DNA from: Flavobacteriaceae bacterium
GTDB lineage: Bacteria; Bacteroidota; Bacteroidia; Flavobacteriales; Flavobacteriaceae
DNA: 60,998 nucleotides
NCBI GenBank assembly: GCA_002698745.1
Contig: PAAD01000005.1
Coordinates: 1 to 60,998, forward strand
Direction of reading: 5' to 3'
Under the pieces are notes generated by a model. That model saw only the letters and a list, made by a program, of their open reading frames with translations, searched no databases and was not told the DNA's origin. The first letter of the stretch is position 1, and each line of letters opens with the position of its first letter. The position numbers and the translations under genes are program-made. Below, in pieces: positions 1 to 60,998 of the stretch.

Positions 1-1611
1 AAATCCTCCATTAAAGAATACTTGGTGATCATCAGAAAACGTGTAAGAAAATCCTGCTTTATAACTATGTCCATCAAACTTTTTCTTTTCATTTGTGCCT
101 AGACCGTCTCCATATCCAGTATTTCTACCTGTCCTTTGCATATCCTGAGAATTAAGTGCAACTTGAATAAAAGCAGAAAAATTGTCATCGGCATATTCAG
201 CCTGACCAAAGCCTCCAAAGTAATTTATTGTTTCTTCATGGTCATATATTAACCTCTGGTCCTCAGGTGCATAATCCCCAAACATAGCTGCCCAAGGGTC
301 AGCTGGATATGTTTTTGAGATTAGATAATCGTCCGGACGATTATCCCATCTAAAATTATCTCTATATCCATTTACACCTAAAAAGTCAACAACTTGTCTA
401 AAGTGTAGACCATTGTAAGTTCTCCAATCAAAACCTACATTATACGTGATTTTACCTTTTTCAATTGTCAAGTTAGAAACCGTACCATACCAATCGTGTA
501 TGTTCATTGAGCCTCTGATCATGTATGCATCTCTAAAACTATTTATATAACCATCTGTATCCATATTTGATTGATTGACTGCTACGATAGCATCAAAATC
601 TATATCCCCATTTTCTTGTCTAGCGTCATCAAAAATATCGTCATTTCCAAAGTCACCTGTTCCTCCTCCACGTCCCCAAGAAGCATATCCAACAGTAGAT
701 AAAGTCATTTCATTACTAATGTCCCAATCCCAAGAAAGGTTTAAAACAGGTTTGTGGTAAAAGTTTCTTCTTTCCGTATATTCTTCTCCATTTAAAGTTC
801 CACCTCTTCCATTGTAATCAATTCCATATTGTTCGTATCTGCCAGCTGATTCAGACCAGGACTGATTGTGCCATTGAGGCGCACCTGTTAACATAAGGTT
901 TGCATTATGATTCCCTTTTACATATCCAACAGAAAAAAAGTATGTTTGCCCTTGTCCTTTTGTCCATTTTCTAAACTTTTTATCAGCTTGCCAATGGTCA
1001 ATTAGCATAGAAAAAGAAAGGCCATTGTCTTTTAGACCAGTATTATAAGAAAATGTATTTTTGAAATAGCCGTTAGAACCAGCCATTGTCCTAAAAAAAC
1101 CACCTTTTTTAGCTTCAGTTGTTTTTGTAATAATATTGATTGTCCCTCCAACTGAAGATATAGCCAATTTTGAGGCTCCTAAACCACGTTGGACTTCAAT
1201 TCCCTGTGAAACATCAGCCATTCCTGACCAATTGGACCAGTAAACCAGCCCGTCTTCTACGGAATTGACTGGTTGCCCATTAACCATAAGAGCAGTATTT
1301 TCCATTCCAAATCCTCGAAGAAACATTTCTGCATCTCCAAATCCAGCATTACTTGCAAAATAAATCCCCGGAACCATTTTAAGAGATTCTCCAATCTCAA
1401 CATTCCCTATTCCAAATGCAGCAAGATCTTCTGCAGTAATTGTATTGGCTGCCACAGGTGTGACTCTGTCAGCTGCGAGATCAATAACTCCTCCACCTAC
1501 TACAACAACTTCATCAAGATCGGTAACTAGAATAGAATCATTTTCTTGAGTTTTTTGAGCAAGCAAAATCGTAGTCACTAAAGCAGCAAATATTGTTAGT
1601 GTTTTTTTCAT
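1..1611 (-). CDS. TonB-dependent outer-membrane receptor, 5' part (C-terminus off the left edge)
   Basis: The reading frame is open from an ATG at 1611 to the window edge, giving the first 537 residues. It starts with a signal peptide (MKKTLTIFAALVTT..., cleavage near AQ at 18-19). A plug domain follows: a TonB-box-like LDEVVVVGGG at about 34-43, then a region with EDLAAFGIGN, MFLRGFGMENTALMVNG and the plug-end motif ISSVGGTINIITK. Aromatic-rich beta-barrel sequence fills the rest. Unlike many SusC-type receptors there is no carboxypeptidase-regulatory-like domain between signal peptide and plug. The protein should sit in the outer membrane and import an energised substrate. The visible part does not reveal the substrate, and no SusD partner is visible upstream. 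It is transcribed leftward, 84 bp downstream of pgi and apparently on its own. Confidence 0.9.
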   Translation of the reverse strand, partial: MKKTLTIFAALVTTILLAQKTQENDSILVTDLDEVVVVGGGVIDLAADRVTPVAANTITAEDLAAFGIGNVEIGESLKMVPGIYFASNAGFGDAEMFLRGFGMENTALMVNGQPVNSVEDGLVYWSNWSGMADVSQGIEVQRGLGASKLAISSVGGTINIITKTTEAKKGGFFRTMAGSNGYFKNTFSYNTGLKDNGLSFSMLIDHWQADKKFRKWTKGQGQTYFFSVGYVKGNHNANLMLTGAPQWHNQSWSESAGRYEQYGIDYNGRGGTLNGEEYTERRNFYHKPVLNLSWDWDISNEMTLSTVGYASWGRGGGTGDFGNDDIFDDARQENGDIDFDAIVAVNQSNMDTDGYINSFRDAYMIRGSMNIHDWYGTVSNLTIEKGKITYNVGFDWRTYNGLHFRQVVDFLGVNGYRDNFRWDNRPDDYLISKTYPADPWAAMFGDYAPEDQRLIYDHEETINYFGGFGQAEYADDNFSAFIQVALNSQDMQRTGRNTGYGDGLGTNEKKKFDGHSYKAGFSYTFSDDHQVFFNGGF

Positions 1612-1695
1612 TTCTTTAGTTTTAAAATTTTTACTAATATCCAAATACTTTATGCTTTTAACATTAAATAAATGTCAAACAATTTTAACATTTTA

Positions 1696-3327
1696 TTAAC
1701 TTTTATAGCGCGCAAGAAGTTGCGCGGTAGAACCGTCGTGTTTTACTTGACCTGGATTGTGCATTTCATCTAAAATAACAGATGTTAATTGCTTGCCCAG
1801 CTCAACACCCCACTGGTCATAACTAAAGATATTCCAAACAACGCCTTCCACAAAAATTTTATGCTCATACATGGCCACAAGTGCACCAAGTGTTTTTGGA
1901 GTTAACTTATGCATAAGAAGCGTGGTTGTAGGCTTATTGCCTGTAAAAATTTTAAACGGAACCAACTGCTCTATTGCCGCTTTATCCATAGCTTTTTGAG
2001 TGAGTTCTTTGCGTACTTGACTTTCGGTTTTCCCTTTCATCAAGGCTTCTGTTTGTGCAAAGAAATTTGCCATCAACTTGTCATGATGACCTTTGTTTCC
2101 GTGAAGTGCTTCCGCAAAGCCAATAAAATGTGCTGGTATCAACTTAGTCCCTTGGTGAAGTAATTGAAAAAAAGCATGTTGTGAATTAGTGCCAGTTTCA
2201 CCCCAAATAATGTTTCCAGTATTGTAGCTAACAGCCCTTCCTGCTCTGTCTATTGATTTTCCATTACTCTCCATGATGCCCTGTTGCAAGTAGGCGGGTA
2301 AACGGTTCAAGTATTGGGTATAAGGTATTACAACCTCTGACTGTGCTCCTAAAAAATTATTATACCAAACGGTCAGCAACGCTAATATAACGGGGATATT
2401 TTTTTCAAATGGCGTCATAGCAAAGTGTTCGTCCATATCATTGGCGCCATCAAGTAGTGCTTCAAAATTTTCGGGGCCAACAGCTAAAGCAGCTGAAAGT
2501 CCAACCGCACTCCAAAGTGAAAAACGGCCGCCTACCCAATCATTCATCGGGAATACATTTTTGGACTGTATGCCAAAGGCATTTATTGCAGCAAAATTGG
2601 TAGATACCGCTACAAAATGATCACTAACAGCAGCGGCGCCCAAAGCATCTGTGAGCCATTGTTTGACTGTATTTGCATTGGTCATGGTTTCTTGGGTACC
2701 AAAAGTTTTGGATACAACAACAAAAAGTGTTGTTGCAGGGTTTACTTTTTTGAGTATTTCCATCACATGATCACCATCAACATTTGACATAAAGTGTACG
2801 TTGAGGTGGTTTTTATAATATGCCAAGGCTTCGGTAATCATAGCAGGCCCCAAATCTGAGCCTCCTATGCCAATATTAACCACATCTGTGAAGGCTTGTT
2901 CTGTGCTGCTTTTTCGTTCACCAGTAATAACAGCATTAGCAAATGCTTTAATTTTTGCTCTAACGGCATATATTTCTGGCACCACATTTTCACCTTCCAC
3001 ACGGATATCAGCATTTTCTTTTGCCCTAAGTGCAGTATGTAAAACGGCGCGGCCTTCTGTTTGATTAATGATTTCTCCCGAAAAATAAGCCTTCCGAGCG
3101 TCTTCGAGGCCTACTTCATTAGCCAAACCTAACAAGGCAGATTGAATGTCTTTATCAATGTGATTTTTAGAGTAGTCCAAAAAAAAGGAATCCCATGCAA
3201 TAGAGAATTGAGCAGCACGACTTGTGTTATCGGCAAAGTAATTTTGTAGTGTTTTAGGTTCTTTTGCGAGCTGAGTAAGCTTGTTCCAACTGTTAGTAGT
3301 TGTTGGGTTGGTTTTCGGAAGTTCCAT
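1696..3327 (-). CDS. pgi: glucose-6-phosphate isomerase
   Basis: Interconverts glucose-6-phosphate and fructose-6-phosphate in the cytoplasm (glycolysis and gluconeogenesis; feeds nucleotide sugars). The 543-residue length is normal. Family motifs are GIGGSDLG at 153-160, SKTFGTQET at 206-214 and WVGGRFSLWSAVG from 264. The expected catalytic residues are present: Glu353 in MESNGK, His384 in NSQHAF and Lys512 in VELGKQL. The ATG start at 3327 gives an N-terminus that aligns with known PGI proteins and overlaps the 3' end of the upstream M23 peptidase gene by 35 bp, so it is probably cotranscribed with DUF3108 and M23. Confidence 0.97.
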   Translation of the reverse strand: MELPKTNPTTTNSWNKLTQLAKEPKTLQNYFADNTSRAAQFSIAWDSFFLDYSKNHIDKDIQSALLGLANEVGLEDARKAYFSGEIINQTEGRAVLHTALRAKENADIRVEGENVVPEIYAVRAKIKAFANAVITGERKSSTEQAFTDVVNIGIGGSDLGPAMITEALAYYKNHLNVHFMSNVDGDHVMEILKKVNPATTLFVVVSKTFGTQETMTNANTVKQWLTDALGAAAVSDHFVAVSTNFAAINAFGIQSKNVFPMNDWVGGRFSLWSAVGLSAALAVGPENFEALLDGANDMDEHFAMTPFEKNIPVILALLTVWYNNFLGAQSEVVIPYTQYLNRLPAYLQQGIMESNGKSIDRAGRAVSYNTGNIIWGETGTNSQHAFFQLLHQGTKLIPAHFIGFAEALHGNKGHHDKLMANFFAQTEALMKGKTESQVRKELTQKAMDKAAIEQLVPFKIFTGNKPTTTLLMHKLTPKTLGALVAMYEHKIFVEGVVWNIFSYDQWGVELGKQLTSVILDEMHNPGQVKHDGSTAQLLARYKS

Positions 3328-4579
3328 ATGTTATTAATGTTTCTGAATTATCAAACGTAATGCAATCTAAGGTTTCTTTTAAGGGTTGCATAAAGAGCAT
3401 ATATTTTTCTTTCAATTTGGGGTTAATAGGCTTGGCTTCGGGAAGTTTTTGTCTAAACGGATCAACTTGTTTACCATGCTTCCAAAATCGATAACAAACA
3501 TGCGGGCCTGATGTGTAGCCTGTCATGCCAACCGTGCCTATAAGGTCACCTTGGTTAACTTTTTGACCTTTCCGCACCTTGCGGCTCTTCATATGCAGAT
3601 ATTGTGTTTTGTAGGTGTTGTTATGACGGATGGTCACATAATTTCCGTTGCCTCGGGTATAGCTTGCAGCTACGACCGTTCCACTGGCAGTGGCACGAAT
3701 GGGAGTCCCAACAGGTGCGGCAAAGTCAGTACCATAATGTGGCTTGGTGCGTCCATAATATGAAATGCGACGGCGCTTATTATATCTTGACGAAATGCGT
3801 GAAAACTGTACGGGTGCTTGCAAAAAAGCACGGCGTAAATTCTTTCCTTTTTCGTCAAAAAACTCTGTGATGCCACGAACGGTATCTGATTCAAATTCAA
3901 TGGCATAATAGGGGGTTTTTTTGTGTTCAAAATAAGCCGCATGAATGCGGTTTAGCCCAACATAAATGGAGTCTTCAACATATTTTTGTGTGTAAACAAT
4001 TTTAAAACGATCGCCTTTTTCTAAACGAAAAAAATCTATGCTCCACGCATAAATATCAGACAAGTCATATGCCAACAAAGGGCTTAACCCTTGCTCTTCT
4101 AAAGTCTCAGACAATGAGCTCGTGATAACGCCTTGCGCTTCAAAAGTTCGAAGTTTAACATCCTTTTTTTTCTTTTTAGCATATACCGAATCTTTTAGAT
4201 TTACCACCACATAATCCAGCATGGACGGTTGATAAATGAAAGCCACTGGTGAGGCTAAGGAATCTTTTGAAAATAAGAAAGTATATGCTTTTTTAGGTTT
4301 AATTTTTCTAAAATTATATGTCTTTTTGACCTTTCTGCTGATGTTATAAATGTCAGTGTAACTAAAGCCATTTTCTAAAAATATATCTGTAAAAGTATCC
4401 CCTCTTCGAACTGTATCGCGGAATACTTCAAGGTCGTTAAGTTTATATCCATAGGCAAAAACATCTGGTTCGGGGGGTGCAACATGCAAAACATCGGCTT
4501 TCTCCGATAAACAACTACAGCCAAGAGCTAAGGCAGCAATAAAAGCAAAAAGAAAACTATTCCTCAACAACAATTTCAA
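3293..4579 (-). CDS. M23-family peptidoglycan peptidase, lipoprotein, with His-to-Cys at a zinc-ligand position
   Basis: A 428-residue predicted lipoprotein with a short hydrophobic N-terminus ending in a lipobox (LALG|C, Cys21). A long N-terminal region resembling LysM/opacity-type M23 proteins precedes a C-terminal M23 (LytM) domain at about 275-380. The domain has His281 and Asp285 (HYGTD), His329 (YLHM) and the second motif as HVC (His360, Cys362) instead of HxH. Family knowledge makes that last residue a zinc ligand, so this enzyme either uses Cys as ligand or is altered in activity. The only usable starts are TTG codons. TTG at 4579 gives a good lipoprotein signal and overlaps the DUF3108 gene by 23 bp; an in-frame stop lies three codons upstream. 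Likely role: cell-wall remodelling at the envelope. Confidence 0.88.
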   Translation of the reverse strand: MKLLLRNSFLFAFIAALALGCSCLSEKADVLHVAPPEPDVFAYGYKLNDLEVFRDTVRRGDTFTDIFLENGFSYTDIYNISRKVKKTYNFRKIKPKKAYTFLFSKDSLASPVAFIYQPSMLDYVVVNLKDSVYAKKKKKDVKLRTFEAQGVITSSLSETLEEQGLSPLLAYDLSDIYAWSIDFFRLEKGDRFKIVYTQKYVEDSIYVGLNRIHAAYFEHKKTPYYAIEFESDTVRGITEFFDEKGKNLRRAFLQAPVQFSRISSRYNKRRRISYYGRTKPHYGTDFAAPVGTPIRATASGTVVAASYTRGNGNYVTIRHNNTYKTQYLHMKSRKVRKGQKVNQGDLIGTVGMTGYTSGPHVCYRFWKHGKQVDPFRQKLPEAKPINPKLKEKYMLFMQPLKETLDCITFDNSETLITYGTSENQPNNY

Positions 4580-5387
4580 ATGGGTTTATTAATCCTTTAA
4601 AGGCGTCTAAATCAGCGATAATACTGCCAACACTCAAATCGGCTTGCAAGCGTAATGGAATTTTATTGTCATCGCTGCTAACCCAAAGCGTAATGCTCTC
4701 ACTACTTCTAAAAACACGCCCAGATTGTACATAGGGACGAAATTTTAATGTTTTGACTTTACCAAATTTTGTTTTAATAGTTTCTATACCTACAAACTTG
4801 AATTTAAAAGCATAATTTTCGGAATCAAAAAATAAATTTACAACCACAAATTCGTCTTTTTTGATGGCGTTAACATCTAATTGCTTTCGTAAATAATAAA
4901 CAAAAGAAATCAAGTCCTGAATATCTGGGTCTGTGTTGTAAATGCCTGTTGTTTCTTTTTTAATATCGATTACTGTGGCCTGTTTCTTCAGGTGATCAAA
5001 GTCAATTTTGAGATGTTTTTTATACCCTCCTTCATTAATATTACGAATAAAATGGAGTGGACGGTTATCGTCTTTTGTAAAATAAGAACTATAGTAATCG
5101 TCAACCTTAAAAAAAAAGCGCGCTAACCCAGTTGTTCGACCAATGCCCTTGGCATAAAAAGCAGGCTTACCATTCCATTCTGCTTCCCTTAGCTCAATAG
5201 TTGCGTAACTAGCATTAAAGATTCCGTAGTGGATTCTAAATTTAAACCATTCGCCTGCTTTAAAAGCCGGGTTAGTTGACGTTTTTACGGTAGTGGGTAG
5301 ACTGCTTGGAGATAGTGTCGTTTCTTGTGCAAAAAGGGGTAGAATGTAAGCGAAAATAACCACCCACAACCAAAACTGAAACTTCAT
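4557..5387 (-). CDS. DUF3108 domain-containing periplasmic protein
   Basis: A 276-residue protein with a signal peptide (MKFQFWLWVVIFAYILPLFAQ) and the DUF3108 pattern: FKAGEWFKFRIHYG near the N-terminus, then GKPAFYAKGIGRTTG and KDDNRPLHF. It should be exported and form a beta-rich fold. Its biochemical role is not established. A longer reading from a TTG at 5405 is possible, but I prefer the ATG at 5387 because a TAnnTTTG -7 box occupies 5393-5400, which would place the transcript start after the TTG. First gene of an apparent operon with the M23 lipoprotein and pgi, which suggests an envelope-maintenance role without proving it. Confidence 0.85.
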   Translation of the reverse strand: MKFQFWLWVVIFAYILPLFAQETTLSPSSLPTTVKTSTNPAFKAGEWFKFRIHYGIFNASYATIELREAEWNGKPAFYAKGIGRTTGLARFFFKVDDYYSSYFTKDDNRPLHFIRNINEGGYKKHLKIDFDHLKKQATVIDIKKETTGIYNTDPDIQDLISFVYYLRKQLDVNAIKKDEFVVVNLFFDSENYAFKFKFVGIETIKTKFGKVKTLKFRPYVQSGRVFRSSESITLWVSSDDNKIPLRLQADLSVGSIIADLDAFKGLINPFEIVVEE

Positions 5388-5392
5388 AGCAG

Positions 5393-5400
5393 CAAAAATA
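5393..5400 (-). promoter_or_regulatory. Bacteroidota-type -7 promoter box for the DUF3108 operon
   Basis: TATTTTTG on the minus strand matches the flavobacterial -7 consensus TAnnTTTG and ends a few bases before the ATG at 5387. No clear TTG -33 element at the usual spacing. The leader would be very short. Confidence 0.4.
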
Positions 5401-5603
5401 CGCAAAAGGATTTATCTTAAATTTAAAATTGCCATACAATGTTAATATGAAATAAGAGCCTGCTAAATTGCAAGCTATACATGAATAGCTCTTTCAAGAC
5501 TTAAAGATGTGCATTTCTTTTACCGTCGCTGCCACTTAAAATTAAGCCTCCCTCTAATAATGTTGTGCCTGCCCACAAATCAGCCTTGAAAAAAAGAAGC
5601 GGC

Positions 5604-7403
5604 TTAAGATTTCTCATTGTGTAGGTGTTCATAGATTTTCTTAGCCAAAACAGGTCCAATAAATTGGGCTAATTCTTCTAATTTTGTTCCCTTAATCCGC
5701 CTCACAGATTTGAATTTTTTTAAGAGGGTTCTTGCAGTTTTCTCTCCAACCCCAGGGATGGATTCCAAAACAGAGTTGATGGCTGCTTTGCTCCGTTTGT
5801 TTCGATGTAATCGTAAACCAAAGCGATGGGCTTCGTTACGTAATTGCTGTACAATACGAAGCGTCTCAGAGCGCTTATCCAAATAAAGCGGAATCGGATC
5901 GTCTGGAAAATAAAGTTCTTCCAAGCGTTTGGCAATACCCAAAATAGCAACTTTGCCTCTTATGCCCAGTACATCAAAACTTTTAAGTGCTGAACTGAGT
6001 TGCCCTTTACCGCCATCAATAACCACAAGTTGTGGAAGCGCTTCGCCTTCACTTATCAGGCGGTTATATCTGCGATAAACAACCTCCTCCATTGAAGCAA
6101 AATCATTCGCGCCAACAACAGTTTGAATTCCATAGTGCCGGTATTCTTTTTTGCTTGGTTTGCCATTTCTAAAGACCACACACGCAGCTACTGGGTCACT
6201 ACCCTTAATATTAGAGTTATCAAAACACTCAATATGCAATGGAAGTTCTTGCAATCGCAAATCGCGCTGCATTTGCGTCATAATTCTTTGGCTATGCTGC
6301 TCTGGGTCGGAAAATTTTATTTGTTTGAGTTGTTCCAAACGGCTTTGTCTGGCGTTGCGCAGTGAGAGATTAATTAACTGCTTTTTTTCTCCGATTTTGG
6401 GTACTGTTACACTGACTGTTTCACCTAAATCAATATCAAAAGGAAGTAAAATTTCTTTGGATGAGGAATCAAATCTTCTTCGCAGTTCTACTACAGCTAT
6501 GCGTAGTAACTCCTCTTCGGACTCGTCAAGTTTTTTCTTTATATTCATATTATGAAACCGTACTATTGAACCATAGGAAACCTGTAAAAAATTAACAAAA
6601 GCAGTCGCTTCATCTGAAACAATGGTACAAATATCTACAGCATCTATTTTTGCGCTTACCACGGCAGATTTGGATTGATACTGTCGTAAGGCTTCCATTT
6701 TTAACTTTATTTTTTGGGCATGTTCAAATTGTAAGGCCTTTGAGGAGTTAAGCATTTCATTTTTAAATGCGTTGATCGCGGGCTTGAACTTTCCTTGTAA
6801 AATGGCGCGTATATTTACAATAGAATCGTTATAGTCAGTAGTTGTCTGTTCACCTACACAAGCTCCTAAACAATTTCCAATATGATATTCCAAACAGACC
6901 TTATATTTTTCACTGGCTATATTTTTTTGGCTCAAATCATAGTGACAAGTGCGCAAAGGGTAAAGCTCGTTGATTAACTCAAGAAGTACGCGAACCGTTT
7001 TGCCGTTGGTAAATGGTCCGTAATATTCCGAGCCGTCATGGATTACTTTTCGAGTTGCAAAAACGCGAGGATACCGCTCTTTTTTGATACAAATCCAAGG
7101 GTATGTTTTGTCGTCACGCAGTAAAATATTATACCTTGGTTGGTGTTCTTTTATTAGCGTATTTTCTAAAATCAAGGCATCAGACTCAGTAGGAACAACA
7201 ATATGTTTAAGCGATTCAATGGCATTAACAAGATTACGGGTTTTACGCGAATCTACTTTTTTTCTAAAATAGGATGACACCCGCTTTTTGAGGTTTTTTG
7301 CTTTGCCCACATAAATAATTTCCCCGGCTGTATTGTAATATTGATAAACGCCAGGTTCGTTAGGTAACGAAGCCACTTGTTGTTTTAAGCTGAATTGGGT
7401 CAT
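5604..7403 (-). CDS. uvrC: UvrABC excinuclease subunit C
   Basis: Makes both incisions in nucleotide-excision repair after UvrA and UvrB locate damage. The 599 residues contain the GIY-YIG nuclease domain (EPGVYQYY at about 16-23, YVGKAKNLKKRVSSYF from 31), a UVR motif region near 200-235, the RNase H-like second nuclease domain (ECFDNSNIKG, VIDGGKGQLS), and a C-terminal helix-hairpin-helix (SIPGVGEKTARTLL). The frame extends upstream, but the ATG at 7403 gives MTQFSLK..., which matches the family N-terminus. It diverges from the folate gene, whose likely ATG is at 7450, leaving about 46 bp for both promoters. Confidence 0.96.
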   Translation of the reverse strand: MTQFSLKQQVASLPNEPGVYQYYNTAGEIIYVGKAKNLKKRVSSYFRKKVDSRKTRNLVNAIESLKHIVVPTESDALILENTLIKEHQPRYNILLRDDKTYPWICIKKERYPRVFATRKVIHDGSEYYGPFTNGKTVRVLLELINELYPLRTCHYDLSQKNIASEKYKVCLEYHIGNCLGACVGEQTTTDYNDSIVNIRAILQGKFKPAINAFKNEMLNSSKALQFEHAQKIKLKMEALRQYQSKSAVVSAKIDAVDICTIVSDEATAFVNFLQVSYGSIVRFHNMNIKKKLDESEEELLRIAVVELRRRFDSSSKEILLPFDIDLGETVSVTVPKIGEKKQLINLSLRNARQSRLEQLKQIKFSDPEQHSQRIMTQMQRDLRLQELPLHIECFDNSNIKGSDPVAACVVFRNGKPSKKEYRHYGIQTVVGANDFASMEEVVYRRYNRLISEGEALPQLVVIDGGKGQLSSALKSFDVLGIRGKVAILGIAKRLEELYFPDDPIPLYLDKRSETLRIVQQLRNEAHRFGLRLHRNKRSKAAINSVLESIPGVGEKTARTLLKKFKSVRRIKGTKLEELAQFIGPVLAKKIYEHLHNEKS

Positions 7404-7449
7404 GTTTACTAATGTACAAAAACTTGCGTCCAAAACTGTATATTTATGC

Positions 7450-8010
7450 ATGGCCAAAAAGTGCGATTTACGCCATTTATTTAGGAATAAACGATCGGAG
7501 CTATCCTCTGACGAGATTTCAAGCGCTAGCACTCTTATTTTGAATCAAATTATTAATGGTAAACTGATTAAAGGAAAGCTGGTAATGATTTATATATCAA
7601 GTCAAAACCACCAAGAACTTCCTACTGATGGTTTATTTTTATTATCAGAACATTATGATGTTTGTGTGCCTAAGGCCGTAAATAAAAACGGCAGTATGGA
7701 AGCTATTATGTGGAGTAAAGATATGCCCACCCGCATAAATGAGTGGGGTATTAAAGAGCCATTGTCGGACATTTATATAGAACCAGAAAAAATCGATACA
7801 GTTATTGTTCCCCTAATATGTTTTGATAAGTTAGGGCACCGTATTGGGTTTGGAAAAGGCTATTATGACCGGTTTCTTGAGCGCTGTTCAAAAGAGGTTA
7901 AAACCATTGGGTTATCTTATTTTGAACCTGTAGACAAAATAACGAATATTGAAATCACAGACATCGCTTTAGATATAGTGATAACGCCAAAAAATACATA
8001 TCGCTTTTAG
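7450..8010 (+). CDS. 5-formyltetrahydrofolate cyclo-ligase
   Basis: Uses ATP to convert 5-formyl-THF to 5,10-methenyl-THF (one-carbon metabolism, cytoplasm). The signature is GFGKGYYDRFL near residue 135, preceded by PLICFDKLGHRI; the N-terminus has the basic RNKRSELS region. The ATG at 7450 (MAKKCDLRHLF) fits the family better than an in-frame ATG at 7402, which would overlap uvrC on the other strand. The 3' end overlaps the convergent lspA by 4 bp. A gene symbol (fau/ygfA/yqgN) is not certain for this lineage. Confidence 0.92.
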   Translation: MAKKCDLRHLFRNKRSELSSDEISSASTLILNQIINGKLIKGKLVMIYISSQNHQELPTDGLFLLSEHYDVCVPKAVNKNGSMEAIMWSKDMPTRINEWGIKEPLSDIYIEPEKIDTVIVPLICFDKLGHRIGFGKGYYDRFLERCSKEVKTIGLSYFEPVDKITNIEITDIALDIVITPKNTYRF

Positions 8011-8636
8011 CCAGAATTCTTTCGCTGTTGTAGTAAAAACAATACAACACCAATACTAATTGCGCTGTCAGCAATATTAAAAACTGGCTCAAAAAAAGTA
8101 AACCGATTACCGCCCACAATAGGTAGCCAATTTGGCCAGGTCCATGTAAACATGGGAAACTGAAACATATCGACCACATGACCGAACATAAGTGGAGCAT
8201 AACCTCCTTCTTCTGGCATAAAAATAGCAAGTTGGTCATACGTAGTTTCTGAAAAAAGGATCCCATAGAAAACTGAATCAATAATATTCCCTAAAGCCCC
8301 AGCAAAAATTAAGCTTACTCCAATCAACAACAACTTTGGTGATTTTAATTTGGTGGCACGTAATAGCCAAATTCCTATTGCAGACACGGCTACCAATCTA
8401 AAAATACTTAACAAAAGCTTTGCGGTATCTTCAGATAATATAGGAATAAAGTCTTTAAGGCTAGCGCCCCAAGCCATGCCTTTATTCTCAACAAAAAGTA
8501 ATCGGAACCATCCCCAATCAACAATAGGGCCATTGGCGTAATAGGTCAAGCTGAAGTTAAGTTTAATGAAGACTTTTAAGGCTTGATCTGCGACAAGAAC
8601 GGCTAAAATAATCCAAGAGAGTTTTCGAATCGTCAT
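8007..8636 (-). CDS. lspA: lipoprotein signal peptidase (signal peptidase II)
   Basis: Inner-membrane aspartyl protease that removes the signal peptide of prolipoproteins after diacylglyceryl transfer. Motifs: DQALKVFIK at 17-25, NKGMAWG at 51-57, GNIIDS with catalytic Asp120, GHVVDMF at 152-158 and FNIADSAIS with the second catalytic Asp190. Four membrane segments are visible. At 209 residues it is longer than the enterobacterial enzyme, mostly from an insert at about 125-180 that is common in Bacteroidota. Three bp downstream of the DksA-like gene; last gene of the porZ-recO-ileS run. Confidence 0.95.
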   Translation of the reverse strand: MTIRKLSWIILAVLVADQALKVFIKLNFSLTYYANGPIVDWGWFRLLFVENKGMAWGASLKDFIPILSEDTAKLLLSIFRLVAVSAIGIWLLRATKLKSPKLLLIGVSLIFAGALGNIIDSVFYGILFSETTYDQLAIFMPEEGGYAPLMFGHVVDMFQFPMFTWTWPNWLPIVGGNRFTFFEPVFNIADSAISIGVVLFLLQQRKNSG

Positions 8637-8639
8637 GGA

Positions 8640-9017
8640 TTAACGCTGCATGTTTTTTGCCTCAATACTTAATGTAGCATGTGGAACGAGCTTTAACCGT
8701 TCCGAGCTGATCAATTTTCCTGTTACACGGCAAACACCATAGGTTTTGTTTTCAATGCGGATTAATGCGTTTTTTAAATCTCGTATAAACTTTTCTTGTC
8801 TGATTGCAAGCTGAGTATTAGCCTCTTTTGACATGGTTTCTGATCCCTCCTCAAATGCTTTAAAAGTGGGAGATGTGTCATCAGTTCCATTGTTGCCGTC
8901 ATTCATGTACGTACTCCTTATAAGTTCCAAGTCTTTTTGAGCCTTGGCAATTTTTTCTTCAATAATTGTTTTAAAGTCTTGTAACACTTCGTCGCTGTAA
9001 CTGTTAGATTTTTCCAT
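8640..9017 (-). CDS. TraR/DksA-family regulator with degenerate zinc finger
   Basis: 125 residues: an N-terminal helical pair (coiled-coil-like, about 10-90) followed by the DksA C-terminal motif region YGVCRVTGKLISSERL...PHATLSIEAK. Only Cys96 remains of the four zinc-binding cysteines; the others are Thr, His/Ala and Glu/Ala-type residues. I believe this form is common in Bacteroidota, so it is probably a lineage variant and not a decaying gene. DksA relatives bind RNA polymerase through the secondary channel. Whether this one does cannot be told from sequence. Sits between ileS (10 bp gap) and lspA (3 bp gap), hence cotranscribed. Confidence 0.85.
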   Translation of the reverse strand: MEKSNSYSDEVLQDFKTIIEEKIAKAQKDLELIRSTYMNDGNNGTDDTSPTFKAFEEGSETMSKEANTQLAIRQEKFIRDLKNALIRIENKTYGVCRVTGKLISSERLKLVPHATLSIEAKNMQR

Positions 9018-9027
9018 AATTGCTAAA

Positions 9028-12000
9028 TTATTTCGATTTAACCATGTTCACATTAGTTTCTAATAAATCAAATGATATTGGAATGCTATCTTCTAATTCA
9101 TCTTTTGCTAAGGTAATACTTGTTGCTAAAATTTCGTTTTGAATATACGTTTTGTTTTGTTTTAAAACATCTAACAAAGCATCATTTTCTCGTAGGGTCA
9201 ATGCTATGGTATCTGTAACATCAAAACCTAAGTCTTTACGTACGTTCTGCAAGCGGTTTACAAGCTCACGTGCCATGCCTTCTAATTTTAATGATTCGTT
9301 CATTTGAACATCAAGGGCAACCGTTACTCCTTGTTCGGATGCCACGAGCCAGCCCGAAACATCTTTTGACGCTATAACCACGTCTTCTGCTGCAAGGGTA
9401 ATCTCTTTATCATCAAGGTTTAATTTTAATACCCCTTCATTTTCAAGTGTTTGTACTTGCGTGTCATTCAACCCTTGTATGGCTTGAGCAACTAGCTTCA
9501 TGTCTTTGCCATACCTTGGTCCTAAAGCTTTAAAATTGGGCTTAACTTCTTTTACAAGTATAGATGAAGTGTCGTCGATTAATTCAACTTGTTTCACGTT
9601 AACCTCTGAAGCTATCAGGCTTGAAATAGCGGCTAATTGGTTGCGCTCATTATCGTCTAAAACAGGAATCATGATGCGCTGCAGCGGTTGTCTTACCTTA
9701 ATTTTTTCACGTTTACGTAAAGACAGTACCAAAGAAGTTATTTTTTGTGCACGTTGCATTTTTTCTTCCAGTGCTGGATTAATAAACGAATTATTTGACT
9801 TTGGATAATAAGCCAAGTGAACCGATGAAGTGGTTTCTTGTTGATTAATACTATTCAAATCTTGATAAAGCCTGTCTGCATAAAAAGGAGCTACCGGCGC
9901 CATAAGTTTTGCAACGCTTATTAGGCATTCGTAAAGCGTTTGATAAGCAGCTATTTTATCTGACTCGTATGGACCTTTCCAAAAACGGCGGCGGCACAAA
10001 CGCACATACCAATTACTAAGGTCTTCAGTGACAAAATATGAAATAACACGACAAGCTTTCGTACTCTCATAGTTATCAAAATAGTTGGATGTGTTTTTAA
10101 TTAACGTATGCAACTCTGACAAAATCCACTGATCAATTTCTGGTCGTTCTTTTGGTGGAATGGCTACTTCTTCAAATTTAAATCCATCAATGTTGGCATA
10201 TAGACTAAAGAACGCATAGGTGTTGTAAAGGGTCCCGAAAAATTTTCGCTTTACTTCTTCAATCCCTGCAACATCAAACTTTAGATTGTCCCATGGATTA
10301 GCATTGCTAATCATATACCAACGCGTAGCATCAGGGCCATATTTCTTTAATGTTTCAAAGGGGTTAACAGCATTACCAAGACGCTTGGACATTTTTTGTC
10401 CATTTTTGTCCAATACCAAGCCGTTAGAAACAACATTTTTGTAAGCTACTGAATCAAATACCAATGTGGAAATGGCATGTAAAGTATAAAACCATCCGCG
10501 CGTTTGATCTACTCCCTCTGCGATATAATCTGCGGGGAAGGCACCTCCGCCGTCTACTTTTTCTTTGTTTTCAAAGGGGTAATGCCACTGGGCATAGGGC
10601 ATTGCACCGGAATCAAACCAAACATCGATAAGATCAGACTCGCGATACATGGGTTTACCTGATTCACTCAGTAAGACCAAGGCATCAACCGTGTCCTTAT
10701 GTAAATCCACTTTGTCGTAATTACTGTCAGACATGTCGTCACCTGCGAAACCTTCAAACGGGTTTTTAATCATAAGCCCCGCGTCAACAGCCTCGTCAAC
10801 GGCGAGCTTGAGCTCTTGAATTGACCCAATAACTCGGGTTTCCTCCCCCTCTGTTGTGCGCCAAATAGGTAAGGGTATTCCCCAAAAGCGTGATCGTGAT
10901 AAGTTCCAATCGTTGGCATTGGCAAGCCAATTACCAAAACGGCCTTTGCCTGTTTTAGCGGGTTTCCAATGAATGGTTTTGTTCAATCTCACCATGCGGT
11001 CTTTATGTCCTTGAACCTTTATAAACCAAGAGTCTAAAGGGTAATAAAGTACAGGAGCGTCCGTACGCCAACAGTGTGGATAACTGTGCACATACTTTTC
11101 AACCTTAAAGGCTTTGTTTTGTTCTTTGAGATGTATGGCGATCTCTATGTCTACTGGCTTTTCTGGCGCCTCACCTTCTGAATAAAATTCATTTTTGATA
11201 AATTTCCCGCCAACCAATCCAACTTCATTTCTAAATTTTCCATAAAGGTCAACAAGAGGCACTGGATTTTCGTTTTCGTCTAATATCAAAAGGGGGGGGA
11301 TGGGTGGTATAGCCTCTTTTGCTACTTTGGCATCGTCAGCCCCGAAAGTAGGAGCCGTGTGAACAATTCCTGTACCGTCTTCAGTAGTTACAAAATCTCC
11401 TTTAATAATACGGAAAGCATTTTGTGCGTTTTCAAAAGGCAATGGGGACTGGTTCCACAACTGCTTATAACGAACATCTAATAAATCTGCCCCCTTAATT
11501 TGTTGCGTAATGAGGTATGGGATGGTTTTAGCACCTTGGGAATATGCATTGAGTGACGCTTGGTTTTTCACCTGAACATATTTCTTTCCAAACTGCTTTG
11601 AGATAAGCTTTTCGGCGAGCAAAACTCGGATAGGCTTGAAAGTGTATTGATTAAATGTATGTACTACTGCATAATTTATTTTTGGGCCTACCGTAAGTGC
11701 GGTATTGGAAGGAAGTGTCCAAGGCGTAGTTGTCCATGCCAATACAAGCAAAGGAGTGTCGCCGCGCAAAGCTGTAGGGAGCGTTTCACCAATGGTTTCA
11801 AACTGAGCTGTTACTGAAGTATCGCTTACATCTCGGTAACATCCCGGCTGGTTTAATTCATGAGAAGATAGTCCTGTCCCTGCCATGGGAGAGTAAGGTT
11901 GAATTGTGTAGCCCTTATAAATCAGCCCTTTTTTATAAAGCTCTGATAATAACCACCATACCGATTCCATGTATTTTGATGTACAGGTGATATACGGATC

Positions 12001-12432
12001 TTCCATGTCTAACCAATATCCCATTTCTTTAGTGAGATTGTTCCATACATCCGTGTAACGCATAACTGCTTCACGGCAAGCTTTATTATATTCGGAAATA
12101 CTTATGGTTTTGCCTATGTCTTCTTTAGTGATCCCAAGTTCTTTTTCAACGCCTAGTTCAACTGGTAATCCGTGTGTGTCCCAGCCTGCTTTTCGGCTGA
12201 CTTGGAAGCCTTGTTGGGTTTTATAGCGACAAAAAATGTCTTTAAGTGTACGTGCCATAACGTGGTGAATGCCAGGCAAACCATTTGCCGAGGGGGGGCC
12301 CTCATAAAACACAAAAGGAGGGCATCCCTCTCTAGTAGAAATACTTGCCTGAAAGGTCAGGTGCTCCTCCCAAAAAGAAGCAATTTCTTTCGCCGTTGTA
12401 GGCAAATCAAGATGTGAATAGGTAGGAAACAA
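9028..12432 (-). CDS. ileS: isoleucyl-tRNA synthetase
   Basis: Charges tRNA-Ile; class Ia synthetase of 1134 residues. The HIGH-type motif is GIHH at 54-57 (in GPPSANGLPGIHHVMAR), the KMSKR loop is near 680 (QKMSKRLGN), and the editing domain contains TTPWTLPSN. The length and the lack of a C-terminal zinc-finger resemble the eukaryote-like (type 2) enzymes usual in Bacteroidota, but I cannot verify that class here. The reading frame has a stop three codons upstream of a TTG at 12432 and no nearby ATG. TTG is therefore the most probable start and gives FPTYSHLDLP, matching the family N-terminus. Confidence 0.96.
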   Translation of the reverse strand: MFPTYSHLDLPTTAKEIASFWEEHLTFQASISTREGCPPFVFYEGPPSANGLPGIHHVMARTLKDIFCRYKTQQGFQVSRKAGWDTHGLPVELGVEKELGITKEDIGKTISISEYNKACREAVMRYTDVWNNLTKEMGYWLDMEDPYITCTSKYMESVWWLLSELYKKGLIYKGYTIQPYSPMAGTGLSSHELNQPGCYRDVSDTSVTAQFETIGETLPTALRGDTPLLVLAWTTTPWTLPSNTALTVGPKINYAVVHTFNQYTFKPIRVLLAEKLISKQFGKKYVQVKNQASLNAYSQGAKTIPYLITQQIKGADLLDVRYKQLWNQSPLPFENAQNAFRIIKGDFVTTEDGTGIVHTAPTFGADDAKVAKEAIPPIPPLLILDENENPVPLVDLYGKFRNEVGLVGGKFIKNEFYSEGEAPEKPVDIEIAIHLKEQNKAFKVEKYVHSYPHCWRTDAPVLYYPLDSWFIKVQGHKDRMVRLNKTIHWKPAKTGKGRFGNWLANANDWNLSRSRFWGIPLPIWRTTEGEETRVIGSIQELKLAVDEAVDAGLMIKNPFEGFAGDDMSDSNYDKVDLHKDTVDALVLLSESGKPMYRESDLIDVWFDSGAMPYAQWHYPFENKEKVDGGGAFPADYIAEGVDQTRGWFYTLHAISTLVFDSVAYKNVVSNGLVLDKNGQKMSKRLGNAVNPFETLKKYGPDATRWYMISNANPWDNLKFDVAGIEEVKRKFFGTLYNTYAFFSLYANIDGFKFEEVAIPPKERPEIDQWILSELHTLIKNTSNYFDNYESTKACRVISYFVTEDLSNWYVRLCRRRFWKGPYESDKIAAYQTLYECLISVAKLMAPVAPFYADRLYQDLNSINQQETTSSVHLAYYPKSNNSFINPALEEKMQRAQKITSLVLSLRKREKIKVRQPLQRIMIPVLDDNERNQLAAISSLIASEVNVKQVELIDDTSSILVKEVKPNFKALGPRYGKDMKLVAQAIQGLNDTQVQTLENEGVLKLNLDDKEITLAAEDVVIASKDVSGWLVASEQGVTVALDVQMNESLKLEGMARELVNRLQNVRKDLGFDVTDTIALTLRENDALLDVLKQNKTYIQNEILATSITLAKDELEDSIPISFDLLETNVNMVKSK

Positions 12433-12507
12433 AATTTCTTACTAAAATTATGCTTGCGAAAATAACCATTTTAGTGCAAAAAATGATGCTTTACAGGTTT
12501 CTAATCA

Positions 12508-14961
12508 TTAAAATTGATAACGTAAAACCAACTTTAAGCTTCTGCCTGGTGCAGAAATACCTGAAGCAAATTCTCTGTAATGAGTGTCAAAAAGGTTAAA
12601 TACCCCGCCCGATAAATTAAAAAATGTATTTATGGGATAAGCGAACTGAATGTCAAAATGATGCCAAGCGGGTGTCCCTGCATAAGAGCCGTCTGCAAGA
12701 AGTGGCGTTTCTTCCAAACCATCTTCTCCCCATGGGCTGTACGTATTTGGGTGTTTAGATCTTGCGAAATTCCAATCTAATTCTAAACTTCCTTTTTTGA
12801 GATTTAAGTCTAATTTTTGGGCGGTAAATAATGGGCTTATAGATGGAAGGTTTCCGCTTAGTTTATTGCCGTCACCTTTTGTTAATGTCAATGCTCCTGA
12901 ATATTGAAGTTTGGAAGAAATTTGCAATTGAATTTGTGCGCTAAAACCATAGACTCGAACCCTCCCGAGGTTGGTGTTTGACACAATTTGAACCTCCTCA
13001 CCAGAAAACATAATTGTATCCGTTTCCTGTGTAGATAAATCGTCATAAATGTGATAAGCCCCTCGTGCTATATAATCGTAAATGTTAGCATAATAACCGT
13101 TAAGTTCAAAAAAAGATCCATCTTTCCAAAGGCGCTTAATTCCGAATTCACCACTAACGATATATTCAGGGCTTAGCCTCATGTTTGGCACAGTCAAAAC
13201 ACCATTGTCTTCGCGTGTTTTGCCTAGATCATCAATGTTTGGAGATCTAAAGCCTGTTGACATAAGTGCCTTTAACTGCCAATTGGCATTGAGCTGATGG
13301 GTGTATCCTAAGGTTACGTTTGAGGCCCCATTTTTTTGATTTACACGTGCTAATTGCGCATCAATAAGCGCTTGTTCTGTCCATGAAGCGTCTAAATCTG
13401 TGAATGTGTGCCGCCCGCCAAGAGCCAATGTACTATTTGGGTTAATATCGTACCTAAAATCTATATACGCAGCAAAAGTGGTGTATGTACTTCCACCGCT
13501 TGGATAACGAGTTGCTATTGGAGTCTTTGAAGTATAGGAAACTATTTGATTCCCTTCAACATTAAGCTTTTGGCTAAAAGCAGTCGAATTTACCTCGTTA
13601 TGTGTAAGCTCTAATCCATATGACCAATCAAAACCCTTGGTGAAACTAGCCTTAAAGTCGGCATTAAGACTGTAAACATAAATGTTTTCATGCTGAGTAT
13701 GTCTGTCTAAGCTGCTAAATTTTCTATTGATGCGTGACTCTTCTAAAAACTGGGTGGCAACAATAATTTTTCCAGACTGTAACCAAGGACGGGTTCCAAT
13801 AAAATTTATTTGAGGAGAAATGAGCCATCTTTTTTGAGGGCCATATTCCCAACGTGCAAAGCGCAATTCCCCGTCTTGCTTTTCAGAAAGCTTGTCGAAC
13901 CTTGGAATATTTCCAGAATTTGATCCTTGCAAATTAAGCGTGAATTTGAAACCTGTATCCCCGTGATAAACCCATTTTTGTAAAAGATCTAATTGTTCAT
14001 ACCCAGAATTACGCTGCATATTTGTGTTGCTATTTGAAGTTGGGATTGCGGTATAGTTCGATGCTGTGTTTTCTGAATATGCGGCTACCTTACCCCAGTT
14101 GTCATATCCATGTGGGCGACTTTTTCCCATAACAATATCTCCAAAATGCGAATAAGAGACATATTGAAGCATGGCCCATTTAGAAGCGCTGTATTCAAAT
14201 AAAGCCGATTGTTTATTTGTTCTTTGATTAAAATCGTATGAGGAGGAGCCATAAAAAGTTATTTTTTTATTTTGATTAATTAGCGGTGTTCGTGTGTAAA
14301 AGTGGATAACTCCGCCTAAGGCATCAGATCCATAACCAACTGAAGATGGTCCAAAGATAACTTCTGCCCGTTCTAAGCTCAGGGGGTCTACGCTCAATGC
14401 ATTATGAAGGTGACCTGAACGAAAGATTGCATTGTTCATACGAACGCCATCAACAACTAAAAGGACTCGATTTGCTTCAAAACCACGTAAAACGGGACTC
14501 CCTCCACCACCTTGTGATTGCTGCACACGTACACCTGGAATTTTACGTAATAAAACGGCCGCATTTTCAGGACTTTGCTTTTCAATTTCAGCTTTTGAGA
14601 CAATCCCGATTTGTTGTGCCAAGCGATTCTTCTTGGTACTGGCCCTTGCAACCGATAATACAATTTCTCCTAATTGCTCAGAATCTGGTGTCATCCAAAT
14701 AATTTGGGTTGATTTGATTTGATTTTTTGATAGTGTATATGGCAAATATCCTATATGAGAGAATGAAATAAGGGCATTGTCAGCAAATGTGTCGAGCCTG
14801 GCTGATCCATCAAAGTCTGTTGTTTGAAAATGAGCGCCTCTCTGATCAATAATTGTAACACTAGGAAGCACTTCAAGCGTTACCGCGTCCTTAACTAAAA
14901 CCTGCTGCGCAAAACTACAATAGCAGATAAAAAGGGTTAAGCTAATCGTTAAAAACCTCAT
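12508..14961 (-). CDS. TonB-dependent receptor, haem/haemoglobin-receptor-like
   Basis: 817 residues in order: signal peptide (MRFLTISLTLFICYCSFAQ), a CarboxypepD_reg-like domain (about 20-95, with VTIIDQRGAHFQTTDFDG), plug domain (about 110-225) and a 22-strand barrel ending in Phe (LVLRYQF), as BAM substrates do. The plug segment DGVRMNNAIFRSGHLHN and the barrel segment NIPRFDKL...FARWEYGPQK resemble the haemoglobin/haem receptor family, so the substrate may be haem. That assignment is from motif memory only. The start overlaps recO by 20 bp, placing this receptor inside a housekeeping operon. Confidence 0.88.
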   Translation of the reverse strand: MRFLTISLTLFICYCSFAQQVLVKDAVTLEVLPSVTIIDQRGAHFQTTDFDGSARLDTFADNALISFSHIGYLPYTLSKNQIKSTQIIWMTPDSEQLGEIVLSVARASTKKNRLAQQIGIVSKAEIEKQSPENAAVLLRKIPGVRVQQSQGGGGSPVLRGFEANRVLLVVDGVRMNNAIFRSGHLHNALSVDPLSLERAEVIFGPSSVGYGSDALGGVIHFYTRTPLINQNKKITFYGSSSYDFNQRTNKQSALFEYSASKWAMLQYVSYSHFGDIVMGKSRPHGYDNWGKVAAYSENTASNYTAIPTSNSNTNMQRNSGYEQLDLLQKWVYHGDTGFKFTLNLQGSNSGNIPRFDKLSEKQDGELRFARWEYGPQKRWLISPQINFIGTRPWLQSGKIIVATQFLEESRINRKFSSLDRHTQHENIYVYSLNADFKASFTKGFDWSYGLELTHNEVNSTAFSQKLNVEGNQIVSYTSKTPIATRYPSGGSTYTTFAAYIDFRYDINPNSTLALGGRHTFTDLDASWTEQALIDAQLARVNQKNGASNVTLGYTHQLNANWQLKALMSTGFRSPNIDDLGKTREDNGVLTVPNMRLSPEYIVSGEFGIKRLWKDGSFFELNGYYANIYDYIARGAYHIYDDLSTQETDTIMFSGEEVQIVSNTNLGRVRVYGFSAQIQLQISSKLQYSGALTLTKGDGNKLSGNLPSISPLFTAQKLDLNLKKGSLELDWNFARSKHPNTYSPWGEDGLEETPLLADGSYAGTPAWHHFDIQFAYPINTFFNLSGGVFNLFDTHYREFASGISAPGRSLKLVLRYQF

Positions 14962-15667
14962 ATAAAATATCTAATGATTTAGGCTGTCTAAACGACTGCA
15001 CATGTAATTCATAATAACGCATAAGCAAGCGCAGCAAGCGTTTTCTTTGAACAGCATTGGCCGAAATCTTATCAATATTATCAAATTTCGTACCTAAGTA
15101 GCTTTTTAAAATTTCTATTTCCTCTCCTGAAACACATTCACTGCCATGTGCTTTGGCGGTAAACTGTCCATTTTCGAGATCAAAATAGGGCTGTGATATA
15201 TGCGTCATGTCTGGATAAAAGCCAAGATATTTGGTAAGCTGTATGAGTATAAATACATGGGCATTTGCAATTTGCTCACGTGTATCAATCCATATTAAGG
15301 CATATTCTAAAAAACGATAAAGGGACTGATTTTCTTCCTCTTCTTTTAATACGGAACGGAAAACTTCAGCAAGAAAAATACAAATACTAGACTTGACAAC
15401 ATCGGTTGAAATTGTAGCATAAGGGTGTATGATTTTAGCAGATTTTAAAATTGGAAGTCTAGTACTTTTTGGTGTGCTAAATAATAGTTCAAGCTGAGTC
15501 AAAGGCTGAAACATGGCCATTGAGAGAGATTTGTTCTTCTTTTTTGATCGTGCTCCTTTGACCACATAAGATCGCAAGCCAAAACGTTCTGTATAGCAAT
15601 GAAGCATAACGCTGGTTTCTCCATACTTTATGGTATGTAATACAACTGCTTTGGATGAACCTCCCAT
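14942..15667 (-). CDS. recO: DNA repair protein RecO
   Basis: RecFOR-pathway protein that binds ssDNA and SSB and helps load RecA at gaps. 241 residues with an N-terminal OB fold (KAVVLHTIKYGETSVMLHCYTE, FGLRSYVVKGA) and a helical C-terminal domain (TKYLGFYPD). No zinc-binding cysteine cluster is visible, as expected for this lineage. The ATG shares a base with the porZ stop (TAATG), indicating coupled translation. Confidence 0.92.
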   Translation of the reverse strand: MGGSSKAVVLHTIKYGETSVMLHCYTERFGLRSYVVKGARSKKKNKSLSMAMFQPLTQLELLFSTPKSTRLPILKSAKIIHPYATISTDVVKSSICIFLAEVFRSVLKEEEENQSLYRFLEYALIWIDTREQIANAHVFILIQLTKYLGFYPDMTHISQPYFDLENGQFTAKAHGSECVSGEEIEILKSYLGTKFDNIDKISANAVQRKRLLRLLMRYYELHVQSFRQPKSLDILYEVFND

Positions 15668-17949
15668 TAATTAATAACCATAAGCTTTTTAACAGCGCTG
15701 TCAAGTCCGTCTTTGGAGGTTATAAAAATAAGGTATACGCCACTACGAACGCGTGCTCCTGAAAAGGAGCGCACATTCCAACTAATACTGCCTCCTTCAC
15801 TAGTAGTATCATATACCAAATTACCTGCGACATCTGTTATTTTTACTCTAGTGTTTTGTTGCAGCCCACGAATAACAACATTCCCCAAAAAATTAGGTCG
15901 TACTGGGTTTGGGAAAACATTTGCATCAGACAAGCTTTCAGATTCAGCGTACGCATCCCCTTGAAAAGAGACCATCCCATTAAGTGTTCCGAAATAAACC
16001 TCCCCAGTTGCATTATCTATCCCAATTGTTTTCACAGATGAGGTTGGTAGCGGGCTGTTTTGCTTAGTAAAGTGTTGTAAAATTTGACTCCCGTCTGGTG
16101 AAATTAAAAACACCCCTGAGCTTGTTGTACTAATCCATTTTTGATTGTTACCATCTACCTCGATGTCGGATATAAGTTGTCCGCTTAATAATTCTCGCAA
16201 GTTTCCCCCATCGGAAATGACAACAGATCGTAATTGAGTTTCATCTTCAAAGAAACGGTTGGGTGCATAAAGAACTGCAAGGCCATCCTTAGTGCCCACC
16301 CACAGGCGGTTGTCTTTGTCTAAACGTATGCTGCGTATATCATCTGATGGAAGCCCCATGTCTCCCCCCATGATGCGTTTCATTTGTGGAGGAGATTGCG
16401 AAATATCAACTCCAATGAGTCCGCTATTTACACTTCCAAAAAATAAAATCTTATTGTTATAAAGTTGCAAATTTGAGTAGCCTGCTTCTTGTTTATAATC
16501 CAAAACGGTGTCCGATAAGTCATATGTAGTCCATTGTCCAGAGAGGGTTCTTTTTTTAAGCCCTTTTTTTACAAAGCCGGTCAAGGACCATAGGTTGGCA
16601 CTTTCATCAACCAAAACATCACGAACACGAATGCTTATATAATCTGGCCCGTCAAATGTCAGGCTTTCCAGACCGCTATTTGTTTGGTCCCACAACATCA
16701 CAGGAGAATTGTCTTGTAGGTAAACTATTCCGCCATGATATGAACAAATGTAAAGCGTCCCCATTTCAGTTGGGTGAGCCACCACACGAACAAATGAGTC
16801 TGCATTGAATAATTGATTATTGGGGATGTTTTCCCACTGATTTTCAACATAGCGACTTATACCATATTTTTCTAAAGGATACGGGTTGTAAAACAAATTA
16901 TAATCCCCATGCGCTATCCAAAGTTCATTGATTAAGTTTTCAATATCGAAAATGCTGTTTAATAATGGCCCTTGTGGACTGATTAAATCGAAATTATCTT
17001 CATTAACGTAACGTATAAGTCCTTCACTTGATGTGCCTATCCACTTTTTGCCATTTAAGTTTGCTGCAAAGTTAAAAGTGTTGGGTTTTAGCCCATCTAA
17101 ATCACCTAAAGTTTGGGTTCCGACAAAGGATTTATCCGTGTCATAAACTCGGTTTGATACCGTTATCAATACGCCATTCTCGTAAGGAAAAATATTCTTT
17201 AATCTGCCCGGGAAAGTTGCTCTTTTTTGAAACGTATTGGACAATTGAAAAAAGGAAAGGGAACTGCCCTCGTCCTTTGCTGCAAACAAACTATTGTCTT
17301 GAGTCCACAAGTATGCCCATTTGCCCTCCGCTAGTTGATCCCAAGATGAAAACTCCAGCTTATTTTGGTTAGCTTGACTCGTTTTAAATAAGCCTTGGTT
17401 GGTAGCTGCATGCAGCGCATTTTCAAAAATAAAAACTTGATTAACTTTTAAGGTGCTGTTCGTCGGTCCAAAATAATATGAATCTCCAAATTCAAGCGTA
17501 TCAGGGTTAACTTCTACAATACCAAACCCTGTGGCTAGGTATGCTATATTATCTACTAGTTGGATATGATTAATCTGCTTTTTTTCAGCGGAAATTATAT
17601 TGCTGCGCGTAATGCCACTTTCAAAGATTATTTTCTTAGTATTGATGTCAATTTGTGCAAGCAGACCATTTTCATGACCAATTAAAATAACATTTCCATA
17701 GGCAGCTAACGCAGAAATATTATCTCCTGAAAGGCCCTCAACTGTAGTAATGGTTTCTGATGTGCCTTTTGAAGTGTCAAATAAAAAAAGGGCGTTTTCG
17801 GCAGCCGCAACTATTGTTTGATTACTTATAGTGCATATAGAGATGTTTTTATAGGAATAATAGGACTTCCAAGCATTGGTTTGACCGCAAACTACAATCG
17901 GCCATATGAGCACAAAAGAGAGAATATATTTTTGAAAGATTAGTTTCAT
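15667..17949 (-). CDS. porZ: PorZ-like two-propeller protein with type IX secretion C-terminal domain
   Basis: 760 residues: signal peptide (to about 22, VVCGQ), N-terminal WKSYYSYKNISICTI block typical of PorZ, then repeated beta-propeller strands (for example LWVGTKDGLAVLY, KWISTTSSGVFLI, VYFGTLNGMVSF), and a C-terminal T9SS sorting domain starting near 680 (NVFPNPVRPNF ... GVYLIFITSKDG). In Porphyromonas, PorZ is a surface part of the type IX attachment complex that delivers A-LPS. Function here is inferred. Position immediately upstream of recO agrees with my recollection of flavobacterial genomes. Could also be annotated generically as a two-component-regulator propeller protein. Confidence 0.82.
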   Translation of the reverse strand: MKLIFQKYILSFVLIWPIVVCGQTNAWKSYYSYKNISICTISNQTIVAAAENALFLFDTSKGTSETITTVEGLSGDNISALAAYGNVILIGHENGLLAQIDINTKKIIFESGITRSNIISAEKKQINHIQLVDNIAYLATGFGIVEVNPDTLEFGDSYYFGPTNSTLKVNQVFIFENALHAATNQGLFKTSQANQNKLEFSSWDQLAEGKWAYLWTQDNSLFAAKDEGSSLSFFQLSNTFQKRATFPGRLKNIFPYENGVLITVSNRVYDTDKSFVGTQTLGDLDGLKPNTFNFAANLNGKKWIGTSSEGLIRYVNEDNFDLISPQGPLLNSIFDIENLINELWIAHGDYNLFYNPYPLEKYGISRYVENQWENIPNNQLFNADSFVRVVAHPTEMGTLYICSYHGGIVYLQDNSPVMLWDQTNSGLESLTFDGPDYISIRVRDVLVDESANLWSLTGFVKKGLKKRTLSGQWTTYDLSDTVLDYKQEAGYSNLQLYNNKILFFGSVNSGLIGVDISQSPPQMKRIMGGDMGLPSDDIRSIRLDKDNRLWVGTKDGLAVLYAPNRFFEDETQLRSVVISDGGNLRELLSGQLISDIEVDGNNQKWISTTSSGVFLISPDGSQILQHFTKQNSPLPTSSVKTIGIDNATGEVYFGTLNGMVSFQGDAYAESESLSDANVFPNPVRPNFLGNVVIRGLQQNTRVKITDVAGNLVYDTTSEGGSISWNVRSFSGARVRSGVYLIFITSKDGLDSAVKKLMVIN

Positions 17950-17984
17950 TATTTGTTAAACGATAAAAGAAGTAATGTCGTATG

Positions 17985-19325
17985 TCAAACCACACCTTGT
18001 GCCAGCATGGCATCGGCAACCTTAACAAACCCTGCTATGTTAGCCCCCTTTTCATAATTAATGCCTTCTTTTTCTTTGCCATAAAAAACGCAGGCTTGGT
18101 GAATGTCTTTCATAATATGCTGTAACCGCTGATCAACCTCATCGCGTGTCCAGTTATATCGCAAAGAGTTTTGTGCCATTTCAAGGCCTGAGACTGCCAC
18201 ACCGCCTGCATTAGATGCCTTGCCTGGTGCATATAGGACATTGTAATTATGAAAATTTAAAATTGCCTCAGGTGTTGATGGCATATTAGCGCCTTCGCTT
18301 ACACAATAACAGCCGTTAGTAATTAGAGTTTTGGCATCTACGCTATCAAGCTCATTTTGTGTGGCGCAAGGCATTGCAATGTCACATGAAACACTCCATG
18401 GTTTTTTCCCTTTATAAAAACTAGCTTTAGGATATTGTACTACATATTTATCAATGCGTTGTCGATTCACGTTTTTAAGCTGCATTATAAACGCCAATTT
18501 TTCTTCATTAATTCCTTCTGGATCGTGAATAAATCCAGAAGAATCTGACATGGTCAAAACCTTCGCGCCAAGCTGAATAATTTTTTCAGCTGCATATTGC
18601 GCCACATTTCCAGAACCAGAAATTACTGCTTTTTTGCCTTCAAAAGAAGCGCCTCTTGTTTCCAACATATTTTGTGCAAAATATACTGCTCCATATCCCG
18701 TAGCTTCAGGGCGGATAAGTGATCCTCCCCAAGAAATTCCTTTACCTGTCAACACGCCTGTAAATTCGTTTTTTAAACGCTTATACTGGCCAAACATATA
18801 GCCAATTTCTCTTCCACCAACCCCAATATCTCCAGCTGGAATGTCTCGGTTAGGGCCGATGTGGCGAAAAAGTTCAGTCATAAAGCTTTGGCAAAAGCGC
18901 ATTAGCTCAGCATCTGATTTGCCTTTTGGGTTAAAATCAGCGCCTCCTTTTCCGCCACCCATGGGAAGTGTAGTCAAGGCATTTTTAAATACTTGTTCAA
19001 AAGCTAAAAACTTTAAAATACTAAGGTTAACGGACTCGTGAAATCGCAAACCGCCTTTGTATGGACCAATAGCTGAATTCATTTCAATACGGTGCCCCCT
19101 GTTTACACGTATTTCACCACTATCATCAATCCATGGCACACGAAACATAATTACGCGCTCTGGTTCTGTCATGCGCATCAGGATGTTTTTACCGTGATAA
19201 ATATCGTTTGAAACAATATATGGTATAACCGTTTGCGCCACCTCAGAAACCGCCTGCATAAACTCAGGCTCGTTAGTGTTCCGTTGGCCTACTTCTTGTA
19301 AAAAATTATTGATGATTTTTTCCAT
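17985..19325 (-). CDS. gdhA: NADP-type glutamate dehydrogenase
   Basis: Reductive amination of 2-oxoglutarate to glutamate, the low-affinity route of ammonium assimilation. The 446-residue length is that of hexameric class I enzymes. Catalytic Lys126 lies in PMGGGKGG and Asp166 in PAGDIGVGGRE; a Rossmann motif SGSGNVAQYAAEK is near 235. Coenzyme preference (NADPH) is inferred from family type. The gene follows the cystathionine gamma-synthase gene with a 39 bp gap, but the two pathways are not directly linked. Confidence 0.95.
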   Translation of the reverse strand: MEKIINNFLQEVGQRNTNEPEFMQAVSEVAQTVIPYIVSNDIYHGKNILMRMTEPERVIMFRVPWIDDSGEIRVNRGHRIEMNSAIGPYKGGLRFHESVNLSILKFLAFEQVFKNALTTLPMGGGKGGADFNPKGKSDAELMRFCQSFMTELFRHIGPNRDIPAGDIGVGGREIGYMFGQYKRLKNEFTGVLTGKGISWGGSLIRPEATGYGAVYFAQNMLETRGASFEGKKAVISGSGNVAQYAAEKIIQLGAKVLTMSDSSGFIHDPEGINEEKLAFIMQLKNVNRQRIDKYVVQYPKASFYKGKKPWSVSCDIAMPCATQNELDSVDAKTLITNGCYCVSEGANMPSTPEAILNFHNYNVLYAPGKASNAGGVAVSGLEMAQNSLRYNWTRDEVDQRLQHIMKDIHQACVFYGKEKEGINYEKGANIAGFVKVADAMLAQGVV

Positions 19326-19364
19326 GATAGTCGATTTGAAACCTAAATGTATGTATAATTTTAG

Positions 19365-20519
19365 TTAGCCCAAGGCTTGAGCTAAATCAGCAATCAAATC
19401 TTTACTGTCTTCAATTCCAACACTTAGGCGAATGAGACCGTCTGTAACCCCCGTTTTTTCTCGTTTTTCTTTCGGAATAGACGCATGTGTCATACTTGCA
19501 GGATGTCCTACAAGACTTTCCACACCACCCAAGGACTCTGCTAAAGTAAAAACCCGAAATGAGGACACTATAGCTACAGCTTTTTCTAGACTATTGTCTT
19601 TGTGTACAAAAGAAATCATGCCTCCGAAATCATCCATTTGTGATTTGGCTACCCCATGATTTGGGTGATCTTTAAGACCTGGCCAATAAACTTTTGAAAC
19701 TTCTGGGTGGCTTTCTAAAAACATCGCCACTTCTCTCGCGTTTTCACAATGTCGCTGCATTCTTACATGAAGGGTCTTAATCCCCCGCAAGACCAAAAAT
19801 GCGTCCATCGGGCCTGGTACAGCGCCACTGGCGTTTTGAATAAATGCCAAACGGTCAGCCAAATGCATATCATTGACAACCAATGACCCCAAGATAACGT
19901 CGCTGTGTCCACCCAGATATTTGGTGGCAGAGTGCATGACAATGTCAGCTCCTAACTCCAAAGGACGTTGTAAGTAAGGTGAGGCAAATGTGTTATCAAC
20001 AGCTAGTAAGAGCTTGTATGTCTTAGCTAGTGCTGACATGGCCTTAATATCAATGACTTTTAAAAGTGGGTTGGTGGGCGTTTCTGCCCAAAGCAATTTA
20101 GTATTTGCATTAATCTTCTTTTCAACTCCAACCATATCGCCCATTGGAACAAAATGAAAAGTAATACCATAAGAGGCAAACATCTTATCAAAAATTCTGT
20201 AGGTCCCGCCATACAAGTCATTTGTTGAAACTACCTCATCGCCAGGTTTTAAAAGTTTCATTACCGCATCAATAGCAGCCATCCCAGAAGCAAATGCTAA
20301 ACCGTGTGCGCCAGATTCAATATTGGCTAGTGAGGCCTCTAATGCAGACCTCGTCGGATTGTGTGATCGGCTATACTCATATCCTTGGTGTGTCCCGGGC
20401 TCTTCTTGTGCATAGGTAGATGTAAAATAAACTGGGGGCATAACAGATCCATATGCTTTGTCGGGTTGTTGACTGCCGTGGATAGTTCGGGAATTAAAGT
20501 GTAATTTTTTCTTTGCCAT
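19365..20519 (-). CDS. cystathionine gamma-synthase / PLP-dependent trans-sulfuration enzyme
   Basis: 384-residue fold-type I PLP enzyme of the Cys/Met metabolism family. The PLP lysine is Lys200 in SATKYLGGHSD; the phosphate-binding loop is ASGMAAIDA near 77-85 and the YEYSRSHNPTR motif lies at 48-58. The sequence does not separate the synthase (metB) from the lyase (mccB/CTH), so a symbol is withheld. It would act in cysteine-methionine interconversion in the cytoplasm. A strong TAnnTTTG box precedes the ATG. Confidence 0.9.
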   Translation of the reverse strand: MAKKKLHFNSRTIHGSQQPDKAYGSVMPPVYFTSTYAQEEPGTHQGYEYSRSHNPTRSALEASLANIESGAHGLAFASGMAAIDAVMKLLKPGDEVVSTNDLYGGTYRIFDKMFASYGITFHFVPMGDMVGVEKKINANTKLLWAETPTNPLLKVIDIKAMSALAKTYKLLLAVDNTFASPYLQRPLELGADIVMHSATKYLGGHSDVILGSLVVNDMHLADRLAFIQNASGAVPGPMDAFLVLRGIKTLHVRMQRHCENAREVAMFLESHPEVSKVYWPGLKDHPNHGVAKSQMDDFGGMISFVHKDNSLEKAVAIVSSFRVFTLAESLGGVESLVGHPASMTHASIPKEKREKTGVTDGLIRLSVGIEDSKDLIADLAQALG

Positions 20520-20534
20520 ATCTTATTAAAAATA

Positions 20535-20542
20535 CAAATGTA
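20535..20542 (-). promoter_or_regulatory. -7 promoter box for the trans-sulfuration gene
   Basis: TACATTTG on the minus strand, a perfect TAnnTTTG match, ends 15 bp before the ATG at 20519. No clear -33 TTG at normal spacing. Confidence 0.5.
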
Positions 20543-20600
20543 TTTAAGTTTGATTAAAGGTGTATAATAATTCATTTATTTGATGGACATTTGTGTAATT

Positions 20601-20957
20601 ATGAAAAATGCATTCCTTTATCTTTCAACTTGTTCTACTTGTATGCGTATCATTAAATCTTTGGGTATAGAAAATGCTAATTTCTTACAAAATGTAAAAG
20701 AACAAATGGTAACTACAGAACAATTACACTTTTTATATAACTACTCCAACAGTTATGAAGGGCTCATAAACAAACGAGGACGTGTCTTTGCTCAAATGAA
20801 ACGAGAAAAAGCTGTGTTTTCAGAAAACGTATATAAGGCTTTGCTTGAAAATGAATATAGCTGTCTTAAGCGACCAATACTTATTTGGAGTAACAAAGTT
20901 TTTTTGGGCAACGCAAAAGCAACTGTTGTTGAAATGAAAGCTGCACTCAATGGATAA
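20601..20957 (+). CDS. ArsC/Spx-family thioredoxin-fold protein
   Basis: About 118 residues from the ATG at 20601 (MKNAFLYLSTCSTCMR); an upstream ATG at 20583 and TTG at 20580 are less likely. A CxxC pair (Cys11, Cys14) sits just after the first beta strand, and the C-terminal LKRPILIWSNKVFLGN block is the conserved ArsC-family end (RP...G). Members include arsenate reductases and the regulator Spx. No arsenic resistance neighbours are present, so a specific role cannot be given. Its end overlaps the EamA exporter gene by 8 bp, so the two are translated together. Confidence 0.8.
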   Translation: MKNAFLYLSTCSTCMRIIKSLGIENANFLQNVKEQMVTTEQLHFLYNYSNSYEGLINKRGRVFAQMKREKAVFSENVYKALLENEYSCLKRPILIWSNKVFLGNAKATVVEMKAALNG

Positions 20958-21843
20958 ACGAACGCTTGCGCTTTTAGCTGCTTTGGGAGCAACAACCATA
21001 TACGGTCTTAACCATACCATTGCAAAAGAAGTGATGCCGACGTATATTCAAGGATTTGGTTTTGTACAAGTCCGTCTTTTGGGCGCGGCGATTTTATTTT
21101 GGTTAGTAAGCCTGTTTATTCCACAACAAAAAATATCTCGTTCTGATCTTCCAAAGATGCTACTTTGCGCGCTTTTAGGCATGGTCGTTAACATGCTTTG
21201 CTTTTTTAAGGGTATTGAACTTTCAACCCCCATTAATAGCGCAGTCCTTATAACCATTACGCCCATATTGGTGTTTGTGTTTTCTGCTCTTCTAATAAAA
21301 GAACGCCTTGTACTACCTAGAATTTTAGGCGTAGTATTGGGTTTTATCGGGGCTTTCGTTTTAATTGTTTTTGGAAATGAAATACGACAAGATGCTCCCA
21401 ATATTCCGTTAGGCAATGCCTTGTTTATTGTAAATGCTTCCAGTTTTGCAATGTACTTGGTTTTAGTGAAATCCTTGTCGGCAAAATATACAACCGTACA
21501 CTTATTAAAATGGTTATTTTTATTTGGGTTTATAATGGCCCTTCCCATAAGTTTTACTGAGTTTAGCCGAGTCAACTGGGTGACTTTGCCTTTTGAAGCC
21601 ATTTGGCGTTTTGCGTTTGTGATAATAGGAACAACCTTTATGACATACCTGCTAAATGTTTATGCGCTCAAACAACTCAAAGCAAGTACGGTTGGAGTGT
21701 TTACGTATTTACAACCGCTAATTGGTATTGCATACGCCATTATGGTAGGAGCAGATGGGTTAACGGCCTCTAAACTAAGTGCAGGAAGTGTCGTGTTGCT
21801 TGGGGTATATTTGGTAACAAAACGATATGACTTGAAAGTTTAG
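20950..21843 (+). CDS. EamA-family (DMT superfamily) exporter
   Basis: 297 residues with about ten hydrophobic segments and the two-fold EamA repeat (first half NHTIAKEVMPTYI..., second half beginning near LGNALFIVNASSFAMYL). The typical LKASTVGVFTYLQPLIG stretch is near 255. Inner-membrane drug/metabolite transporter; substrate unknown, amino acids being common in the family. Convergent with the sugar transferase gene, 3' overlap 4 bp. Confidence 0.88.
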   Translation: MDKRTLALLAALGATTIYGLNHTIAKEVMPTYIQGFGFVQVRLLGAAILFWLVSLFIPQQKISRSDLPKMLLCALLGMVVNMLCFFKGIELSTPINSAVLITITPILVFVFSALLIKERLVLPRILGVVLGFIGAFVLIVFGNEIRQDAPNIPLGNALFIVNASSFAMYLVLVKSLSAKYTTVHLLKWLFLFGFIMALPISFTEFSRVNWVTLPFEAIWRFAFVIIGTTFMTYLLNVYALKQLKASTVGVFTYLQPLIGIAYAIMVGADGLTASKLSAGSVVLLGVYLVTKRYDLKV

Positions 21844-23180
21844 TAGGCTTTATCTTCTCCTCTAAAAATATTTAGCACAGTGCGTATAATGATTTTGATG
21901 TCCAGCGCAAAAGACCAGTTACAAATATAAAATATGTCGTATTTGACACGGTGCTTCATTTCGATATCGGTATCTATTCTACCTCTTGCACCGCTGACTT
22001 GTGCCAAACCAGTAATTCCGGGCTTTAAATACATGCGGTTTGAATAATCATCAAATATCTTAATGTACCTGTCATTTTGTGACGTTAAGTTGGGTCGAGG
22101 TCCAACAATAGACATCTGTCCAAAAAAAACATTAAAAAACTGAGGTAGTTCATCAATACTTTTTTTGCGAATAAATTTTCCAATTCGTGTTATTCTTGCG
22201 TCATTTCTAGATGCTGATTTTTCAGTTCGATTATTAACAGTCATGGATCTAAACTTAATACAAGAGATTGGTTTTTTAAAGCGTCCAGGCCTTTTTTGAA
22301 TAAAAAATACTGGGCCTTTTGAGTCTGCCCATATAAAGACTGCCATAAGCGGGATAAACCAAGATAAAAGCCCAACAATCACAATACCAGAAAAAAGAAT
22401 ATCAAAAATTCTTTTTTGAATTCGATAAATAATTGAATCTAATGGACTTACAAAGTATTTTACTACTTGCGTAAGTCCATAAAATTGTGCATTTCTTCCA
22501 GTAATGGGAGAGTTATAACTTGTGATAAGTTTTATGCGAGTCTGTTTTTTCCAGTTTAAATTTAATATGTGAGCATTTGCCCCATCTAAAACCATATTTA
22601 GGGGCACGTATAAGGATTGTATTTTATTTTCTTGTATTATTTTTTCAAGTTTATCAAAAGAGGTTTCTTCAAAGATTGTTTTGTCTGCTTCATAAATCTT
22701 AAACCCTGTTCGTTTTAACTCATGGACATCTTTAATAAAATTATTCCCTGAGTCTGAATTGTATACTAATATGTTTTCTTGAAAAAGCGAAGCACTTTTC
22801 CTAAGCTTAAATAAAACAATTATGGAGACTGCTTTAATGAAAAATATAATAACTGTAAGTTTTATAAAAGATGTAGTATTCCAAACAAATTTGTCTGAAA
22901 AAAAAAGGGTGGCTAAAAAGAAAAGTGATCCGCATATAAAAGTAAATAAAATAAAGCGCTGTAATTGTTTTGTAAAAGTCAAGTTGCGCTCATAGTTATA
23001 AAAACGCGACATAATTCCGCCAAGCGCCCAAATAGATATTATTATATAAAATGGTGTTGAGTTATTATTAACTAGTAGTGTCGGGCTAAGAACGTAAAAA
23101 AAACAGAGCGACCCCCATTCAAAAAACCAAAAAGGAAAATATTTTAATAACTTGATGCTTTCTTGTATGTTTTTATTCAA
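21840..23180 (-). CDS. initiating sugar-phosphate transferase (polyprenyl-phosphate glycosyl-1-phosphate transferase)
   Basis: Transfers a sugar-1-phosphate from a nucleotide sugar to undecaprenyl phosphate, starting each repeat unit. 446 residues: four N-terminal membrane segments within about 15-125, a Rossmann-like middle part, one more membrane helix near 265-285, then the bacterial sugar transferase domain (KRIFDILFSG, QKRPGRFKKP, KFRSMT, KSIDELPQFFNV, IVGPRP, KPGITGLAQVSG). The sugar used cannot be read from sequence (Glc, Gal or another). The frame has no upstream ATG; TTG at 23180 is the likely start. Last gene of the polysaccharide operon. Confidence 0.93.
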   Translation of the reverse strand: MNKNIQESIKLLKYFPFWFFEWGSLCFFYVLSPTLLVNNNSTPFYIIISIWALGGIMSRFYNYERNLTFTKQLQRFILFTFICGSLFFLATLFFSDKFVWNTTSFIKLTVIIFFIKAVSIIVLFKLRKSASLFQENILVYNSDSGNNFIKDVHELKRTGFKIYEADKTIFEETSFDKLEKIIQENKIQSLYVPLNMVLDGANAHILNLNWKKQTRIKLITSYNSPITGRNAQFYGLTQVVKYFVSPLDSIIYRIQKRIFDILFSGIVIVGLLSWFIPLMAVFIWADSKGPVFFIQKRPGRFKKPISCIKFRSMTVNNRTEKSASRNDARITRIGKFIRKKSIDELPQFFNVFFGQMSIVGPRPNLTSQNDRYIKIFDDYSNRMYLKPGITGLAQVSGARGRIDTDIEMKHRVKYDIFYICNWSFALDIKIIIRTVLNIFRGEDKAY

Positions 23181-23239
23181 TATTATAAATGTTGTTCAAT
23201 TAAGATAACGATATTGTAGGGGTCTTATTGTATATATTC

Positions 23240-24223
23240 CTACGCTTTGAAGGACGAAAAATCTCTATGTTTCAGTTTATTTAATTCTTCAACGCTTAAA
23301 GACTTAAAGTAATCATAAGTGATCTTCATCCCTGCTCCTCTTTCTATTTGAGGCGTCCACCCCAATATTTGTTTTGCCGTAGTAATATCGGGCTTGCGCT
23401 GGAGCGGGTCATTTTTGGGTAAGGGCTTAAAGACTATTTGTTTATCAGTTCCTGTCAATTTGATGATCTCTTTAGCAAAATCAAGAATTGAAATTTCATC
23501 AGGGTTGCCAATATTTACAGGCAAATGATAGTCACTTAGAAGCAAGCGATAAATCCCCTCTATTTCGTCTTCAACAAAGCAAAAGGAACGGGTTTGAGAA
23601 CCATCTCCAAACACGGTTAAATCTTCACCTCTTAATGCCTGTCCCATGAACGCAGGGATTACCCTACCGTCGTTCAAGCGCATTCTAGGGCCATATGTGT
23701 TAAAAATGCGGATGATGCGGGTGTCAACATCATGAAAACGATGATACGCCATGGTAATGGACTCTAAATACCTCTTAGCTTCGTCATACACGCCCCTGGG
23801 ACCTATGGTATTTACATTTCCAAAATAGTCTTCCGTTTGTGGGTGTACCAGTGGATCGCCATAAATTTCAGACGTTGAGGCCACCAAAATACGAGCATTT
23901 TTAGCGCGTGCAAGTCCTAAAGCATTGTGTGTGCCAAGTGCTCCGACTTTTAAAGTTTGTATAGGAATTTTTAAATAATCTATTGGGCTAGCAGGTGAAG
24001 CAAAATGAAGGATATAGTCTAAATCATCCACTATATCAATAAACTGACACACGTCATGTTTAATAAAACGAAAATTTGGGTTTTCTTGCAAATGTGAAAT
24101 ATTAGACATGGATCCTGTAATCAAGTTATCCAGGCCGATCACGGCAATATTATTTGCCAACAATTTATCACATAAATGTGACCCAAGAAAGCCTGCGGCA
24201 CCGGTAACTAAAGCCTTTTTCAT
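23240..24223 (-). CDS. UDP-glucuronate decarboxylase (UDP-xylose synthase)
   Basis: Extended short-chain dehydrogenase that turns UDP-glucuronate into UDP-xylose. 327 residues: NAD motif GAAGFLG at 8-14, [13 protein letters not shown] at 75-87 and STSEIYGDP at 116-124, with Glu119, Tyr146 and Lys150 in YDEAK as catalytic residues. The motifs FASPASP and [11 protein letters not shown] distinguish UXS from dehydratases. Ugd two genes upstream makes its substrate, so the operon can probably supply both GlcA and Xyl. 59 bp gap to the sugar transferase. Confidence 0.92.
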
Positions 24224-24243
24224 CTAATATATCGAATGTATAA

Positions 24244-24942
24244 TCATTTGTGTTGAATAGCTTTTTCGTGCACAAAAGACAGATCCTCATATGTACTAGA
24301 AATTGAATGTAATAAAAATCCATTTTTTCTAAAAATCTCTAATAGCCGTATGGTTTTTTCTCTTCCGCTTTGAAAAAAACGTTCATGAATTTCCAAAACT
24401 ATTTGAGTAATGTTTATACCAGAATTAAGGATGCTTTCAGCCACATCATATTCAGAACCCTCTATATCCATTTTAATAAGATCGACTTTTTCGTGTTTAA
24501 AGTTCGTCAAAATATCCTCAAAAGATTTCATTTTAACACAAATCTTATTTTCAGAGGACAATTGATTGTGTTCAACTAAACTGCCTGAAACGTGGTTTTT
24601 GTTTTTTGGCAAAAAAAAGTTGCCGTTTTCTGATTTAGTAGATAATCCATGTTCAAAAAAATTGAATTGATCCGGTAAATTTTGTTGTTTGCACCAAGCT
24701 ATTGAATCTGGAGTGGGGTCAAATGCAAATATTTGGCATTTAAAACTACTTATAAGCATTCTATCAAAAGAAATGTCTTTTCCTACTCCAAACGAGTATA
24801 CGATTGCATTTTTGCTAAGAAGAGTTGGTATGACATAAAAGCCGCCATATTTGTTCCCAAACCATTTAGAATTACATTTAATATCTTTTTTTATGTGGCT
24901 GTGTCTTAAATTATTCAATAATCTTTTTACTGATGCTTTCAT
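24244..24942 (-). CDS. FkbM-family methyltransferase
   Basis: 232 residues with an SAM-dependent FkbM-type core: YSFGVGKDISFD near 60 as the SAM loop, FAFDPTPDSIAWC for the acidic ribose-binding strand, and DLIKMDIEGSEYDV near 150 as the hallmark. In polysaccharide loci such enzymes usually O-methylate a sugar of the repeat. The acceptor is unknown. The start overlaps the ugd stop by 4 bp (ATGA). Confidence 0.85.
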   Translation of the reverse strand: MKASVKRLLNNLRHSHIKKDIKCNSKWFGNKYGGFYVIPTLLSKNAIVYSFGVGKDISFDRMLISSFKCQIFAFDPTPDSIAWCKQQNLPDQFNFFEHGLSTKSENGNFFLPKNKNHVSGSLVEHNQLSSENKICVKMKSFEDILTNFKHEKVDLIKMDIEGSEYDVAESILNSGINITQIVLEIHERFFQSGREKTIRLLEIFRKNGFLLHSISSTYEDLSFVHEKAIQHK

Positions 24943-26237
24943 CGTCCTACAGAATAATACTCAATCCCTAATGCTTTCATTTCTTCGGGATTGTAGATGT
25001 TGCGTCCATCAAAAACCACACTTGTTTTTAACATTGCTGTAAGTTTATGAAAGTCTGGGTTTCTAAAGGCGTGCCATTCCGTACAAATCAGTAGCGCATC
25101 TGCTCCCTTAGCTGCATCCATCATATTTGCTGCAAAAGAAATACTATCTCCCAGCTTTGCTTTTACGTTATCCATTGCCTCTGGATCAAAAGCAGTAATG
25201 TTTGCCCCGGCTTCTATGAGTTTTTGAAGCATATACAACGCGGGGGCTTCGCGTATGTCGTCTGTATTTGGCTTAAATGCGAGTCCCCACAACGCAATTT
25301 TTTTTCCCTTTATATTTCCATTAAAATACTTCTTCATTTTAGGAAATAATGCTGTTTTTTGTTTTTCATTTACCTCAATCACACTTTCCAATATGCTAAA
25401 CTGGTAGTGCACGTCCAACCCGGATTTATGAAGTGCTTTTACATCTTTTGGAAAACACGAACCCCCATACCCAATCCCAGGAAATAAAAAACGTTTACCA
25501 ATGCGCTCATCAAGGCCCATCCCTATACGCACATCATCCACATTTGCTCCAACCTTTTCGCAATAATTAGCGATTTCGTTCATATAAGTAATTTTAGTTG
25601 CTAAAAAAGCGTTGGCGGCATATTTAGTAAGCTCTGCCGATTTGATATCCATAAATACTATAGGGTTACCCGTTCGTACAAATGTGGTATACAGCTTCCC
25701 CATAATTTTTTTGGCACGTTCTGATTCCGCTCCAATAATAATCCTGTCTGGTTTCATAAAGTCTTCCACAGCAAACCCTTCACGCAAAAACTCTGGGTTG
25801 GAAACCACGTCAAAAGAAACATCGGTTTTAGCTTTTAAGGTTGCTTTTACACGTTCGCCCGTTCCCACGGGCACTGTACTTTTACTTACGATAACTTTAT
25901 AGTCTTTTATCAAGGTCCCAATTTGATTGGCAACACCCAGAACATACGATAAGTCGGCAGAGCCGTCCTCATCCTCTGGTGTAGGAAGTGCTAAAAAAAT
26001 GATTTCTCCATGATCAACGCCCTCATCAATTTTGGTAGAAAAGTGAAGTCTCCCCGACTTGATATTTCGCTCAAAAAAAGTTTCCAGATGCGGCTCATAA
26101 ATAGGCACATCTCCTTTTTGCATTCTTTGCACTTTTAATGCATCGATATCAATGCACAATACATCATTACCTGCCTCGGCCAAACATGTGCCAGTGACTA
26201 GGCCTACATAGCCAGTACCTACTACTGTTATTTTCAT
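24939..26237 (-). CDS. ugd: UDP-glucose 6-dehydrogenase
   Basis: Two-step NAD-dependent oxidation of UDP-glucose to UDP-glucuronate. 432 residues, N-terminal Rossmann motif GTGYVGLVTG at 7-16, catalytic Cys261 in GYGGSCFPKD, TVPVGTGE at 121-128. Supplies UDP-GlcA both as a possible sugar donor and as substrate for the UXS encoded two genes downstream. One bp gap to the preceding glycosyltransferase gene. Confidence 0.95.
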   Translation of the reverse strand: MKITVVGTGYVGLVTGTCLAEAGNDVLCIDIDALKVQRMQKGDVPIYEPHLETFFERNIKSGRLHFSTKIDEGVDHGEIIFLALPTPEDEDGSADLSYVLGVANQIGTLIKDYKVIVSKSTVPVGTGERVKATLKAKTDVSFDVVSNPEFLREGFAVEDFMKPDRIIIGAESERAKKIMGKLYTTFVRTGNPIVFMDIKSAELTKYAANAFLATKITYMNEIANYCEKVGANVDDVRIGMGLDERIGKRFLFPGIGYGGSCFPKDVKALHKSGLDVHYQFSILESVIEVNEKQKTALFPKMKKYFNGNIKGKKIALWGLAFKPNTDDIREAPALYMLQKLIEAGANITAFDPEAMDNVKAKLGDSISFAANMMDAAKGADALLICTEWHAFRNPDFHKLTAMLKTSVVFDGRNIYNPEEMKALGIEYYSVGR

Positions 26238-26238
26238 C

Positions 26239-27426
26239 CTACAAATCCTTTAGGTTGTTCTCAAAGTCCCTTAAAATATTTTTATCTGAAAAATGTAGTT
26301 GAGCATATTTTTTAGCAGCATTGCCCATTGATTCTCTCTTTTGGTGATCCGTTAATAAATCAAAAACTCTTTCCGAAAACTCTTTTGCGTTATTTCCATT
26401 GTAGAAAATTCCGCCTGCTGATTCTTCAAGAATAAGTTTAGATTCAGATAGAGAATTTCCATACATAAAAGAGGGTTTTCCACTCAACATCATAGCAATA
26501 AGTTTGGATGGCATAACACTGTCGATAACTTCTTTTTTTTGAAATAGTATATGTCCATCAAAACTACACAAAAGTTGTGGCAATTCTCGAAACGGAACTA
26601 AATTAAAAAAACGGATGTTACTTAAGTCCTTGAGTTTTTGTTTTAATATATCTCGCATAGCTCCATCACCTACAATAGTAATATCGACATTGTTATAAAC
26701 CTCTTTGCAAAACTTCTCAAAAAAATCCCAATCTTGTTTTTCCCCAAGGTTGCCGCTGTAAAGAAGTTGCGGTTTTTGCGATAAATTACAATAAGGGTGA
26801 GTTTTATATGTTTGTTTAAAATTTTTAACGTTTATAAAGTTGGGGAATAAAGTTGCTGGTGTACTTGTCTTGTTTTGCAGCTTTATAAACATGGCTTTAC
26901 TTATAGTACTAACTTTATCACATCTATTAAACAAAAACGATTCTATTTTGTGAAGAAGTTTTATAAACCGCTTAAAGGAAAAGCTAGCTATTGCTGCATC
27001 GAATTCAAAGTCTTGAATGTGACACCAAATCTTACCTCCTCTGAATAACTTAATTAGCAATGCTGTAATAATCCCGCTTGTAAATGGAGATACTACTATA
27101 ATCTTACAATCTTTTGGCACAGAAAAAACATACCTTATTGAAAGTATTGTAAAATGAGCTAACTGTAAAACTCTTTTTATGGCAGTTGGGTTTTTTGGGA
27201 CAAATAGCTTAATACGAAAAACGGTGGCTTCTAAATATTTTTCTTTTGTAAATAACTTAGCTTTAACATATGGTTCTTTAACTCTCCATTCAGGGTAATA
27301 AGGTACTGCAGTTATTATGCTAACATCGTATTTATTTTTTAAAAGATAGTCTACAGTAAGCTTGTTGTAAAGGGCAATTCCAATTTCGTCGGGGTAGAAA
27401 AATGGGGATATTAGTACGGTTTTCAC
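26239..27426 (-). CDS. family-4 glycosyltransferase, WcaI-like
   Basis: 395 residues, GT-B fold. The N-terminal half has FYPDEIG near 9 and ITAVPYYPEW near 38-47, the pattern of WcaI-type transferases. The C-terminal half has YSGNLGEKQDW and TIVGDGAMRD plus a donor-binding region around SVMPSKLIAMMLSGKP, where the usual E-x7-E is only partly kept. Cytoplasmic face of the inner membrane; donor and acceptor unknown. The start codon is GTG. Confidence 0.87.
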   Translation of the reverse strand: MKTVLISPFFYPDEIGIALYNKLTVDYLLKNKYDVSIITAVPYYPEWRVKEPYVKAKLFTKEKYLEATVFRIKLFVPKNPTAIKRVLQLAHFTILSIRYVFSVPKDCKIIVVSPFTSGIITALLIKLFRGGKIWCHIQDFEFDAAIASFSFKRFIKLLHKIESFLFNRCDKVSTISKAMFIKLQNKTSTPATLFPNFINVKNFKQTYKTHPYCNLSQKPQLLYSGNLGEKQDWDFFEKFCKEVYNNVDITIVGDGAMRDILKQKLKDLSNIRFFNLVPFRELPQLLCSFDGHILFQKKEVIDSVMPSKLIAMMLSGKPSFMYGNSLSESKLILEESAGGIFYNGNNAKEFSERVFDLLTDHQKRESMGNAAKKYAQLHFSDKNILRDFENNLKDL

Positions 27427-27427
27427 A

Positions 27428-27973
27428 CTAAACTTTTATACGATTTCCAATATTTTTAGTTGGTGACCCAATATTGATAGTGCGCGCTTCAATGTTCTTA
27501 AATACCGAGCTTCTTGCACCAATAATAGCCCCTTCTCCTATAGAAATACCAGGTGCCACAAAAACATCAGTTGCCAACCAACACCCGTTGCCTACTGTTA
27601 TGGTTTTTGCAATGGTGTCAAAGCTTTCTTTGTTATAATCATGAGAAGCTGTGCACAGATAACATTTTTGAGATATGACAGTGTTGCTTCCTATTTCAAT
27701 TACGCCTAAACTGTATAAAACTACATTGTCTCCAATCCAAGAGTGATCACCAATCGAAACCTTCCATGGATAAGTAAACTTTGCCGATGGCCTAATAAGT
27801 ACTTTTTTTCCAATTGTTGCTCCAAAAGCTCTTAGCAAAAACCTTCTCCATGCATAAAAAACTTGTGGAGAACAATTAATAAGAGTCGCTTGAACAAGCC
27901 ACCATAATTGCACATAAAACTTTGACTTCCCTCTAAAGCCTTTTGGGATATGATGTTTCTCTAACTTATGCAT
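27428..27973 (-). CDS. WcaF-like O-acetyltransferase (left-handed beta-helix)
   Basis: 181 residues with hexapeptide repeats (IGDHSWIGDNVVLYSLGVIEIG, VGNGCWLATDVFVAPGISIGEGAIIGARS) and the CTASHDYN histidine motif of the colanic acid WcaF/NodL type. Likely acetylates a sugar of the repeat unit. Overlaps the upstream fusion gene by 8 bp. Confidence 0.88.
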   Translation of the reverse strand: MHKLEKHHIPKGFRGKSKFYVQLWWLVQATLINCSPQVFYAWRRFLLRAFGATIGKKVLIRPSAKFTYPWKVSIGDHSWIGDNVVLYSLGVIEIGSNTVISQKCYLCTASHDYNKESFDTIAKTITVGNGCWLATDVFVAPGISIGEGAIIGARSSVFKNIEARTINIGSPTKNIGNRIKV

Positions 27974-30236
27974 GAATTATATTTAATAATCCTTTTGAAA
28001 ATTTTTTGTCACTAAAGTTTTTTTTCGCCTTTGCGATATTATTTGCAGATATCTTTTTTGCCACTTTAGGTTCTTTCGCAAGTAACAATAATTTTTCTAA
28101 AATTGCATCTACAGACTTTTTCTTAATTAAAAACCCATTATCCCCTTCTGTAACTAAATCTGAAATAGCACCATGATCAGTCGAAATAATGACATTTCCA
28201 GTTGCCATTGCTTCTATTATTGAAATCGGCAACCCCTCCATCTTATAAAATGTTGGTAATACAAAGACATTGGCATCTTGCAGCATTTGGCGCTTTTCCT
28301 CACCTCTAACTAATCCCTTATATGAGAGTCCTTCTATTTGAGCCATTTTATTTAAAAGCTTTTTTTCTTGTGACTGATCAATATGTCCGGCTATTGTGGC
28401 CTTAAAAGGAACTCCTTTTGCGTTTAATTCTTCAAGTGCATCAAGAAGAAAAAAGATGCCCTTTTCGTTCATTAAATTGCTTAAATAACAAATCTTAAGG
28501 CTGGAAAAGGACTTTTCAATGATTTGCTCTGTAAGTTGATTATTATAAAAATTTGGAAGCACATAAATATTCTCTTTGGGAATAAAGGGACTTAAATTGT
28601 CTTGTAGCGTTTTTGACAATACAACGCCCTTGTTGCTGTATGACAATACTTTCCCAAATACTTTTTTTGTTAAGCCTCTAAGTTGATCGTGTTGTTTTCT
28701 AATATATCCCCCGTGAATATGGACAATAATTTCTTTGCCCAAAAACTTAGAAACCAAAACAAAAGGTGCGTACTTTAACACACCGAAAAGTGTTTGTCCA
28801 GGTGTGTAAAAAACTCTTTGTGCAAAAAAAACCTTGTATATTTCTAGATAATTAAGTGCAAAATGTGCTATTGATATTAAATTAAAACGGCCTAGTTTTT
28901 CGCTAAAATTTCTTGGAGACGTATTAATAGACAGCGGTCGCTTACCATAAATGGTAACTGTATCTAAAACGAGTTTATTGGCTATTGAAAGGCCTGTAAC
29001 TGGATTTGGAAGCGGGCCAATTAAAAGTGTCCTTGGGGGACTTGTTTTTGTGCTCTGCCCGGCTATAAGAAAAATTATAAAGTAAAACACTATAATGCCT
29101 GTTTGGCGCTCTAAAATATTTTCAAAAAACATAGTAAATGCAAACAAAAAAAGAATGGGAATAAACCTTCTATCCAATGAATCTAAAATGTGTTTTCGAA
29201 TAGCAAAAAGAAAAAAGATGAATAAAATTAGTGCGTGTGGCCCACACGTAAGCCATAAGTCTAGATATTGATTGTGAGTGTTGAATGCTTTCTGCTCAGG
29301 CTCATTTGCCTTTTTATTGAAACAACTGCCAATGGCACTATTAGTGGTTCCAATCCCCAATCCTATAAATGGATTTTGTTTTATTTCCTCAATCGTACAT
29401 TCTAATATGATCAATCTTTGACTCGCCGAATTAAACTGGCTGTAATCAAATAAGTTTTTAATTTCTAAAAAGCGGTTGTTTTTTGCAGGGGTTAACAACA
29501 CAATAATAGCCCCAGTTATAACAATCACTGTTGTTATAACTGTAATATTTTTCTTTATGGATGTCAGGAACAGCATCAATAGCGCAATGAACAGGCCTAG
29601 AATGATTGCTCTAGGCTGCAATAGCCAAATTAAGAGTCCAATAGGCGCTAAACATAAAGAAGAAAAAGCGGGTTTGAAAACATCTCCTTTCAACTTTAAG
29701 CAATAGAAAAGAAGAATGGATATAGAGAGGATAAGCCCAATGTAAGTGTGGTGTTCCCCAATTAAAGGAATGTCTTGAGAGGCGCTTTGATAAAACCCCG
29801 GAATGTACAGGCTTGGATATTTGGGGTTTTCATATTGAGTAAAATAAACAAGTAAAATAACAGAGTATGCTGTATTTATGTAGTAAAAAAGCTTGCTAAA
29901 CTTTTCCAAGGAAATAACTTCCCTTATTTTTTTTGCAGATAAAAAGATTAAAAAAATCAAAGGGAAAAAAACCATTGAAAGTTTAGTTTCTAACATTTTT
30001 AATCCGTCTGAAATATTAGTAGAGGTCGTTAAGCTTAAACCATACAGTACAAATACAAGGCTAGATAAAATAAAAAGTTTTTTGTTTATGACACGTTTCT
30101 TTGAGCTAATAAATATTATAAAAGATACTACTCCGAGGCCTATAACTAATAATGGTTTAAGAGAGGGTGGTATAAAAATTGTTGCTGAAAAGCTATACAA
30201 AAAAAGTGCTAGTAATTTATCTATTATCTTTTTCAT
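27966..30236 (-). CDS. fusion of an O-antigen ligase/polymerase-fold membrane protein with a family-4 glycosyltransferase
   Basis: 756 residues in one uninterrupted frame. Residues 1-393 hold about ten to twelve membrane segments and the Wzy/WaaL-type features: GEHHTYIG near 160, QPRAIILG with a conserved Arg near 209, the FIGLGIG loop at 290-296 and HNQYLD at 321-326. Residues 402-756 are a complete GT-B glycosyltransferase: LLIGPLPNPVTGLS at 404-417, IIVHIHGGY, KGIFFLLDAL and E-x7-E in EGLPISIIE near 665. These are normally separate proteins. The join could couple lipid-linked chain polymerisation or ligation with a transfer step, although the two active sites should lie on opposite membrane faces. 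Which activity the N-terminal part has is not resolvable. Confidence 0.82.
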   Translation of the reverse strand: MKKIIDKLLALFLYSFSATIFIPPSLKPLLVIGLGVVSFIIFISSKKRVINKKLFILSSLVFVLYGLSLTTSTNISDGLKMLETKLSMVFFPLIFLIFLSAKKIREVISLEKFSKLFYYINTAYSVILLVYFTQYENPKYPSLYIPGFYQSASQDIPLIGEHHTYIGLILSISILLFYCLKLKGDVFKPAFSSLCLAPIGLLIWLLQPRAIILGLFIALLMLFLTSIKKNITVITTVIVITGAIIVLLTPAKNNRFLEIKNLFDYSQFNSASQRLIILECTIEEIKQNPFIGLGIGTTNSAIGSCFNKKANEPEQKAFNTHNQYLDLWLTCGPHALILFIFFLFAIRKHILDSLDRRFIPILFLFAFTMFFENILERQTGIIVFYFIIFLIAGQSTKTSPPRTLLIGPLPNPVTGLSIANKLVLDTVTIYGKRPLSINTSPRNFSEKLGRFNLISIAHFALNYLEIYKVFFAQRVFYTPGQTLFGVLKYAPFVLVSKFLGKEIIVHIHGGYIRKQHDQLRGLTKKVFGKVLSYSNKGVVLSKTLQDNLSPFIPKENIYVLPNFYNNQLTEQIIEKSFSSLKICYLSNLMNEKGIFFLLDALEELNAKGVPFKATIAGHIDQSQEKKLLNKMAQIEGLSYKGLVRGEEKRQMLQDANVFVLPTFYKMEGLPISIIEAMATGNVIISTDHGAISDLVTEGDNGFLIKKKSVDAILEKLLLLAKEPKVAKKISANNIAKAKKNFSDKKFSKGLLNIIHA

Positions 30237-30237
30237 A

Positions 30238-31509
30238 TTATTTAACGCACCTTTTATTAATCGTATAATATGCCATGAGTAACCCTAATGAAAAGTATAC
30301 CCCCTTGTGGGTCCACAATGTAAAACTTACCTGAGTTTCAATAAAATAAAAAAGAAATGTAATGAAAAGGAATACATAAAAAACATCTTTTTTGTTTTTT
30401 AACGTTACTAGGTAAAGTTCCAATATAAAGATTGTGAATAGTCCCATTAGAATTGCTCCCCAAATTCCAAAAAATACAATATACTCTAAAATGAAGTTGT
30501 GTGGGTATGGAAGAACTGAATATGTAGGGAATCCTGTTGGGCCTATACCTGTGAAGAGTTTTTGCTTAAATATTTTAAAACTTTCAAATAAAGAGTCTAA
30601 ACGCAAAAAAGTTGATTCAAAAGCGTATGGGTCAAAATAAAATCTTCCAAATAAAGATTTGATATCAATAAAAAGGATTACCCCAGTGAAAAAACATAAA
30701 ACAGAGATTAAAAAAATTGTTGCTATTTTCTTATTAATTTTAGGAGATTTTAAGTAAAATCCTGCTGCCAAAATAAGAGATAAAACTAGGCTCACAACTA
30801 CACCCCGGGTATTTGTAAAAAGTAAAATGATTGTTAAAAACGCGGCTTTAACTAATAGTTGTAAAATGCTTTTTTTAGATTTAATTTTATTGACAATAAG
30901 AAATAAGGCTGATAGTAGTCCAAAACCAACCGCTTGTGCAAAAGGAATTGGGTGAACTCCTTGAATTGTTAATCGCATCACTACTCCATACTTGGCGTAG
31001 GGTTCTTCATAGCCGCTAATTATTACTATTAGTGCGGCAATAATTCCAAAAATGACTGAAAGATTAACTGCAAAAACTAACATTTTAGTTAAATTTTCTT
31101 TGAAGTCTTTCGAATTAATAAATAATGCTTTGGTAACAAAAAAATAAGGAATCCCTAAAAGTAAATACTTTGTGGTGTAAAGAAATGCCTCGCTTGGAGA
31201 ATCACTAATGCCTGAAGATATTATAAGCAAAAAAAAGGTTAGCCCTAAAAACATATCAACAAAATCAAGTTTATATGTGGGGGATTTGGTGGATGTACCT
31301 CTAACGAAAACTATTATTAAGCCCAATACTTGCAGCACCCCACCAAGAACAATATCTGGATCAGAAATACACTTTAAGCATGGGTTTTGAATAGTAATCG
31401 ACTGAAGGTTCCTAATAATGTTTATGTTCAATAGTAGAATAAGACCTTTGTATGGAAACTTAAAGCATATTAAAACAGTGCCTATAAAAACGATGACAGA
31501 AAATACCAT
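30238..31509 (-). CDS. O-antigen polymerase/ligase-family membrane protein (probable Wzy)
   Basis: 423 residues, roughly ten to twelve transmembrane helices. O-antigen ligase/polymerase family features are the TNTRGVVVSLVLSL segment with conserved Arg near 235 and the periplasmic-loop pattern GIGPTGFPTYSVLPYPHN followed by ILEYIVFFG near 325-345. Together with Wzx and the Wzz-like protein it is the best candidate for the polymerase. The N-terminal half of the next gene is the same fold, so roles could be reversed. Confidence 0.82.
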   Translation of the reverse strand: MVFSVIVFIGTVLICFKFPYKGLILLLNINIIRNLQSITIQNPCLKCISDPDIVLGGVLQVLGLIIVFVRGTSTKSPTYKLDFVDMFLGLTFFLLIISSGISDSPSEAFLYTTKYLLLGIPYFFVTKALFINSKDFKENLTKMLVFAVNLSVIFGIIAALIVIISGYEEPYAKYGVVMRLTIQGVHPIPFAQAVGFGLLSALFLIVNKIKSKKSILQLLVKAAFLTIILLFTNTRGVVVSLVLSLILAAGFYLKSPKINKKIATIFLISVLCFFTGVILFIDIKSLFGRFYFDPYAFESTFLRLDSLFESFKIFKQKLFTGIGPTGFPTYSVLPYPHNFILEYIVFFGIWGAILMGLFTIFILELYLVTLKNKKDVFYVFLFITFLFYFIETQVSFTLWTHKGVYFSLGLLMAYYTINKRCVK

Positions 31510-31510
31510 T

Positions 31511-32578
31511 TTAATTGTCTCTTAAGATTTTAAAAAAAGAACCGGCCATTTGCTCAATAGTGTAGTGCTTTTTACATTGATCAGCAATTAGCTTTCTTTT
31601 TTCAAGAAACACTTTTTTAGATTTAAAAATTTCTTTGAGTTTTAAGCAGAAGTCATTTTGATTATCTGTTTGAAAAAAAATAGCATTGCTGCTTTCTTTT
31701 GCCGCTTCTATTTCAGGTGAATGGCTTTCATTTCTAGAAATTAACATCGGAACACCAAAAGCAAAGCTTTGAGTAATTGAAAGGCCTACATAGCCAGGAG
31801 AAACACTAACCAAAGATGTGGCATAAAGCTCCTTTAGTTTATTAAAATTATTTATATGCCCCATTAATTGAACTCTAGATTCAAGCTTGTGAGTTTCAAC
31901 ATATTTATCAATCTTTTTCCTTTCTGGGCCATCTCCGACAATAATTAGATTCGCGTCTAAGTCAATAAGCTTGTGAAATGCTTTAATCAAAAAAAGTGGT
32001 TTTTTATTTACAACTAACCTTCCTACATATATGATGTTTTTTACTTGATCTTTGGGGAGTTCAAGTTCTCCTATTTGTTGCTGTGAGTATAAAGCATTCG
32101 GAGCATTCAAAACACATAGCTTAGGATGCTTTATCCGAAGCTCTTTTTTATGTGCTTTTGAATAAGTTATGGTGCCTGAGGCTAAACGTTGCATAAAGTG
32201 TCTTAAGATGGCTGTTTTGCTGTTTGGCCCTTTTCTAGGCCAAGCGTGTCCCCACACATAGGTTTTTAGGCCCAGCGGGCTTCTTAAAATAAGAAAGGTC
32301 CAGTTTGAAATTATTCTTGGGTTAAGCCCAATTACGATAATGTTTTTTTTAAAGAGCTCTCTCCAATGACTTCCAAATTGAAACAAAAGGTTACGTCTGA
32401 ATAAGAACTTATTAATTATTTTAGTTTGTAAAATTTTATTCTCTGACTTTATTGATTTTTGAAAATCTACATCCCCGGAGTACAGTCGGAAGTTATTACC
32501 AAGGGTTTTCTGTAAATGTCCAAAAAACTTTTCCCTGTAGTCAGGAGCGACGACTTGTATCACAATGAGATTTTTCAC
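31511..32578 (-). CDS. family-4 glycosyltransferase
   Basis: 355 residues, GT-B fold, with NIIYVGRLVVNKKPLFLIKAF and LIIVGDGPERK in the C-terminal half. The usual E-x7-E donor motif is altered (YVGLSITQS), but the following SPEIE region is conserved. It starts with GTG in a GTGA overlap with the wzx stop. Donor and acceptor unknown. Confidence 0.86.
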   Translation of the reverse strand: MKNLIVIQVVAPDYREKFFGHLQKTLGNNFRLYSGDVDFQKSIKSENKILQTKIINKFLFRRNLLFQFGSHWRELFKKNIIVIGLNPRIISNWTFLILRSPLGLKTYVWGHAWPRKGPNSKTAILRHFMQRLASGTITYSKAHKKELRIKHPKLCVLNAPNALYSQQQIGELELPKDQVKNIIYVGRLVVNKKPLFLIKAFHKLIDLDANLIIVGDGPERKKIDKYVETHKLESRVQLMGHINNFNKLKELYATSLVSVSPGYVGLSITQSFAFGVPMLISRNESHSPEIEAAKESSNAIFFQTDNQNDFCLKLKEIFKSKKVFLEKRKLIADQCKKHYTIEQMAGSFFKILRDN

Positions 32579-33816
32579 AACGTTAACTTTTTATATGTGA
32601 AATACCCCCATATTAAAAGTATTAACTCTGTTAATATAACGGCAATTATAGTTCCATAAATTCCATAACTAGATGTAAGAAATATGGACAACGACAGGCC
32701 TATTAGGCTTGTGGTTGCCAAAATTTTCATGCGTAATACATATTCTTTTTTTGCTGACAAAAAAAGAAAATTATAAAGCATGTTGGTCCCGGCTAAAAAC
32801 ATAACTGTGGAAATTAATTGAAAGCCTTTATTGTATGAAACAATGAGTTGATCATTAAAAACAACTTCTAATATCTGCTTTGAAAAAGTAATTAAAACAA
32901 GAGACCCTACAAAACCCACTATAAAAACATACGGAGCCATTTTTTTTATCCGTTTATTAATATTGTTTTTAACCGAAAGCCATGGGAACATTGCTTGATA
33001 AATTGGGCCATAAACCCCTTTAAAGGCCAAAATTATCTTTTCAAAGCTTGCGTATATTCCTGTAATAGTATTGTTTGTTAAAAACCCCAGAATTAAAACA
33101 TTGCTCGAAGTATATAGTGTTGTTGCGACGGATGATAATAAAACTGGTGCGCTCTCTTTTAGCAATGCCTTAATATTTTTGAGCTTGGGTTTTACAAAAG
33201 TTACTTGCCTTGTTGCGTAAATCAGTCCCGAAACACCTGCGATTATAAATCCTGAAGAATTAAACAAAGGCACTAATAAATAGTCCTCAGGTGAAGCTAC
33301 ATATATTACAACAAGAAAAGCAAAGATTAGTTTTGCCGTAGCATTTACAACTGTAATAATTTTCATTTTTTGAATGCCTTGAAAAAACCAAGATGGAAAA
33401 ATAGTCGCGCCAATTGTAACTCCAAAAGAATAGATAAAAAGTGTGGGCTCATTAGAAATTTTGGGGACAATTGATATTAATATAAGCAAAACACAAAACA
33501 TAAATATTAAGGAGACTATTTTAATAGCTGTTATGCTCCAAAAAGTGTCAGAAATTTGTTTATTATCACCTATTGTAGTAGAAATTTGACGAGTCCCTGT
33601 AATTGAAAACCCAAGGTCCGAAAAAATTATAAAAATTGTTGACAGCGATTGGGCAAACATTACCAGCCCAAACAATTCTGTCCCTAATGACCTTACTAGA
33701 AATGGAATTAAAAAAAGAGGAATAAGATAATTCACCCACTGTAACAAAGATAGTGATGTGATATTCTCTATTAGGAGTCTATTTTGAGACTTATTTTTTA
33801 ACTCTATTTCATTCAT
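32575..33816 (-). CDS. oligosaccharide flippase (Wzx-like)
   Basis: 413-residue polytopic membrane protein of the polysaccharide exporter (PST/MVF) type. About twelve hydrophobic helices begin near residue 20 (LLQWVNYLIPLFLIPFLVR, ELFGLVMFAQS, FSDLGFSITGTRQIS). It should flip undecaprenyl-linked repeat units across the inner membrane. Overlaps fcl by 8 bp and the next glycosyltransferase by 4 bp. Confidence 0.9.
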   Translation of the reverse strand: MNEIELKNKSQNRLLIENITSLSLLQWVNYLIPLFLIPFLVRSLGTELFGLVMFAQSLSTIFIIFSDLGFSITGTRQISTTIGDNKQISDTFWSITAIKIVSLIFMFCVLLILISIVPKISNEPTLFIYSFGVTIGATIFPSWFFQGIQKMKIITVVNATAKLIFAFLVVIYVASPEDYLLVPLFNSSGFIIAGVSGLIYATRQVTFVKPKLKNIKALLKESAPVLLSSVATTLYTSSNVLILGFLTNNTITGIYASFEKIILAFKGVYGPIYQAMFPWLSVKNNINKRIKKMAPYVFIVGFVGSLVLITFSKQILEVVFNDQLIVSYNKGFQLISTVMFLAGTNMLYNFLFLSAKKEYVLRMKILATTSLIGLSLSIFLTSSYGIYGTIIAVILTELILLIWGYFTYKKLTL

Positions 33817-34891
33817 TTAAGAGTCTATATAAATTTTTTACTCCGTTTTTTAGCTCCGTTTTTTCATTCCATTGATATTTTATAAGCCTAGAAACATCGG
33901 TCAGCTTACGCATGGTTCCGTCTGACTTAGAAGTGTTAAAATATAGCTCCCCTTTAAACCCCACGACCTGTTTAATCATTTCGGCAAGTGCTTTTATAGA
34001 AATTTCTTTTCCTGTGCCAATATTGATCTGTGTGTTACGCACTTCTTTTAAGTTGTTATCATAAGTGTCTTCAAAATTTACACGCTCCATAATATGCACG
34101 CAGGCGTCTGCCATATCTTCACTGTATAAAAACTCACGCATCGGCTTACCAGTGCCCCAAATTTCTACTTCTACGCTTTCTCCTTTGTCTCGAATCCCAT
34201 ATTTGCTAAGAACAGCTATTATTTGATGCTCTGAAGCTGTATGATCTAACCCTTGTATAGGTCTTTTCTCTAAATCTGATTTTATAAATTCAAAATCGCT
34301 TTTTTGTAAATGCTTACCCAAAATCATTTTGCGAAGCAATGCAGGCAGTACATGCGAAGTTTCTAAATCATAATTGTCATTTGGTCCATATAGGTTTGTA
34401 GGCATCACACAAATAAAATTTGTGCCATGCTGTATATTATAACTTTCACACATCTTAATCCCTGCAATTTTAGCAATCGCGTATGGTTCATTGGTATATT
34501 CCAATGGGCCTGATAATAAAGCGTCTTCTCGCATGGGTTGTGGGCATTCCTTAGGATAAATGCAGGTACTTCCTAAAAATAACAGCTTCTTCACGCCATT
34601 CACATAACTTTGATGAATCACGTTGTTTTGAATCATCATGTTTTGATAAATAAAATCAGCTCTGTAAGTGTTGTTTGCTACAATCCCACCTGCTTTAGCT
34701 GCGGCGAGAAAAACATACTCTGGTTTTTCTTTTGCAAAGAATGCTTCAACTGCTTTTTGATTAGTCAAGTCCAACTCAGAATGAGTGCGATAAATAAGAT
34801 TCGTATATCCTTTTTGTTGCAAAATTTTACATAAAGCGCTTCCTGCTAAGCCTCCGTGTCCAGCAACATATATTTTAGCTAATTTGTCCAT
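33809..34891 (-). CDS. fcl: GDP-L-fucose synthase
   Basis: Epimerises and reduces GDP-4-keto-6-deoxymannose to GDP-L-fucose. 360 residues, NADP motif GHGGLAGSAL at 11-20, GSTCIYPKECPQPM and the catalytic YAIAKIAG. A segment around 190-225 (EFIKSDLEKRPIQGLDHTASEHQ) lengthens it beyond the roughly 315-residue enterobacterial form, a feature I associate with Bacteroidota. Its ATG directly abuts the gmd stop. Confidence 0.94.
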   Translation of the reverse strand: MDKLAKIYVAGHGGLAGSALCKILQQKGYTNLIYRTHSELDLTNQKAVEAFFAKEKPEYVFLAAAKAGGIVANNTYRADFIYQNMMIQNNVIHQSYVNGVKKLLFLGSTCIYPKECPQPMREDALLSGPLEYTNEPYAIAKIAGIKMCESYNIQHGTNFICVMPTNLYGPNDNYDLETSHVLPALLRKMILGKHLQKSDFEFIKSDLEKRPIQGLDHTASEHQIIAVLSKYGIRDKGESVEVEIWGTGKPMREFLYSEDMADACVHIMERVNFEDTYDNNLKEVRNTQINIGTGKEISIKALAEMIKQVVGFKGELYFNTSKSDGTMRKLTDVSRLIKYQWNEKTELKNGVKNLYRLLNE

Positions 34892-35974
34892 TTAATCGTG
34901 AAATTTCTTGATGGTTGTTTCTTTATTAACTAGCTCCATGTCATGCTTAACCATTATCTTGACCAACTCTTCAAAAGAAGTGTCACTAGGGTTCCATCCC
35001 AAAACTTTTTTTGCCTTTGTTGGGTCTCCAAGGAGCGTTTCTACCTCCACTGGCCGGAAATACTTTGGATCAACTTGAACATAGACCATCCCTGTTGCAG
35101 CACAAACACCTTTTTCCTTAACTCCATCTCCTTCCCATTTAAGATTAATCCCGACTACTTCAAAAGCAAGGCTACAAAATGTACGAACTGAATGTTGAGT
35201 TCCCGTAGCAATTACAAAATCTTCAGGTTTATCGTTCTGGAGCATTAACCACATACACTTTACATAGTCTTTTGCGTAGCCCCAATCACGAAGCGAGTCT
35301 AAATTTCCAAGATATAACTTGTCTTGTTTACCAGCAGCTATCCGAGCAGCAGCGAGTGATATTTTTCTAGTCACAAAAGTTTCTCCTCTACGCTCAGATT
35401 CATGATTAAATAAAATACCATTAACAGCATACATCCCATATGATTGCCGATAATTTCTCGTGATCCAATAGGCGTATAATTTTGCTACGCCATAAGGCGA
35501 TCTTGGGTAAAAAGGTGTTGTTTCTGTTTGTGGAATTTCTTGAACCTCGCCATACAACTCAGAGGTTGATGCTTGATAAACTCGCGTCGTTTCGATTAGA
35601 CCACATATGCGAACAGCTTCTAGCAAACGAAGCGTTCCAATTGCATCCGTTTCAGCTGTGTACTCAGGGAGGTCAAAAGAAACCTTTACGTGAGACTGTG
35701 CGGCGAGATTATAAATCTCATCAGGATTTATTTCTTTTATTAAGCGAATAAGATTTGTAGAATCTGTCATGTCCCCGTAATGCAAGGAAACTTTTCGTTT
35801 TGAGTGTAAATCTCTAATTAATTCCTCGATATACAGGTGTTCTATTCGTTCTGTATTAAAAGATGAGGAGCGCCTAATTATTCCATGAACTTCGTATCCT
35901 TTGCCAATCAAAAATTCAGCCAAATATGATCCGTCCTGGCCTGTTATTCCTGTAATTAATGCTTTTTTTTTCAT
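34892..35974 (-). CDS. gmd: GDP-mannose 4,6-dehydratase
   Basis: First step to GDP-L-fucose. 360 residues, cofactor motif [14 protein letters not shown] at 8-21, [12 protein letters not shown], catalytic [10 protein letters not shown] and [11 protein letters not shown], and the tetramer-forming [16 protein letters not shown] region. GDP-mannose must come from genes outside this window. The ATG lies only 6 bp after the premature rfbD stop. Confidence 0.95.
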
Positions 35975-35980
35975 TTTGTT

Positions 35981-36745
35981 CTATGTCTTAACTTTTAGTG
36001 CTGAGTTCATTGGCCTTTTTGCTTTTAAATTAAATATTGCTGTTGTTGTTTTGATTTCAACAGTTGTTAGCTGTTTCGCCAAATCATACCAACTCATCGT
36101 TTTTCCATCACTAAAATGTTCCATATTAGATACAAACGCTAAATCCCTTATTTTATTTAATAAAAACACCGCTAAATTGGGCGCATAGGTGGGGGTACCG
36201 TACAAATCACATGCTACCTCCAAATAAGGCAATGATTTTGCTTTAGCCAAAATTTTAGTCTGAAAGTTAGTTCCATACTCGGAATATAGCCAAGAGGTGC
36301 GGACAATACAGTAGTTACAGCATACATTTTCAATTGCTTTTTCTCCTGCTAGTTTGGAAGCGCCATACACATTTATCGGGTTAGGCGTATCATCAATAGT
36401 ATAAGGAGTGCCTTTAGTGCCATCAAAAACATAATCAGTAGAGACATGAACAAGAAATACATTGTGGGATTTACAGGCATTTGCTAAAAGCCTAGGCGCT
36501 GTTTCATTTAATAAATATGCGGCCGGTATTTCCTCTTCTGCTTTATCCACGTTGGTAAAAGCCGCAGCGTTGACGCAAAAGTCAAACCGGTTTGCCCTAA
36601 AAAACAGATCTATTTGTTTAGGGCTGGTAACGTCAAGATCTTTCTTGCCAGTGAATAAAAAAGATATTCCTGGATAAGCTGCTTTTGCAGCTTTAATTGC
36701 TAATCCCAACTGGCCATCTGCTCCTGTAACCAATACCTTTTTCAA
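35981..36745 (-). CDS. rfbD: dTDP-4-dehydrorhamnose reductase, C-terminally shortened
   Basis: Last step to dTDP-L-rhamnose. The N-terminal Rossmann motif GADGQLGLAI at 8-17, VSTDYVFDG, and the catalytic YGASKLAGE are intact. The protein has 254 residues against about 280-300 in the family. It stops right after the conserved RPMNSAL block (then KVKT and TAG), and the following 6 bp lead into gmd, so roughly the last 25-35 residues are missing with no sequence left to encode them in another frame. Start codon TTG overlaps the rfbC stop (TTGA). Core catalytic residues remain, so it may still function. Confidence 0.9.
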   Translation of the reverse strand: MKKVLVTGADGQLGLAIKAAKAAYPGISFLFTGKKDLDVTSPKQIDLFFRANRFDFCVNAAAFTNVDKAEEEIPAAYLLNETAPRLLANACKSHNVFLVHVSTDYVFDGTKGTPYTIDDTPNPINVYGASKLAGEKAIENVCCNYCIVRTSWLYSEYGTNFQTKILAKAKSLPYLEVACDLYGTPTYAPNLAVFLLNKIRDLAFVSNMEHFSDGKTMSWYDLAKQLTTVEIKTTTAIFNLKAKRPMNSALKVKT

Positions 36746-37287
36746 GACGCAATTTCTTTAAATTTTGGCAATCCACTATCTTTTTCAGAAAGCACCTGCA
36801 CAGCTTTAGGGATTTTCCAATCTATATTTAATGTTTCGTCTAATGGGTGAATCCCATAATCCCCGTCTTTGTTGTAATATGCATCACACTTGTAACATAC
36901 TAGTGCTGTTTCCGAAAGTACAGAAAAGCCATGCGCAAATCCCTTAGGAACCCATAGCTGATGATTGTTTTCATCTGAAAGCTCTACACTAATGTGCTCT
37001 CCGTAAGTAGGTGAGTCTTGTCGTAAATCTACAACAACATCCAAAATAGATCCTTGTAAGACTCTCAAAAGTTTAGATTGCGCATTTTCTCCTACTTGAA
37101 AATGCAGGCCTCTTATGGTGCCATAACGAGAAAGGGATTGATTGTCCTGTACAAAGTCTCCCGAAAAATCAGTTAATGAATCCATCCACGAGCGGCGATA
37201 GCTTTCCATAAAATAACCACGATCATCTGTGTGCGTTTTTGGAGTAACTACAACACAGCCCGCTAACTTGGTTTTTTCTATCTGCAT
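36742..37287 (-). CDS. rfbC: dTDP-4-dehydrorhamnose 3,5-epimerase
   Basis: Cupin-fold epimerase of 181 residues. DDRGYFMESY at 21-30, RGLHFQ with catalytic His62, DVVVDLRQDSPTYG, and VPKGFAHGF. Third step of dTDP-rhamnose synthesis; 2 bp after rfbA. Confidence 0.95.
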   Translation of the reverse strand: MQIEKTKLAGCVVVTPKTHTDDRGYFMESYRRSWMDSLTDFSGDFVQDNQSLSRYGTIRGLHFQVGENAQSKLLRVLQGSILDVVVDLRQDSPTYGEHISVELSDENNHQLWVPKGFAHGFSVLSETALVCYKCDAYYNKDGDYGIHPLDETLNIDWKIPKAVQVLSEKDSGLPKFKEIAS

Positions 37288-37289
37288 GC

Positions 37290-38132
37290 CTACTGATTTG
37301 CGTAACCACTTTTAATAAATAGTGAAATAAGTTTATGGTGTTGGTTTTGATTTATATAGCCCATTTGAAGAGCTACATCTTCAATAGCGCCTATACTAAG
37401 CCCCTGGCGGTCTTGTAGAACTTGTACAAACTGCGCGGCTTGCATAAGCGAGGTGAATGTGCCTGTGTCTAGCCAAGTTGTTCCGCTGTCCAGCACCTTT
37501 ACTTGAAGTTTATTTTGTTCCAAATATACTTTATTTACATCTGTAATTTCCAGCTCTCCGCGGGCACTAGGGACTATACTTTTTGCAACAAAAACAACCT
37601 CGTTATCGTAAAAATAAATTCCCGGCACTGCGAATTTTGATACTGGTTTTTTTGGCTTTTCTTCTAGCGACGTCGCTTTGCCTGATGGGTCAAAATTTAC
37701 TACGCCGTACCGTTCAGGGTCCTGAACCTCATAAGCAAAAATAATTCCGCCTTCTGGATTTGTGCAATTTTGAAGTGTTGATTGAAACCCAGTTCCATAA
37801 AAGATATTGTCTCCCAAAATCAGTGCTACGGAATCGTTACCAATAAAAGATTCGCCTAATAAAAATGCTTGGGCCAGGCCTTTTGGTTCGGCTTGTACAG
37901 CATATGTGAATGAACATCCTAGTTGGCTGCCATCGCCTAATAGGCGTTCAAAAAGTGGAAGGTCTTTTGGTGTGGAAATAATCAAAATCTCTTGAATTCC
38001 TGCGCTCATCAGTGTTGACAATGGATAGTATATCATCGGTTTGTCGTACACAGGCATGAGTTGCTTACTGACCGATAGTGTTATCGGGTGAAGTCGCGTG
38101 CCTGAACCGCCTGCTAGTATTATACCTTTCAT
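37290..38132 (-). CDS. rfbA: glucose-1-phosphate thymidylyltransferase
   Basis: Makes dTDP-glucose from dTTP and glucose-1-phosphate. 280 residues with the nucleotidyl-transfer signature GGSGTRLHP at 8-16, [18 protein letters not shown] and GDNIFYG. Start overlaps the rfbB stop by 4 bp. Confidence 0.96.
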
Positions 38133-39157
38133 GTGTTAAAAGTAATATTTTGATACGATCCGTCAATTATGGAGTCTATCCATTCTTGGTTTGATAAATA
38201 CCACCCTATGGTTTTTACAATCCCTTCTTCAAAAGTATACTCCGGCTTCCATTCGAGTTCCCGCATAATTTTAGTGTTGTCAATAGCGTATCTTTTATCA
38301 TGCCCGGGGCGATCTTTTACAAAGTTAATTAAAGGTAATGATGCGCCTTCAGATCTGCCAAGTGCTTTGTCGGTTTCCTGAATCAAAAGCTTTACTAAGT
38401 CAATGTTATTCCATTCGTTTAATCCGCCTATATTGTATGTTTCTCCCTTTTTTCCTTTTTCTAAAATCATTTTTATTGCCTTGGCGTGATCTTCTACATA
38501 AAGCCAATCTCGGGTGTACCTTCCGTCGCCATAAACAGGAATCTTTTTGTTTTTGATAATGGCTTGAATACATACAGGGATAAATTTTTCGGGAAATTGG
38601 TTAGGACCATAATTATTAGAACAATTCGATATAATTACAGGAAGCATATAAGTTTTAGCATAAGCGCGAACGAAGTGGTCAGAGCTTGCCTTTGATGCTG
38701 CATAGGGTGAATTGGGCTGGTATGGTGAATTCTCTGCAAAAAGTCCTGATTCGCCAAGGGTTCCATACACCTCATCTGTACTTATGTGATAAAACATCCT
38801 TCCTTGGTTTTCTTTAAAACATTGCAACAAGTTAAGAGTACCCATAATATTTGTACTTGCAAAAACAAAAGGATCTTTGATAGAGCGGTCCACGTGTGAT
38901 TCTGCAGCTAGATGAACTACATAATCAAACTTATGTTTTGAAAAGAGTTTCTCTAAGAAATCCCTGTCTGTAATATCTCCGTGTATGAAAATGTAGTTGT
39001 TTCTGGCTTCAATTTCTGTAAGATTATTTAGGTTTCCAGAATAAGTAAGCTTGTCTAAATTAAAGACATTATACCTTTCATCAGCAGTAAAACACTTAAC
39101 AACATGGGAGCCGATAAATCCGGCGCCACCTGTAATTAAAATGTTGCTACTCTTCAC
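38129..39157 (-). CDS. rfbB: dTDP-glucose 4,6-dehydratase
   Basis: Extended SDR of 342 residues: NAD motif GGAGFIGSH near 10-18, [22 protein letters not shown] with the Asp-Glu catalytic pair, YAASKAS with catalytic Tyr/Lys, and [15 protein letters not shown]. Second step of dTDP-L-rhamnose synthesis. Starts with GTG and overlaps the Wzz-like gene by 11 bp. Order is rfbB-A-C-D. Confidence 0.95.
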
Positions 39158-40196
39158 TGTTTGACATAATAAATGAGTCTATATTAAGCGCCGCATAGAA
39201 TAGACTAATCAACAAAAAGCCTAGAATTAATCCTTGAAGTTTTTTGTTTTTCCAAATACTTTTATCTAAATAACCCACTTCAGGAAAAGCCGCAATAACA
39301 TCTACCACGTTTCTTGCTTTTATTTTTTCAGTTCGGATTTCTTCAAGCTGTTCGGTAAGCTCAATTTTACGATTTAGCAATAAAATTTCAGCATTATCTT
39401 CCGCTTTTTCAGACATATATAAATTTGTTCCGTTCGAAAACTCTTTGTTAGCCTCCACAATTCTAACCTCTTCAAAAATTGATAAAAGTGAATCGGTTTG
39501 TACTATGGACACTTGTGTTACGGAGTCGCTTAGTTCCAAATTTGACAATTTATTGATTTGTTGGTCTTTAAAATAACCCACATCGGAAACTGATTTTAGC
39601 AACGGAGCCAATAATGAGCCAAAAATATCTTGTTTGGATGACTTAACAGTTAGTGTATGAATTTTTCTTTCAAAGCCGTCTAATTGCTTCTGATAATCCG
39701 AAAAAGTAATTTCTGCAGCAACCAGGGAATCTAGGTCCAAAACATAGTCGTTATATTGTTTGAGTAGATTGTTTTCGTTGTAAAAAGGAGCTATTTCAAA
39801 AGATGAAATTTTTGAGGCATCGCTTGGGGAGATATTAAAAAAAGCTGCCAACTGAATAGAGTCATTTTGATTAGCTAAGTCGTCCAAATATTTTATATTA
39901 CTATAAAGCTGTCTTGCGCTTTCAAAGTGGGGCTCTAAGGTTGCCGAGCCAATATATTCCTCAGGAGTTATGATATCCAGAACTATTCCTCCTGAAAGCC
40001 CAATAACACAGGCAACAGCAAAAGATTTGGTGTGTTTACGCACAAATATAGCCGCAGTTAAAGCTGTATTTAGCAAAAACACGATAACGCTGCCTATTGC
40101 GGCAATAAGCTTAGAAATGCCTTTTCCAATCGAATTAAAAAGAACGCCTAAATCTATTTCTTCGTTATCTGTTTTTTTTGGTGTAGAATTGCTCAT
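39147..40196 (-). CDS. Wzz-like chain-length determinant protein
   Basis: 349 residues. Hydrophobic helices near 28-55 and 60-80, an extracytoplasmic region of about 230 residues rich in helix-forming sequence (coiled-coil-like EILLLNRKIELTEQLEEI), and a final membrane helix near 320-340. This is the topology of Wzz/PCP proteins that set chain length together with Wzy. No kinase domain is attached, so it resembles an O-antigen and not a Wzc capsule system. First gene of the polysaccharide operon. Confidence 0.8.
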   Translation of the reverse strand: MSNSTPKKTDNEEIDLGVLFNSIGKGISKLIAAIGSVIVFLLNTALTAAIFVRKHTKSFAVACVIGLSGGIVLDIITPEEYIGSATLEPHFESARQLYSNIKYLDDLANQNDSIQLAAFFNISPSDASKISSFEIAPFYNENNLLKQYNDYVLDLDSLVAAEITFSDYQKQLDGFERKIHTLTVKSSKQDIFGSLLAPLLKSVSDVGYFKDQQINKLSNLELSDSVTQVSIVQTDSLLSIFEEVRIVEANKEFSNGTNLYMSEKAEDNAEILLLNRKIELTEQLEEIRTEKIKARNVVDVIAAFPEVGYLDKSIWKNKKLQGLILGFLLISLFYAALNIDSFIMSNSEE

Positions 40197-40246
40197 AATT
40201 CTGAGTTTTATGTCGTTGCTAAAAGCAAAACGAAAATTATTGGGGT

Positions 40247-41746
40247 TTATTTTGTGTTAAATAATTTATCTAACATATCTGCAATTTGTCTGTCATTTTT
40301 TAATCGTGGTGTTTTGTTTTGACCTCCGAGCTTACCAATGCTTTTCATATAATGCTCAAAAGCATCTTTGGGCAATGACCGAATCACTAAGGGGCGGAGA
40401 ACACCCCCCGAAATCAAATCATCGTAATAGGTGTTTTGTTGGCGCAATTCTTTGTCTAATTTAGCAGTAAAGATAGTCAAATCTTTTGGGGGCACATCAA
40501 AAGCTACCCACCACTCGTGGTAAGGCAGCCCCTCTGTGGGTGTTACCTGTGGTGCTACCGTAAATTCTGTGACACGTGCACTATGTGTTTTGGTTGTTTT
40601 TTGCATCGCTTCCTCTACTTCTTTGCCAATAACATGCTCGCCAAATGCCGAAATAAAATGCTTTGTTCTTCCTGTAACTACAATACGATACGGGTTAAGA
40701 TTTACAAACTCAATGGTATCACCGATATTATACCCCCATAAACCCGCGGAAGTATTGAGAATAATAGCGTAATTAACGCCCTTTTTAACATCTGCCAAAG
40801 AGATTCGAAGTGGTTTTTTATCGTGTATTTTATCTGCTTCTACAAACTCATAGAAAATCCCAGCATCCAGTTGCAATAGCATCCCATTCTCTTCTAATTG
40901 ATCTTGGAAGGCGATAAACCCCTCTGAAGCTGGATACAACTCTACACTATCAATCTTTTTGCCTATCAAATCCTCTAAAACTGACCTGTAGGGCTTGTAA
41001 TTTACACCTCCATATACGAACAATGAAAAGTTTGGAAAAATGTCTTTTATTGATTTATGCTTTTTGGCGGTTAGGCGTTCAAAATACATCTTTACCCATG
41101 GTGGAATCCCGCTGATTAAGCGCAGGTCTTCGTGGTGGGTCTCTTCAACAATGGCGTCTACTTTTTGCTCCCAATCATCAATGCAATTTGTTTCCCAAGA
41201 AGGCATGCGGCTTTTTTGTAAGTACGAAGGTATATAATGCGCAACTATTCCCGATAGGCGCCCAGTGTCAATGCCGTTGGTTTTAGACAGTGTTGGGCTG
41301 CCTTGTAAGAATATCATTTTTCCGTCAACAAAAGATGTGTTGCCAGAATGGTAAATATAGTGGTATAGCGCGTTTTGCGCTGTTTTTATATGCGTTGGCA
41401 TCGACTCCTTTGATATGGGTATATACTTTATTCCTGAAGTGGTGCCAGAAGTTTTAGAAAAATATCGTGGTTTTCCCGGCCATAGTATGTCTGCTTCACC
41501 AGCAACAACCCTGTCAACATACGGCCTTAAGCCTTCGTAATCCCGAATGGGGACACGCCTCACAAAGTCGCTGTAATTATTTATCTGTGAAAAATGATGG
41601 TCTTGTCCAAACGTAGTGTTTTTTGCTTTTTTAAGTAATCCTTTTAAAACATTTTCTTGAGTAGCTATTGGATTCTGCGTCCATTTTTTAGTGTTGTTCA
41701 CGGCGCGTTTTGCCAATCTTTTTGCAAAAAATTGTTTAATGCTCAT
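40247..41746 (-). CDS. GH3 auxin-responsive-promoter family protein (acyl-adenylate fold)
   Basis: 499 residues of the GH3 family, known from plants as acyl acid-amido synthetases and widespread in Bacteroidota with unknown role. The adenylation motif is FSKTSGTTSGIKYIPIS near 107-123; LYPASEGF, NTSAGLWGYNIGDTIEF and TGRTKHFISAFGEHV follow in the order expected for the superfamily. Its ATG shares a base with the stop of the M23 gene (TAATG), so the two are coupled. Substrate not predictable. Confidence 0.88.
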   Translation of the reverse strand: MSIKQFFAKRLAKRAVNNTKKWTQNPIATQENVLKGLLKKAKNTTFGQDHHFSQINNYSDFVRRVPIRDYEGLRPYVDRVVAGEADILWPGKPRYFSKTSGTTSGIKYIPISKESMPTHIKTAQNALYHYIYHSGNTSFVDGKMIFLQGSPTLSKTNGIDTGRLSGIVAHYIPSYLQKSRMPSWETNCIDDWEQKVDAIVEETHHEDLRLISGIPPWVKMYFERLTAKKHKSIKDIFPNFSLFVYGGVNYKPYRSVLEDLIGKKIDSVELYPASEGFIAFQDQLEENGMLLQLDAGIFYEFVEADKIHDKKPLRISLADVKKGVNYAIILNTSAGLWGYNIGDTIEFVNLNPYRIVVTGRTKHFISAFGEHVIGKEVEEAMQKTTKTHSARVTEFTVAPQVTPTEGLPYHEWWVAFDVPPKDLTIFTAKLDKELRQQNTYYDDLISGGVLRPLVIRSLPKDAFEHYMKSIGKLGGQNKTPRLKNDRQIADMLDKLFNTK

Positions 41747-42612
41747 TATTCGAAGTCTATAAACTCTTCAGGGTTCAGCGCATATCCGTCACTCCAAAGC
41801 TCAAAGTGTAGATGTGGCCCTGTTGTCATAGTTCCGCTATTACCAGCAACAGCAATCACTTGACCTGGCTCAACAATATCTCCTTGGCGAACGTATAGTG
41901 AGGCATTATGTTTATAAACAGATATAATATTAAATGGGTGGTCAATAATGAGAACATAGCCCGTCTCGGTTGTCCAGCTAGCAAAAATCACGTTGCCTTC
42001 AGCGGCCGCTTTCACTGGCGTATCTCTTGGTACTACAACATCTACGGCGTAATGTGCGCTAGATGGGTCAAGACCATGGCTGATCGTGCCTGAAACAGGT
42101 GGAAATAAAACAAATGGAATCGTTTGTCCAGCAGAGGCCGGTAAATTGTACTTTTCGTCTTGAGCTACTTCAGCACGAAGCAGAGAATCTGCTGATGATG
42201 TAGAGAATCCGGCGGCGTAATCAAATTGTGACGTGTCTAGCTGCATCTGTGTTTCCAGTTCTTGGAGATCTAAATCTCCCCTTAAAACTTTATTAACAGA
42301 TGAAATATACTGTTGGTTTCTTAACAGCGCGCCCTGTAATGAATCCAAACGAAAATTATTTCGAATTGCTTGTCTTCTTATTTCAGAAGAGTCATAGCCG
42401 GGTATGTATTCTTTCAAAGAGGTGCGCGAAATAACCAAAAAGGTGGTAGCAATAAGCAAAACTATAGTAATACCAACAGCCAGAAAGATGTTTAAACGGC
42501 TGAGTTTGTAAGAAACTCGCTCCTCAAATGTTTCTTCGTTTAGTATAACAAAACGGTACTTAGCAAGCCATCGTTGCGAAAACCGTTTTTTTTTGTTTTT
42601 TTTGTTGTCCAT
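41746..42612 (-). CDS. M23-family peptidoglycan peptidase, membrane-anchored
   Basis: 288 residues: basic cytoplasmic N-terminus, one membrane helix at about 42-62, a periplasmic helical linker, then an M23 domain with the full metal set. Ligands and catalytic residues are His187 and Asp191 (HYAVD), His235 (YKHN), and His267/His269 (HLHF). In contrast to the M23 lipoprotein at 3293-4579, nothing is altered. Probably cuts peptide crosslinks or activates other hydrolases during growth and division. Confidence 0.92.
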   Translation of the reverse strand: MDNKKNKKKRFSQRWLAKYRFVILNEETFEERVSYKLSRLNIFLAVGITIVLLIATTFLVISRTSLKEYIPGYDSSEIRRQAIRNNFRLDSLQGALLRNQQYISSVNKVLRGDLDLQELETQMQLDTSQFDYAAGFSTSSADSLLRAEVAQDEKYNLPASAGQTIPFVLFPPVSGTISHGLDPSSAHYAVDVVVPRDTPVKAAAEGNVIFASWTTETGYVLIIDHPFNIISVYKHNASLYVRQGDIVEPGQVIAVAGNSGTMTTGPHLHFELWSDGYALNPEEFIDFE

Positions 42613-42617
42613 CTGTG

Positions 42618-42625
42618 CAAATATA
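42618..42625 (-). promoter_or_regulatory. -7 promoter box for the M23-GH3 operon
   Basis: TATATTTG on the minus strand, a perfect TAnnTTTG match, ends 5 bp before the ATG at 42612. Confidence 0.45.
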
Positions 42626-42676
42626 GCTAGTTGTTTGATAGCTTAGGCTGACTTCTGCTAAGTCCGTTTTCTTTGT

Positions 42677-42684
42677 TACATTTG
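42677..42684 (+). promoter_or_regulatory. -7 promoter box for tatA
   Basis: TACATTTG, a perfect TAnnTTTG match, ends 15 bp before the tatA ATG at 42700. Confidence 0.5.
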
Positions 42685-42699
42685 TATAAAATCAATAGT

Positions 42700-42873
42700 A
42701 TGATATTTGCATTTAGTTTCTTTCCCGAAGGTCTTATCATCTTAGCAGCGATACTGTTGTTGTTTGGTGGAAGAAAAATTCCCGAACTTATGAAGGGGCT
42801 TGGTACAGGAATTAAAGAGTTTAAGAGCGCCACCAAAGAAGAAGAGAAAAAAGACACGTCTAAAGAAGATTAG
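42700..42873 (+). CDS. tatA: twin-arginine translocase subunit TatA/E
   Basis: A short protein of 57 residues from the ATG at 42700: one membrane helix ([20 protein letters not shown]), the conserved FGG hinge, an amphipathic helix ([14 protein letters not shown]) and a charged tail. It forms the pore of the Tat pathway for folded proteins; tatC is not in the window. The -7 box at 42677-42684 supports this start over an upstream TTG. 3' ends overlap with the DUF4837 gene by 4 bp. Confidence 0.92.
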
Positions 42874-43844
42874 TCCTGTTTTTGTTGTTGCATTGACTGC
42901 ATAATCGCTTCTGTTTCAAAAACATAATCTCTTTTGGCTACCGTTGGTGCAAAAACAAAACCTTCCATAACAAGGTATCGGTTGTTTTTTTTATCATCCA
43001 ATAAAAACTGTAGAAAAGGCCCAGCCATAAAGTCTCCTTTTACCTCCCAGGTGCCCCTCGTCTCTATTGCTCGTATGCCATCAACGCTGGTCTCATAAAC
43101 ATAGGGCTCGTAAGCTGCTTCAGTGATAAGGTGCGTCTTTGCTAATCTGCCTGGAATAAATGCCCGGCCAAAGGAATCGCGTATACGAATAATATCCTCT
43201 AAAGGTTGTTCAAAATCAAGCTTTACTGTTCTTGGCAACTCATAAACAATAAGATTTACATGCCCTTTACGAATTTCACGCTGAAACCAAACTGTGTTGT
43301 TTTCTTCCTTAAATACTTTGTATGCAGACGGAATTGTAAGATCTATTCCAAACCTATACTTAAGTGCATTTTGATTTAATGTTGATTTGAGTGTGCGTCT
43401 TTGACGTTCTGCAAGCTCTCCCTTTTTAAAAGACTTAATAATACCTGAAGATTGAGACAATAACATTTCAATAAGTGTCTCTTTATCAGGCGCGCTTAAT
43501 ACTGCCATTTGCTGAGGCCTTGCATATCGGTTTTTGTCTGTTCTTATGACAACTTCTTCGCCAAAACCAACCCATAAAATCATTCGGCTCAATCTTGTAA
43601 AGCCTGTGAAAACTTCAGGGGGTATTTGCTTTAAATCATAAAGAGGCTCTTTTTGCGGAAGACCTTCAGCTGGAAAAGCAAAAGCTGCGCGTACCGCATC
43701 GCCAACTTCTGTTTCCCACAACAAATCAGGCATCACCACTGAAATAGTATTGATATTCCCGTTGGAAGATTTTATTAAAGGAGTTGAAGAGCGATTTTGA
43801 CAACCCAAGACAACAAACAATAACAGTATAATACGTGTATTCAT
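42870..43844 (-). CDS. DUF4837 family lipoprotein
   Basis: 324 residues from the ATG at 43844: lipoprotein signal [15 protein letters not shown] with Cys at 15, then a soluble region with [15 protein letters not shown] and [15 protein letters not shown] longer reading from further upstream lacks a signal. The family is of unknown function and confined, as far as I know, to Bacteroidota. Follows pgk by 19 bp, so probably cotranscribed. Confidence 0.82.
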
Positions 43845-43863
43845 AAAAATGCAACCACAATAA

Positions 43864-45051
43864 TTACGCCAACATAGCGGCAATACCAGGCAGTGTTTTC
43901 CCTTCCAAGCTTTCTAACATGGCCCCTCCGCCAGTAGAAACATAACTAACCTTGTTTTCCATTTTAAATTGCTTCACTGCTGCAACCGAGTCTCCTCCGC
44001 CAACAAGTGAAAAAGCTCCTGTTTTGGTTTGTTCCGCAATGCTAGCTCCCAAAGCACGAGTTCCTTTGGAAAAGTTTTCAAACTCAAAAACACCCAAAGG
44101 ACCATTCCACAAAATAGTTTTGGACTGTTTTACAACAGCGTCAAATTGAGCTTCTGAAAGTGGGCCCGCGTCCATGCCTTCCATATCGTTAGGAATTTGA
44201 TCAATAGGAAATACTTGCTGAGGAGTGTCGTTTGAAAAGTCTTGGCCCGCACGTACATCTAATGGCAAGTGTACTTGCACACCTTTTCTTTTTGCTTGTT
44301 CAAGAATAGATAGCGCTAGTGGAATTTTGTCATCTTCACATATAGATTTCCCAATTTTGCCTCCTTGAGCTTTAATAAAGGTAAAGGCCATACCTCCTCC
44401 AATAATAAGGTGATCAACCTTTGAAAGTATGTTTTCGATTACGGTGATTTTAGAAGACACCTTTGCACCACCCAAAATGGCCAAGACTGGCTTTTCGCCA
44501 GACTCCATTACTTTATCAATAGCCGTTATTTCTCCAGCCAGCAAATGACCAAAACATTTCTTCTTTGGAAAAAACTCTGCAACCGCTGTAGTTGAAGCGT
44601 GTGGCCGATGCGCAGTGCCAAATGCGTCGTTTACATAAACTGTCCCTAGCTCAGAAAGGGCTTTTGAAAAGTCCTTATCTCCTTTTGTTTCACCTCCATG
44701 AAATCGTAAGTTTTCAATTAATAGTACCTCGCCTTGAGCCAGTGCTACTGCTTGAGCTGAAGCCTTTGCCCCAACAACTTCGTCACAAAAGTGTATGGCT
44801 TTGCCAAGATGTTTTTCAAGTGTAGGTACTATATGCTTAAGACTTAGTTTAGTATCATTTCCTTTGGGTCTTCCTAGGTGAGACATCAGCACACAACTCC
44901 CTCCTTGCTCCAGTATATATTGAATGGTGGGCAGCGCGGCAACGATTCTTGTGTCGTCTGTTACATTGCCGTTGTCGTCTAGCGGAACATTGAAGTCTAC
45001 GCGTATCAAGGCGCGTTCATGACTAAAAGAAATGTTTTGTAGGGTGTTCAT
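43864..45051 (-). CDS. pgk: phosphoglycerate kinase
   Basis: ATP-forming step of glycolysis between 1,3-bisphosphoglycerate and 3-phosphoglycerate. 395 residues: RVDFNVPLDD at 17-26, SHLGRPKG, GGAKVSSKI, NGPLGVFE and GGGDSVAA, all canonical. ATG at 45051 chosen over an upstream in-frame start because it gives MNTLQNISF and lies just after the promoter box. Confidence 0.97.
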   Translation of the reverse strand: MNTLQNISFSHERALIRVDFNVPLDDNGNVTDDTRIVAALPTIQYILEQGGSCVLMSHLGRPKGNDTKLSLKHIVPTLEKHLGKAIHFCDEVVGAKASAQAVALAQGEVLLIENLRFHGGETKGDKDFSKALSELGTVYVNDAFGTAHRPHASTTAVAEFFPKKKCFGHLLAGEITAIDKVMESGEKPVLAILGGAKVSSKITVIENILSKVDHLIIGGGMAFTFIKAQGGKIGKSICEDDKIPLALSILEQAKRKGVQVHLPLDVRAGQDFSNDTPQQVFPIDQIPNDMEGMDAGPLSEAQFDAVVKQSKTILWNGPLGVFEFENFSKGTRALGASIAEQTKTGAFSLVGGGDSVAAVKQFKMENKVSYVSTGGGAMLESLEGKTLPGIAAMLA

Positions 45052-45067
45052 GTATATATTATTTGCG

Positions 45068-45075
45068 CAAAAGTA
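45068..45075 (-). promoter_or_regulatory. -7 promoter box for pgk
   Basis: TACTTTTG on the minus strand, a TAnnTTTG match, ends 16 bp before the ATG. Confidence 0.45.
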
Positions 45076-45135
45076 CAATATCATCTTGGTTTGGTGTAGT
45101 TCCTTTTTATAAACTTCATGTTTGTATATTTAGAA

Positions 45136-46263
45136 ATGTTTTTGAATGACGTATTGGGTCATGATGTTCAAAAGAGATCATTGGCCGGCAGCATTGCCGT
45201 CAAACGTATCCCTCATGCCCAGCTTTTTGAAGGTACCGACGGAAACGGGCTATTAAAAGTAGCGCTTGCCTATGCCAATACTGTTGTCTGTGGAGATAAT
45301 CCCAGTGAAGCTTCCATAAGAAAAGCATTAAGAATGGTTCATCCTGATATTCACTTTGTTTTTCCAACAGCAGTTACTTCAGGCACAAAAACAAAACCCA
45401 CTTCTAACGACTTCCTTAATAAATGGCGAGGCTTTGTCTCAGAACAACCCTTTGGATCACTATACAATTGGATGCGCTATTTGGAAGCTGAGAACAAGCA
45501 GGGCATTATCAGTGTTAACGATGCGTTGTCGGTAATAGAAAAGGTCCGCTTTAAATCATTTGAAGGTGGGTGGAAATGTGTCATTATCTGGCATGCCGAA
45601 AAACTCACGCTTGCAGCGTCTAACAAATTACTGAAGAGCATAGAAGAACCCCCTGCTAAAACACTTTTTATACTTTTGTGCCCTAATGCCTATAAGCTTA
45701 TTGCAACCATCAGATCAAGGTGTCAACGAACCCACTTTGGAGGTGTTGAACCAAGCCTTATCGCACAGCTTCTGGAAAAAAAAGGTGTCGCTAAAACTTT
45801 ATCGGCTGCGGTTGCTAGCCAATCAAAAGGTAATGTGGGAAAGGCGCTTGATCTTGTAGATCAACAAAATGAACTTGTGCAATATGAAGAGTGGTTTGTT
45901 AATTGGGTGCGCACTGCTTTTCGTGCAAAAGCAAATAAAGCTGTAGTGCTAGAACTTTCTAAATGGAGTCAGTCTTTGGCGTCAAAGGGCATAGAAACGC
46001 AAAAACAATTTTTATCTTTCACCATACAAACGTTTCGGGCTGCGCTTATGAATCATTATAAGTTGGAGGCTGTTGCCAACTTTCATCCCAAGACAGATTT
46101 CAAACTTGAGCGCTTTGCGAGTTTTATTCATGGTGCTAACATACTGCCTATTATTACTTCGCTTGAAGACAGCATATATCACCTTTCCCGAAATGGCAGT
46201 CCACAAATGATTTTTACCGAGCTCTCTTTTAAATTAACGCGCTTACTTCACTCAAAAGCATAA
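45136..46263 (+). CDS. holB: DNA polymerase III delta' subunit-like protein (clamp-loader AAA+)
   Basis: 375 residues from the ATG at 45136 (MFLNDVLGHD, matching the family start); an ATG at 45118 would add six residues. AAA+ core with PHAQLFEGTDGNG in place of a functional Walker A, as in delta' subunits, then IIWHAEKLTLAASNKLLKSIEEPP and the sensor-1 region TIRSRCQRTHF. No zinc cysteines are obvious. Takes part in clamp loading at the replication fork. Diverges from pgk. Confidence 0.88.
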   Translation: MFLNDVLGHDVQKRSLAGSIAVKRIPHAQLFEGTDGNGLLKVALAYANTVVCGDNPSEASIRKALRMVHPDIHFVFPTAVTSGTKTKPTSNDFLNKWRGFVSEQPFGSLYNWMRYLEAENKQGIISVNDALSVIEKVRFKSFEGGWKCVIIWHAEKLTLAASNKLLKSIEEPPAKTLFILLCPNAYKLIATIRSRCQRTHFGGVEPSLIAQLLEKKGVAKTLSAAVASQSKGNVGKALDLVDQQNELVQYEEWFVNWVRTAFRAKANKAVVLELSKWSQSLASKGIETQKQFLSFTIQTFRAALMNHYKLEAVANFHPKTDFKLERFASFIHGANILPIITSLEDSIYHLSRNGSPQMIFTELSFKLTRLLHSKA

Positions 46264-46381
46264 ATAGCTTTTATCTATTGTTTTTGTGTTTTATTATAGG
46301 ATTATCTTATTTTTCATGCTCCTTTTTTTGGGTGCTAACCCGTTTTGTTTAGGAATTCCTGCCGGTTATGTAGTTGCGGTT

Positions 46382-46407
46382 AAAAAAGCCCCTTAAATGG
46401 CTTTATT
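46382..46407. terminator. bidirectional intrinsic terminator between holB and the methyltransferase gene
   Basis: Inverted repeat AAAGCC (46385-46390) and GGCTTT (46399-46404) with an 8 bp loop. It is flanked by an A-run on the left and a T-rich run on the right, so it can act for both convergent genes. The right arm overlaps the stop codon of the leftward gene. Confidence 0.55.
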
Positions 46408-47236
46408 TTGGCTTTTGAAGAAAAAAAGTGAGTGATGAGGTGTTTGTAGTTCGCCAGCCCTTAAAATTTGCGTACAAGCCTTTATAAAATGCTTTAATCC
46501 ACGGCGCTTTGGCATTTCGATATTGTTCGGAAAGCATCGATATATAAAAAGCGTCCCAATACATGTTTTTCGTTTTAAATAATTCAAAGCCTGCTTTGCG
46601 TACAAGAAGCGAGATGGCTTGTTTGTTGTAGTGCCAGCGGTGGCGGGGCACGTCATAGGCGGCCCAAAATGATTTGTAATGTTTAGCGTCCCACGAGGCG
46701 CAGTTGGGTACAGCCAAAACCAATATTCCTCCGGGCTTAAGGGATTTATAAAACGACGCCAACGCTTCAACGGGCTTATTTATGTGTTCGAAGACATGCC
46801 ACAGTGTTATAACATCAAATTGGTTTTCTTTTAGCGGCATGGAAGCCGTACTAAGCTGTCTATGTTTGAGGGTTTCTGTTGCGCTTGGGGAGGATTCATA
46901 AACACAAACCCGCCAACCTTCTTGTTGGGCGGCAAGGGCAAAGTCCCCGTTGCCTGCGCCGTAATCTAATATTTGGCCTTTGGTCGCATATTGATGAATC
47001 CAGTTGAGTTTTGATTTGATATTACGCCGCTTGACCCATGCATAAATCTTAGACTTAAAACTATTGGCTTGGGTTTCGTGTGACGCATATCCTGTTTTGG
47101 GATAATATTTTTCAAGTTCCACACCGCTGAGTTCGGGAATAGTTTTTAAAGCCATGGTTTCCTTGTCCAAGACTAAATCAAAGCTAGACTTGCTTACGAG
47201 GTGATCGATAACGGCAAATGGTTTCACGTGGAACAA
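46403..47236 (-). CDS. class I SAM-dependent methyltransferase
   Basis: About 277 residues. SAM motif I is ILDYGAGNGDFAL near 89-101, motif II CVYESSPSA and post-motif ITLWHVFEHINKP, followed by LKPGGILVLAVPN. This is the ubiquinone/menaquinone-like or sugar-type methyltransferase fold, with no recognisable substrate. No ATG is near the N-terminus. The start is either TTG at 47236 or GTG at 47227, both inside the parS-like palindrome, immediately after mnmG. I could not decide between them. Confidence 0.82.
   Translation of the reverse strand: MFHVKPFAVIDHLVSKSSFDLVLDKETMALKTIPELSGVELEKYYPKTGYASHETQANSFKSKIYAWVKRRNIKSKLNWIHQYATKGQILDYGAGNGDFALAAQQEGWRVCVYESSPSATETLKHRQLSTASMPLKENQFDVITLWHVFEHINKPVEALASFYKSLKPGGILVLAVPNCASWDAKHYKSFWAAYDVPRHRWHYNKQAISLLVRKAGFELFKTKNMYWDAFYISMLSEQYRNAKAPWIKAFYKGLYANFKGWRTTNTSSLTFFLQKPK
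47220..47235. other. parS-like ParB-binding palindrome (15/16)
   Basis: GGTTTCACGTGGAACA matches the bacterial parS consensus TGTTTCACGTGGAACA at 15 of 16 positions, differing only at the first base. It covers the start codon region of the methyltransferase gene and follows the mnmG stop. See the perfect copy at 49123-49138. Confidence 0.72.
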
Positions 47237-49108
47237 TTAACGGCCCATATACACCAACAACACAGACAAATCACTAGGCGATACACCGCTAATGCGTGAG
47301 GCTTGTGCTATGGTTACGGGTTGGATTTTATTGAGTTTCTGTCGCGCTTCTATAGATAAGGATTTTACCTTCTCATAGTCAAAACCCTTAGGGATCTTCA
47401 CGTGCTCTAAAGAAGAGAGTTTGTCTGCTTGCAGTTTTTCCTTGGCAATATAACCTGAGTATTTAACTTGGATTTCAACGTGCTCTAAAGTAGCGGTGTC
47501 AATGGCTTCTTTAGCCACAAATTCACTAACATTGTTGAGCGTGAGAAAGTCTGCGATTGTTAGATTTGGACGGGCCAACAACTTTCGCATTTTTAGAGAT
47601 TGCTTTACGGGGCTAGAGTCCTTGTCCATCAGAATTGGGTTAATATCTTCGGGCACTACGCTTGTTTTTTCAAAGAATCGCAACAAAGCCGAGGTCTTTT
47701 GTGATTTTGTTTCTAACAGGCGCATTCGCTTGTCAGAAGCAAGGCCCATATCGTGAGATCTGGGGGTAAGGCGAAGATCTGCGTTATCTTGTCTTAACAA
47801 GGTGCGGTATTCTGCCCTTGATGTAAACATTCGATACGGTTCTTCAGTGCCTTTGGTTATAAGGTCGTCAATTAATACCCCGATATAAGCCTCTTCGCGA
47901 CTGAGAATAAAAGATTCTTTTTGTGCGACATGGTTGTGGGCGTTAATTCCAGCCATGATACCTTGTGAAGCTGCTTCTTCATAGCCTGTAGTGCCGTTGA
48001 TTTGCCCCGCAAAAAATAAGCCTGAGACAAGCTTGGTCTCCAAGCTGTGTTTGAGTTGCGTGGGTTGGAAAAAATCATATTCTATGGCATAACCCGGCCT
48101 AAAAAACTTTACCTTTTCAAAGCCGGCAACAGCAGATAGTGCCTTAAACTGAACTTCTTCTGGAAGCGATGTCGAGAAGCCATTTACATAAACCTCTACG
48201 GTATCCCAGCCCTCTGGCTCAACAAACAATTGATGCCTGTCTTTTTCGGCAAAACGGTTGATTTTATCCTCTACCGAAGGGCAGTAGCGTGGGCCTATGC
48301 TTTTAATTCGCCCATTGAACATGGGGGATCGATCAAATCCTTCCCTAAGTAAGTCGTGGACAACAGGGCTAGTATATGTCATATGACAAGACCGCTGTGT
48401 TTTAAGTGTGTAGCTATCGTCAAGATATGAAAATTTAGAAGGGTTAATGTCGCCTGGCTGCTCTATCATCTTGCTGTAATCCAAAGATCTTCCATCAACC
48501 CGGGGTGGAGTGCCTGTTTTCATACGGCCAGATGTAAAGCCTCTTTCTATTAATCGTTCGGTCAAGCCAAACGAAGCACTTTCGCCAGCGCGACCGCCTC
48601 CAAATTGTTTCTCACCAATATGGATAAGGCCATTAAGAAAAGTGCCGCTTGTTAGTACCACAGACTTCGCTTTGATTTCAATGCCTAATGAGGTAACAAC
48701 TCCTGCAATGCTATCCTTTTTAAAGAGCAGGTCTGAGACCATCTCTTGGTAAAAATCAAGGTTTTCTGTACGTTCTAATTTATTGCGCCAGTGCTGTGCG
48801 AACATCATCCGATCAGATTGAACGCGTGGGCTCCACATGGCGGGGCCTTTAGATCGGTTGAGCATCTTGAACTGTATTGCCGACGAGTCAGAAATAATTC
48901 CACTATAACCGCCAAGGGCATCTATTTCTCTAACAATCTGTCCTTTCGCAATACCCCCCATAGCTGGGTTGCAAGACATTTGGCCAATGTTTTGGAGGTT
49001 CATGGTGACAAGCAAGGTATTACTGCCCATATTGGCTGCGGCTGCGGCTGCCTCTGCGCCTGCGTGACCGCCTCCAACTACAATTACGTCATAAATATCA
49101 CTAAACAT
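47237..49108 (-). CDS. mnmG: tRNA U34 carboxymethylaminomethyl-modifying enzyme MnmG (GidA)
   Basis: FAD enzyme that with MnmE modifies wobble uridine 34. 623 residues: FAD motif GGGHAGAEAA at 12-21, NPAMGGIAKGQIVREIDALGG near 46-66, KTGTPPRVDGRSLDY and FFAGQINGTTGYEEAA. C-terminal helical domain ends ASRISGVSPSDLSVLLVY. Often close to the origin in bacteria. Start overlaps ybeY by 8 bp. Confidence 0.96.
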   Translation of the reverse strand: MFSDIYDVIVVGGGHAGAEAAAAAANMGSNTLLVTMNLQNIGQMSCNPAMGGIAKGQIVREIDALGGYSGIISDSSAIQFKMLNRSKGPAMWSPRVQSDRMMFAQHWRNKLERTENLDFYQEMVSDLLFKKDSIAGVVTSLGIEIKAKSVVLTSGTFLNGLIHIGEKQFGGGRAGESASFGLTERLIERGFTSGRMKTGTPPRVDGRSLDYSKMIEQPGDINPSKFSYLDDSYTLKTQRSCHMTYTSPVVHDLLREGFDRSPMFNGRIKSIGPRYCPSVEDKINRFAEKDRHQLFVEPEGWDTVEVYVNGFSTSLPEEVQFKALSAVAGFEKVKFFRPGYAIEYDFFQPTQLKHSLETKLVSGLFFAGQINGTTGYEEAASQGIMAGINAHNHVAQKESFILSREEAYIGVLIDDLITKGTEEPYRMFTSRAEYRTLLRQDNADLRLTPRSHDMGLASDKRMRLLETKSQKTSALLRFFEKTSVVPEDINPILMDKDSSPVKQSLKMRKLLARPNLTIADFLTLNNVSEFVAKEAIDTATLEHVEIQVKYSGYIAKEKLQADKLSSLEHVKIPKGFDYEKVKSLSIEARQKLNKIQPVTIAQASRISGVSPSDLSVLLVYMGR

Positions 49109-49547
49109 TGATTTTCTTGTTTTGTTCCACGTGAAACAATTTTATACAGGCTTGCTCTGCCCGCCGCATGTCTGCTATTTGAGATTCTGTTTTGTCCTGG
49201 AAGCCCAAACAATGTAAGAATCCATGAGACATAACACGAAGCAGCTCTTCATCAAAAGAAACATCAAATTTAGCTGCATTTTCGCGGACACGCGTTACTG
49301 ATATAGCAATGTTAGCAACAATGTCTTTGCCAACGGTGTCGTCAAACGTGATAATGTCTGTTAACGTATTGTGATTCAGGTATTTAAGGTTTAATTTCAG
49401 TAAGGCTTCATCGTCCATAAAGGCATAAACAAGCGTAAGAGCCGTTGCATTATGCAGGTTTGCACAGCCTGTAAGCCAGTTGACAAACATTTGTTCATCA
49501 ACAAGCACGAAATCTGTTTGGTATGTAAAATCCACCGAAGTATTCAT
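49101..49547 (-). CDS. ybeY: endoribonuclease YbeY (rRNA maturation)
   Basis: 148 residues from the ATG at 49547. The metal motif reads SHGFLHCLGFQDK: His108 and His112 are kept, but the third His of the usual HxxxHxxxxxH is Asp118. I believe this is the Bacteroidota form. The DDEALLKLNLKYLNHNTLTDIITF block is typical. A longer upstream reading overlaps gltX on the other strand and is rejected. The 3' end encodes LFHVEQ across a perfect parS site. Confidence 0.9.
   Translation of the reverse strand: MNTSVDFTYQTDFVLVDEQMFVNWLTGCANLHNATALTLVYAFMDDEALLKLNLKYLNHNTLTDIITFDDTVGKDIVANIAISVTRVRENAAKFDVSFDEELLRVMSHGFLHCLGFQDKTESQIADMRRAEQACIKLFHVEQNKKINV
49123..49138. other. perfect parS ParB-binding palindrome
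   Basis: TGTTCCACGTGAAACA is identical to the canonical Bacillus-type parS 16-mer. It lies inside the 3' coding end of ybeY, 15 bp upstream of the mnmG start. With the 15/16 copy at 47220 it brackets mnmG at about 1.9 kb spacing. Confidence 0.85.
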
Positions 49548-49551
49548 GGCG

Positions 49552-49559
49552 CAAATATA
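49552..49559 (-). promoter_or_regulatory. -7 promoter box for ybeY-mnmG
   Basis: TATATTTG on the minus strand ends 4 bp before the ATG at 49547; TAnnTTTG match. Confidence 0.42.
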
Positions 49560-49596
49560 TTCAATTAGAGTTGTAATAAAAGATGAATAGTCGTTG

Positions 49597-49604
49597 TATC
49601 TTTG
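49597..49604 (+). promoter_or_regulatory. -7 promoter box for gltX with plausible -33 TTG
   Basis: TATCTTTG matches TAnnTTTG and lies 10 bp before the ATG. A TTG at 49571-49573 is 23 bp upstream, inside the spacing range I recall for flavobacterial promoters. Best promoter candidate in the window. Confidence 0.55.
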
Positions 49605-49614
49605 ACAAACCATT

Positions 49615-51117
49615 ATGTCAATACGCGTTCGTTTTGCACCTAGCCCTACCGGCCCCTTACACGTTGGGGGTGTCCGTACGGCGCTATACAACTATTTATT
49701 CGCTAAGAAACACGGGGGAGTGTTTATTCTAAGGGTTGAAGATACCGATCAAAACCGTTTTGTGGAAGGGGCAGAGAACTACATAACAAAAGCGCTTGAT
49801 TGGTTGGGTATAAGTCCAGACGAAAGCCCAACGATGCCAGGAACCGGGGGCCCATACCGACAAAGCGAACGAAAGGAAGGCTACTTAAAGCATGCTGAGC
49901 TGTTGGTGAAAAACGGGTGTGCTTATTTGGCGTTTGATACAGCAGATGAACTAAAAGACCTGCGCGAAGAGGCAGAGCAACAGGGTGGTCGATTTGTTTA
50001 TAATTGGGAAAACAGAGGTGTCCTCAAAAACAGCTTGTCGTTAGAAGCAGAGGAAGTCGCTACACTAATTAAAAACAAGACTCCTTATGTGATTCGATTT
50101 AAGAGTTATTCTAGGGGAGATGATGGATCGCTATCGATGACTGATAAAATTCGTGGTGATGTCGTTGTTGATACTTCTTTATTAGATGATAAGATTCTTG
50201 TAAAACAAGATGGCATGCCTTCATATCACCTCGCCAATGTAGTAGACGATCACTTGATGGAAATCAGTCATGTGATTCGAGGAGAGGAGTGGTTGCCTTC
50301 AATGGCGCTGCATGTGCTTTTGTACAAGGCCTTTGGCTGGAAGACCCCTATTTTTGCTCATGTGCCGTTGATTTTAAAGCCTAATGGAAAAGGAAAGCTT
50401 TCCAAGCGAGATGGCGACAAATTCGGTTTTCCTGTATTTCCATTAGAGTGGGACAAAGAGACGCCAGGTTTCAAAGAGGCTGGTTATTTGCCGGAGGGGC
50501 TTATCAATTATTTGGCTTTATTGGGATGGAACCCTGGTGGCGAAGAAGAGCTTTTTTCTTTAAAAGAATTGGCGTCGTTGTTTTCGCTTGAGGATATAAC
50601 CAAAGCCGGTGGGCGTTTTGACCCCGAACGCTGTAAGTGGTTTAACCAACAGCATCTCCATAAAGCTGACTCAACCCTTGTTGAAGCAGCGCTTGATCAA
50701 CTGCTTCAGCAAAAGGGCATAGACAATACGTCGGTTTCAACAGCTGATGTAGTGCGCTTGGTGCAAGATAGACTAACACTACTTACTGACCTTTGGGATG
50801 AAGCGTATTTCTTTTTTGTTGCACCTGTTAAATATGATGAGAAAGCAGCGCGAAGACAGTGGAAAGAGGAAACGCCTCAAATTTTATCTGCTATAATGAA
50901 TTGTATAGAAAATGCTCCCGACGCTAAGGCAGAAACCTTAAGCGCCGGCATAAAGCTATGGGCAAGTGAAAACAATATAAAACTAGGTGTGATCATGGCG
51001 CCCTTGAGAATTGCATTGGTTGGTGCGCTCAAAGGCCCTAGTGTGTTTGCCGTTTGTGGTGTTTTGGGCAAGAGTGAATGTGTGAGAAGAATTGCTGCTG
51101 CCATCGATAAAATTTAG
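49615..51117 (+). CDS. gltX: glutamyl-tRNA synthetase
   Basis: Class Ib synthetase, 500 residues. RVRFAPSPTGPLHVGG carries the HIGH-type HVGG at 16-19, RVEDTDQNRFV follows, and KLSKRDGDKFG near 260 is the KMSKS loop. No zinc-binding motif is evident. The product may charge tRNA-Glu only, as a separate GlnS is encoded nearby. Confidence 0.96.
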   Translation: MSIRVRFAPSPTGPLHVGGVRTALYNYLFAKKHGGVFILRVEDTDQNRFVEGAENYITKALDWLGISPDESPTMPGTGGPYRQSERKEGYLKHAELLVKNGCAYLAFDTADELKDLREEAEQQGGRFVYNWENRGVLKNSLSLEAEEVATLIKNKTPYVIRFKSYSRGDDGSLSMTDKIRGDVVVDTSLLDDKILVKQDGMPSYHLANVVDDHLMEISHVIRGEEWLPSMALHVLLYKAFGWKTPIFAHVPLILKPNGKGKLSKRDGDKFGFPVFPLEWDKETPGFKEAGYLPEGLINYLALLGWNPGGEEELFSLKELASLFSLEDITKAGGRFDPERCKWFNQQHLHKADSTLVEAALDQLLQQKGIDNTSVSTADVVRLVQDRLTLLTDLWDEAYFFFVAPVKYDEKAARRQWKEETPQILSAIMNCIENAPDAKAETLSAGIKLWASENNIKLGVIMAPLRIALVGALKGPSVFAVCGVLGKSECVRRIAAAIDKI

Positions 51118-51161
51118 CTCATTTTTTCTTACCTTATGAAAGAATTTTTAAATTAACTTTT

Positions 51162-52097
51162 ATGGATGTAATATACAATGCTGCCTTTGGCTTCGGTTTA
51201 ATGCTGTTGGTCTTTATGGCAGTTTTCATAGTAAAGCAGCAATCCGCTGCTGTTGTCGAAAGATTTGGCCGTTTTCAAAGCATTCGACAGTCAGGGCTTC
51301 AAATTAGAATTCCGCTTGTTGACCGCATAGCAGGCCGTTTGAGCCTAAAAATTCAGCAGCTTGATGTAATTGTAGAGACCAAAACCAAAGATGATGTGTT
51401 TGTCAAACTAAAAGTGTCTGTGCAATATATGGTAATTAAGAATAAAGTATATGACGCTTTTTACAAACTTGACTACCCACATGATCAAATTACCTCATAC
51501 GTATTTGATGTGGTACGGGCAGAAGTACCAAAAATGCGATTGGACGACGTTTTTGAGCGTAAGGATGATGTTGCGATTGCTGTTAAATCGGAGCTTAACG
51601 ACGCTATGATTAATTATGGCTATGATATTATTAAAACTTTGGTTACAGACATAGACCCTGACCTGCAGGTAAAAGAAGCGATGAATCGCATTAATGCTTC
51701 AGAGCGTGAGAAAATTGCAGCACAATATGAGGGAGACGCCGCCCGTATTTTAATTGTTGAAAAAGCAAAGGCAGAAGCAGAGTCAAAACGACTACAAGGA
51801 CAAGGAATTGCCGATCAGCGGCGTGAAATCGCCCGTGGGTTAGAGGAATCTGTTGAGGTATTGAACAAGGTTGGAATTAACTCACAAGAGGCGTCTGCTT
51901 TGATTGTTGTAACTCAACACTACGATACTCTTCAGTCAATCGGGGAAGAAACAAACTCCAACCTAATCTTGTTGCCAAACTCCCCACAAGCAGGTTCTGA
52001 CATGCTTAACAATATGGTTGCGTCATTTACAGCCAGCAACCAAATTGGCGAAGCCATGAAGGACTATAAAAAGAAAAAAGATTCGGGTGAGTTGTAA
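51162..52097 (+). CDS. SPFH/band-7 domain protein (stomatin/QmcA-like)
   Basis: 311 residues: one N-terminal membrane helix (8-26), the SPFH domain (VVERFGRFQSIRQSGLQIRIP, IQQLDVIVETKTKDDVFV), and a C-terminal coiled-coil rich in Glu/Lys/Ala (EREKIAAQYEGDAARI...AEAESKRLQGQGIADQRREI). Family members form membrane microdomain scaffolds and modulate proteases. No NfeD-type partner is adjacent. Confidence 0.9.
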   Translation: MDVIYNAAFGFGLMLLVFMAVFIVKQQSAAVVERFGRFQSIRQSGLQIRIPLVDRIAGRLSLKIQQLDVIVETKTKDDVFVKLKVSVQYMVIKNKVYDAFYKLDYPHDQITSYVFDVVRAEVPKMRLDDVFERKDDVAIAVKSELNDAMINYGYDIIKTLVTDIDPDLQVKEAMNRINASEREKIAAQYEGDAARILIVEKAKAEAESKRLQGQGIADQRREIARGLEESVEVLNKVGINSQEASALIVVTQHYDTLQSIGEETNSNLILLPNSPQAGSDMLNNMVASFTASNQIGEAMKDYKKKKDSGEL

Positions 52098-52110
52098 CGA
52101 TTTACTCATT

Positions 52111-52143
52111 AAAAACAAACCCCTGCCTTCTATAGGTTTTTTA
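52111..52143. terminator. possible bidirectional terminator
   Basis: AAACC (52117-52121) pairs with GGTTT (52135-52139), with an A-run before and six T after, between convergent stops at 52097 and 52141. The stem is only five pairs and the loop 13 bases, so it is weak. Confidence 0.35.
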
Positions 52144-52749
52144 CTGTAAGCTGATGTTGTGTGCAAGAGAAATCAAAAACACCCATTTTTTCATGGTGGG
52201 AAACTGCCAATGCATAATCCCGGTATTTAGCTTTAGTTCTTGAGAAAGGTTGTTTGATACTTGAGCGGTAAATCTGTTTTGATTAAATCCCGACCCCCAA
52301 TTCTGGAGGAAAATTTCTTCGCTTAGGCTAAACGTTAGTTTAGCTGTAAGGGGTAGGCTTGCTGTAAGGCCAAAACGGTAGCGAAGCTGTAGATCTTTAT
52401 TGATCCAGCGTTCTTCTACAAAAACCGCATTGATAAACCTTATTTTATTAATCTGTGTTATAAAAGCTAATTTTTGATATGCGCCATCTTCATTGATCGC
52501 TGCAATTTTTCTATAGCCTCCAGAGAGTGTAATGTTCGGCGAGAGATAACTACTAAAACCGGCGGTAAACAGCGCTTGATCTTTTGCCAAATCTAGCTCA
52601 AAGCTTCGGTGTTGGTATTGCAGATCAATGCTAGTATTGCTGTTTATTTTCAGTTTGTTCTTGTAAATCAACCACGAACCAACATCTGTTTGGGCGTGAG
52701 TGCTTAGGGTAAAAAGAGAACAAAAAACAAAAAGATTATATTTTAACAT
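52141..52749 (-). CDS. DUF2490 outer-membrane-type protein
   Basis: 202 residues with signal peptide (MLKYNLFVFCSLFTLSTHAQ) and an amphipathic beta pattern (LQYQHRSFEL, YRFGLTASLPL, FTLSLSEEIFLQNWG-like strands) typical of DUF2490 barrels. Function unknown. Overlaps glnS by 14 bp and is probably cotranscribed with it. Confidence 0.82.
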   Translation of the reverse strand: MLKYNLFVFCSLFTLSTHAQTDVGSWLIYKNKLKINSNTSIDLQYQHRSFELDLAKDQALFTAGFSSYLSPNITLSGGYRKIAAINEDGAYQKLAFITQINKIRFINAVFVEERWINKDLQLRYRFGLTASLPLTAKLTFSLSEEIFLQNWGSGFNQNRFTAQVSNNLSQELKLNTGIMHWQFPTMKKWVFLISLAHNISLQ

Positions 52750-54742
52750 CTTCTGCGTATTTGATGAGTAATGGGTTTTTGTCTATGCGTGCTTTTTTAA
52801 TAAAATCAATCGCCTCAGGGTCTAGTACAGCGGCTGTTTTTTGATATGTGGCAAGTACTATAGCAACAGCAATTCGTGTGCCTGTTTTTTTTGCGGCTGT
52901 ATTATAGAGCGGAGCTAATGCTGACGCAGGAATATCTTTAGCCAATGACGCAATTTGGTTGGCGGCAGAGTCCTGCTTTTCAGCATTAAAAGAGGTAAAC
53001 TTTTTACCTAATTTTCGAAGTGTATCTAATGGAGAAGCTATGTGTGTTTGCTTTAGTTGCTGATGTGGTTTTATTTGTTGTTTAAACCAGGTGTCGCGTA
53101 ACCCAACTGTTTTATTAAAAACCTTTAGTCCGTCTGTGCTGTCTTGATCACAAACAAAGTAACCCAACCGTTGAAATTGGAAGTGATCACCAGCATTTGC
53201 ATCAGCTAACATCGGTTCTGCGAAAGCTGTTTGAACAGAAAAGGAGTCTGGGTTTAGGTGCGTCATAAAATCAACCTCCTTGTCTGAATCAGGGCTTGCG
53301 GTTTGAAACAAGCGGTCATACTGACGTACGGTTATTTCTTTGGCGTCCCCTGCAGAAACCCAATGAATTGTTGCTTTTACTTTTCGTTGACTTTCTGAAC
53401 TACCGCTGCCGCTCAAGCTTTTAGGGTCATATGTGCAGTGCACGACCTCAATGTTTCCTGCTGCGTCTTTTTGTAAAGATTCAGCCTTGATGATATAAGC
53501 GCTTTTTAAACGCACTTCTCCACCTATTTTTAGTCTAAAAAAAGTGCTAGTAGCTTCCTCGCGAAAGTCTTCTTGTTCAATAAACAGCGTGTTAGTAAAC
53601 GGAATTGTTCTAGTTCCCGCATTTGAATCTTCAGGATTGTTGTCTGTAGTAAGGTTTTCTTTTTGTCCTTCGGCATAATTGGTAATCACCACTTTTATAG
53701 GGTCTAAAACCGCCATGACGCGGGTAGCTATTTGGTTTAGATCCTCGCGCGCGCAAAACTCCAACAAAGAAGCGTCAATAACGTTTTCGCGTTTTGCAAT
53801 ACCAACGGTTTCGGCAAACTTCCGCAAAGATTTAGGAGTGTAGCCACGCCGGCGTAATCCGCTTATAGTGGGCATGCGCGGGTCGTCCCATCCGTTTACT
53901 TTTCCGTCAACCACAAGGCGTTGTAGCTTACGCTTGCTGGTGATTGTATGGTTCAAATTGAGTCGGGCAAACTCACGTTGTTTGGGCCGTAATCCGTTGT
54001 TAACCAGTAAATCTAAAAATGCCTCGTATAAATCGCGGTGGGGCTTAAATTCTAGGGTGCACAAAGAGTGTGAAATTTGCTCGATAAAATCTGACTGGCC
54101 GTGGGCCCAGTCGTACATGGGGTAAATACACCAAGCTTCTTTTGTTCTGTGGTGGGGCTTATGCATGATACGATACAAGATGGGGTCACGCAATAGCATG
54201 TTAGACGAAGCCATGTCGCCCTTAAAACGAAGAACATAGGAGCCTTCTTGATGTTTTCCGGCTTTCATTTCCTCAAAAAGCCGAAGAGCTTCTTTTGGGT
54301 CTTGATTGCGATAGGGGCTAGCACTTCCGGAAGAGGTGGGTGTGCCTTTTTGGACGGCAATTTGTTCTGGGGTTTGTGAATCTACATAAGCGTGGCCTTC
54401 ATTTATAAGCCGTACTGCCCAAGCATAAAGTTGATCAAAGTAGTCCGATGCATAACACTCCTTATCCCACGCGTATCCGAGCCAAGAAATACCGTCTTTT
54501 ATGGCGTCGACATAGTGTTGCTCCTCTTTTGCGGGGTTGGTGTCGTCAAAACGAAGGTTGACAGGCGCATTGTATGCTTTGCCAAGCTCAAAATTTAAGC
54601 AGATGGCCTTGACGTGGCCTATGTGTAAATAGCCGTTGGGTTCGGGCGGGAAGCGAAAACGCAACAGCGAAGGGTCTAGTCCTGCGGCGAGGTCTTCGTC
54701 AATGATGTGTTCAATAAAGTGTTTCGCTATTTTTTTTCCCAT
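52736..54742 (-). CDS. glnS: glutaminyl-tRNA synthetase with an extra C-terminal domain
   Basis: 668 residues. RFPPEPNGYLHIGH carries HIGH at 40-43, the KMSKS-like SKRKL lies near 270, and the two C-terminal anticodon-binding barrels run to about 555. About 100 residues follow (TLRKLGKKFTSFN...IDKNPLLIKYAEDVK). Some genomes are annotated with a GlnS-YqeY fusion. The tail here is helical and Ala/Lys-rich, and I cannot prove it is a YqeY domain. Direct Gln-tRNA charging means GatCAB is not needed for Gln. Confidence 0.92.
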   Translation of the reverse strand: MGKKIAKHFIEHIIDEDLAAGLDPSLLRFRFPPEPNGYLHIGHVKAICLNFELGKAYNAPVNLRFDDTNPAKEEQHYVDAIKDGISWLGYAWDKECYASDYFDQLYAWAVRLINEGHAYVDSQTPEQIAVQKGTPTSSGSASPYRNQDPKEALRLFEEMKAGKHQEGSYVLRFKGDMASSNMLLRDPILYRIMHKPHHRTKEAWCIYPMYDWAHGQSDFIEQISHSLCTLEFKPHRDLYEAFLDLLVNNGLRPKQREFARLNLNHTITSKRKLQRLVVDGKVNGWDDPRMPTISGLRRRGYTPKSLRKFAETVGIAKRENVIDASLLEFCAREDLNQIATRVMAVLDPIKVVITNYAEGQKENLTTDNNPEDSNAGTRTIPFTNTLFIEQEDFREEATSTFFRLKIGGEVRLKSAYIIKAESLQKDAAGNIEVVHCTYDPKSLSGSGSSESQRKVKATIHWVSAGDAKEITVRQYDRLFQTASPDSDKEVDFMTHLNPDSFSVQTAFAEPMLADANAGDHFQFQRLGYFVCDQDSTDGLKVFNKTVGLRDTWFKQQIKPHQQLKQTHIASPLDTLRKLGKKFTSFNAEKQDSAANQIASLAKDIPASALAPLYNTAAKKTGTRIAVAIVLATYQKTAAVLDPEAIDFIKKARIDKNPLLIKYAEDVKI

Positions 54743-54757
54743 CTAAAATGTTTGCGG

Positions 54758-54765
54758 CAAAGGTA
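54758..54765 (-). promoter_or_regulatory. -7 promoter box for glnS
   Basis: TACCTTTG on the minus strand, 15 bp before the ATG at 54742; TAnnTTTG match. Confidence 0.45.
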
Positions 54766-54797
54766 ATTATTTAGACCAACTCCGTTGTTTAAGTTTT

Positions 54798-54805
54798 TAT
54801 ATTTG
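54798..54805 (+). promoter_or_regulatory. -7 promoter box for folB
   Basis: TATATTTG, 7 bp before the ATG at 54813; TAnnTTTG match. It faces away from the glnS box 32 bp to the left. Confidence 0.45.
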
Positions 54806-54812
54806 ACACATT

Positions 54813-55172
54813 ATGGGAAAAGTATATGTAGAAAACATTCGGGTCTATGGTTACCACGGTTGTTTGCCTGAAGAAGCGCTCATTGGAAGCGACTATCGTG
54901 TGGATATATGGGTAGAGGGGGATTTGTCCGTTTCTGCCGTTTCGGATCAACTCGCAGACACCATTGATTATGTAAAGCTTTGCGCTTGTGTACGTGAAGA
55001 AATGGCTACGCGCTCAAAACTGTTAGAGCATGTAGCACAACGTATTATTGGTCGCATTTTTGAAGCAAGCGAGGTCGTTAATACGGTTAGTGTAAAGGTT
55101 TCTAAAATTAATCCGCCTATTGATGGACATGTTAAAGCTGTGGCTGTTGAGTTGTGTAGGTCAAAGAAATGA
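54813..55172 (+). CDS. folB: dihydroneopterin aldolase
   Basis: Folate pathway enzyme producing 6-hydroxymethyl-dihydropterin. 119 residues: VYGYHGCLPEE at about 11-21 (GxHG with the catalytic Glu), DTIDYVKLC, and the catalytic Lys in SVKVSKINPPIDG. Length and motifs are normal. Confidence 0.93.
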   Translation: MGKVYVENIRVYGYHGCLPEEALIGSDYRVDIWVEGDLSVSAVSDQLADTIDYVKLCACVREEMATRSKLLEHVAQRIIGRIFEASEVVNTVSVKVSKINPPIDGHVKAVAVELCRSKK

Positions 55173-55196
55173 AGGGTAGTATAGCATAAAAAACGC

Positions 55197-55204
55197 TACT
55201 TTTG
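55197..55204 (+). promoter_or_regulatory. -7 promoter box for tRNA-Cys
   Basis: TACTTTTG matches TAnnTTTG and ends 10 bp before the first base of the tRNA, so the primary transcript would start almost at its 5' end. Confidence 0.5.
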
Positions 55205-55214
55205 CATCCCTAAA

Positions 55215-55285
55215 GGCACCGTGGCCGAGTGGCTAGGCAGAGCTCTGCAAAAGCTTGTACAGCGGTTCGAATCCGCTCGGTGCCT
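55215..55285 (+). tRNA. tRNA-Cys (anticodon GCA)
   Basis: Folds by hand into a full cloverleaf of 71 nt: acceptor GGCACCG/CGGTGCC, D stem GCC/GGC, anticodon stem GAGCT/AGCTT with loop CTGCAAA (anticodon GCA at 55247-55249), 4-nt variable loop, and T stem AGCGG/CCGCT with loop TTCGAAT. The discriminator base is T (U73), the Cys identity base. The CCA end is not encoded. The opposite-strand LysE-family stop begins at the next base. Confidence 0.97.
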
Positions 55286-55930
55286 CTAATTTATTTGAGC
55301 CCCTATAGTAGTTTGAAATTGCTCCTTTTGTTCTGGAAAACTGCCTTGTAAAACAAAAAACAAACCAAAACCAAAAATGATAATGTGCACCAGTTGTTTA
55401 AGTTTGTAAATAACTTTAGGGGTAAGAATTAATTTAAGTTGTTTGGCAAGATATATTTTAAGAATATCGAATAACAAATAAAAGAACAAAACATAAACAA
55501 AGAACCAAAAGCCTGCTCCAAAGACGACCAAACCCACCCAAAATAAAAAAGTGCCTACGTTAATTATGTTGAGCAAAAACCCCTTGGCAACATAAAATAA
55601 ATGGTTGCTTTTTGGAAGTGCCTCTGCCTCAAAAGCAATATTAGGTTTCTTTCTCATTGATATTATTAATGAGATGAGGCCAAACATGCACAAAATGAGC
55701 CCTCCAACTATAAGCCACCGCGGGTTTTCTGCAAAGCTTTCTCTTAGCGGCTGTGCACTAAAAAGAGCTATTAAAATAAAAACAATGTCTGCAATTACCG
55801 CCCCTAAATCAACAAAAAATGCTCGTTTGACTCCTTTTGTTATGCTAGTTTCAACGACAACAAAAAAGACAGGGCCAGTAGAAAAAACAAGCAACAATGA
55901 AAGGGGGACCGCCGCTAAAAGCTCACTCAT
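55286..55930 (-). CDS. LysE-family exporter
   Basis: 214 residues, about six membrane helices, with N-terminal PLSLLLVFSTGPVFFVVVETSITKG matching the LysE/RhtB pattern (GP at 19-20). Exports amino acids or related small molecules; substrate unknown. Stop codon abuts the tRNA-Cys 3' end on the other strand; start overlaps the GIN-domain gene by 8 bp. Confidence 0.87.
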   Translation of the reverse strand: MSELLAAVPLSLLLVFSTGPVFFVVVETSITKGVKRAFFVDLGAVIADIVFILIALFSAQPLRESFAENPRWLIVGGLILCMFGLISLIISMRKKPNIAFEAEALPKSNHLFYVAKGFLLNIINVGTFLFWVGLVVFGAGFWFFVYVLFFYLLFDILKIYLAKQLKLILTPKVIYKLKQLVHIIIFGFGLFFVLQGSFPEQKEQFQTTIGAQIN

Positions 55931-56612
55931 TCTCTGGGGCTTGTGCTGGGGTGCTCTTTTGTTCTATGTTGCCGCCTACTGCAACAGATTTAATAAATTG
56001 TTTAGGTTGTCCATATACACTCACCGACCCGCCTAGAGAAACCTTTATTTCAGCGATCTCACTTGCATTAACGGCCGCTCTTCCGCCAGCCTTTACTCTA
56101 ACCTCTACTTGTTCGGAATCTAATGTTGCTGCCTCTACTACACCACCTGTTACAACGCTATGGTATTGAACAACGGCCGAACCCTTGAGGTTAACAATGC
56201 CGCCAGAGGCTGTTTTTGTTTTCACTTTTTGAACGTCTAGAAGAGCATCTATTTCTGCGCCTTCTTTTGCTTTTAATAAAATACTTGGTTGAAATAAAAC
56301 ATCTTGGCAAGACACATATGCCCCTTCATTAGCGTCAATTTCTTCAAGAGGGCTGGAACTAAACAAAGCCACAGTTGTGTTAAATCCACCAAATCGCCTT
56401 CTGATATCCATCCGTAAATAAAGCCTTCCATTTTTGTTTTTATATGATAAAAAAGATTTGTTTTTTCCATCGACCAACAAGGAATCAGCATCAGAAGGAA
56501 TAATGGTTAGGCGAATGCCATCAAAAACTTTTATCTTATTGAACTCTCCAGGTTTAATGGCTTGAGAGTGTGATAGGGTTGATATAAATAAAAACAGAAC
56601 TAAAAAACGCAT
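55923..56612 (-). CDS. GIN-domain (DUF2807) exported protein
   Basis: 229 residues: signal peptide (MRFLVLFLFISTLSHSQ), then a single-stranded beta-helix-like domain with regular short strands (FNKIKVFDGIRLTI, IEALLDVQKVKTKTASGG-like, VEVRVKAGGRAAV, IKVSLGGSVSVYG). Common in Bacteroidota and of unknown function. 26 bp after rnr, probably same operon with the LysE exporter. Confidence 0.85.
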   Translation of the reverse strand: MRFLVLFLFISTLSHSQAIKPGEFNKIKVFDGIRLTIIPSDADSLLVDGKNKSFLSYKNKNGRLYLRMDIRRRFGGFNTTVALFSSSPLEEIDANEGAYVSCQDVLFQPSILLKAKEGAEIDALLDVQKVKTKTASGGIVNLKGSAVVQYHSVVTGGVVEAATLDSEQVEVRVKAGGRAAVNASEIAEIKVSLGGSVSVYGQPKQFIKSVAVGGNIEQKSTPAQAPENE

Positions 56613-56638
56613 AGAGATTCTTTATACAAAGATACGTA

Positions 56639-58804
56639 TTATTGTGTGTGCCCCAATATCCTAAAGTCTAGATGTCTTTTTATTGGGTCTGCCCCTGTTA
56701 CTTTTATCATAACCGAGTCGCCGAGTTGTATAATTTTCTTGGTTTTTTTCCCAACAAAGGCGTAATTACGATCATCAAAGATAAAATAGTCATTAGGAAT
56801 ATCCTGTGGATAAGCCATTCCTTCACATTTATTCTCTTCAAGCTCAACATATAGGCCTCGCTCAACAACACCAGAAACAACACCAGTAAACTTTTCTCCT
56901 ATGTGTTTTTGCATATATTTTACTTGCATGAATTTGATAGAGTCGCGCTCTGCTTTTGTAGCTAAAATTTCCATTGAAGAACAGTGTTTCATTGCAGCTT
57001 CGTAGGCTTCTGGTTTTGGTGGTTTTTTTCCTTCTAAGTAATGTTGTAATAAACGGTGCGCCACAATGTCTGGATACCTTCTTATAGGAGATGTGAAGTG
57101 AGAGTAATAATCAAATGCTAAACCGTAATGGCCAATGTTTTGAGTTGTGTATTTCGCTTTACTCATACTTCTTATTGTAAGGGTATCAATAAGGTTTTGC
57201 TCAGGTTTGTTTTCGATATCCTTGAGTAGTTTGTTTATAGAGTGTGCTGTTGTTTCGGCTGAAGCTAAATCCAAAGAATATCCGAAGCCAGTTATTACTC
57301 TTTTTAATTGATCTAATTTCTCGGCATCTGGCTCGTCGTGCACTCTAAAGACAAACGTGTTTTTGTTGTCTTCTTTTGCAATAAACTCTGATACTTTTTT
57401 ATTGGCCAATAACATATATTCTTCAATAAGTTTATTAGCCTCTTTACTTGTTTTAATTAATATTTTTTTGGGGTTTTTATCCTTGTCTAGTGAAAAATAA
57501 ACTTCTTCTTTATCAAATGAAATAGCCCCACCATGCATGCGTTTTTTCCTTAGGTGTTTTGCGGTTTTGTTAAGTTGTAAAATAGCTTTTTTTACTTTTT
57601 CATCGACCGTATAATTTTTTGCTGTAAGGGACAACTTTCCGGGGATTGTTGATTCCCCAGTCTCTATAATATATTGAGCTTCCTGATATGCAAACCGATA
57701 ATTAGAATTGATAACTGTTCTACCAAATTTTTGTTCTTTTACATTTCCATGTGAGTCTAGTGTGAAAATAGCTGCGAATGTCAGTTTTTCTTCGTTGGGT
57801 CTTAAAGAACACACTTTGTTAGATAATTGCTCTGGAAGCATTGGAACCACACGATCAACCAGATAAACAGATGTAGCGCGTTTGTAGGCCTCATCATCTA
57901 AAACAGTCCCTGGCTTAATATAATGAGAAACATCAGCAATGTGGATTCCTACTTCAAAATCACCGTTTTCCTTTTTTTGAAAAGACAGCGCATCATCAAA
58001 GTCTTTGGCGTCTGTTGGATCAATAGTAAAGGTTAAGACATCGCGATAATCCATTCTTTTTTTTATTTCGTCGGCGGTTATTTTTTGATTAATTTTTTTG
58101 GCTTCTTGCTTTATTTGTGAGTCAAAGGCATATGGTAGTCCATATTCAGCTAATATGGTGTGGATTTCTGTTTCAGCATTTCCTGGAATACCTAGCACAT
58201 CTATTATTTTAGCTTGTGGGGATTTGGTCTGATCCCAACTTGTAAAAGAAATTAATACCCTGTCCCCATCATTTATTTTTATTTCTGGTTCAGATTCTAT
58301 ATAAAAATCGACAGTTGAAATCCTTGGGCTTACTCTAACAAACATGGTTCCGTTGCGTTTTTGAAGTGTTCCGACAAAACGTTCTCTCTTTCTTGCTACA
58401 ATTTCTATTATTTTCGCTTCTCTCTTTCTTTTACCTCTTGTTGGATAAGCATAGAAGAGAACCTCGTCTCCACCAAAAGCTTTATGGTGGTGTGTTAATG
58501 ATACTTTTAAATCTTCTTCAAAAGCTTCTGATATAATATAACCAGTTCCGTTTTTAGAAACGTCAAGAATACCACGGTGATAATTATCAGTTTTCTTAGC
58601 TTGGAATGTTCCTTTGGTTGGATTATTAATAAGATTTAGCGCTGCTAACTTCTTTAAATTTTTTATTATATGATTCCGACCACTTGGGTCTTTAACACCA
58701 AGCCGACTGGCTATTTGCTTGTAGTTAAAAGTTTTGGACGGGGTTTTATCTAAAACTTGAAGAATGGTTTTTTGTATTGATAAAACTTTCTTTTTATTAC
58801 CCAT
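56639..58804 (-). CDS. rnr: ribonuclease R
   Basis: 3'-5' exoribonuclease that degrades structured RNA. 721 residues: N-terminal winged helix (about 5-65), cold-shock domains, RNB catalytic domain with TIDPTDAKDFDDAL near 258-271 holding the Asp cluster that binds magnesium, YSHFTSPIRRYPDIVAHRLL, and C-terminal S1 domain (FTGVVSGVVERGLYVEL). Confidence 0.96.
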   Translation of the reverse strand: MGNKKKVLSIQKTILQVLDKTPSKTFNYKQIASRLGVKDPSGRNHIIKNLKKLAALNLINNPTKGTFQAKKTDNYHRGILDVSKNGTGYIISEAFEEDLKVSLTHHHKAFGGDEVLFYAYPTRGKRKREAKIIEIVARKRERFVGTLQKRNGTMFVRVSPRISTVDFYIESEPEIKINDGDRVLISFTSWDQTKSPQAKIIDVLGIPGNAETEIHTILAEYGLPYAFDSQIKQEAKKINQKITADEIKKRMDYRDVLTFTIDPTDAKDFDDALSFQKKENGDFEVGIHIADVSHYIKPGTVLDDEAYKRATSVYLVDRVVPMLPEQLSNKVCSLRPNEEKLTFAAIFTLDSHGNVKEQKFGRTVINSNYRFAYQEAQYIIETGESTIPGKLSLTAKNYTVDEKVKKAILQLNKTAKHLRKKRMHGGAISFDKEEVYFSLDKDKNPKKILIKTSKEANKLIEEYMLLANKKVSEFIAKEDNKNTFVFRVHDEPDAEKLDQLKRVITGFGYSLDLASAETTAHSINKLLKDIENKPEQNLIDTLTIRSMSKAKYTTQNIGHYGLAFDYYSHFTSPIRRYPDIVAHRLLQHYLEGKKPPKPEAYEAAMKHCSSMEILATKAERDSIKFMQVKYMQKHIGEKFTGVVSGVVERGLYVELEENKCEGMAYPQDIPNDYFIFDDRNYAFVGKKTKKIIQLGDSVMIKVTGADPIKRHLDFRILGHTQ

Positions 58805-59212
58805 GTATCACAAAGGTATGTCTAATAATTTGTCTTTGAAGTTTATCAACAAATAAATATTACCTAAAATATTTTATCATTTTAATTATTTAAATTATGA
58901 TGGTTATTATAGTGTGTTAATAACCACCGCAACAAAAAATTATTTTTTTAAATCACTTATAATAAAAGACATACAACAAAAAACGAAGCATATATTATGT
59001 TAGTAACACTAGAATTATTGTTAATATATTAAATGTAAAAAATAATAAAATAATTATACTATATATATTTTTTTACAACTATTAACACTCCTTTTAATTA
59101 TTAAGATTTATAAAAAGAAATAAACACACCTTTTTAATAACCGTGATAATCCTACTGATAGACCATAAAAGATATTAACAACAATAAAATTGTAATTTTA
59201 TAGAAAATAAAA
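58805..59212. other. 408 bp very AT-rich intergenic region with DnaA-box-like 9-mers (candidate origin)
   Basis: The only long gene-free stretch in the window; no tRNA or plausible ORF seen. It is far more AT-rich than its surroundings, with pure A/T runs in the centre (for example 59016-59074). Six 9-mers follow nTA(T/G)(T/C)AACA: TTATCAACA at 58843 (+), TTATTAACA at 58915-58923 (-), TTAGTAACA at 59000 (+), ATATTAACA at 59019-59027 (-), CTATTAACA at 59079 (+) and ATATTAACA at 59172 (+). The first differs from the E. coli DnaA box TTATCCACA at one position. Flanking genes diverge (rnr left, rpiB right). Confidence 0.4.
58811..58818 (-). promoter_or_regulatory. -7 promoter box for rnr
   Basis: TACCTTTG on the minus strand, 6 bp before the ATG at 58804; TAnnTTTG match. 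Confidence 0.45.
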
Positions 59213-59650
59213 ATGATGCATATTTCAATAGGAAATGACCACACAGGTCCTGAATTAAAAAAACAAGTCTTTTCTCTTTTAAATTCTTTAGGACATACCT
59301 ATACCAATCATGGAACAGACACAAACGAAAGTGTTGATTACCCAGATTTTATACATCCCGTTGCAGTAGATGTAAGAGAAGGAATAGCTACTCTTGGTAT
59401 AATAATTTGTGGAAGTGGAAATGGCGCAAACATGACAGCAAATAAATATACAGAAATAAGATCGGCACTATGCTGGACTGCAGAATTAAGCGCTCTTGCC
59501 CGTCAACACAACAATGCTAACATATTAAGTATACCAGCACGTTTTGTAACAACTGATGTAGCAAAAGAAATGGTAAAAACATTTTTACAAACAGAATTCG
59601 AAGGTGGTAGACACCAAAACCGAGTAAATAAAATTTCACAATGTCGATAA
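59213..59650 (+). CDS. rpiB: ribose-5-phosphate isomerase B
   Basis: Pentose-phosphate pathway isomerase of the RpiB/LacAB family. 145 residues (a second ATG one codon later is equally possible). HISIGNDHTGPELK at the N-terminus, active-site Cys66 in IIICGSGNGANMTANK, SALCWTAELSALARQHNNANILS. Overlaps the acetyltransferase gene by 10 bp. Confidence 0.93.
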   Translation: MMHISIGNDHTGPELKKQVFSLLNSLGHTYTNHGTDTNESVDYPDFIHPVAVDVREGIATLGIIICGSGNGANMTANKYTEIRSALCWTAELSALARQHNNANILSIPARFVTTDVAKEMVKTFLQTEFEGGRHQNRVNKISQCR

Positions 59651-60075
59651 CATGGCGCATACACAGCTGGGAAACCTTAAGTAAAAAAGAACTATATGAA
59701 CTTTTAACGCTCCGCTCTATCGTTTTTGTCGTTGAACAAAACTGCGCGTATCAAGATCTAGATTCAAGAGACGAAAACGCCATGCACATACTTGGGTATA
59801 AAAAAGACGATTTAGTTGCATATGCCCGCGTATCCCTCAACACAAAACATGCCTCAATCGGACGTGTTGTAACACACCCTTTGTTCAGAGGGCTCGGATA
59901 TGGTAAGCTCGTGATGCAACAAAGCATAGAACAAGTACCAACAAATACTCTCATCCATATTTCTGCTCAAGAACATTTGGAGGGGTTTTACGAATCGCTA
60001 GGATTTTCAAAAAATGGAGGAGGTTATTTAGAGGACGGTATCCCCCATATTCCGATGGTTACTACTGCAAATTAA
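59641..60075 (+). CDS. GNAT acetyltransferase, ElaA-like
   Basis: 144 residues. The ElaA-type start LYELLTLRSIVFVVEQNCAYQDLD is followed by the acetyl-CoA loop RGLGYGKLVMQQ (motif A, Q/RxxGxG/A) and AQEHLEGFYESLGF. Substrate unknown. Translated with rpiB; 3' end overlaps rnpA by 14 bp on the other strand. Confidence 0.86.
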   Translation: MSITWRIHSWETLSKKELYELLTLRSIVFVVEQNCAYQDLDSRDENAMHILGYKKDDLVAYARVSLNTKHASIGRVVTHPLFRGLGYGKLVMQQSIEQVPTNTLIHISAQEHLEGFYESLGFSKNGGGYLEDGIPHIPMVTTAN

Positions 60076-60421
60076 TCCAACTATTAATTAAGGGAAGCAT
60101 TGCTTTTTCGATTGTTTCCAACGAAGGAAGTTCACGTGAATTATAAATAAAAAAACCGTTTCCTTCAATAAGCGTGTAAGAAGTGTTAGTGCAAATAATA
60201 CGGTATTGTTCTCGCATTAATCTTTTAATCTTGTTCCGGTCAACAGCTCTTGGGAATAAGCGTTTAGACACCCCAAACCCCAACGCAAGCCCACCACCTT
60301 TTTGAGTATCACAAACCAATTTCATCGGGCTTTTTCCAAGGTGTGTTCCCTCAGAAAAAAGACGTTCGATTGTTTGTTTGCTCTTAAGCCGTTTTATTTC
60401 AGTTCGCTGTTTCGAAAACAT
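60062..60421 (-). CDS. rnpA: ribonuclease P protein component
   Basis: Protein subunit of RNase P (tRNA 5' processing). 119 residues with the family signature RAVDRNKIKRLMRE at 58-71 and the N-terminal LKSKQTIERLF. The usual rpmH neighbour is not visible here; the upstream gene is an M1 peptidase, overlapped by 23 bp. Confidence 0.92.
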   Translation of the reverse strand: MFSKQRTEIKRLKSKQTIERLFSEGTHLGKSPMKLVCDTQKGGGLALGFGVSKRLFPRAVDRNKIKRLMREQYRIICTNTSYTLIEGNGFFIYNSRELPSLETIEKAMLPLINSWINLQ

Positions 60422-60998
60422 TATTACTTAAATCAATATCAGCCATAAAACCAGAGGGGTCAATACGCAGCTGATCTATTTCATTTAAAGGCGCGTCTAT
60501 GGTTAGGGTATATGTTGGCCTGGCCCACGCCCAATCCTTTTCGGTTTTACAGTTTTCTTCACAACCAGGCCTTTCTCCAAACATCATTTGTAAAGGGATG
60601 TACCGGATCTCACGCCTTCCATCTTTATACAACACACCAAAATCAATTGGCATTCCTATTGCGCCAATGCGTTTTAATTGAACAACCGTTTTTTCTTCCT
60701 TTTGGTCGACGGATTCTATAGAGTAATCAATGGTCTTTGTTGTACGGGTCCAGTCATTTAAATACCACTCTAATTGAATTCCAGATACTTTTTCCGCGAC
60801 GCGCTTAAAATCATTGGGCGTTGGGTGCGTGAATGCAAAATCGTTGTAAAAGATCTGTAAGGCTTTCAACAAAGCATCAGGCCCAATAATATATCCCAAC
60901 TGTGTTAGAAAAATAGACCCCTTATCATAACTTGCTGTTCCGTAAGCAAAATTTGTATCAAAACGATCGGCATGTGTGGTAAGCGGTTCTTCCAAACC
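60399..60998 (-). CDS. M1-family aminopeptidase, C-terminal part (runs off the right edge)
   Basis: The frame is open from the right edge to a TGA at 60399, giving the last 199 residues and more. SYDKGSIFLTQLGYIIG, DFAFTHPTPNDFKRVAEKVSG and LEWYLNDWTRT match the region following the zinc-binding motif of M1 (aminopeptidase N) proteins. The HExxH motif itself lies outside the window. Probably periplasmic in this lineage. Confidence 0.88.
   Translation of the reverse strand, partial: GLEEPLTTHADRFDTNFAYGTASYDKGSIFLTQLGYIIGPDALLKALQIFYNDFAFTHPTPNDFKRVAEKVSGIQLEWYLNDWTRTTKTIDYSIESVDQKEEKTVVQLKRIGAIGMPIDFGVLYKDGRREIRYIPLQMMFGERPGCEENCKTEKDWAWARPTYTLTIDAPLNEIDQLRIDPSGFMADIDLSNNVFETAN

Follow-up and report, generated by a model that had tools for sequence, protein, structure and literature searches.

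Predicted parS sites on both sides of mnmG in a flavobacterial genome and its relatives

In other bacteria, ParB nucleates at parS, closes into a clamp and spreads in a CTP-dependent manner, is moved by ParA, and loads SMC. Escherichia coli, to our knowledge, lacks a chromosomal ParABS system. Chromosomal parS sites in ParABS systems most often lie near the replication origin (PMC7333895). In 12 gut bacteria, most parS sites were reported to cluster at the origin, which was not always at dnaA; these origin calls used parS clusters plus skew, with read coverage in support (PMC10197239). The Noc family and its binding site, NBS, are related to ParB and parS, and R173 and G201, conserved in ParB, are altered in Noc (Q173 and R201; PMC7383237). 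A further point of comparison is E. coli oriC, which lies beside gidA (mnmG) (PMC4446571).

Here, we analyzed two 16-mers around mnmG in the draft genome of a Flavobacteriaceae bacterium. They are like the chromosomal parS of Bacillus subtilis Spo0J and of Caulobacter and Pseudomonas ParB in having a 16-bp motif, few clustered copies, and a ParB with R173 and G201. Unlike in those systems, the sites flank mnmG and are distant from parAB, and in 13 single-contig Flavobacteriales genomes they are distant from dnaA as well. As in E. coli, mnmG would adjoin the replication origin, with the difference that here parS sites mark the locus. The element is of a known kind, in an arrangement unusually fixed in position. 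Among the matches listed from open-licence PMC papers, we recognized no description of parS sites flanking mnmG, and no listed title was that of work on the chromosomal ParB of a flavobacterium.

The paired 16-mers and the ParB of the draft genome

The window, meaning the whole stretch of DNA analyzed, is one entire contig of 60,998 nucleotides (C26). Its minus strand carries ybeY, mnmG, and a class I methyltransferase gene in a row, with the following features.

49101 to 49547, minus strand: ybeY, its 3′ end overlapping site 1 (Pfam YbeY; NCBIfam TIGR00043, 74.5 bits, cut-off 45)
49123 to 49138, minus strand: predicted parS site 1, 5′ of mnmG, an exact 16-mer inside the last ybeY codons (LFHVEQ)
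47237 to 49108, minus strand: mnmG (gidA), between both sites (Pfam GIDA, 7e-160; NCBIfam TIGR00136, 836.7 bits, cut-off 524.85)
47220 to 47235, minus strand: predicted parS site 2, 3′ of mnmG, carrying one mismatch, where the methyltransferase frame begins
46403 to 47227, minus strand: class I SAM methyltransferase (Pfam Methyltransf_23, 3.8e-27), with a candidate GTG start at 47227-47225 inside site 2

A sequence-only reading of this DNA had proposed that two parS-like palindromes bracket mnmG, and both were recovered. Site 1 matches the 16-bp palindromic motif with no mismatch on the plus strand and two on the minus strand (the motif is symmetric at 14 of 16 positions) and lies 15–30 nt upstream of the mnmG start. 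Site 2 matches on the minus strand with one mismatch, 2–17 nt downstream of the mnmG stop. At up to three mismatches, the window gave five matches against a shuffled mean of 0.51, a count reached in 0 of 100 shuffles. The only match outside the pair is at 8721, with three mismatches.

The source genome is a draft (1.49 Mb, 65 contigs, 77% complete), and more site copies could be absent from the assembly. We carried out the whole-genome search that had been suggested for the 16-mer and for parAB. At up to two mismatches, the draft contained one copy besides the pair, with one mismatch, at the end of contig C50; this third copy may be a chance match, since the reversed control likewise gave one match. 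As far as a 77%-complete draft goes, copies were not scattered over the genome; they were few and clustered in one chromosome region, as they were in the Flavobacteriales genomes. The window had been said to contain no parAB, and ParB (E = 1.6e-33) and an adjoining ParA are indeed encoded elsewhere, on contig C31.

The possibility that the genome has no ParB gene, also raised with the sequence-only reading, can be set aside: its ParB resembles solved ParB/Spo0J structures (7bnk, 6.4e-50; 1vz0, 3.4e-48) and has the parS-type specificity residues R173, N178, and G201 in Caulobacter numbering. As one difference from Noc, its TIGR04285 score was 228.9, under the cut-off of 315. The same three residues occurred in 26 of 26 ParB proteins, the window genome's own (L004) included, with residues numbered by motif spacing rather than structure alignment; the search motif demanded Q162, G170-K171, and R204, so that only positions 173, 178, 179, 184, and 201 are free observations. 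The combination Q173 and R201, expected if the sites were Noc binding sites, was found in none of the 26, all of which have R173 and G201. At position 184, where K has been termed permissive (PMC7383237), the 25 relatives' proteins have K or R and the window genome's has N. A CTP-site motif was present in 24 of the 26.

Conservation of the arrangement

We picked 80 relatives by MnmG similarity alone; the sample is therefore independent of the sites. At up to two mismatches, 78 of the 80 relatives had a site in the 400 nt preceding mnmG, and all 80 had one in the 600 nt following it. Sites on both sides were found in 78 at this threshold, in 69 at up to one mismatch, and in 40 as exact matches. 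The nearest upstream site was at most 150 nt from mnmG in all 78 cases, starting 21–142 nt before the mnmG start, and the nearest downstream site was equally close (≤150 nt) in 79 of 80. The two relatives without an upstream site are L079, which lacks one, and L082, whose contig begins inside mnmG. Across these loci, 194 of 218 sites at up to two mismatches adjoin mnmG, and some Flavobacterium loci hold arrays of up to 12 copies; the reversed control at the same threshold gave one match in 895 kb, none of it near mnmG. The arrangement is conserved among relatives, which was not visible from the single window behind the sequence-only reading.

On the scale of whole genomes, the exact site occurred in 72 of 146 Flavobacteriales genomes and the reversed control in none of the 146. 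Family f4 had the site in 29 of 29 genomes, and the family of the window, counting its own genome, in 28 of 31. Thirty of the 74 genomes without an exact site were f14 genomes of 300–600 kb. We then took 25 genomes, most of them site-bearing and assembled in long contigs, with three added that lack an exact site (G025, G052, and G056). At up to one mismatch, 24 of the 25 had the site, and 22 had it on both sides of mnmG. G025 had an upstream site only and G052 had none; G027 had an upstream site and two copies within mnmG or at its 3′ end. Nine sites in the 25 genomes lay more than 2 kb from mnmG (excluding three at the start of a G016 contig) vs. five control matches.

In a draw from the phylum, 87 of 118 genomes had the exact site and one of 118 a reversed control match. 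Twenty-nine loci were newly cut from this draw (10 Flavobacteriales, 10 of family f27, and nine from other families of the class); mnmG was beside the site in 26, including seven of the last nine, and was absent within 1.5 kb in three, one of these at a contig end. One site, in L250, was inside mnmG.

As side observations, 12 of 12 f14 genomes tested (30 in the draw) had neither ParB nor sites at up to one mismatch, and 14 of 14 other genomes without an exact site (44 in the draw) kept ParB. Twelve of these 14 had a one-mismatch site, though control matches outnumbered sites in one of them (G039). We set aside co-loss of ParB and parS as support, because the f14 genomes resemble those of reduced symbionts, and dnaA, gidA, and parA are reported to be missing from a Blattabacterium genome too (PMC2768785).

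The arrangement extends to green sulfur bacteria (family f27, with the FMO bacteriochlorophyll protein in 7 of 7 genomes tested). A site was beside mnmG in 10 of 10 f27 loci, at an MnmG identity of only 49–54%, with its center either ∼8–9 nt upstream of the first mnmG codon (by extrapolation) or 15–36 nt past the last one, each 3-kb locus showing one side of the gene. At least 13 f27 genomes (13 of 24 among the matches listed) had two exact sites 1.90–1.91 kb apart, the spacing expected for mnmG flanks. In three of three single-contig f27 genomes, dnaA lay ∼7–8.5 kb from the site pair (one counted across contig ends) and ParB 366–404 kb from it. Together with the Flavobacteriales, these three genomes suggest that the arrangement is old and was formerly near dnaA.

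Replication origin, dnaA, and strand skew

In the 13 single-contig Flavobacteriales genomes, the circular distance from mnmG was 0.72–1.91 Mb to dnaA and 0.70–1.55 Mb to ParB, taken in each genome as the best ParB_N match (a frame of ∼300 aa). Second, weaker ParB_N matches were nearer mnmG in G075 (∼0.28 Mb; 336 aa), G098 (∼0.44 Mb; 616 aa), and G118 (∼0.48 Mb; 602 aa).

We sampled strand skew in 10 of the 13 genomes. Among samples at least 30 kb and at most 35% of the genome length away from mnmG, orientation-averaged third-position skew was negative in 38 of 46 to the left of the gene and positive in 41 of 47 to the right. The best-fit origin was at most 200 kb from mnmG in nine of 10 genomes by third-position skew and in eight of 10 by raw skew, fits that are limited by denser sampling near mnmG and dnaA. 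The third-position exception was G066, with an origin fit 141–391 kb from mnmG; the raw-skew exceptions were G075 (origin 0.8–1.6 Mb from mnmG) and G025 (origin adjoining dnaA). By strand skew, the origin in relatives is usually, not always, near mnmG. In two published descriptions of flavobacterial genomes, Ori-Finder and GC skew locate the origin at mnmG or next to it (PMC11278836 and PMC12843772); a figure legend in the first labels mnmG as ter, contradicting its own text.

The window's own skew does not settle the matter, and the origin position in this organism therefore rests on the relatives. Raw skew in the window goes from roughly −0.05 to +0.03 close to 45 kb, with a raw G−C minimum at 44911. 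We dropped this minimum as an origin signal, since third-position skew corrected for gene direction keeps its sign near mnmG; the minimum may reflect gene direction only. DnaA boxes in the window numbered 20 at up to one mismatch vs. 18.55 expected and formed no cluster, so no oriC was pinned there.

We also scanned 69 relatives' loci of at least 11 kb and 140 stretches of 20 kb for DnaA-box clusters. A score of at least 5 was reached only in five Chryseobacterium-type loci and one G017 stretch. In seven Chryseobacterium-type loci, picked after the scan had flagged them, the best cluster begins 2.3–4.5 kb past mnmG, and the five of seven scoring at least 5 are candidate oriC. Resampling one such locus gave a score of at least 5 in 0 of 60 resamples. 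In G017, one of 20 stretches had a cluster of this score, 2.7–3.1 kb past the downstream site, and the skew fit was 65–195 kb away. The next gene there may be rpiB.

Interpretation of the paired sites

The site sequence, its copy number and conservation, selection at the DNA level, a ParB with parS-type residues, and the skew in relatives were all observed. Together, they make it highly probable that the 16-mers are chromosomal parS sites, a centromere serving ParB binding and segregation, and that the coding overlaps are a by-product. Judged from sequence, the two 16-mers are very probably docking sites for chromosome segregation. ParB binding, spreading, segregation, and the origin position are what we infer for this organism. 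ParB, encoded beside ParA elsewhere, would dock at each site, close there as a sliding clamp in a CTP-dependent way, and spread on flanking DNA, mnmG included. The ParB-coated region would next be carried into the daughter cells by ParA, and ParB would load SMC where SMC is present. The sites would flank mnmG because the gene lies in the replication-origin region in this group, and they would have kept this place, with parAB (and, in Flavobacteriales, dnaA too) lying far off.

If so, the fixed parS–mnmG–parS order can be used to find the centromere, and probably the origin, from sequence in a large group where dnaA misleads; several complete genomes that we examined begin at dnaA. Experiments on chromosome segregation in Flavobacteriales would also become simple to plan, and one may ask what has kept the sites at a single tRNA-modification gene when parAB and dnaA are found in other places.

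We think it unlikely that the bracketing itself is functional: a two-site centromere with mnmG as a conserved transcribed spacer, over which ParB clamps arriving from both sides are trapped. Such an arrangement would derive from the common ancestor of Bacteroidota and green sulfur bacteria and mark the origin where dnaA has moved. Were this true, mnmG transcription might tune clamp density, or ParB coating might link mnmG expression to origin segregation.

The sequence-only reading had added that ParB could act on mnmG transcription and on the translation start of the methyltransferase. By analogy, an effect of ParB on mnmG expression is possible. That the 16-mers are instead operators for a regulator of mnmG, be it ParB or another protein, and not a centromere, is improbable. 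The close upstream spacing noted above (21–142 nt ahead of mnmG in every one of the 78 relatives having such a site) would suit an operator, and ParB of Pseudomonas aeruginosa is reported to repress the genes next to two intergenic parS sites at which it acts (PMC7022226). However, a site also stands 3′ of mnmG in all 80 relatives at up to two mismatches, copies form arrays of up to 12 at some Flavobacterium loci, and the ParB residues suit the motif.

It is very improbable that coding constraint explains the 16-mer, that is, that ybeY and the methyltransferase need LFHVEQ and (M/L)FHVKP. The overlaps themselves are real in the window. Near the end of ybeY, site 1 on the minus strand reads in frame TTG TTT CAC GTG GAA CAA, the LFHVEQ that the sequence-only reading had given. 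For site 2, the earlier assignment to the methyltransferase start was right in that LFHVKP stands at the start of the frame, and less definite in the start codon itself, for which the GTG and a TTG at 47236-47234 are both candidates. Of the 78 loci whose ybeY frame could be read, 43 have the peptide FH(V/M)(E/K) near the ybeY end (all copies counted), as this explanation would have it. Yet the other 35 loci lack the peptide and all except L079 retain the upstream site, which refutes coding as the sole cause, and in the window the YbeY domain match stops at residue 183 of the 196-residue open frame.

The codon-level comparison that had been suggested for ybeY points the same way. Codons match the motif in 43 of 43 peptide-bearing ybeY ends (35 exactly and eight with one mismatch), so that no locus keeps the peptide and loses the palindrome. 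This count started from the peptide side. A second test took only the 29 loci, among 81 (the 80 and the window), in which the motif had been found in ybeY phase 1; in the remainder, the upstream site nearest mnmG was in another phase (one), past the ybeY stop (47), or unassigned or absent (four). Judged by codon use at the same locus, the synonymous choices in these 29 had a mean probability of 0.0175, the loci being kin and not independent, so that a joint probability overstates the evidence. On the other side of mnmG, only 22 of 81 loci have the downstream site inside the open frame of the methyltransferase, and in five of those it comes after an ATG, so that the suggested influence of ParB on the methyltransferase start gains no direct support. 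The start-codon overlap is not conserved, and the coding overlaps are optional across the group. By the sequence evidence, they would be a by-product of selection on the DNA motif, with FHVEQ and FHVKP merely what it encodes.

Recurrence of a short palindrome by chance is a negligible explanation for the pair, refuted by the reversed exact control (0 of 146 and one of 118 genomes; none near mnmG in the 80 loci at up to two mismatches), although the motif is short enough that the C50 copy may be such a case.

Arrays and variant copies of the parS-like site

Before mnmG, four relatives' loci carry arrays of 4–12 parS-like sites each (≤2 mismatches to the 16-mer):

L031, 3812–4938: parS-like array before mnmG
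L032, 4525–4883: parS-like array before mnmG
L039, 4841–4971: parS-like array before mnmG
L042, 4624–4941: parS-like array before mnmG

Some copies in the L031 array have an altered centre and recur at ~117-nt intervals. The arrays look as if repeats containing parS had expanded.

The mnmG of L039, titled Limnohabitans, and of L050, titled Chitinophaga, is 71–73% identical to the flavobacterial mnmG of the window; both records are possibly mislabelled MAGs.

In family f9 of the Flavobacteriales survey, every genome searched (5/5; G009, G021, G029, G035, and G040) has a single site with its central base changed, and the exact 16-mer was found in none of these five. A shift of the motif in this lineage is possible. 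Separately, a parS-like copy with two mismatches and an altered centre is common to three loci from Tenacibaculum, ~2.9 kb before mnmG:

L043, 2119: 2-mismatch copy
L049, 2098: 2-mismatch copy
L059, 2079: 2-mismatch copy

A third copy in the window's own genome

A third copy, with one mismatch, lies at an end of contig C50 in this draft genome (positions 59–74 of the excised stretch L003), ~140 nt upstream of a gene that, from its translation, we take to be UbiA-like. This copy is either a chance match or an additional parS.

Candidate origins past mnmG

A DnaA-box cluster with an AT-rich stretch lies a few kilobases past mnmG in Chryseobacterium-type genomes, where it is a candidate oriC:

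L182 (genome G017), 2562–2963: DnaA-box cluster and AT-rich stretch
L072, L076, L078, L080, and L084: DnaA-box cluster and AT-rich stretch

In the text of PMC11278836, mnmG marks oriC and leuB marks ter; the figure legend swaps these labels relative to that text.
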